From: a virus
DNA: 22,960 bases
Direction: 5' to 3' (one strand)
IMG/VR virus record: IMGVR_UViG_3300030101_004017
Coordinates: 1-22,960 of that record
This document shows positions 1 to 22,960 of this stretch, in pieces. How positions within the stretch are numbered: position 1 is the stretch's first letter; each line of letters opens with the position of its first letter. The position numbers and the translations under genes were made by a program. The notes under the pieces are model-generated. The model was not told the DNA's origin. It saw only the letters and a program-made list of their open reading frames with translations, and did not search any database.

Positions 1-83
1 ATTACCAGCAGTTTAGTGTATAAGATATTGACTCCCCCTCCCATAAATTTATTTTTCATCTTTAAAAAAATTTTTTTTATTTA
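1..83. other. Non-coding left end with a C-rich tract
   Basis: After the HNH stop the minus strand has an A7T7-type palindrome (no GC stem, so a poor terminator). It then reads GGGAGGGGGAGTC (plus-strand 33-45), strikingly GC-rich for this genome. On the minus strand an ATG at about 60 opens a frame that runs off the left end, so a small gene crossing a circular junction cannot be excluded. I see no other feature. Confidence 0.45.
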
Positions 84-416
84 CTATTCGCCATTGTTAC
101 TACTGCTTTTATTTCTGTATTCCCAGCCCTCTTTACCGCTTTTAGAATTATGACATGGATGGCACATGGTTTGTAAATTAGACAAATCAGTCTTATGTCC
201 TCCCATGTTTATTGGCTTTATGTGATCCACTACTTGACCAGCTGTCACTTTATTTCTTCTTTCACACGCTTCACATAAAGGATGTTGCTGGATATAATAA
301 TTCCTTATACTCCTCCATTGTTTACTATTATAAAAATCACTGTTTGAATTTATTCTGGCATGCTTTGGCTTTTTTGGAAGCCATGGCCTTTTTTTATTTT
401 CTGGTAACTTAGGCAT
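84..416 (-). CDS. HNH endonuclease
   Basis: This 110-residue protein is a standard phage HNH nuclease: YNSKQWRSIRNYYIQQHP, C48-x2-C51, VVDHIKPINMGG with D64-H65, N80 in LSNLQTMC, and C85-x2-C88-H89-N. In HK97-type cos phages an HNH protein of this sort works with the terminase in cutting genome ends. This one is the last gene of the replication operon, but would sit just upstream of the terminase operon if the molecule is circular. The basic, proline-rich N-terminus likely contacts DNA. Confidence 0.9.
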   Translation of the reverse strand: MPKLPENKKRPWLPKKPKHARINSNSDFYNSKQWRSIRNYYIQQHPLCEACERRNKVTAGQVVDHIKPINMGGHKTDLSNLQTMCHPCHNSKSGKEGWEYRNKSSSNNGE

Positions 417-753
417 TTAATTCAGTTATTAAAAAATAATATTCAGTATCATTTTCTAAAATATATTCTAAATTTTTATGATAACATAATAATTGATCTT
501 TATCTCTACTTTCCCATTTTTCATGGCATCCCTTTCTTTCTCCCATTGATAAACATAAATATTGAATATTTTTTTTATCACAAACTAAATCTATTCTTCT
601 GCTTCTTGGAATAATATGACTATGGCTTAATGGTACATCTCCCTCCATTCTTCCACAACCCTCACAAAAATGCCCTCTTTCCATTGCTATTTCTGCATAA
701 ACTTTATTTAGCTTTCTTTTTATATTTATTTGCTTTTTACTAATTTTTTTCAT
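409..753 (-). CDS. HNH-like Cys/His nuclease family protein
   Basis: This 114-residue protein has a zinc-site and HNH pattern: C30-x2-C33 (CEGCGR), LSHSHIIPRS at 42-51 in place of the usual DHI, N62, C67, and G75-C-H77 followed by KWESR. The 'SHIIPRS...dl......N....C...CH..' order is known in HNH/recombination endonuclease-like proteins of phages. A basic helical N-terminus (KKISKKQINIKRKL) could bind DNA. It immediately precedes a second HNH gene, and the two overlap by 8 bases. Confidence 0.75.
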   Translation of the reverse strand: MKKISKKQINIKRKLNKVYAEIAMERGHFCEGCGRMEGDVPLSHSHIIPRSRRIDLVCDKKNIQYLCLSMGERKGCHEKWESRDKDQLLCYHKNLEYILENDTEYYFLITELNA

Positions 754-830
754 ATTCCCATTAGTATTATTAAAATCATTATTAGAAAAAGCAATAATGG
801 ATAAAGATTTATTTTGTTTAACTTGGCCAT
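750..830 (-). CDS. Tiny hydrophobic peptide of 26 residues
   Basis: The frame encodes MAKLNKINLYPLLLFLIMIL and six more mostly hydrophobic residues, a possible single membrane span with a basic N-terminus. It ends in an ATGA overlap with the HNH-like gene at 753. It is too short to judge by codon use. Together with three similar ORFs it suggests a class of coupled micro-proteins. Confidence 0.42.
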   Translation of the reverse strand: MAKLNKINLYPLLLFLIMILIILMGI

Positions 831-846
831 ATAACTATTATTAAAT

Positions 847-1203
847 TCATATTGATCTGGTTTTATCTTTACTTAAATACTCATCTATTACACTAATTGT
901 TTCAGTAAATCCTCTTGTTATAACTGCAAAATAACCTCTTTCATTCATTGCATTAATCCAATCCTTTTGAGCTTGGGTTGGATAGGCTTTTTCTTTTAAT
1001 TCAATAAATAAACCAAAATAACCTCCTCTGGCTTCATAAATATCTAAATCATTTTTCCCTCTTACATAACCATTTCTTACTATCTTTCTTCTTTGTGCCG
1101 CACTGCTTATATATGCTCCTGCAATTGAGGAGCAATATTTTACTTTTGGATGCTTCAATTTTATATATTGAATTACTGCTGATTGTAGTTTATCTTCACT
1201 CAT
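847..1203 (-). CDS. VRR-NUC domain nuclease
   Basis: This 118-residue protein is the minimal VRR-NUC (PD-(D/E)xK) fold. SEDKLQSAVIQYIKLKHP gives the N-terminal helix with its acidic residue. GKNDLDI contains catalytic D52, GLFIELK contains E68-x-K70, and a downstream Gln lies in TQAQKDWI. A final strand GYFAVITRGF follows. Stand-alone VRR-NUC proteins act as Holliday junction resolvases or structure-specific nucleases, fitting a role in clearing branched DNA before packaging. Confidence 0.87.
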   Translation of the reverse strand: MSEDKLQSAVIQYIKLKHPKVKYCSSIAGAYISSAAQRRKIVRNGYVRGKNDLDIYEARGGYFGLFIELKEKAYPTQAQKDWINAMNERGYFAVITRGFTETISVIDEYLSKDKTRSI

Positions 1204-1573
1204 TTGGCAAATTTATACTAAAATTTTTAGCAGCCCAAATTATAAGCTTATCAACTAAATCTTTAAATTCTTTTTTTGTAAGTTGAGCAGTTGATTTTAA
1301 ATACTCTACTTTTATTCCATCTTCTACTCTTTCTCTTTTTAAAAATTTTAATTTACATATATCATGAAATTCATCTTTTGTGTATCCTAACTCATCTCCC
1401 ATTATTTGCATATATTTCCACCATAACTTATTTTGTTCATTAGTTCTAAAATCTTTATTTTCAATTAAAGTAAATACAATGTCTTTGCCCTCTAATTTAA
1501 CTAAATCTTCAACGAATCTTTCTTCATCTAAAAAATTAATTTTAAGATTTTGTATTTTACCATAATGCTTCAT
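1196..1573 (-). CDS. NinB-like recombination protein
   Basis: This 125-residue protein contains RTNEQNKLWWKYMQIMGDELGYT, shown here to its key R-T-x-E-Q-N and LWW, then KDEFHDICKLKFLKRE and a final STAQLTKKEFKDLVDKLIIWAAKNF. The 'R...QN...W' core is the hallmark of NinB/Orf-type proteins that bind ssDNA and help phage recombination. It lies next to a VRR-NUC nuclease gene, overlapping it by 8 bases, which suggests they act in the same pathway of strand exchange and junction processing. Confidence 0.7.
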   Translation of the reverse strand: MKHYGKIQNLKINFLDEERFVEDLVKLEGKDIVFTLIENKDFRTNEQNKLWWKYMQIMGDELGYTKDEFHDICKLKFLKRERVEDGIKVEYLKSTAQLTKKEFKDLVDKLIIWAAKNFSINLPNE

Positions 1574-1695
1574 AAATTATATTTATTTTTAAAAATATCT
1601 CTCCAATAATTTCTTTGCCTTTTAAGTTTGATTTGTTTCAAGTAAGACAATAATAACAAAAAAGATAATATAATAATAATTATTATTAATATCAT
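1570..1695 (-). CDS. Tiny single-span membrane protein of 41 residues
   Basis: This frame fills the gap between two genes: it starts 2 bases after one stop and ends in an ATGA overlap with the NinB-like gene. Residues 1-18 are almost purely hydrophobic (MILIIIIIILSFLLLLSY), then a basic tail follows (KQIKLKRQRNYWRDIFKNKY). An N-out, C-in membrane anchor with a basic cytosolic tail is predicted. It may alter membrane functions during infection or only couple translation. Confidence 0.55.
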   Translation of the reverse strand: MILIIIIIILSFLLLLSYLKQIKLKRQRNYWRDIFKNKYNL

Positions 1696-1697
1696 TA

Positions 1698-1895
1698 TTA
1701 AGATTGTTTTGTTAATATATTAATTAGCTCTGTATCTGTATAACATGGCCTGGCTCCTTTATACTCATTTGGCATAAATAAAGATTTGATTTCATTTATA
1801 TTATGTTTATGATCATAATAAATTATCCATTTTCTTTTTATACCATATTTATCTTTTACTCCCTCAGTTTTTTTTAATAGTGTTAAAAATTTCAT
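1698..1895 (-). CDS. Hypothetical 65-residue protein
   Basis: This small basic protein (FLTLLKKTEGVKDKYGIKRK, then WIIYYDHKHNINEIKSLF) has no motif I recognise. It starts in an ATGA overlap with the DUF3310-like gene. The following 41-residue membrane ORF begins two bases after its stop. It is probably real because of this tight coupling. Confidence 0.58.
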   Translation of the reverse strand: MKFLTLLKKTEGVKDKYGIKRKWIIYYDHKHNINEIKSLFMPNEYKGARPCYTDTELINILTKQS

Positions 1896-2128
1896 ATGTG
1901 AAAATTTCTTTTTAATTTATTTTCATTTTCTATTTTATCCAATTCAAATTCTAAATGAGCAATAGCTTTTTTAATACAATTTATTGGAGTTTTATGTTTT
2001 CGCTTTGCTCTTAATAAATAACTTACAGCAGTTCCTATATTGTAAGTAAGTTCAAAATCTTCTACTACTTTCCTTGCTTCATATTTATAATGCTTGCCAA
2101 TATAATATTTTGGTATTTTACTCATCAT
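1892..2128 (-). CDS. DUF3310-like protein
   Basis: This 78-residue helical protein matches the DUF3310/SaV-like phage family. KYYIGKHYKYEARKVVEDFE is followed by TYNIGTAVSYLLRAKRK, corresponding to the family's 'gnaiKYllRagkK', and by INCIKKAIAHLEFELDKIE. The family is common in phage early regions and has been linked to nucleotide metabolism, without a settled function. Two adjacent ATG codons (2128 and 2125) are possible starts. Confidence 0.7.
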   Translation of the reverse strand: MMSKIPKYYIGKHYKYEARKVVEDFELTYNIGTAVSYLLRAKRKHKTPINCIKKAIAHLEFELDKIENENKLKRNFHI

Positions 2129-2207
2129 CTATTTCTTTTGTACAAAAATATGCTTCTAACATACATGCAATTAATATTATTAAATAAATTGCTAATGCTA
2201 TTTTCAT
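2118..2207 (-). CDS. Tiny membrane peptide of 29 residues, lipobox-like
   Basis: The frame starts in an ATGA overlap with the preceding stop and ends 11 bases into the next gene. It encodes MKIALAIYLIILIAC followed by an acidic tail ending CTKEIDDE. L-I-A-C fits a lipobox, so it could be a tiny lipoprotein, although the N-terminus has only one Lys. Coupling on both sides makes it a better candidate than a chance ORF. Confidence 0.48.
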   Translation of the reverse strand: MKIALAIYLIILIACMLEAYFCTKEIDDE

Positions 2208-2410
2208 AAGCTTTTTTTTATTAATTTATGTATTTTATCTTGATCAAAATAAGTATTATCATCTCCATAATAAGAAATATAAACTCCATCTTCCTGAATA
2301 TTAAATTGAAGTGTATATTGAACATTTTCAGCATATCCTCTTTCTCCTGGATGCTTTCTTTCTACTATTTTCCCTTTTGGCGTTAAATCAAATGTTATTG
2401 GTAATCTCAT
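2204..2410 (-). CDS. Hypothetical 68-residue protein
   Basis: This small protein looks mostly beta: LPITFDLTPKGKIVERK, then YTLQFNIQEDGVYISYYGDD, with a helical end (QDKIHKLIKKSL). It is not recognised. It ends in an ATGA overlap with a 29-residue membrane ORF. It lies within the DNA metabolism operon, but no function can be assigned. Confidence 0.6.
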   Translation of the reverse strand: MRLPITFDLTPKGKIVERKHPGERGYAENVQYTLQFNIQEDGVYISYYGDDNTYFDQDKIHKLIKKSL

Positions 2411-2475
2411 ATTTTATATGTTATTTTTGGGGGAATCAGTTGTATAATAAATTTCCCTATTCTAAACTTAAACAT
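2407..2475 (-). CDS. Tiny ORF of 22 residues
   Basis: This frame (MFKFRIGKFIIQLIPPKITY plus two residues) starts on the base after the TAG stop of the upstream gene and ends in an ATGA overlap with the gene at 2410. It is basic and amphipathic. It fills a gap exactly, as do three similar ORFs in this operon. It may be a real peptide or only a coupling device that carries ribosomes to the next start. Confidence 0.35.
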   Translation of the reverse strand: MFKFRIGKFIIQLIPPKITYKI

Positions 2476-2835
2476 CTATTCTATTAATTTTTGATTGCTT
2501 AATAAAGCTCTGGTTTTATTATCTATTAAATGTTTTGCTCCATTCCTATCATTATACCATCCCTCCCAAATCATCTTTTTTATTCTATAAAGCCATTTAT
2601 TCATAGTTTTTGCACATAAATGAAACTCCTCTGATTCAAGCACTCCATCATCAAAAGCTTGCTCAACTGCTTGCCAACTAAATTTGGAATATCTCGTTAT
2701 AAGTATTTGGCTTAATCGTTTAGCCAATACAACTTTCTCATCTGCTGGCTTTACTTGCCCAAGATCAACCAAAGTTTTACCGATTAAATGTAAGCACTTA
2801 ATCTCTAAATCCTTTTTATCTATTTGTTTTATCAT
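2476..2835 (-). CDS. Hypothetical helical protein, possible helicase-loading partner
   Basis: This 119-residue alpha-helical protein has no catalytic motif. It carries VLAKRLSQILITRYSKFSWQAVEQAFDDGV and then LCAKTMNKWLYRIKKMIWEGW, a pattern I associate with small proteins beside phage replication initiators, though the function is not established. It is translationally coupled (ATGA) to the initiator-like gene upstream, which supports a shared role. Confidence 0.62.
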   Translation of the reverse strand: MIKQIDKKDLEIKCLHLIGKTLVDLGQVKPADEKVVLAKRLSQILITRYSKFSWQAVEQAFDDGVLESEEFHLCAKTMNKWLYRIKKMIWEGWYNDRNGAKHLIDNKTRALLSNQKLIE

Positions 2836-3482
2836 TGTGTCTTTTTTAATAATTCTTCTGCTTGCTTTTGGCTTTGCAGATGCATATCTATTTTGCTCAT
2901 TGTTTGCTTTTTATTAAAACTCTTTTCCCTTTTTGCCCAAGTTTTTAATCTCCTGGATATTTCAAAAGTTGGCTGTAATTGCCATCTCTCTTTGGTTTTG
3001 CTTTTATTTGGCTCACTCCAATAATCATAGAAGCTCTCTAAAATACTTTTTGAATAATTAAAAGAAAAAACCTCATCTTTAAATTTTTCGCTTATAGAGA
3101 GAGTATTTTTGTTTATTCTTTCTTTTGTTATTTCTTTACTTATTTGTAGGCTATTATCCAATGTCGGTTTTACCGAAGTCGGTTTTTGTAACTTCGGTTG
3201 TTCAAAAACAAAATAATCATATCCTACAAACTTTCCTTTATTTCTAATTTGCTTTCTCTCAATATAACCAAAATTAATAAGCTCATTAAAAACAGTTCTT
3301 ATTGATGTTCTACCCTCTTTTGATACACTTACTATTCCATTTATGCTTAAATCCCAATCATTAGGCAAACTCAATAAATAACTCATTAAACCTTTTGCTT
3401 TTAAACTAATCTTTTTATCCTTAAAGATTTGATTACTAATAGTAGTATAATTCTTGTTTTTTATTACTCTTATTACTTCCAT
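2832..3482 (-). CDS. Replication initiator-like HTH protein
   Basis: This 216-residue protein starts with a winged-helix domain common in phage replication proteins: KNKNYTTISNQIFKDKKISL, then KAKGLMSYLLSLPNDWDLSI and VSKEGRTSIRTVFNELINFGYIERKQIR (shown in parts). A low-complexity linker follows. The C-terminal region (FYDYWSEPNKSKTKERWQLQ, EISRRLKTWAKRE) matches a domain seen in Bacteroidota replication proteins. It would bind the phage origin and load the host helicase. It overlaps the 119-residue protein gene as ATGA. Confidence 0.78.
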   Translation of the reverse strand: MEVIRVIKNKNYTTISNQIFKDKKISLKAKGLMSYLLSLPNDWDLSINGIVSVSKEGRTSIRTVFNELINFGYIERKQIRNKGKFVGYDYFVFEQPKLQKPTSVKPTLDNSLQISKEITKERINKNTLSISEKFKDEVFSFNYSKSILESFYDYWSEPNKSKTKERWQLQPTFEISRRLKTWAKREKSFNKKQTMSKIDMHLQSQKQAEELLKKTQ

Positions 3483-3853
3483 TATTCAAAAATTGATAAT
3501 TGCCCTACACCCCCAAACATCATAGTTTGGCCCTCCAAAGCATTTAAAACCTTTACTTGGCTTGATATTCTTTGTCTAAGGCTAATTACACACTCTTCAA
3601 GCTCTTTTAATGTGTTTGCAGTGTAATACCCTTTACCACAGCTACAAAGCCCATAATGCAAATTATTTACTCTTATATAATTTATAATCTTTCTTAATCT
3701 TGGGCCTTTTAGATTCATTTTTTTACATATTAATGATCCAGCAACAGCCATTGATTTTCCTTTGCGCATAGATATGCCTTTTATAATTAAAGGAACTTTA
3801 TCAAGCTCATCCTCAGTTAATTCAAAAGTTATATTTTCAAAATCATTTATCAT
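3482..3853 (-). CDS. Winged-helix-like protein of the replication module
   Basis: This 123-residue protein has an HTH-like segment (SLICKKMNLKGPRLRKIINYIRVNN), a short Cys-containing hairpin (YGLCSCGKGYYTANTLKEL) and a helix (CVISLRQRISSQVKVLNAL). 'S...i......lsg..vR.ivnylR...lp...s..kGYy.a....el...i.slr.R' is a layout of phage DNA-binding proteins related to replication or regulation. Its stop overlaps the next ATG (TAATG). It is a candidate for binding the palindrome at 5393-5412, but this is inference. Confidence 0.65.
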   Translation of the reverse strand: MINDFENITFELTEDELDKVPLIIKGISMRKGKSMAVAGSLICKKMNLKGPRLRKIINYIRVNNLHYGLCSCGKGYYTANTLKELEECVISLRQRISSQVKVLNALEGQTMMFGGVGQLSIFE

Positions 3854-3855
3854 AA

Positions 3856-4149
3856 TTAAAATGGTAAATCTTTTTTATCATTATTTTCATGCATTGGTTC
3901 TATTTTATAAGAGCTAACATTAGTATAATATTTTTCATTATATTCTCTGCTCTTTACATTTAAATAAAATATATAATTTTTACCAACTTCTAAATTTACT
4001 ATTTTATCATTCCAAAAATCAATTAATAAATCATCTTTAAAATCTGTTTCTGTTTGAGTAATTAATACGCTTTGTTTTTTCCATTCTCCTTTTGCTGATT
4101 TACCACTTTGTAAATCCATTATTTTGCTTACTCTACCTGTTATTTTCAT
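3856..4149 (-). CDS. DUF3127 family SSB-like OB-fold protein
   Basis: This 97-residue protein fits DUF3127: MKITGRVSKIMDLQSGKSAKGEWKKQ-type start (key: ITGRV, G-S-A-KGEWKKQ), a strand pair to IDFWNDKIVNLEVG, then LNVKSREYNEKYYTNVSSYKIEP. This family is found mainly in Bacteroidota and resembles single-strand DNA-binding OB folds. The C-terminus is NNDKKDLPF, like the acidic 'DDDIPF' tip of bacterial SSB that recruits replication and repair enzymes. It probably coats phage ssDNA and works with the annealing-like protein upstream. Confidence 0.85.
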   Translation of the reverse strand: MKITGRVSKIMDLQSGKSAKGEWKKQSVLITQTETDFKDDLLIDFWNDKIVNLEVGKNYIFYLNVKSREYNEKYYTNVSSYKIEPMHENNDKKDLPF

Positions 4150-4561
4150 TCCTTTTTTCTTTTATTTGGTTACTTAATTCATTTAATTCTACATTTAAAT
4201 GTTTTGCTTGTTTTCTTTTAATTTTTATTAAAGAGTTTAAAACATCAAAATCATTAGCAAGTACAAAAAATTTATGATATTTATTTTTATAAATTTTATC
4301 AAATCTTGTTAAATCATCAAAACTCCTGCAAAGATGTATGCATGTAGCATGATGCATGCCCTTTATATAATCTTTTATTCTATTATAAGGAATTTTTAAC
4401 TCATTAAACATATAATAAACCAAAAAGCGCCTTGCATCAATTACAGGTCTTTTTCTACATGTATTATTTTCAAGATAAAAATTATCTACTTTAAACATAT
4501 CTACTAAAATTTCTTTTGCTTTTTTTATCCTTTGTGTTTTTAATAATTCTTTATTATCCAT
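4133..4561 (-). CDS. Free-standing DnaA domain IV-like DNA-binding protein
   Basis: This 142-residue protein has a central region aligning with the origin-binding domain of DnaA. CRKRPVIDARRFLVYYMFNE matches 'sRkreiv.aRqiamYl.rel', IPYNRIKDYIKG matches the HTH, and MHHATCIHLCR matches the signature 'rDHTTVlhac.k'. There is no ATPase domain. A basic coiled C-terminus follows (KIKRKQAKHLNVELNELSNQIKEKR). It could bind DnaA boxes on phage or host DNA, to recruit host replication proteins or to block host initiation. It overlaps both neighbours. Confidence 0.75.
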   Translation of the reverse strand: MDNKELLKTQRIKKAKEILVDMFKVDNFYLENNTCRKRPVIDARRFLVYYMFNELKIPYNRIKDYIKGMHHATCIHLCRSFDDLTRFDKIYKNKYHKFFVLANDFDVLNSLIKIKRKQAKHLNVELNELSNQIKEKRNENNR

Positions 4562-4982
4562 TACTAAGCATATTTATTGCATCTAAATCATTATTCCAAT
4601 CTTTTTGAGATGTTTTTTGATAGCTTATTTCATCCTCTCCCAGTACATTAGTATAATTCATAGTTTTTATTATTACTCTTGCTAAGGCTCTTTTTTCAGC
4701 TATTTCCATTCTAAATGGCTGGCGGCAATTGTCTTTTGTTGCACTTCCAAAAGTTTCCATTTTAGGAATCCAATCCTCTCCCTCTTTTATTAAGCTGGTT
4801 GCTTTTACAATACAATTATCAAGCTCAGCTTTTATTACTTCATAAGTAACTGCAATTTCATTTTTTGCTTGAATTTTTTCAATGCCGCTTCTTGTTATTA
4901 TAGCAAATCCTCTTTTATCTTTATAAATATCTTTTTTTGTTAAATCGTTATCTTTATATATTTTATTTAATAGCTCTTTCAT
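4554..4982 (-). CDS. Possible single-strand annealing / recombination protein
   Basis: This 142-residue protein starts at ATG 4982 (ATGA overlap with the previous stop) rather than the TTG at 5009. It contains GFAIITRSGIEKI, a strand pair (IAVTYEVIKAELDNCIVKATSL), a GSATKDN turn and a helix MEIAEKRALARVIIKTM. The 'E.AEkRAlaR.i' helix after 'fGsA' resembles phage single-strand annealing proteins (Erf/Rad52-like groups). It would act with the SSB-like DUF3127 protein and the nucleases nearby in concatemer formation. The assignment is tentative. Confidence 0.5.
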   Translation of the reverse strand: MKELLNKIYKDNDLTKKDIYKDKRGFAIITRSGIEKIQAKNEIAVTYEVIKAELDNCIVKATSLIKEGEDWIPKMETFGSATKDNCRQPFRMEIAEKRALARVIIKTMNYTNVLGEDEISYQKTSQKDWNNDLDAINMLSNG

Positions 4983-5353
4983 TTTTCCAAGTATGTTATT
5001 AATTTGCAAATTGCGTTGTTAAATTCTTCTTTTTCTATTTCTTTATTATCTTGATCCATAATACTACTCAAATGAGTTGTAGAATATTCAACTGTATTTT
5101 TACCAACATAAATTTTATCACATATTAACCGCCCATCCACTATTCTACCTCTGTAATAATATATGCTATCTCCTACTATCCATTTTCTATAAATAGGCAA
5201 ATCAGCATAATTCAATTTTTTATATGTTTTTTGCTCATAATTAAGCTCTTTATTATTATAAGCTTTTGCATCCACCTTAGAGCTTAACTCCATATCTTTT
5301 TGCCTTATTTGATACATTTTGTTTTTTAAATCTACGAATCTTTTTTCTTGCAT
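4979..5353 (-). CDS. Hypothetical protein, first gene of the replication operon
   Basis: This 124-residue charged protein is not recognised. It has a helical N-terminus (EKRFVDLKNKMYQIRQKDMEL), a beta-like middle with YRKWIVGDSIYYYRGRIVDGRLICDKIYVGKNTVEYS, and a helical C-terminus. The middle could be a small barrel binding nucleic acid. It starts about 80 bases after the candidate promoter, with an A-rich leader, and overlaps the next gene as ATGA. As the first early gene it could act in takeover or in the recombination step next to it. Confidence 0.7.
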   Translation of the reverse strand: MQEKRFVDLKNKMYQIRQKDMELSSKVDAKAYNNKELNYEQKTYKKLNYADLPIYRKWIVGDSIYYYRGRIVDGRLICDKIYVGKNTVEYSTTHLSSIMDQDNKEIEKEEFNNAICKLITYLEK

Positions 5354-5392
5354 TGTTTTTTAGTTTTAATTAATAGCACAAAGATGAAAAGA

Positions 5393-5412
5393 TTTTTAAC
5401 AATTGCTAAAAA
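5393..5412. promoter_or_regulatory. Near-perfect 20-bp palindrome, possible operator
   Basis: TTTTTAACAATTGCTAAAAA has nine of ten complementary positions around a central CAATTG. It lies downstream of the first -7 candidate and in the spacer/-33 zone of the second, where a repressor or activator dimer could control the early operon. A weak RNA hairpin is an alternative. Confidence 0.5.
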
Positions 5413-5431
5413 CTTAAAGGAAGATTATTAA

Positions 5432-5439
5432 CAAAGTTA
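5432..5439 (-). promoter_or_regulatory. Candidate Bacteroidota-type -7 element of the early promoter
   Basis: The minus strand reads TAACTTTG, a full match to the TAnnTTTG -7 consensus of Bacteroidota primary sigma factors, directly after the terminator U-tract. A matching TTTG/TTG -33 element at the usual distance is not visible. A second weaker candidate, CATCTTTG, lies at 5386-5379, only 25 bases before the ATG at 5353. One of these probably drives the replication operon. Confidence 0.45.
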
Positions 5440-5440
5440 T

Positions 5441-5472
5441 AAACAAAAAGAAAAGCCGCTTAAAAAAGCGAC
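5441..5472 (-). terminator. Intrinsic terminator at the end of the late operon
   Basis: On the minus strand GTCGCTT (5472-5466) pairs with AAGCGGC (5461-5455), with one G-U pair and a TTTT loop, and runs into TTTTCTTTTTG. It lies about 50 bases after the phosphoesterase stop. It separates the late genes from the replication genes. Confidence 0.82.
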
Positions 5473-5524
5473 TAATCTCAACTAAAAAACAAAACAATGT
5501 ATGTATTATGAGATGGCAATTATA

Positions 5525-6604
5525 CTAAAAATAATGTACCAATCTTGCAACTTGCCCACTTTCTTTTTCATGTATAAATCCCTCAACTGCTTTTAAACTG
5601 CAAAATCCTTTTCTATTATGCCAACTATCTGAACTGCTGGGGCTTCTTAAATATTCTACACATACTCCAATATAATCTTTTCCATCCATCCATTTATGCT
5701 TTATTTTATGATGTAAATGATGCAAATACCAATAGCGGTATTTTGTATTTGCCCAAAGTTCTGGCTGCTCCTGTGCCATTAATAATGGTAAATTTTGCAT
5801 TTTAGCCCCATCTCCATGCTCCAATCCAATTAATGAATTTCCAAATTTATAATATTTTCTATGACTAACTCCTGCATCTACTTTGATATCTTTGCAATTT
5901 CTAAACCAAGCTTTTAAACTATGAGCTAAATGAAAGCCGCTTTGATAATCATGATTACTCATGGAGTGTATAACATCAACAGGAGCTAAATCTCTTAATA
6001 TTTCAATGCATTTTACATATAGTTTTAATGCAATTTCATAATGCTCCCACCATTTACCAATAGAATCAACATAGGTATGTTTAGTAGTGCTTGAATAAAC
6101 ATTATCTATGTGCAATACATCATTGCCAATGCAAAATAAGACTCTATCAATACTAAACCCCTTAGCTTTATCAATAAGCCCTAAAACGCCCTCTATTACT
6201 CTTTTAAATGCTATCTCACTATCATAACTATCCCCAGTTTCTTTTTCTGCTGCATATTTTCCAATGTGTATATCAGCTGGATTTATTACTAAAAGACATT
6301 CTCCTTTTTTATATTCTATTTGATTATATTCAGGAGCATAATCTTTTATGAGATTGTTTACAGCATCAAAAACTTTACTACTATCTATATTATCTTTGGT
6401 AACTATTGAAAATCGGTACTCTCCATTTGCAGCTTGCCAATGCTTTACACTTACAATATCATCTTTTTTAATTCCTCTTTCCTTTATATGTAAATCAAGG
6501 GCTGTATTTCCATTGATATTTTTTAAAGGTGCTGCTCTATGTTGATAAATTATCTCCTCCTCTTCTTTGGAGAGCCTTAATCTTTTGCCATATTTTTTAG
6601 CCAT
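5525..6604 (-). CDS. Calcineurin-like metallophosphoesterase
   Basis: This 359-residue protein has the metallophosphoesterase motif set: D111-x-H113 (NPADIHIGKY), G160-N-D162 (CIGNDVLH), N217-H-D219 (MSNHDY), H263 (LEHGDG) and a His cluster 295-299 (LHHLHH) where the family has GHxH. About 100 residues precede the catalytic domain and include a helical, HTH-like start (LRLSKEEEEIIYQHR). It is the last gene before the terminator, so it belongs to the late transcript. Such phage enzymes resemble Mre11/SbcD-type nucleases, but substrate (DNA, cyclic nucleotide or phosphoprotein) cannot be told. Confidence 0.85.
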   Translation of the reverse strand: MAKKYGKRLRLSKEEEEIIYQHRAAPLKNINGNTALDLHIKERGIKKDDIVSVKHWQAANGEYRFSIVTKDNIDSSKVFDAVNNLIKDYAPEYNQIEYKKGECLLVINPADIHIGKYAAEKETGDSYDSEIAFKRVIEGVLGLIDKAKGFSIDRVLFCIGNDVLHIDNVYSSTTKHTYVDSIGKWWEHYEIALKLYVKCIEILRDLAPVDVIHSMSNHDYQSGFHLAHSLKAWFRNCKDIKVDAGVSHRKYYKFGNSLIGLEHGDGAKMQNLPLLMAQEQPELWANTKYRYWYLHHLHHKIKHKWMDGKDYIGVCVEYLRSPSSSDSWHNRKGFCSLKAVEGFIHEKESGQVARLVHYF

Positions 6605-6661
6605 GTGGTAAAATTAGAAATAAAAAACCTTAGCTTTCAAGTGGGATTTCTTATTTACTAA

Positions 6662-6880
6662 CTACTTATTGTTAACATTTTTGCATGCTCCTTTATTTAT
6701 GTCAGCTACTGACTGACCTAATACAAGGGCTGTAATGCTATATACTAATGATTTAGCTGTTTCAGCATCCATACCAAGATGATCACTTAATAAAGTTACC
6801 AAAATTCCAATTATTGTATAAATTGCCTTTTTACTTCCCAAAATGTTTTTTAAAGTTTGTGTAATTATCCACTTTTTCAT
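6662..6880 (-). CDS. Holin-like small membrane protein
   Basis: This 72-residue protein has two hydrophobic segments: KKAIYTIIGILVTLLSDHL near 17-35, and AKSLVYSITALVLGQSVAD near 42-60. They are joined by a short 'GMDAET' turn and followed by a basic, Asn-rich tail. This pattern, with a final '.GQ..AD..KG', recurs in small phage membrane proteins beside lysis genes and is often labelled a putative holin. It would permeabilise the inner membrane at the end of infection. The reading is from topology and position, not a proven family. Confidence 0.65.
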   Translation of the reverse strand: MKKWIITQTLKNILGSKKAIYTIIGILVTLLSDHLGMDAETAKSLVYSITALVLGQSVADINKGACKNVNNK

Positions 6881-6882
6881 TA

Positions 6883-7344
6883 TTATCTATTTTTAATTAT
6901 TAATTCAATTTTCTCAAAACTTCCTAAATCATACATCAATTTATAAAAAGCTTTTCTGCTATCTCCTACAAAATTTAATGCTCTGGTATTTCCAAGTAAA
7001 ACACATCCTTTACTATTTTTAGGATAATTTCCAATATGCATTAAAATCAATTTTCTATTAGTTACATCTAAAATATGTAAATGTTCATATTTATATTTGC
7101 TTTCCTCAGTATGCCTTTTAATGACATTATAAACTCCTTTGGGGATGCAAGATACTCTTTTTTTATTATCTTTCCATGGCAATTCTAATGTATGGCCATA
7201 AAATTCTCCATTTAAATATAATTTGCCAATAGTTGATTTATCAGTAAAAGTATCTCTTATTAGCAACAAATTTGCTTTTGGCTCTTTCATATTGCTTTTA
7301 GCTTTTATGAACTTTTTCTTTAATATGTGCCACAAATAACACAT
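6883..7344 (-). CDS. DUF5675 family protein, candidate peptidoglycan-acting enzyme
   Basis: This protein of 153 residues (135 if started at the ATG at 7290) matches DUF5675: FTDKSTIGKLYLNGEFYGHTLELPW, then CIPKGVYNVIKRH and the signature LMHIGNYPKNSKGCVLLGN. The 'HIGN..K...GC.L.G' region resembles the His and Cys positions of L,D-transpeptidase (YkuD) folds, so a cell-wall role is plausible though unproven. The ATG at 7290 fits the family N-terminus best; the longer form adds CYLWHILKKKFIKAKSN. It sits between small membrane proteins, and no other endolysin candidate is seen. Confidence 0.77.
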   Translation of the reverse strand: MCYLWHILKKKFIKAKSNMKEPKANLLLIRDTFTDKSTIGKLYLNGEFYGHTLELPWKDNKKRVSCIPKGVYNVIKRHTEESKYKYEHLHILDVTNRKLILMHIGNYPKNSKGCVLLGNTRALNFVGDSRKAFYKLMYDLGSFEKIELIIKNR

Positions 7345-7356
7345 TTATCCAATCCT

Positions 7357-7494
7357 TTATTTAAGAAAAATTGCGGATATTTTTGCACCTTTTACATTGG
7401 CAATTAAACGCCTTTCTTTTATTTCTTTTGCATCTTCCACTTTTCCCCATTTAGGATGATTAGCCTTTTTATTTATTTTATTTTTTTTTGGCAT
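7357..7494 (-). CDS. Small basic protein of 45 residues
   Basis: This ORF begins at ATG 7494, 17 bases before the end of the membrane-protein ORF in another frame. It encodes a very basic start (MPKKNKINKKANHPKWGK), a helix (EDAKEIKERRLIANVKG) and a hydrophobic end (ISAIFLK). There is no known motif. The overlap and codon content are consistent with the compact arrangement here, but so short a frame could be chance. Confidence 0.45.
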   Translation of the reverse strand: MPKKNKINKKANHPKWGKVEDAKEIKERRLIANVKGAKISAIFLK

Positions 7495-7639
7495 CTTTAC
7501 TAAATTTATAAATAGTAAATGATATTGCAAGCACTAATGAAATAAATGTTAATATTTCGTTGCAACTTGTTAAATTTAATCCAATTGCACTTCCATTTGC
7601 TGTCATTACTTGAATACTATCTCCGATTTCTTTTTTCAT
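7478..7639 (-). CDS. Small single-span membrane protein, possible holin/antiholin
   Basis: This 53-residue ORF starts one base after the tail-tip stop. It has a polar N-terminal half (MKKEIGDSIQVMTANGSAIG), one hydrophobic span (EILTFISLVLAISFTIYKF) and a short basic end (SKDAKKK). An N-outside, C-inside single span with a basic tail fits small class III-type holins or spanin-like parts. The position between the last tail gene and a DUF5675/holin-like pair supports a lysis role, but sequence alone does not prove it. The next ORF starts inside its last codons. Confidence 0.62.
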   Translation of the reverse strand: MKKEIGDSIQVMTANGSAIGLNLTSCNEILTFISLVLAISFTIYKFSKDAKKK

Positions 7640-7640
7640 T

Positions 7641-10600
7641 TTATATATTTGCTAATGTAACTTTTCCACCATAAATCCTATTAGATGTTCCAGTTGTTAT
7701 TACTTTTACTCCTAAATAATTTGTAGCATCACTTGATAAATTTGTTATGCTAAATTCTGTCCCCACTGTACCACTACCCAAAGCAGTGCCAATACCGCTT
7801 GCATTTACATCCAATTCATAAGCTTCAACATCTTTTGTATTATTCCCCCAAACAGTTACATGAGTTGCTTTTTTTCCATAAGGAACTGCAACCATTGCCC
7901 ATAATTCTGTATTAGCGTTTGAAATTCTAACCCCAGTTGTACCTGTATCTGCAAATTGCCAGTATTTACTTGTATTATCTGCATTACTAATAAAATCACT
8001 TGGAATCAATTTAATATACTCTAAATCTACTCCATTTATATATTTTGCATTAATAGTATAATTACCCTCTCCATCAACTGATATTGGCCCTAATTGACTT
8101 GTAGCCACTTGCATACCTCCCACCGATCCTCTGTCTTGATGTTGGTATTGTTTATATAAATCCCTTGGATTAAATCCTATTGAACACTCAGCTGGAAAAA
8201 AAACAGTAGTAGTAGTAGAGGTAACACTTATTGAGGTTGCTGTATCACTTACATCTGCACTGGCCTCAAATTCATGAAAGTATTGACCTTTTCTTAAAAG
8301 CAATTTATCCCCAGTTTTAATTATATTATTTTGGCTTAAAAAATTAGCTCCTCCTGGATTAAGCATATTTATTGGTAATGAGGTTACAGTTCCAGCTGCT
8401 AAACCAGATGATAAGGATGTTAAAACCAGCATATCTCCTGGTGCTTTTGTAGTGCTTGGAGCTAATATATCATCAATAGTATGATCAGATGGAATAAGGC
8501 CACCAGTTGTAGTTGTAGTTGATGTTGATGTAATACCATTATCATATGATATCTGAACCCATTCTGCATCCCATTCATCTTTATTCATGTTAAAAGTACC
8601 TCTTAACATATAATAAAAAATTTCTTCTGTTTGGTCAAAAATTCTTCCAACTGGATTTATATAAACTGGCCTTGCCCCAGTATTATCTGTTTGCCAATCA
8701 TTTATACTACTAACAGCAGTAACTAAATTCCATTTATAATCACTTGTCTGTTGGCTAAATAATCTTGCCTCACTCAATAAACGAGTGATAGTTTTATCAA
8801 AACTACCAGATTGTCCTTTTCTCCATTTACCTCCTGAATCTGTATAACCAGTATTTCCTGCTCCATCATCATATATTAAATCATTTGCATCTCCTATTAC
8901 TGGCGCATCTCCCCAAAAAATATTTTTTACAGGTTGTTTTTCAGTTTCATTTCTATTTGAGGTTGAGCTTTGAACAATTAATGTGCTTCCCACTTGACTA
9001 TTAAAAACACATTGAAATCTTGACTTAGGGCTTCCATTTTGAATTATATCAGAATATGATATTGGTACAGTAGGAGTAGTAATATTATCTCTAAAATCTA
9101 AGGTTTGATAAATAGGGCCAATTCCTCCTGTTGTTATATTGCAAAGTGGCCCTATATAACCTCCACCTGCTCCCAGCCCCCCAGCTTCTTGCAAATAAGT
9201 CATGTAGGTAAAAATTTCAAAATCCCATGAACCTGTAAATGATGAGTCAGTAGGAATAATTTGATTTATTAAATTAAATGTGCCAGAATTATAAATGATA
9301 GGCCAAGAAGAAAAAGTGTGAGAAAAATTTTGAAATTTATCCAATAAAAAGAGCCAGTTAGCACCATTTGTATATCCTGCTGTTTGGCTTGCAAAAGCTT
9401 GCGAACCTATGCCTGGCCAAGCTTCCCATGATGTAGGATTATTGGCTAAATTTGGTAAATAATAACCATTGGAAAAATCTGGGTCAGCTGATGGTTTTGC
9501 TCTAAATGACCAAGGTAATTCAAAACTCATTAAAACTTGATTACTTGGTTGCTGAAAATATAAATCTATATTAGCATAAAAACCTCCCAAAGATGCAGCA
9601 TCATTTATTGTGCCTAATGAAGTGGATGAAAATCTATCTGTTGCTGTTGCAACCTCGCTTGAATTTGGTTGAGGAAAAGATATATAATAATTATTAGTAC
9701 CTACGCTTGAATAGTCTACTGTAACTTCTTTTAATTTTGGATAAAAATCCCAGTTACTTCCAGCTAATTTTTGCAGCCCTCCATCAAATCCTCCTGCATT
9801 AGTTTGTATATTTTGAGTATATAATGTATAAAAAGTATTACCTATAAAATCTTGGGAGCTATATGCAGTTCCATCTTTATTCCAAATTTGTGTATCTATA
9901 TTATCTGGATTTGAAAAATCCCCAGTATCAGGAGTAGTGTAAAGTTCTAATTGAGTAAAATAAAATTTGTTTTTCCAAAAAACCACTTTCATTCCCCACA
10001 TTTTACAGATGCTTTCCAGCACTTCATACATAGTTTTTACTTTATAGCTACTATCTTGCGTTATCTCATAACATCCTAACATTTGCGCCTTTGTATAAGC
10101 CAAAGGGCTAACTGCTACTGATGCTGCTGGATGTTCTTCATACCACCAATTAACAGCAGTTGAAAATTTATAATCACTTACTACTCCATCTGTGCTATCA
10201 TTATCTGGTACATTACATTTGGCAAGGATTTCTTTTATCCAATAAATAAATGTTTGATATCCATCAGAAATATAAGTGTCACTTTCAGTATATGGATTGG
10301 TGCCTTGCGTTTTTACCATATCATAGTTCTTTAACAACCCTAATCCATCTGTCGCTGTTAATTCTACTTCATATGGCTTGGAAACATCTTCTTTGGAGCT
10401 TAAATCAATTAAAATATTTCCACTCCACACTGGATCATCTGAAAGGCTACCAGTATTCCATATTACTAAATTAATATCTCCCTCCTCAAATGTATTCTGT
10501 AAACTTTGCATAAAGTATTGCAAATTATTACCAAAAGCATTATTTTCCACTATTAATGAGATAGTACATTTAGAACTCATAATAGCGCTAAATTTTTCTT

Positions 10601-10754
10601 GGCCAGATGTATCGTATTTTATTTTAACTCCTCCTGAGCCTATTTTTAAAGGAATAGTTTGCCCATTGTAATTTTTTTGATAAATTCTAAATAAATGATA
10701 TCTTCCATTATCTGAAAAAAAACTACCGCTAAATCTTGCTCTATGTGTTGGCAT
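7641..10754 (-). CDS. Large tail-tip / baseplate hub protein with fibre-like C-terminus
   Basis: This 1037-residue protein follows the tape measure directly (TAA, one base, ATG). The first 300 residues resemble tail hub/Tal-like proteins of Bacteroidota phages: VWSGNILIDLSSKED then PYEVELTATDGLGLLKNY at about 127-144, and YEVLESICKMWGMKVVFWKNKFYF later. The middle is rich in aromatic, Asn, Ser and Gly residues. A Thr-rich linker lies near residue 740 (TSTSTTTTTTGGLIPSDHTI). The last 180 residues are beta-rich with repeated Gly/Thr/Asn, as in receptor-binding domains. No separate Dit or fibre gene exists nearby, so it may combine hub and adsorption functions. Confidence 0.75.
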   Translation of the reverse strand: MPTHRARFSGSFFSDNGRYHLFRIYQKNYNGQTIPLKIGSGGVKIKYDTSGQEKFSAIMSSKCTISLIVENNAFGNNLQYFMQSLQNTFEEGDINLVIWNTGSLSDDPVWSGNILIDLSSKEDVSKPYEVELTATDGLGLLKNYDMVKTQGTNPYTESDTYISDGYQTFIYWIKEILAKCNVPDNDSTDGVVSDYKFSTAVNWWYEEHPAASVAVSPLAYTKAQMLGCYEITQDSSYKVKTMYEVLESICKMWGMKVVFWKNKFYFTQLELYTTPDTGDFSNPDNIDTQIWNKDGTAYSSQDFIGNTFYTLYTQNIQTNAGGFDGGLQKLAGSNWDFYPKLKEVTVDYSSVGTNNYYISFPQPNSSEVATATDRFSSTSLGTINDAASLGGFYANIDLYFQQPSNQVLMSFELPWSFRAKPSADPDFSNGYYLPNLANNPTSWEAWPGIGSQAFASQTAGYTNGANWLFLLDKFQNFSHTFSSWPIIYNSGTFNLINQIIPTDSSFTGSWDFEIFTYMTYLQEAGGLGAGGGYIGPLCNITTGGIGPIYQTLDFRDNITTPTVPISYSDIIQNGSPKSRFQCVFNSQVGSTLIVQSSTSNRNETEKQPVKNIFWGDAPVIGDANDLIYDDGAGNTGYTDSGGKWRKGQSGSFDKTITRLLSEARLFSQQTSDYKWNLVTAVSSINDWQTDNTGARPVYINPVGRIFDQTEEIFYYMLRGTFNMNKDEWDAEWVQISYDNGITSTSTTTTTGGLIPSDHTIDDILAPSTTKAPGDMLVLTSLSSGLAAGTVTSLPINMLNPGGANFLSQNNIIKTGDKLLLRKGQYFHEFEASADVSDTATSISVTSTTTTVFFPAECSIGFNPRDLYKQYQHQDRGSVGGMQVATSQLGPISVDGEGNYTINAKYINGVDLEYIKLIPSDFISNADNTSKYWQFADTGTTGVRISNANTELWAMVAVPYGKKATHVTVWGNNTKDVEAYELDVNASGIGTALGSGTVGTEFSITNLSSDATNYLGVKVITTGTSNRIYGGKVTLANI

Positions 10755-10755
10755 A

Positions 10756-12531
10756 TTATATAAATCTTTCTCTTGATAAAGTTGCTTTATCAGAAACTAA
10801 AATAATGTTGTCTCCTTGTATTCTACCAGTTACATCTACTCTACTTGCTCCCATCATTGCCATTAATTTATCCAATGGACTTATTACCTCTGGATTAAAA
10901 GCACTTGTTCCACTACCCTCTCCAATTAATCCTAATGTTGGCCCTGTAACTAAACCACCCTGAGCAAATTCTGGAATTAATGAATTAAATGCTGTATTAG
11001 CTAAACCAGCTGCTCCACCTGCAATAATAGGAATTAAAAAAGGAGAAACTCCAATTGCTGGATTTTTTAATGCATTAGCAATAGCTGCTGCAACTCCCTC
11101 AGCTATTAAAGCATTAATTATTTGCTTTATTCCACTCACTACCATTTTATTAAAATCTTTAAAATTATCTGCTCCCATTTTTAATGTTTCTCCCATTGCT
11201 GTTGCAGTTTCAGATAAAGTTTGTTGTAATAATTCAGCATTTATTTGAGCCTGTGTTCTTAAATCAGCACTCCATGTAACCATATCTCCAAACCTTTCTT
11301 CTATTGGGGAAAAGCCATAAGTAAAATTAGTTTGCAATACATCTATTGCATCTGAATATTGCTTTGTTTCTTCACTTAATTCTGAAACTTTTGGAATTAA
11401 ATCATCTATTGCAACTGCTTGATCTTTATAATTTTGTTTTTTATCTTCTTGTTGTTTTGCAAATTCTTCATTTTGCTTTGCAATATTTTTTTCTAAATCT
11501 GATAACTCTCTTTGACCTGTTATCATTTGAAATATTCCCTTTCCTGTAGCTAATACTACTGCTGCTAACTTTCCCCATGTGCCTAAATGCTTAGCTATGC
11601 CTGTTCCAATTTTTACTATTAATGGTAAAAGCTTGCCAAAAGCAGTTACTAATCTTGATGTAATTGATAAGAAAGGCCCTACAATAGCAGCCCATTTAGC
11701 AAATTGAATTATATTATTTTTAGCTTCATCTGATAAGCCATTTAAAAATTTAGCTAAATCTCTTAATGAAGAAACTAAATCTTTTGCTAATGGAATTAAT
11801 ATACTTCCAAATTGAACACCCAAATCTTTTAAATCTTCTTGCAGTCTTCTTGTTTGATTAGCTAAACTATCCTGGGTACGTTCAGCATCTCCAATGGCTT
11901 TTGAGCTTTGTTGAGTTGCTAATTGAAAAGTTAAAGTGGCTTTTGCAACTCTGTCCAATTCTTTAAAAACTAAGCCTTGATCTTCTGCAAACTTTTTTAA
12001 ATCCGCTTCTGTTATTGCAATTCCTAATGATTTAATAGACTCTCTTTCTCCTAATAATGCTTTTGTTAATGCTTCTGATGCGCCTTTTGCTCCACCACTA
12101 AAATTGGTAAAACTTGCTAAATCAACTGCTAATTGATTTACCTCAGTTGACAAAGCCAATGCAGATTCCTCTGTAAAACCAAAACCAACTAATAAATCTC
12201 CTGTGCTGGAAAGTAGATCTTTTGCAGATTGCTCTGATAATCCAAAAGATTCTCTAAATGTTTGAGCAGCACTTTCTGCTTGCTCTTCAATACTGCTAAA
12301 AACTGTTCTAAATTTGCTATCAGTTTCTTCAAAATCAGATGCCATTTTTACAGCAGCAGCTCCTAAACCAACTATTGGCAAAGTAACTTTTGTAGTTAAA
12401 TCTTTACCAATGGCATTCATTTTTGAGCCAAATCTTTTTATGCTTCTTTGGGCTTTCTTCATTGCCCTATCAAAACCTCTTAAATCAGCTCCAAAAACTA
12501 TATTTAATAAACCAATGCTTTTATTTGCCAT
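10756..12531 (-). CDS. Tail tape measure protein
   Basis: This 591-residue protein sets tail length and probably travels ahead of DNA at ejection. The N-terminus is typical: ADLRGFDRAMKKAQRSIKRFGSKM, then LPIVGLGAAAVKMASDFEE and a long alpha-helical region with TQDSLANQTRRLQEDLKDLGVQFG. Hydrophobic stretches lie around residues 275-345 and in the last 130 residues (VAAAIANALKNPAIGVSPFLIPIIAGG). It ends in a glycine-rich segment (FAQGGLVTGPTLGLIGEG) common near tape measure C-termini. It is short for a siphovirus, so a short tail is expected. It overlaps the upstream frame by 11 bases. Confidence 0.92.
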   Translation of the reverse strand: MANKSIGLLNIVFGADLRGFDRAMKKAQRSIKRFGSKMNAIGKDLTTKVTLPIVGLGAAAVKMASDFEETDSKFRTVFSSIEEQAESAAQTFRESFGLSEQSAKDLLSSTGDLLVGFGFTEESALALSTEVNQLAVDLASFTNFSGGAKGASEALTKALLGERESIKSLGIAITEADLKKFAEDQGLVFKELDRVAKATLTFQLATQQSSKAIGDAERTQDSLANQTRRLQEDLKDLGVQFGSILIPLAKDLVSSLRDLAKFLNGLSDEAKNNIIQFAKWAAIVGPFLSITSRLVTAFGKLLPLIVKIGTGIAKHLGTWGKLAAVVLATGKGIFQMITGQRELSDLEKNIAKQNEEFAKQQEDKKQNYKDQAVAIDDLIPKVSELSEETKQYSDAIDVLQTNFTYGFSPIEERFGDMVTWSADLRTQAQINAELLQQTLSETATAMGETLKMGADNFKDFNKMVVSGIKQIINALIAEGVAAAIANALKNPAIGVSPFLIPIIAGGAAGLANTAFNSLIPEFAQGGLVTGPTLGLIGEGSGTSAFNPEVISPLDKLMAMMGASRVDVTGRIQGDNIILVSDKATLSRERFI

Positions 12532-12802
12532 GCTCCTCTAATTTTTTAATATATTCTGCTCTTGCTTTGAGCTTTTCATAATCTGTTTTATTTGTTTCTT
12601 TATCCCAATCAAATTGAACTAAATCTTTTAATTTCAATTGTTTTCCTTTTGGCATATGCACATTGAGCAAATAGCATGTCATCCATCTTGTTCTTTCCCA
12701 ATGTGCTTTATCCTTTAATTGATTTAACTCATAAAACCCATCCATCTTATTGTAAAAATGTCTTGGAATCATATTATAAAACTCCTCAACTTTCATGTCC
12801 AT
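12521..12802 (-). CDS. T-frame ORF of the tail chaperone (frameshift-expressed part)
   Basis: Read from its own first ATG (12802), this frame gives 93 residues (MDMKVEEFYNMIPRHFYNKM onward), ending with a charged helix. It lacks an independent ribosome-binding region, because the frame is open and protein-like upstream through WDDLEKIAFGQ. It is therefore better read as the distal half of the G-T fusion than as a separate gene. Its 3' end overlaps the tape measure start by 11 bases. Confidence 0.6.
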   Translation of the reverse strand: MDMKVEEFYNMIPRHFYNKMDGFYELNQLKDKAHWERTRWMTCYLLNVHMPKGKQLKLKDLVQFDWDKETNKTDYEKLKARAEYIKKLEEHGK

Positions 12803-13179
12803 TTGGCCAAAAGCAATTTTTTCTAAATCATCCCAAGTAAGCTCTATTTCGCTTTCTTGGGCATCTGCTTTTTTTCCTTTTTACCTCCCATCATTTTAGT
12901 AAGAATATCCATGCATCTTGATATTGCTTCCATGTCATTATCCATTGCATCAGATAAATCATCTATTGATAAGTTACATTTTTGCTTTGCTGCTCTGTAT
13001 CCATCTTCAATTCCACAATGTATTAAAATCAAAGCATCATTTAAAGTCATGTTATCTCCTATTTGATTTAATTGTGCTAATGTTGTTCCTGTTTTCATTG
13101 AATATTTTCTAAGAGCTGAAAAGCCAAATTTAATTGGATATTTTTTTTCTCCTATTTTTACAAAAGTATAATTTTCCAT
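12521..13179 (-). CDS. Tail assembly chaperone, -1 frameshift (G-T) fusion
   Basis: This is the predicted fusion product of about 219 residues: 104 codons of the upstream frame through AAG at 12868, then 115 codons in the -1 frame. After the shift the peptide continues ADAQ and then ESEIELTWDDLEKIAFGQ, and runs into the downstream ORF. I checked the relative frames by hand: the downstream frame is -1 and is open from 12880, just after a TAA at 12883-12881. Synthesis of G and G-T from one message is conserved across long-tailed phages. The T part is thought to bind the tape measure and the tube protein. Confidence 0.8.
12832..12889 (-). promoter_or_regulatory. Programmed -1 ribosomal frameshift signal
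   Basis: Reading on the minus strand there are four parts. First, an SD-like GGGAGG (12889-12884). Second, after 9 bases, the slippery heptamer A AAA AAG in correct zero-frame phase (12874-12868). Third, a 6-base spacer. Fourth, a hairpin (12861-12832) with CCCAAG/CTTGGG and AAGC/GCTT arms separated by a single A-A mismatch, and an 8-base loop. The zero-frame TAG stop (12846-12844) lies in that loop. The order and spacing resemble the dnaX-type frameshift cassette. Confidence 0.88.
12844..13179 (-). CDS. Tail assembly chaperone, short (G-type) product
   Basis: This 111-residue protein resembles phage tail assembly chaperones: a beta start (FVKIGEKKYPIKFGFSALRKYS), then LNDALILIHCGIEDGYRAAK and helices, ending in a Lys-rich tail (GGKKEKKQMPKKAK). 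The chosen start is the ATG at 13179; an in-frame GTG at 13221 would add 14 residues that do not fit the family. Near its 3' end the mRNA carries A AAA AAG, an upstream GGGAGG and a downstream hairpin, so some ribosomes should shift -1 into the next frame. Confidence 0.82.
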   Translation of the reverse strand: MENYTFVKIGEKKYPIKFGFSALRKYSMKTGTTLAQLNQIGDNMTLNDALILIHCGIEDGYRAAKQKCNLSIDDLSDAMDNDMEAISRCMDILTKMMGGKKEKKQMPKKAK

Positions 13180-13192
13180 TTTTTCAAGTTTT

Positions 13193-13256
13193 AAAAATAC
13201 TCTCACCCAAAAGCAACCCACTTGAAAAAAGGAATGCTAATGGGATTTTGAGTATT
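13193..13256 (-). terminator. Possible hairpin/attenuator after the tail tube gene
   Basis: On the minus strand AATACTC (13256-13250) can pair with GAGTATT (13202-13196). Inside, CCCA pairs with TGGG and AGCA with TGCT, separated by small internal loops; a U-rich run follows (about 13197-13193). The long loop and interruptions make it weaker than the terminator after the capsid gene. It sits between the highly expressed tube gene and the catalytic-level chaperone gene, where an attenuator would make sense. Confidence 0.4.
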
Positions 13257-13262
13257 AAGTTA

Positions 13263-13706
13263 TTAAGATATTGTTTGAGTTAAAGCACCAGATCCAGTAA
13301 AAGATAAAGAATAAGTTGCAGTATCCTCTGTTGGGGCTGTTACGCTGAATGATGTTAACCATGCAGTTCCCTCATAATATATATTAGAGGTCGTTCCATC
13401 AGTATTACCAAATCTTATCACAAAAGATGCTCTTGTAATAATATAACTATTTAGTAAATCATCTGCTCCATTAGTTAATGCAGTACCTCCCACATTTGTC
13501 CAAGCATAAGCTCCATCAACACTTATATCCCAGTTTCGCTGGCCTTCCATGTTTTCAGCCCAACCTGCACTCTCTTTGTTGCTTATATCTCTTGCACTAT
13601 GATTTACATTTAAAGTGCCGCTTTGAGCATAAGCAACCAAAATATTAGTGCCGCTATCATATACCTTGATATCAGTTCCATTTATTGCTGTCGTTAAATT
13701 TGCCAT
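13263..13706 (-). CDS. Major tail tube protein
   Basis: This 147-residue protein has the TP901-1/phi13-type tail tube pattern. It starts with a strand reading NGTDIKVYDSGTNILVAYAQSGTL, followed by the marker 'RDISNKESAGWAENMEGQRNWDISVDG'-type region, of which ISNKESAGW and RNWDISVDGAY are the clearest parts. A strand pair SFVIRFGNTD and a final SFSVTAPTEDTATYSLSFTGSG follow. It lies just upstream of the frameshifted tail chaperone genes and the tape measure, the standard position. It would polymerise into the tail tube. Confidence 0.87.
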   Translation of the reverse strand: MANLTTAINGTDIKVYDSGTNILVAYAQSGTLNVNHSARDISNKESAGWAENMEGQRNWDISVDGAYAWTNVGGTALTNGADDLLNSYIITRASFVIRFGNTDGTTSNIYYEGTAWLTSFSVTAPTEDTATYSLSFTGSGALTQTIS

Positions 13707-13742
13707 TTTTCTACTATTTTAATTAATTAATTTTCGTTTTTA

Positions 13743-14111
13743 TTATCCGTTCATTTGACTTTGAGTCATGTATAAAGCTGCAATTGTAACGCTTACAACC
13801 TGAGAGTAAGTTATTGCTATCTCTCCATTAGCATTATTAAAAGCTGATTGCTTAAAAGGGCCTATAAATGCCTCAGCACCAGCAGCAACTGCTATACTTG
13901 CATTAGCTTTTGTTAAATCTCCATAAATACTTGAATCTACTGATGTGGTTTGAGCTGTTATTGTTACTGTAACAACTTCCTCACTACCTCCATTTTTTAT
14001 ATGTAAAAAAGTTCCTCCCCCATTATCAGCAGTATCTCCTCCACTACTTGCCGCACTATAAGTAACTGTACCGCCTGCCTCTGTAATTTGTTGAATTGTT
14101 AACTCTGCCAT
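13743..14111 (-). CDS. Beta-rich structural-type protein of unknown role
   Basis: This 122-residue protein is rich in Ala, Thr, Ser, Gly and Val, with no Cys and few charges, like virion surface proteins. It has alternating strands (GTFLHIKNGGSEEVVTVTI), a turn AAGAEAFIGPFKQSAFNN and a final strand pair. I recall this 'GGtfl.ikN...vtvti...iGPF...fn...G.i.itYs' pattern from phage structural clusters, but no function is established. A head decoration or tail accessory protein is the most likely reading from composition and position. Confidence 0.65.
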   Translation of the reverse strand: MAELTIQQITEAGGTVTYSAASSGGDTADNGGGTFLHIKNGGSEEVVTVTITAQTTSVDSSIYGDLTKANASIAVAAGAEAFIGPFKQSAFNNANGEIAITYSQVVSVTIAALYMTQSQMNG

Positions 14112-14117
14112 GATCTT

Positions 14118-14285
14118 TTATTTTTTTATATTTTTCTTTTTAGCTTTTTTTGGTTTATCAATATACTCTTCATCTATCAATTCTTTCAATTCTTCTTTAA
14201 TTTTTATTATAACATAAGTTCCAGATGTTATTATTTTATTATGTCTTTTACTAAACCAATCTTTTTTTAATAAATATTTTTTCAT
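14118..14285 (-). CDS. Small basic structural-module protein
   Basis: This 55-residue protein has a core resembling the small phage SH3-like proteins found among head-tail genes: a 'Y..k....' strand, HNKIITSGTYVIIKIKEELKELIDEEYI, and a Lys-rich tail (KPKKAKKKNIKK). The ATG at 14285 is preferred over an in-frame TTG at 14315, which lies inside the previous gene. That ATG follows an A/T-rich leader and leaves a 10-base gap. The function is unknown; the place in the neck and tail cluster suggests a minor virion or assembly part. Confidence 0.6.
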   Translation of the reverse strand: MKKYLLKKDWFSKRHNKIITSGTYVIIKIKEELKELIDEEYIDKPKKAKKKNIKK

Positions 14286-14295
14286 TTTTTTTATA

Positions 14296-14715
14296 TTAAT
14301 TTGCAACTGGATCAACTTGCCTTAAATCAAAAGTCAATGTTTGTACATAAATACCTCTTCCATCTCCTTCTATTTCAAACTCTTCATCAACGCTATTAAA
14401 TTTTATACTTTGTATTTTTATTCCAGTAGTTGCTGGATAAGTTCCCTTTTTTCTATCCAAAGCAATTCTTACTTTTTGAGCTAAATCAACTGCTGTGCTA
14501 TAATTATCAGCAAAACATAAAACCTCAAAACTATTAGTATCCATTGGGCTAACTCCATCTTTTGTATTAGTTGGTTCAACTGATGTTGTTTGATATACTA
14601 AAAATGGAAAAGCAGTTCCCTGTTTAGCTACATTAGGAAAAATTCTTGTACTAACTAAATTTGATACATCTGTATCATTAGTTAAAACATCATATATTGC
14701 TAAGCCTATTTTCAT
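14296..14715 (-). CDS. Tail terminator-like protein, DUF3168 family
   Basis: This 139-residue protein shows the DUF3168/gp17 layout: GLAIYDVLTNDTDVSNLVSTRIFP, then FPFLVYQTTSVEPTNTKDGVS, then a strand and helix reading FEVLCFADNYSTAVDLAQKVR, and a final strand pair. This family caps the tail tube at the head-proximal end. The gene order (gp10-like, then DUF3168, then tail tube) supports the call. It starts one base after the preceding stop. Confidence 0.83.
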   Translation of the reverse strand: MKIGLAIYDVLTNDTDVSNLVSTRIFPNVAKQGTAFPFLVYQTTSVEPTNTKDGVSPMDTNSFEVLCFADNYSTAVDLAQKVRIALDRKKGTYPATTGIKIQSIKFNSVDEEFEIEGDGRGIYVQTLTFDLRQVDPVAN

Positions 14716-14716
14716 T

Positions 14717-15301
14717 TTAAAATCCTAATCTACCATATTTTTGCATCCTTTTCTGAAATCTTTTTATTGCTTTTGCAGCTATATTTCCAGCCTCTGTAAA
14801 TGCGCTGGTTGTCATTTTAATTCTATTTCTATTCCAAGCAGGAGCCATAAATTTTGTAGCTCTACTTTTATATTTACCAAAATGCATTACCTCATTCCCA
14901 TATTCCAGCCATGCTCCAAAATATCCTCCTTTATTACGTGCATAAGCTCTTTTAACTCTTGGCCCTAAATAAATTCCTAAATGATTTTTACTATCTCTTG
15001 TAGTAAAAAAACCAATACTTTTTTTAAGCGTACCTTTTGCAATTCTTTTGCTATGATCTGGGGGATAAACTACTCCTCTTGCTTTTGTTTTTTCATCAAC
15101 TTTACCGCTATCTCCTAATTTAGGAGCTAATCTTTTTGCCTCACTTAAAGCTGATGCCCCTATTTTTCTCCAAAGGGCTTTCCAAACTGTATGCTGATTT
15201 ATTTGCTTAGGTAATGCTCCAAACATCTCAGATATCTCTTTTGCTCCCAGTAATTTTACTGAGCTTTTCATTGCTTGGTTGTATTTTCCAAAATCTGGCA
15301 T
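14717..15301 (-). CDS. Neck / tail-completion protein, HK97 gp10-like
   Basis: This 194-residue basic protein has the HK97 gp10 pattern. A start with KLLGAKEISEMFGALPKQ is followed by a helix (VWKALWRKIGASALSEAKRLAP), a KGTLKKSIGFFTTR strand region, and then GPRVKRAYARNKGGYFGAWLEYG with a C-terminal FMAPAWNRNR segment. 'G.l..si' and 'ya..vEfGt... a.PF..pA' type blocks are typical. It would act in the neck, between head closure and the tail terminator. It is slightly longer than many relatives. Confidence 0.82.
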   Translation of the reverse strand: MPDFGKYNQAMKSSVKLLGAKEISEMFGALPKQINQHTVWKALWRKIGASALSEAKRLAPKLGDSGKVDEKTKARGVVYPPDHSKRIAKGTLKKSIGFFTTRDSKNHLGIYLGPRVKRAYARNKGGYFGAWLEYGNEVMHFGKYKSRATKFMAPAWNRNRIKMTTSAFTEAGNIAAKAIKRFQKRMQKYGRLGF

Positions 15302-15672
15302 TAGTCCTTTTGTTCTGTAATTATTTTAATTATTGCATCTCTACCATCAATTTGCTCTATGTTGTGTATATAATAATATTTATCCACCCCTCCATCAGAG
15401 TATTTAATCCTCCATTCCATAGTTGGTATTGATGTAACGCCAACAGTTCCACTAATAAAATCATTTACATCTAAATTTCTTATATAAAAATCAACTTTTG
15501 TTATTGCAGTTGATTTATCTGTTTGGTTTTTTTCATCTCCTCCATCCCATTCTATCTTAGCCCAAACAGTTCGCCAATTATTCCAGCTGCTTGCAGTATT
15601 TCCACCATAACTATCATTAGTTAATGTTGGATATTCTAAATCAATTCTTCTATCAAGCTCTCCTATATTCAT
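15301..15672 (-). CDS. Head closure / head-tail joining protein, SPP1 gp16-like
   Basis: This 123-residue protein is beta-rich and starts MNIGELDRRIDLEYPTLTNDSYGGNTASSWNNWRTVWAKIEW, trimmed here to its key features: 'G.LdrRI.l', 'D.yGg', and 'W..vWAkie'. These are hallmarks of the phage head-tail joining family. It would close the connector after DNA packaging. It is coupled to its neighbours on both sides: ATGA with the connector gene upstream and TAATG with the gp10-like gene downstream. Confidence 0.87.
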   Translation of the reverse strand: MNIGELDRRIDLEYPTLTNDSYGGNTASSWNNWRTVWAKIEWDGGDEKNQTDKSTAITKVDFYIRNLDVNDFISGTVGVTSIPTMEWRIKYSDGGVDKYYYIHNIEQIDGRDAIIKIITEQKD

Positions 15673-16250
15673 TGCAATGTTTGAACTTTATATTGTTCTA
15701 ATAAATATTGAGCTGATTTAGGCAACTCAGTTGCAATTCTTCCTATTACTACCTGCTGCCTATTTTCGTACCAATTACCAACAGTTAGTAAAACAGCTTG
15801 CTTTATTCCTTGGGGTACATCTACTGCACCAGTTCCATATCCTACTTGATACTTAACTTCAACTGCATTTATTCTATCAGCTAATTTAGGAAAAGTTTTA
15901 TTAGGGCTTAATCCTATTCTTGCTGGCTGATGATTCATATCACTTAAATAAATAGCAGTATCTAATGTTTGTAAAGTATTATCAGAATCATAATATTTAA
16001 TATGCTCAATGCTATTTACTTTACTTTTAAATAAAACTAAAATATCATTCCAAATATCTCCATATTGAATTATTACAGTATTAATAAAAAATCTATTAGT
16101 AAATTTTTGAGCTGAGTCAGTTGCAGCTTGAACTAAATTATCAATAAGAGTATCATCAGCAGATGTATCTACTTTTAAATGAGATTTAGCTTCTGCTGTT
16201 GTAATTATTGCAGTTGATGCTGGGGTATTTACTTTAAAACTCTTTGCCAT
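15669..16250 (-). CDS. Head-tail connector, gp6-like / phiE125 gp8-like
   Basis: This 193-residue protein probably forms the first adaptor ring below the portal. The helical start TTAEAKSHLKVDTSADDTLIDNLVQAATDSAQKF is the classic pattern of this family (EAKxHLR, DDxLI, AA). The C-terminal VPQGIKQAVLLTVGNWYENRQQV matches its 'P..ik.Ail.lv..wyenRe' segment. The gene order portal, protease, capsid, connector is standard. Its stop overlaps the next ATG as ATGA. Confidence 0.88.
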   Translation of the reverse strand: MAKSFKVNTPASTAIITTAEAKSHLKVDTSADDTLIDNLVQAATDSAQKFTNRFFINTVIIQYGDIWNDILVLFKSKVNSIEHIKYYDSDNTLQTLDTAIYLSDMNHQPARIGLSPNKTFPKLADRINAVEVKYQVGYGTGAVDVPQGIKQAVLLTVGNWYENRQQVVIGRIATELPKSAQYLLEQYKVQTLQ

Positions 16251-16262
16251 TTTATTTTATTT

Positions 16263-16298
16263 AAAAAAAAGGGATGGTAGTTAATCCACCACCCCTTT
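16263..16298 (-). terminator. Intrinsic terminator after the major capsid gene
   Basis: On the minus strand a 13-bp stem (arms 16298-16286 and 16280-16268, including two G-U pairs) closes a 5-base loop (ATTAA) and runs into a U-tract of about eight bases (16270-16263). The arms read AAAGGGGTGGTGG and CTACCATCCCTTT. It lies between the capsid stop and the connector ATG. Read-through must feed the downstream tail genes unless they have their own promoter, so it probably sets the ratio of capsid to tail proteins. Confidence 0.88.
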
Positions 16299-16319
16299 AT
16301 TATTATAAATTTAAAACTA

Positions 16320-17549
16320 TTAAGCCTCTATCAATTTAGCAAATGCAGTTGCATTTTGACATGCATCTCCATCAACTAATGATGTTACAACTAATCTTGG
16401 AATACCTATTCCAGAATAAGTGTAAGGATCAAAAAGCATGTCCAGGCCACCAAATTGCGCCAGATGTACTTTTGAAAAATCTCCAAATAAAACGTGATCT
16501 TTATCAGCACTTCCGCTTGATGCTACATTAGAAGAAACAAAAGCAAAAAATCCATTTACTGTTTTATCTCTCATATCATATGCAGCAGATACATTTGACA
16601 CCATTGCGCTTGCTTTAATAGCTGAATAAGCATCAGCATCCATTAAATAAGCCATTCTCGCACCTTGATAAGTACCATCATTACCAATGTATGTATCTTC
16701 TAATACAGATGCAGAAGCACCACTAAAAGCAGCAGTTGATCCAGCAGCAGCATCAGCAAAAATAGATAAAGGAGCATTAGAAACATCAGCAGTATCAAGT
16801 AATGCAGTTTCCCAAGTTGCAGCAATATTTGCAGCCATGTTTCTTTGTAAAGCAGATTCAAGAGATGCATTTTGTACCATTGACTCTTGTGAAACGTTTA
16901 CAATAGAAATAATTTTCTTTGGGCTTAAAGTAACATTAGTAGTAGTACCAGTCCCATCTTGTTCTGTACCACCAGTTTCTGGTTGCCATGCAGATGTAAT
17001 TCCACCAACTACTGGGAATTTCATGTTTTCAACTCCAAAGTAAGTGTTTGCACCAGCAGATGCTAAAACTAAATTTGATTCTAATTGATCAGTAAAGCTC
17101 ATTGTTTCTACTGAGTTTTGATTAGTTGTATCTACATAATCTTGAGCTCTTGTTAAAACACATGATGGAATGCCAATACCTCTATAATTTTGGCCTGTAT
17201 AACGAGCATTTGATCTTGCTTCCTCATCCATCTCTTTATATATTCCAGTTACTTTACCACTATATGCAGCTCTTACAGCTCCTTGGAAAGTAAATGATTC
17301 TAAATCTTTATCTTTTTTAGTAGATGCTGAAACGCCAGAAACAACAGCAGCATTACGCTTTATTGATTCCATTTTTTCAGCTCTTTCAATTTTTGTATCC
17401 AAGTTATCAACCTCAGTTAAAAGGCCATCAACCTGGTCATTTTCCTCAGATGTCAGATCTCTTTCTTCTTTGGTTGCAACATCTTTAATGTTTTCCAAAG
17501 TTTCAATAATATCTGAACGCATCTCTTTTAATTCTATTGATGATTTCAT
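16320..17549 (-). CDS. Major capsid protein, HK97 fold
   Basis: This 409-residue protein forms the icosahedral shell. Residues 1-67 are a charged coiled coil (delta domain), expected to act as internal scaffold and to be removed by the protease upstream. The mature part has the HK97 pattern: an N-arm (LESFTFQGAVRAAYSG), the E-loop region near FPVVGGITSAWQPETGG, the PKKIISIVNVSQESMVQNASLESALQRNMA stretch, and the C-terminal GLDMLFDPYTYSGIG segment. The leader is A-rich without a Shine-Dalgarno sequence. A strong intrinsic terminator follows directly, consistent with higher output of this gene than of the downstream connector and tail genes. Confidence 0.95.
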   Translation of the reverse strand: MKSSIELKEMRSDIIETLENIKDVATKEERDLTSEENDQVDGLLTEVDNLDTKIERAEKMESIKRNAAVVSGVSASTKKDKDLESFTFQGAVRAAYSGKVTGIYKEMDEEARSNARYTGQNYRGIGIPSCVLTRAQDYVDTTNQNSVETMSFTDQLESNLVLASAGANTYFGVENMKFPVVGGITSAWQPETGGTEQDGTGTTTNVTLSPKKIISIVNVSQESMVQNASLESALQRNMAANIAATWETALLDTADVSNAPLSIFADAAAGSTAAFSGASASVLEDTYIGNDGTYQGARMAYLMDADAYSAIKASAMVSNVSAAYDMRDKTVNGFFAFVSSNVASSGSADKDHVLFGDFSKVHLAQFGGLDMLFDPYTYSGIGIPRLVVTSLVDGDACQNATAFAKLIEA

Positions 17550-17570
17550 TTTTTATTATTTTAATATTAA

Positions 17571-18596
17571 TTATTTTCTCTTTTTTAATTCTATCTTTAA
17601 TGCAAGCAGAGATCTTTGCACTAAATCTTTTTCTTGTTTTTTATTTTCCTCTTTTTCTTTATGTAAAGCCAATGATCGTTTAGCTAATGTTAAATCATTA
17701 GCATCTGGATATGCTGGATAAGTTACAGGAGAAACATCATAAAGATTTTTTACTTTATTAATAGTTCTTATTTCTCCATCAGCAGTTGATTCCCAAGAAT
17801 CTTCCTCAATAGTAAATGCAAATGAACTCTGACTTATATCTCCTCTTTCCATTGAAATTACTAAATCTCTACCATAAGTAGTATCTGGCACATCAAATGA
17901 GTATTGTAAGCCCTCAGCAGTTTCTTTTAATTTAAGAGTTCCGCTTGTAGTTCTTGCCAGTAATAAATTTGGATCATGATTAACCAAAGCTCTTACATCA
18001 TCATTTAAAACATTTTCAAAAGCATTTGGAGATATAACTTCTCTAAATCCTCCCAAATCACTTGATAGTTGATTAAATACAGCAGCATGGCCTGTTATAG
18101 TAGTTGTGCCATCTTCTCTTTTTTCAGTTCTGGTTTCAATGTTAAAATATCTTTTTTCCATAGTAATAGTTTTTTCCCATAAATTTTCAACCTTTCTTAT
18201 TAAAGGTTTATTGCGTTCTGTATCATAAAAGGATACATCTTTATTATCTTCATCTTTTATTTCCTCTCTTTTTTCTTCATCTTTATGAGGGCCAAGTGGA
18301 TCAAATGATTCATCTCTTTCATCTTCATTTTCATTTTCAATTTCTTCACTTGCATAAGTAAAAAGAATATTCATTTTATCCCCATCATCTCCCTCAACTT
18401 CAATTATAATTTCTCCATCATTATGCAATTTTTCCATTTCTTCTTTGGTAAAATTCATTGTAAAATCTACCTCATCATTTATTGCATTTTGATAATAATC
18501 TTCATTATCTTTTTCAGCAGCTTCTTGTGAATCATAAACACATGATCCATTTTCTCCCCATTTCCATTTTCCATTATCACATTCCTTAGCTGGCAT
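17571..18596 (-). CDS. Prohead protease with acidic N-terminal extension
   Basis: This predicted HK97/herpes-type serine protease matures the capsid by cutting the scaffold-like delta domain. The protease domain begins near residue 146 (MEKRYFNIETR) and contains GHAAVFN, a candidate catalytic His in ALVNHDPN and the Ser in QSSFAF. This part alone is about 196 residues, the usual family size. The first 145 residues are extra: a small Cys-containing segment (CDNGKWKWGENGSCVYDS), then a very acidic stretch. The chosen start is the ATG at 18596 (341 residues); a TTG lies 9 bases upstream. An in-frame ATG at 18161 could give a free protease form. The C-terminus is a Lys/Glu-rich predicted coiled coil. 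Confidence 0.87.
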   Translation of the reverse strand: MPAKECDNGKWKWGENGSCVYDSQEAAEKDNEDYYQNAINDEVDFTMNFTKEEMEKLHNDGEIIIEVEGDDGDKMNILFTYASEEIENENEDERDESFDPLGPHKDEEKREEIKDEDNKDVSFYDTERNKPLIRKVENLWEKTITMEKRYFNIETRTEKREDGTTTITGHAAVFNQLSSDLGGFREVISPNAFENVLNDDVRALVNHDPNLLLARTTSGTLKLKETAEGLQYSFDVPDTTYGRDLVISMERGDISQSSFAFTIEEDSWESTADGEIRTINKVKNLYDVSPVTYPAYPDANDLTLAKRSLALHKEKEENKKQEKDLVQRSLLALKIELKKRK

Positions 18597-19776
18597 CTTC
18601 TCCAATTTTTTCTATTGTTGTCATATTCATTTGCATAAAATGTTTATCTCCTCCCTCTATTGAGTTAAGATTTTCTTTTTGTCTTACTTCATTAATACTC
18701 ATATATCCATTAGTAATGGCTGTTTTATAAGCTTCGTTTCTACTTTTTACATCTCCTCTTAATAATCCATTTACATTAAATTCTATAAATGTTTTGCCAA
18801 TTTCATTTGTTCTAAATAATTTGTAATTCATTTCATTCTCTATCCTTGTAATATAAGGCATCAATGTATAAGTAACAAATTCCTGACTTTGCATCTCTAT
18901 ATTATTAAAGCTTGATTTGCTTAAATCTTTTAGCATATGAGGAGGGATGTTAAAGATACGAGCCACCTCTTCTATTGAAAATTGGCGGCTTGCTAAAAAT
19001 TGAGCTTGCTCTGGGGATATTGATATTGGAGTAAAACTTAAACCCTCTTCTAATATAATTGTTGAATTACTATTTTTTAATTTAGAATAAGTAGTAGTAA
19101 ATGAATTTTTTAATCTTTCAATTGCTTGCTCACTTAAAGCTCTATCAGTTGAAAGTACTGAACTTGGTTTAGCTCCATTCTTAAAAAATGTATCTCCAAA
19201 TTCTTCTATATTAAGCCCCCAGCTTAATGCTTTTTTACATTGAGATATTGGGCTAATTCCATCTATTCCATTATCAGTTAATGTTTTAAAATGCAAAATA
19301 TCTGATGCATCTAATATACCGCCAGCATTATCAATTTGATAATAAAGCTCTCCATCATTTATTACAACTGTAACATTTTCTGGATTAATTGGAATTAATT
19401 CTATTGGTCTACCACTTCCATCTCTTACTATTTGAACATAACTATTTCCATCAGTACAGATACTCATCATTATATACTCAAAAAAAGTAATTTTATTTTG
19501 GTATTTATTTGGTCTGTATTTTATTAACTCATAAATTTTATTGTTTGGATCTTCTAATTTATCTCCATTAGGCTGTTTAGAATAAACAGAACAAGGTAAT
19601 GATGAAACGCTTTCTGAAAGCAATCTAATTGCACACCATACAGCAGTAAGTGTTAAAGCTTTATCATTGTCTATGGATGAACTATCTGGAAAAACGCTGC
19701 TCAAAGATAAGCCTCTTTTTTCTTTTATTTTTACTTTTCTTGTAAATAAGTTTGTAATAAAATCAGTTAATGCCAA
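18586..19776 (-). CDS. Portal protein, HK97 family
   Basis: This 396-residue protein would form the dodecameric ring at one capsid vertex through which DNA passes. Family features include an early helical segment (ALTLTAVWCAIRLLSESVSSLPC), the KYQNKITFFEYIMMSICTDG stretch, the IDGISPISQCK segment, and the C-terminal EVARIFNIPPHMLKDLSKSSF motif followed by a long helix. The length is close to the usual size. The start is TTG at 19776; the first internal ATG lies far inside the conserved domain. A 14-codon ORF (ATG at 19811) ends across this TTG and may couple translation. The 3' end overlaps the protease gene by 11 bases. Confidence 0.93.
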   Translation of the reverse strand: MALTDFITNLFTRKVKIKEKRGLSLSSVFPDSSSIDNDKALTLTAVWCAIRLLSESVSSLPCSVYSKQPNGDKLEDPNNKIYELIKYRPNKYQNKITFFEYIMMSICTDGNSYVQIVRDGSGRPIELIPINPENVTVVINDGELYYQIDNAGGILDASDILHFKTLTDNGIDGISPISQCKKALSWGLNIEEFGDTFFKNGAKPSSVLSTDRALSEQAIERLKNSFTTTYSKLKNSNSTIILEEGLSFTPISISPEQAQFLASRQFSIEEVARIFNIPPHMLKDLSKSSFNNIEMQSQEFVTYTLMPYITRIENEMNYKLFRTNEIGKTFIEFNVNGLLRGDVKSRNEAYKTAITNGYMSINEVRQKENLNSIEGGDKHFMQMNMTTIEKIGEDAS

Positions 19777-19822
19777 TTGTATATAATTTTAGGAATCTGC
19801 AATGATAACATTTTTATTTATT

Positions 19823-20044
19823 TTATCTATGCAACTTAGTTGCATTTCTTTTTATTCTTTTATCTCTACTATTTCTGAAACTATTATAATCACTATATTT
19901 TCTTTTTCCAAAGTGTTTCTGGAACTCTTTTTCTGTTTTTTCGTATGCTTCTAAATATGTTTTGGAATCTTTTGAATGCATCCAAAATCTTTCATCAAAT
20001 CCTTTTGGACTTAATAAAGCCAGTATTTCAAAATCTATTTTCAT
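19823..20044 (-). CDS. Hypothetical 73-residue protein between terminase and portal
   Basis: This short, highly charged, basic protein is not recognised. It has an acidic and hydrophobic start (KIDFEILALL), a helical middle rich in E, K and aromatic residues, and a basic C-terminus (RNSRDKRIKRNATKLHR). Its ATG overlaps the large-terminase stop as ATGA, so it is very probably translated by coupling. Its place between terminase and portal suggests a packaging accessory role, but no motif supports this directly. Confidence 0.6.
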   Translation of the reverse strand: MKIDFEILALLSPKGFDERFWMHSKDSKTYLEAYEKTEKEFQKHFGKRKYSDYNSFRNSRDKRIKRNATKLHR

Positions 20045-21576
20045 AATATTAAAAGTCCTCGATTGTCATAAATGCTATCATCTTTCTCCTCGCTCATATA
20101 TTCAGCTAATGCTGAAATAGTGGCTGCAACTCCATCAATTTTTTCTTTACTTTTTTTCTTGCTTGGCTTATGATTATCAGCTGCATCTATCTCCAATTGC
20201 ACATTCCCCATCATCCATCTTAATACTGGATTTCCATCATGCTGAATCTCTTTTGCTAAAATAAGTTTTTCAAGTTGTTTTGTTGGTGCTGATAAACTGG
20301 CAAATCCTTGCCCCAAAGGACTCATATTAGCACCATCTCCCATTAGGTCTATTACGCATTGGCTGGCATTCCATCTATCATAAGCAATGCTTTGAATCCT
20401 ATATTTTTTTGATAGCTCATTTATTTTTTTTCTTACAAAAGAATAATCAGTTACATTGCCCTCAGTGGCTATTAAATAATTTTGACTTATCCAGCTCATG
20501 TAATCAACTCCATCTCTATCTCCTCTTGCCTTTGCATTATCTCTTGGCACAAAAAAATAAGGTTTTATTTTAAAAATATTATCAACTCTAAACAATAAAA
20601 CTAATGCAGTAATATCTCTTGTAGTTGCTAAATCCAATCCACCCCAGCACTCCATACCACTTAAATCTCCCAGCTCTCCCTGGCAATCCATCCAATCTTT
20701 ATCACTCATCCACTTGACTTCGTTCTCAGTCCATTGCGAAAGATGAAGCCTCCTAAACGTATTCATATAGCTTGGAATGTCTAATGCTTTTTGGCTTTCT
20801 CTTTTCATGTACTCTTTTTTTAAGCTCACTCCATAATTAGGATTGGCTTTTTTCCATGTTTTTTCACTTGTAATATCATCTTCAATATCGGCTTCATAAA
20901 TTATTGGTAAAAATGAATTATCTTTAACTGATCCATTTAATACTTTTTTTGCATATGAATAGACCTCAAAACATATGCTTTGCTTATCATAACCAGCAGT
21001 AGTTATTGCAACTACCAAAGGCTGTCTCCTACTTCCAGTTGATGTTAAAAGTGTATCCCATAAATCCCTATTTGATTGCGTATGAAGCTCATCAAAAATA
21101 ACACAATTAGCATTAAATCCATGCTTGGTTTTACTATCAGAACTTATAGCTTGAAAGTAATTTCCTTTACTTTCATTTACAATAGAATTTCTCAAAACCT
21201 TTGCCCTTGCTGATAGCTCTGGATTATTAAGAATCATTTGCTTTGCAATTTCATGACAAAGCCCTGCTTGATTTCTATCTCCTGCTGCTGCATATATTTC
21301 ACTTCCTCTTTCTTGATCTGCAAATAACATGTAAAGAGCAATGCCAGCTGTTAACGTAGTCTTGCCATTTTTTCTACCTACCATTATTAAGCAAGTTCTG
21401 TATTGCCTTAAATTAGTTTTTTTATTCTTCCATCCAAAGAGCTTTTTTACTATTTCCTTTTGCCATTTTTCCATTAGCAATGGCTGGCCAGTAAGCTCTC
21501 CTTTTGTATGAGTAATAAATTTCTCAATAAAATTTACTGCTCTATCAGCTGATTCTTTATCAAAATAATATTTCAA
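20041..21576 (-). CDS. Terminase large subunit
   Basis: This 511-residue packaging motor ATPase and nuclease has both halves of the HK97/Terminase_1 type. The ATPase domain has Walker A GRKNGKT at 67-73 and Walker B VIFDE at 159-163, followed by a TTAG coupling segment near 192-195. The RNase H-like nuclease has candidate metal-binding aspartates at D315 (GGLDLA), D400 (AYDRW) and D481 (KIDGVAA). The start codon is TTG and forms a TTGA overlap with the methyltransferase stop. The next in-frame ATG (residue 35) would cut into the conserved N-terminus. The product acts at the portal vertex to translocate and cut concatemeric DNA. Confidence 0.95.
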   Translation of the reverse strand: MKYYFDKESADRAVNFIEKFITHTKGELTGQPLLMEKWQKEIVKKLFGWKNKKTNLRQYRTCLIMVGRKNGKTTLTAGIALYMLFADQERGSEIYAAAGDRNQAGLCHEIAKQMILNNPELSARAKVLRNSIVNESKGNYFQAISSDSKTKHGFNANCVIFDELHTQSNRDLWDTLLTSTGSRRQPLVVAITTAGYDKQSICFEVYSYAKKVLNGSVKDNSFLPIIYEADIEDDITSEKTWKKANPNYGVSLKKEYMKRESQKALDIPSYMNTFRRLHLSQWTENEVKWMSDKDWMDCQGELGDLSGMECWGGLDLATTRDITALVLLFRVDNIFKIKPYFFVPRDNAKARGDRDGVDYMSWISQNYLIATEGNVTDYSFVRKKINELSKKYRIQSIAYDRWNASQCVIDLMGDGANMSPLGQGFASLSAPTKQLEKLILAKEIQHDGNPVLRWMMGNVQLEIDAADNHKPSKKKSKEKIDGVAATISALAEYMSEEKDDSIYDNRGLLIL

Positions 21577-22238
21577 AATAGTCTTTTTTGTGCTTGATGT
21601 TGTTCTAATCTCTTCTTAGCTGCGTCAAAATATTCTTTGTCCAATTCATATCCCTCTAAATCAAATCCTAAATTATGGCAAGCAATAGCAATACTTCCAC
21701 TTCCTAAATGCGTATCTAATATTTTATCTCCCTCTTTTGCATAGTTCATTAATAACCATTCGTAAAGTTTAACGGGCTTTTGTGTTGGGTGTATTTTAAT
21801 AAATTTGTCTTTTGTTTTTGAATTTCGGTTGCTATACGCTTCAATTCTGCTCATCCTAAAAGCTTTACTACTTTTACCAAAAGATGTCCACCCTAATTCA
21901 AAATCAGCACCACTAAACTCTTGCATCTTATCCCATATTATACAACATCTTGTATTAATTAAAAAATCAATAAAATAATTACCCCCCCATATAATTTGAT
22001 TTTGACTTACTCTCATTAGTTCATCAAAATAATCTTTTGAAGGAATGTTATTATCCCATTCTTTTTTAATCCATTCTTTCCTGTGTCTATTCCCAAATCC
22101 TTTTTTGCTCGGACTAAAACTTTCTTTTTGTTCATCCATATTAATTCCATAAGGAGGGTCAACTATTGCCAAATCAAATTGGTTATCTTGCATTTCTTTC
22201 AATGCTATCATACAATTTATGTTGTGTAAATTAATCAA
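21573..22238 (-). CDS. DNA methyltransferase (N6-adenine/N4-cytosine, beta-type order)
   Basis: This 221-residue SAM-dependent enzyme is predicted to methylate exocyclic amino groups in DNA. The catalytic motif DPPYG is at residues 27-31. HPTQKPVKLYEWLL at 150-163 and the SAM-binding motif DTHLGSGS at 175-182 follow, with an acidic GYELD at 196-200. Catalytic motif first and SAM motif last is the beta-class order. The start is TTG: family members begin with an N-terminal strand and 'GDC' turn like the one here (INLHNINCM), which the next ATG (22211) would remove. It overlaps both terminase genes. No partner restriction enzyme is visible, so it is probably an orphan enzyme for self-protection or for marking packaging DNA. 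Confidence 0.88.
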   Translation of the reverse strand: MINLHNINCMIALKEMQDNQFDLAIVDPPYGINMDEQKESFSPSKKGFGNRHRKEWIKKEWDNNIPSKDYFDELMRVSQNQIIWGGNYFIDFLINTRCCIIWDKMQEFSGADFELGWTSFGKSSKAFRMSRIEAYSNRNSKTKDKFIKIHPTQKPVKLYEWLLMNYAKEGDKILDTHLGSGSIAIACHNLGFDLEGYELDKEYFDAAKKRLEQHQAQKRLF

Positions 22239-22704
22239 AATAATTTATTTGAGTATTGTTAGTTATTTTTGGAGCTGATATACTACCCCTGCTGCTTGGC
22301 GTAAATCCAAACTCTCTGGCAATCTTTAAAGCATTGGCTAAGCTATCATTACTTATTTTTACTTCTGGCTTACTTTGGCTATGTCTTAAACTACCATCCT
22401 CATTATAATAATGATTTACTCTACCCTTTTCCATTAGCAATTGTTCCATTTCAATATGTAAAGAAATAGCATTGCAATAAGCAGCTAATAAAACCAGATC
22501 AATTTGATGCAGCATTTGTAAATTAAAAAGCTCATTGGTTACATTTTTCCATTCTATTTGAGCAGTTTTTCTAAGCCATTTTGGAGCTGGTGGCAATTGA
22601 TTTAATGTACTTACTTGCATCTCATTTTTAACTTGCCTGGACACATCCAAAGTGCCTTGCATTTCTTTAACCTTAGTAGGTAATTTTTTCCTCCCTTTTC
22701 CCAT
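22231..22704 (-). CDS. Terminase small subunit, P27-like
   Basis: This 157-residue protein recognises phage DNA for packaging and passes it to the large subunit. The call rests on a basic N-terminus (MGKGRKKLPTKVKEMQGTL), a PPAPKWLRKTAQIEWKNV segment, a helical middle (QIDLVLLAAYCNAISLHIEME), and a C-terminal part with ALKIAREFGFTPSSRGSIS. These match the P27 small-terminase layout, in which the 'LGLTPSSR' type segment is characteristic. The length is normal for the family. It lies just upstream of the methyltransferase and large terminase, and overlaps the methyltransferase gene by 8 bases. Confidence 0.85.
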   Translation of the reverse strand: MGKGRKKLPTKVKEMQGTLDVSRQVKNEMQVSTLNQLPPAPKWLRKTAQIEWKNVTNELFNLQMLHQIDLVLLAAYCNAISLHIEMEQLLMEKGRVNHYYNEDGSLRHSQSKPEVKISNDSLANALKIAREFGFTPSSRGSISAPKITNNTQINYFD

Positions 22705-22886
22705 TAATTTTTTAAGCTTGGTTCAGTTCTAATCAAGTATGGAATCCCCTCTTTAATATTTGTTTCCATGTAATTTCCACATTTACAAAGTGCTTCTTTT
22801 ACTCTCCATTTTTTTTCAATTAAAATTATCGTTTGCTTTTTTAAATCTTTTTCCTTTCTACATTTTTTACAAATAAATAATGCCAT
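22704..22886 (-). CDS. Small zinc-ribbon-like protein
   Basis: This 60-residue basic protein has two cysteine pairs, C6-x2-C9 (ICKKC) and C34-x-C36 (CKC), the spacing of a small zinc ribbon or knuckle. No enzyme motif is visible. It is the first gene of the packaging operon, and its TAA stop shares a base with the ATG of the small terminase gene (TAATG), which suggests coupled translation. A DNA-binding helper role for packaging or transcription is possible, but only the metal-site pattern and the position support it. Confidence 0.65.
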   Translation of the reverse strand: MALFICKKCRKEKDLKKQTIILIEKKWRVKEALCKCGNYMETNIKEGIPYLIRTEPSLKN

Positions 22887-22960
22887 TTTTTTGGTTTTAA
22901 TTTGAACTTAAACTGATATAGCTACCCATTTATCCAATTTTGCGATATTGATAGCGAAAG
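22887..22960. other. Non-coding right end, leader of the packaging operon
   Basis: This AT-rich stretch lies upstream of the first gene of the packaging operon. On the minus strand it ends in an A-rich run just before the ATG at 22886, with no Shine-Dalgarno sequence. I found no convincing TAnnTTTG -7 box. If the genome is circular, it joins the non-coding left end (1-83) to give a gap of about 157 bases between the HNH gene and the terminase operon. Confidence 0.5.

Follow-up and report, generated by a model that had tools for sequence, protein, structure and literature searches.

Micro-frames in the early operon of a marine phage include a member of a 22-residue family found in three unrelated genomic settings

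Four micro-frames and their conservation in operon relatives

The window analysed here is the whole virus record, 22,960 bases at 30% GC with its genes on the minus strand, and its gene order has terminase-type genes at one end, near 22.9 kb, and an HNH endonuclease at the other (Table 1). Four micro-frames are located in the replication and recombination part of this marine phage record, exactly where the first-pass annotation had placed them. As it had also described, all four overlap the start of the next gene with their stop, by 4 nt at 753, 1573 and 2410 and by 11 nt at 2128, and three of them begin on or close to the previous stop (abutting at 2476, with a 4-nt overlap at 2204 and a 2-nt gap at 1698). 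The remaining frame starts 16 nt past the previous stop. Three carry a strong hydrophobic span, with best 17-residue Kyte-Doolittle means of 2.86, 3.38 and 2.62; the 22-aa frame reaches only 0.75, with a net charge of +5, and has no hydrophobic span by the same measure. The impression that such frames plug every gap held for gaps above 50 nt between 409 and 5353 and failed for 5354-5524.

Table 1. Features of the early operon and the tail completion gene, in window coordinates
Feature	Coordinates	Strand	Remarks
22-aa microprotein MFKFRIGKFIIQLIPPKITYKI	2407..2475	-	member of widespread fixed-length family
29-aa single-span membrane microprotein	2118..2207	-	conserved C..EAYFCTKE tail
41-aa membrane microprotein	1570..1695	-	N-terminal span and basic RNYWRDIF tail
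26-aa membrane microprotein	750..830	-	NLYP and hydrophobic span
119-aa gene upstream of 22-aa gene	2476..2835	-	relatives in all three phage kinds
68-aa gene between 22-aa and 29-aa genes	2204..2410	-	
78-aa early gene	1892..2128	-	weak PHROG matches named nucleotide kinase
65-aa gene, no function assigned	1698..1895	-	control in substitution test
NinB/Orf-like recombination mediator	1196..1573	-	control gene; phrog_72, 9.6e-17
VRR-NUC/Holliday-junction-resolvase-like nuclease	847..1203	-	phrog_5702, 2.7e-13
HNH-like gene	409..753	-	weak match
HNH endonuclease	84..416	-	
Tail completion gene	14296-14715		Pfam Tail_completion_gp17

The first-pass annotation considered the coupling and shared hydrophobicity unlikely by chance. 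In 2000 dinucleotide shuffles per gap, counting bridging ATG frames of at least 20 aa, P was 0.111 for the 26-aa, 0.0075 for the 41-aa, 0.1475 for the 29-aa and 0.0075 for the 22-aa frame, giving a joint P of about 1e-6 if the gaps are independent; the argument was thus upheld for the bridging frames, and hydrophobicity alone proved weaker evidence. Among other window frames of 20-45 aa, 41/140 on the plus strand and 12/57 on the minus strand reached a hydrophobicity of 1.6, and only 6/140 and 2/57 reached 2.4 (the set of 57 may include a few real genes). The three hydrophobic micro-frames score above most of the window's chance frames, although AT-rich DNA yields many that are mildly hydrophobic.

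Scans seeded by three neighbouring genes recovered six contigs carrying this operon. One of them matches the window identically throughout the stretch compared, and five are divergent (L014-L018; 73-86% DNA identity), with the frames kept as proteins. The 29-aa frame is intact in all five divergent relatives, fused to a Cys-rich tail in L014; the 41-aa frame is intact in 4/5, L016 holding a relic whose start is broken and which contains a TAG in frame; the 22-aa frame is present in 4/5 (with a GTG start in L014) and absent from L016, a partial record; and the 26-aa frame is present in 3/5, absent from L015 and L016. Interrupted frames, which the first-pass annotation had named as counting against its proposal, were therefore found in part, in L015 and above all L016, and the losses in these two relatives indicate that the genes are individually dispensable yet not random. 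The 68-aa gene is missing from all five (L014, L015, L016, L017 and L018), and the 22-aa gene directly abuts the 29-aa gene in the four that carry it; the micro-frames hold their position when neighbouring genes are lost or inserted. L016 and L017 contain an inserted putative DNA-methyltransferase-like gene, as read off the sequence.

Substitutions among these relatives, which were found via other genes, gave a pN/pS of 0.058 for the 22-aa gene (36 synonymous and 8 non-synonymous differences), 0.376 for the 29-aa, 0.381 for the 41-aa and 0.573 for the 26-aa gene, with 0.141 for NinB and 0.346 for the 65-aa gene as controls; the test counts both L017 and L018, which are mutually close. All off-frame ratios were higher apart from a single one for the 26-aa frame (0.431); the main support for that gene is accordingly the NLYP-plus-span pattern that it retains. 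These values point to purifying selection in the coding frame that is clear for the 22-, 29- and 41-aa genes and weak for the 26-aa gene. The proposal that these are unnoticed phage microproteins is borne out by frames kept in relatives and by substitutions in the expected direction, and by sequence criteria the four qualify as true genes for small proteins, set in an early-type operon and coupled positionally to the genes around them.

By the same criteria, the 26-, 29- and 41-aa frames are predicted to make single-span membrane microproteins, and their hydrophobic span is kept in relatives. The lipobox-like LIAC that had been noted is present in the 29-aa frame. Its Cys is invariant in six sequences and EAYFCTKE is kept, but the position preceding the Cys holds A in three of them, I in two and L in one; because a small residue is not kept there, we rejected the 29-aa frame as a lipoprotein. 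A profile search across the loci collected showed relatives of the 29-aa frame at two setting-C loci (L136 and L155; settings defined below) and at two setting-A loci (L144 and L146), that is, in the early operons of two other phage lineages. The L144 and L146 relatives begin on the preceding stop or shortly past it and run at their end into the next start; those of L136 and L155 overlap a neighbour at the start only. The L144 copy follows a relative of a replication-region gene. The 29-aa membrane protein offers a second family marker beside the 22-mer. L014, L016, L017 and L018 carry a fifth membrane microprotein before NinB, which has relatives in L026 and L027 and is lacking in the window. 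For the membrane microproteins, the inner membrane would be the likeliest location, and a change in the host envelope or in the infected state the likeliest effect.

A 22-residue family in three genomic settings

Scanning with five window-type 22-mers gave 105 confirmed relatives, of which 80 were kept, and all 80 have their own start and end after 22 codons. A degenerate pattern matched at least 119 stretches; among the 118 matches listed and read, 109 were exact 22-codon freestanding frames encoding 50 distinct peptides, and the remainder were mostly length variants. Pooled among the matches listed, and with near-identical contigs merged, the family comprised 85 peptides in 155 distinct contexts, with lengths of 22 (138 contexts), 29 (7), 21 (6) and 23 residues (4). 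Every context fell into one of three settings: A (132), after a tail-terminator-like gene termed F0 in the late module; B (5), the window-type early operon; and C (18), where the gene is on its own, preceded by a hairpin leader and a Bacteroidota-like promoter element. The family is therefore nearly fixed in length and found in three unrelated genomic settings. The 22-mer is single copy in 15/16 records (a second copy was searched for in the window and not found), is 73-91% identical between settings, and has a near-invariant IQLIPPKI core. Most members contain a Pro-Pro pair, and one subfamily has GFF replacing IPP. The picture of a single uniform hydrophobic series did not hold, since the 22-aa member appears to be a soluble beta-type peptide of a separate family.

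To examine setting A independently of the peptide, loci were collected with an F0 alignment (A8, 20 sequences), and the best 80 of at least 546 loci were examined. Two of these contigs end too soon; 75 of the 78 testable loci have an adjacent family member at E <= 1e-4, using a profile that includes three GFF-subfamily seeds from these same loci. The exceptions were L274, with a member at 0.11, L280 (5.7) and L281 (none), the last two carrying other small frames. Scoring of the same 80 loci without this profile gave 60 exact, 11 variant, 7 absent and 2 untestable. At four F0-anchored loci the family member has a Cys-rich tail. The AlphaFold2 model of F0 (mean pLDDT 75) had tail terminators in PDB as its top Foldseek matches, namely the P74-26 neck, T5 p142, the R-pyocin collar and lambda gpU, with E from 7.5e-5 to about 1e-3. 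The F0 profile was present in 4/4 setting-A records and 0/12 B or C records. The window's Tail_completion_gp17 gene gave no match to alignment A8. A setting-C tail protein aligned to F0 with hhalign at E 3e-4 and a probability of 40%, and may be a distant relative.

In the peptide-selected set pN/pS was 0.205, a value biased by the search. The F0-selected set (55/60 sequences, 37 distinct, filtered for Ile at position 11 and with a start choice that favoured length 22) gave only 0.34-0.46, against off-frame values of 0.80 and 1.45; the weaker signal than in the window's relatives is attributed to mixed subfamilies.

The setting-C gene stands alone on the strand opposite to its flanking genes. 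In 10/10 setting-C loci examined, TACCTTTG lies at -67 to -85 from the gene, and we take it to fit the TAnnTTTG element known for Bacteroidota promoters. Between this element and the gene is a hairpin of 17 pairs, with 91.5% of cells paired and three pairs changed on both sides, none in slid controls; 57/500 shuffles equalled that number of pairs, so the covariation evidence is moderate. The hairpin occurred once per record in 8/8 setting-C records searched and in 0/6 other records, and had no Rfam match when three loci and the window were searched.

Predicted fold and proposed role of the 22-mer

An AlphaFold2 model, built from a 34-residue family member with 45 aligned sequences and not from the window's own 22-mer, is a three-stranded beta sheet (strands 2-6, 9-14 and 17-22; pLDDT 85-87 over residues 1-20). 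Accordingly modelled, the 22-mer would fold as an antiparallel sheet with turns at G7-K8 and P15-P16. Foldseek with this small 34-residue model returned nothing below E 3 and no solved fold matching well.

The best overall explanation, which we hold at a probability of about 0.5, is that the four are genuine coupled micro-genes, three of them encoding membrane proteins and the 22-mer a freestanding beta protein with a host partner. The 22-mer would present a flat cationic beta face to that partner, which would be a component conserved among the hosts that these phages have in common, probably marine Bacteroidota. BLAST with the window's virion genes recovered almost no relatives from settings A or C, a stretch of a prohead-protease-like gene excepted, whereas lysis and early genes are shared. 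Because the 22-mer keeps its high identity between settings while tail and head proteins have almost no recognisable resemblance, a host partner is the most likely kind, at a little short of even odds; a virion or tail-assembly partner is a good deal less probable, a regulatory one improbable, and other uses make up the rest.

The main rival, possible if rather unlikely, would have the 22-mer work in the virion or in tail assembly, as a detached beta module docking on the tail terminator or neck. Against host takeover, a role the first-pass annotation had suggested, 132/155 contexts lie directly behind F0 in the late module, stop and start almost always overlapping, which fits a tail role better; the F0 model matches PDB tail terminators, and the 22-mer keeps to F0 when the next gene changes and, in L279, despite an inserted gene. 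However, the linkage is not constant, with the F0 profile in none of the 12 window-type and setting-C records; the window's own terminator comes from another sequence family, and the peptide is conserved far above any shared virion protein.

Whether its partner belongs to the host or the tail, the evidence argues that the 22-mer is a freestanding protein gene and not a leader for the next gene. Frames that only pass ribosomes on, or arrest peptides, could account for the stop/start overlaps at most junctions and for the Pro-Pro pair, but they are improbable for a family conserved in its coding frame, in which the coupled downstream gene changes, the GFF subfamily is without the Pro pair, and setting-C neighbours lie on the other strand. 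The suggestion of ribosome relay leaders, in its pure form, was accordingly dropped: it sits badly with a conserved peptide, with adjoining genes that vary and with a setting in which no neighbour is coupled.

Disruptin is a cationic phage lysis peptide that disrupts the outer membrane. By analogy, the net charge of the 22-mer, its late module in setting A and the apparently Gram-negative hosts could suggest a similar cationic lysis or outer-membrane-disrupting peptide, which is doubtful against the near-invariant core, the early operon of the window and a predicted sheet, not a helix. Reading the four as chance open frames in AT-rich DNA draws on per-gap P values that are not tiny for the 26- and 29-aa frames, and is hardly credible when all four are conserved in divergent relatives and the 22- and 29-aa frames family-wide.

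More tentatively, and less likely than not, the 22-mer might rank among the smallest proteins in nature that stand and fold by themselves. It would then be an autonomous three-stranded sheet that phages of one host group exchange as a self-contained tool or weapon, housed in a late tail module, in an early operon or in a separate unit that brings its own promoter and hairpin leader. The 22-mer's fixed length across three settings offers a compact system for testing what so minimal a protein is capable of, and the IQLIPPKI core should ease partner pull-down.

Comparison with known families and folds

The 22-mer family had no match in Pfam or PDB and only weak PHROG matches. These came from phrog_28541 (function unassigned), which matched 4/45 members at a best E of 0.02 and with 67 positions is three times as long. 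Searches of cultured phages by tblastn, using two peptides and a single tail-terminator-like protein, gave no match; the nearest relative in culture, judged by terminase, is Nonlabens phage P12024S (61%), in which a one-motif script found no such peptide in 25.2 of 35.7 kb. Among 84,980 bacterial genomes there was one match, a phage-like contig of 28.5% GC in a MAG labelled Pseudooceanicola. The peptide strings were absent from 5.39 million papers. Frames so short are usually missed by standard gene callers, so a family present in far more than a hundred contigs of marine phages has no name in the libraries searched; as far as sequence comparison goes, the 22-mer belongs to such a widespread, unnamed family, recurring in phage genomes of three kinds.

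Fremin et al. (2022) reportedly described short phage genes that had escaped annotation and are under selection as proteins. A review of phage small proteins discusses genes of this sort, which resemble the present frames (PMC11323111); we found no family that combines a fixed 22-residue length with three genomic settings. Global small-protein catalogues predict frames as short as the 22-mer (PMC11364881), and may hold the family unnamed.

For the membrane microproteins, phrog_1367 (function unassigned) matches the 41-aa frame weakly, at E 0.0043. The MgtS-like family PF22865 is like the 29-aa frame in having about 30 residues and one span, with a weak match (E 0.029), but the 14.7 bits fall below the curated cut-off of 27 and the EAYFCTKE tail is unaccounted for. 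For the 22-mer, the closest parallel is with designed sheets such as Betanova, a three-stranded sheet of about 20 residues; the predicted topology and the size are alike, and the 22-mer differs in being natural, with a fold that is as yet a prediction.

Contig ends and a bacterial MAG

The window (at positions 1-84) and five relatives (L013, L014, L016, L017, and L018) end 28-84 nt past the stop codon of the HNH endonuclease gene, which suggests that these contig ends are a physical, cos-like genome end and that the complete genome is ~23 kb. A phage-like contig of 28.5% G+C content (L116, PAPR01000004.1), found within a MAG labeled Pseudooceanicola, is probably a stray.

Additional and extended microproteins

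Relatives carried a fifth membrane microprotein (42-50 aa) directly ahead of the NinB/Orf-like gene; it was absent from the window, and only a short frame remained in L015, a divergent relative. Another, L014, had a Cys-rich tail, which by eye appears zinc-ribbon-like, joined in frame to the 29-aa membrane microprotein. Behind the tail-terminator-like gene (F0), the 22-aa microprotein had a C-terminal CNCNxKAACxRC extension in L271, L273, L275, and L276.

Leader and virion genes

Where the 22-aa microprotein gene stands alone, its hairpin leader was conserved (17 bp, invariant loop TCATATC), with apparent compensatory changes in alignment A9; an Rfam search of the leaders from L072, L061, and L114 returned no match. 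A tail protein of this stand-alone setting (L312 and L314) had a long C-terminal extension and a possibly terminator-like N-terminus. The MPAKECDNGKWKWGE stretch, N-terminal in the window's prohead-protease-like gene, was also present in records of this setting and in F0-type records, one of few virion-gene similarities between them and the window.

Coordinates of features
Feature	Locus	Position	Strand
Fifth membrane microprotein	L017	6703-6846	
	L016	6336-6461	
	L014		
	L026	3395	
	L027	1177	
Cys-rich fusion	L014	5425-5616	
Hairpin leader, upstream of 22-aa microprotein gene	L072	3915-3990	
	L061	3932-3997	
	13 further loci (A9)		
Tail protein	L312	2581-3759	-
	L314	10346-12265	-
Prohead-protease-like gene	Window	17571-18605

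Follow-up and report, generated by a model that had tools for sequence, protein, structure and literature searches.

In phage lambda, low-level -1 frameshifting yields the tail assembly proteins G and GT in a ratio of about 30:1, and G binds the tape measure protein while T binds the tail tube protein (PMC5009743). A frameshifting level of about 7% has been measured in a tail-chaperone cluster, and the frameshift site of E. coli dnaX is a three-part cassette (PMC3711429) with an efficiency of about 50% (PMC5009743). A further described system concerns ribosomes that make little use of SD sequences. Bacteroidia ribosomes hold the anti-SD in a bS21/bS18/bS6 pocket, with rpsU as a clear exception that has an unusually strong SD (PMC9976891). 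A +1 frameshift is kept in 72% of the Bacteroidia prfB genes examined, and that of F. johnsoniae has a perfect SD (PMC8710568); its frameshift efficiency is low (PMC12421855).

The window analyzed here is the whole 22,960-nucleotide stretch of virus record IMGVR_UViG_3300030101_004017. A sequence-only reading had proposed that it contains a complete dnaX-like -1 frameshift cassette in a tail chaperone gene. We conclude that the locus is very probably a lambda-type G/GT -1 frameshift in which an A AAA AAG heptamer and a 6-bp hairpin core are the working parts, and in which an upstream GGGAGG is mainly a by-product of an encoded Met-Gly-Gly. The assignment to the lambda G/GT type is made because the locus combines the heptamer, a covarying stem, a T frame without a start, and a G gene located between the tail tube and tape measure genes.

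The probable G/GT locus

Two overlapping ORFs, G and T, lie between the tail tube and tape measure genes. The features of the locus, in the direction of reading, are:

13263-13706, minus strand: tail tube (major tail) protein, the upstream neighbour, with a Phage_tail_2 match
12847-13179, minus strand: gene G, zero frame, tail assembly chaperone, 111 aa from ATG 13179
12884-12889, minus strand: SD-like GGGAGG, encoding Met-Gly-Gly, 9 nt before the heptamer; candidate stimulator
12868-12874, minus strand: slippery heptamer A AAA AAG in zero phase, from the in-phase reading GGA GGT AAA AAG GAA AAA AAG CAG
12862-12867, minus strand: 6-nt spacer CAGATG, from heptamer to stem
12832-12861, minus strand: hairpin CCCAAG.A.AAGC / GCTT.A.CTTGGG, with arms at 12861-12851 and 12842-12832
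12843-12850, minus strand: 8-nt hairpin loop, containing the zero-frame TAG
12844-12846, minus strand: TAG stop codon of G, in the hairpin loop, from reading the sequence
12524-12868, minus strand: T domain, -1 frame, 115 aa counted from the re-read G of the heptamer
12521-12523, minus strand: T stop codon, at the end of the open -1 frame
10756-12531, minus strand: tape measure protein, the downstream neighbour

Each element of the cassette named in the earlier reading is present as described. The heptamer (12874-12868) is in zero-frame phase, the downstream frame is exactly -1 and open into T, GGGAGG (12889-12884) precedes the heptamer by 9 nt, and an imperfect 10-bp hairpin with an A-A mismatch begins 6 nt downstream and holds the zero-frame stop in its loop. 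The -1 frame continues uninterrupted for 351 nt from the heptamer, to 12521, and the predicted GT fusion is 219 aa long.

G is a member of the tail-chaperone family, as judged by profile and fold matches. All 25 of its homologues match phrog_2115 (tail protein), 6 of the 25 match phrog_183 (tail chaperone protein), and an AlphaFold model of G (pLDDT 84.8) matches annotated tail assembly chaperones in BFVD. A few of the homologues also have weak matches to Pfam TAC_11/12. In the PDB, neither a fold comparison with the model nor a profile search of the sequences found a credible match, and a tblastn search of phage records with G found no match. In the model, the last helix of G ends at residue 96 and is followed by Met97-Gly98-Gly99, and the C-terminal tail beyond these residues has low model confidence, like a disordered linker. 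A start at GTG 13221 was also considered for G; ATG 13179, which begins a MENYTF sequence shared with relatives, is most likely instead. The T domain matches phrog_16333 (1e-27), and this match begins upstream of the first in-frame ATG. Elsewhere in the window, the major capsid protein (16320-17549) has a single, weak match (26% identity) in 50,697 phage records, which places the phage far from sequenced isolates.

The arrangement resembles lambda G/GT in the order tail tube, G/GT and tape measure, in a heptamer near the end of G, and in a -1 frame T that lacks its own start and is predicted to be made as a GT fusion; this likeness is one of gene order, heptamer and frame. Unlike the lambda locus, the window phage and most of its relatives use A AAA AAG and have a conserved covarying hairpin 5-6 nt downstream. 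Both of these features recall E. coli dnaX, where A AAA AAG, an SD-like element about 9-10 nt upstream and a hairpin 5-6 nt downstream occur in the same order. The gene is a different one, however, and the SD part of the present cassette is not clearly kept at the codon level and may be a peptide by-product. The cassette works like that of dnaX but is not a dnaX site, because the open -1 frame gives a longer fusion here instead of a truncated product like the dnaX gamma subunit.

The heptamer by itself is little evidence, because these phages show no avoidance of A AAA AAG elsewhere in their genes (observed/expected 1.49). The ORFs of the AT-rich window contain nine such heptamers in zero phase. 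Only one of the nine, at 12874, combines a hairpin (-15.0 kcal/mol), anti-SD pairing (-11.6 kcal/mol) and a long -1 frame. A second zero-phase heptamer (2847-2841), at the end of ORF 2832-3482, has a -1 frame that stays open over 369 nt and reaches into the next gene, and it has neither a hairpin nor an SD-like element.

Heptamer and hairpin in relatives

Relatives were found by T-domain queries against IMG/VR and GTDB genome contigs. These gave 272 partly overlapping loci (some contigs are represented more than once), including the window and L103, a contig of a Flavobacteriales MAG. An in-phase X XXY YYZ heptamer precedes T in all 272. Among the 142 unique cassettes, 124 have A AAA AAG and 18 have G GGA AAG, the lambda-type heptamer. 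The stem begins 5 or 6 nt past the heptamer in 133 of the 142. On the best tree of 60 T domains the heptamer type changes six times, with at least two changes on well-supported branches, and the identity switched between A AAA AAG and G GGA AAG while the spacing and hairpin stayed. In one relative (L188, 2944-3018) the zero-frame TAA immediately follows G GGA AAG and is not near the hairpin. The earlier reading had called for related phages to be compared for all three elements. The slippery site and hairpin are conserved in this comparison, and the SD-like element is absent in several lineages.

The hairpin of the window phage is more stable than expected from its composition (z = -4.5, with none of 200 dinucleotide shuffles as good). 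Conservation is confined to the outer 6 bp (CCCAAG/CTTGGG) of the 10-bp stem, and the inner AAGC/GCTT is not generally kept. In a slip-anchored alignment of 32 sequences (A7, in which L104 is off by one), this core is paired in 98.4% of cells, compared with 84.5% when shuffled. It contains 19 double-changed cells compared with 5.7 in shuffles (0/500 shuffles as high), and slid registers of the core pair in only 10-52%. A MAFFT alignment (A6) misplaces L104, L207 and L210 and gives the same covariation picture. The arm pairs found among relatives include CCCAAG/CTTGGG, GCCAAG/CTTGGC, GCCAAC/GTTGGC, CCCAGG/CCTGGG and CCCAGC/GCTGGG. The 3' arm doubles as the code for the Thr/Ser-Trp of T, and the matching changes in the 5' arm are not demanded by that coding.

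The same comparison bears on whether T might instead be translated on its own from ATG 12802, through reinitiation or coupling once ribosomes have terminated G. An in-frame ATG is present there, and GenBank lists gp19 and gp20 of Cellulophaga phage phi39:1 as separate genes. However, 140 of the 142 cassettes lack any T-frame ATG, GTG or TTG from the preceding stop to a conserved Trp. The conserved N-terminal part of T can be made only by fusion in these cassettes because no start precedes the Trp, and their conserved Leu-Thr/Ser-Trp lies upstream of every in-frame start. The first ATG of the T frame also shifts from phage to phage, occurring 3 to 21 codons past the Trp. Separate initiation would leave the conservation of the heptamer and hairpin without a reason, and we consider it very improbable. 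Relatives that had lost the cassette elements and gave T a start of its own were looked for, and none was found among these loci.

Transcriptional slippage could also bring T into frame if RNA polymerase stutters on the 7-A run (12875-12869) in which the heptamer sits and adds an extra A to some of the mRNA. Runs of 9 A are used in this way in Thermus dnaX (PMC5009743, PMC3711429), and longer A runs occur in distant relatives from Bacteroides phages. Many relatives have only 6 A, however, and the 18 unique G GGA AAG cassettes, with 3 A, retain the phase, spacing and hairpin. Since transcriptional slippage would need neither a zero-phase heptamer nor a covarying hairpin kept at a distance of 5-6 nt, this explanation is hardly credible.

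Programmed -1 frameshifting in the tail chaperone is thus strongly supported by the conserved slippery site, spacing and covarying hairpin and by the lack of a T start before the Trp. Most ribosomes would make the 111-aa G and terminate at the TAG within the loop. The hairpin would hold up a minority while A AAA AAG occupies the P and A sites, where both lysyl-tRNAs could slip back one base, so that translation continues in the -1 frame through T and makes the 219-aa GT fusion. If the roles are those of their lambda counterparts, then G would coat the tape measure protein and a few copies of GT would recruit the tail tube protein. Two observations run counter to the frameshift reading. At 6 bp the conserved part of the stem is short, and one relative (L032, 1853-1924) has CCTAAG in place of CCCAAG in the hairpin arm, a change that preserves the stem through a U-G pair and places a TAA in the -1 frame. 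We read the latter as a broken copy or a sequencing error.

The SD-like GGGAGG

The sequence-only reading had pointed out that an SD-type stimulator would be notable in a genome whose ordinary starts lack SD sequences. The starts are indeed poor in them: GGAG/GAGG cores occur at 3 of 35 ORF starts in the window and at 2.9% of 553 starts, compared with 12% of internal ATGs, and the regions upstream of starts are A-rich. One relative lies in a Flavobacteriales MAG, and homologous T domains occur in Cellulophaga and Bacteroides phages. The SD-less, A-rich starts and these ties to Bacteroidota support, short of proof, the proposed Bacteroidota host with SD-poor translation. No 16S gene was found in the window or in the L103 MAG.

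The GGAGGT within this element is fully complementary to ACCUCC. Strong SD-like pairing (<= -7 kcal/mol) upstream of the slip site occurs in 85% of the 142 unique cassettes, compared with 0.7% of gene starts and 6.5% of internal ATGs. We rejected this frequency as a demonstration of SD function, since the encoded peptide predicts the pairing. The SD-like stretch encodes M-G-G or M-G-D, the Met is invariant in 25 aligned G homologues, and these phages use GGA more than any other Gly codon (55%). Synonymous recoding with the codon usage of the phages pairs equally well (one-sided p = 0.15 over 18 A AAA AAG clusters). Within the largest cluster, of 43 cassettes, the Gly codon of the SD core drifts among GGA (23), GGG (10), GGT (7) and GGC (3), and its synonymous difference rate (0.65) ties for the highest among the last 40 codons. 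An SD-type stimulator acting on host ribosomes is thus not supported at the codon level. Because the pairing follows from the conserved M-G-G/D peptide when Gly codons occur at their usual frequencies, GGGAGG may be for the most part a by-product of that peptide, and in some lineages it may make a real contribution. We propose that it has little effect on frameshifting or provides a lineage-specific boost.

That GGGAGG is a true stimulator is rather doubtful, and would in any case add to the -1 frameshift rather than replace it. The anti-SD of 16S rRNA would have to leave its 30S-platform pocket at the slip site, pair with GGAGGU and pull the mRNA back as in dnaX, despite its sequestration in Bacteroidota. 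The high frequency of pairing in the cassettes is compatible with this possibility, and some details of codon choice favor it. The majority Gly codon ends in a purine in 14 of 15 A AAA AAG clusters with M-G (p = 0.02 against an expected 67%), and the SD-core Gly is GGG more often than usual (7 of 15 clusters compared with 12.6%), in a set of clusters that are not fully independent. Among the 60 rows used for the tree, 36 of the 42 with A AAA AAG show SD-like pairing, as do 5 of the 18 with G GGA AAG. The difference is suggestive and corresponds to only two well-supported independent contrasts on the tree. The perfect SD at the frameshift site of F. johnsoniae prfB offers a precedent (PMC8710568).

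Against a stimulator stand, besides the recoding result and the variable Gly codon, a protein-level reason for the motif and its absence from some cassettes. In the structural model Met-Gly-Gly directly follows the last helix of G, and relatives such as L137, L104, L163, L206, L159 and L076 keep the slippery site and hairpin without strong pairing. Sequestration of the anti-SD by Bacteroidia ribosomes, where rpsU needs an unusually strong SD (PMC9976891), also argues against it. It is unlikely that the SD-like element is a real elongation-time stimulator used mainly with A AAA AAG and given up at G GGA AAG. If it were, the sequestered anti-SD would be released on a paused elongating ribosome.

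At prfB, too, recoding occurs next to an SD-like element in a lineage without SD initiation. The prfB site differs in that the shift is +1 and occurs at a stop codon, the SD is close to the P site, the gene is an autoregulated host gene, and there is no X XXY YYZ heptamer or hairpin. The Bacteroidota connection of the SD is weaker than it looked. The relatives carry GGAGG, GGTGG, GGCGG or no SD-like stretch, followed by the same slippery site and hairpin. The family is consequently a natural test bed for SD-type stimulation of frameshifting on ribosomes that hide their anti-SD.

Significance and distant relatives

No description of the frameshift in this marine phage family was found in the open-licence literature. 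This is apparently an undescribed family of marine Bacteroidota-type phages with a tail-chaperone frameshift, and it adds to the known systems of this kind one whose hairpin is backed by comparative proof. Annotations of these genomes should join G and T.

Homologous T domains preceded by a G-like gene and an A-rich shift site also occur in phi39:1 (gp19/gp20) and in Bacteroides phages F4/Bacuni_F1. These phages differ in having runs of 8 to 9 A and no evident SD. In phi39:1 (NC_021804; L024, 2586-3312) the homologous T follows an 8-A run and lies in the +1 frame relative to gp19, compared with -1 in the window phage, and the two are annotated as separate genes. The same T domain is found in two gut phages of the Bacteroides type (L025, ~1860; L026, ~2970), in which the zero-frame stop is preceded by a run of 9 A where RNA polymerase slippage is possible.
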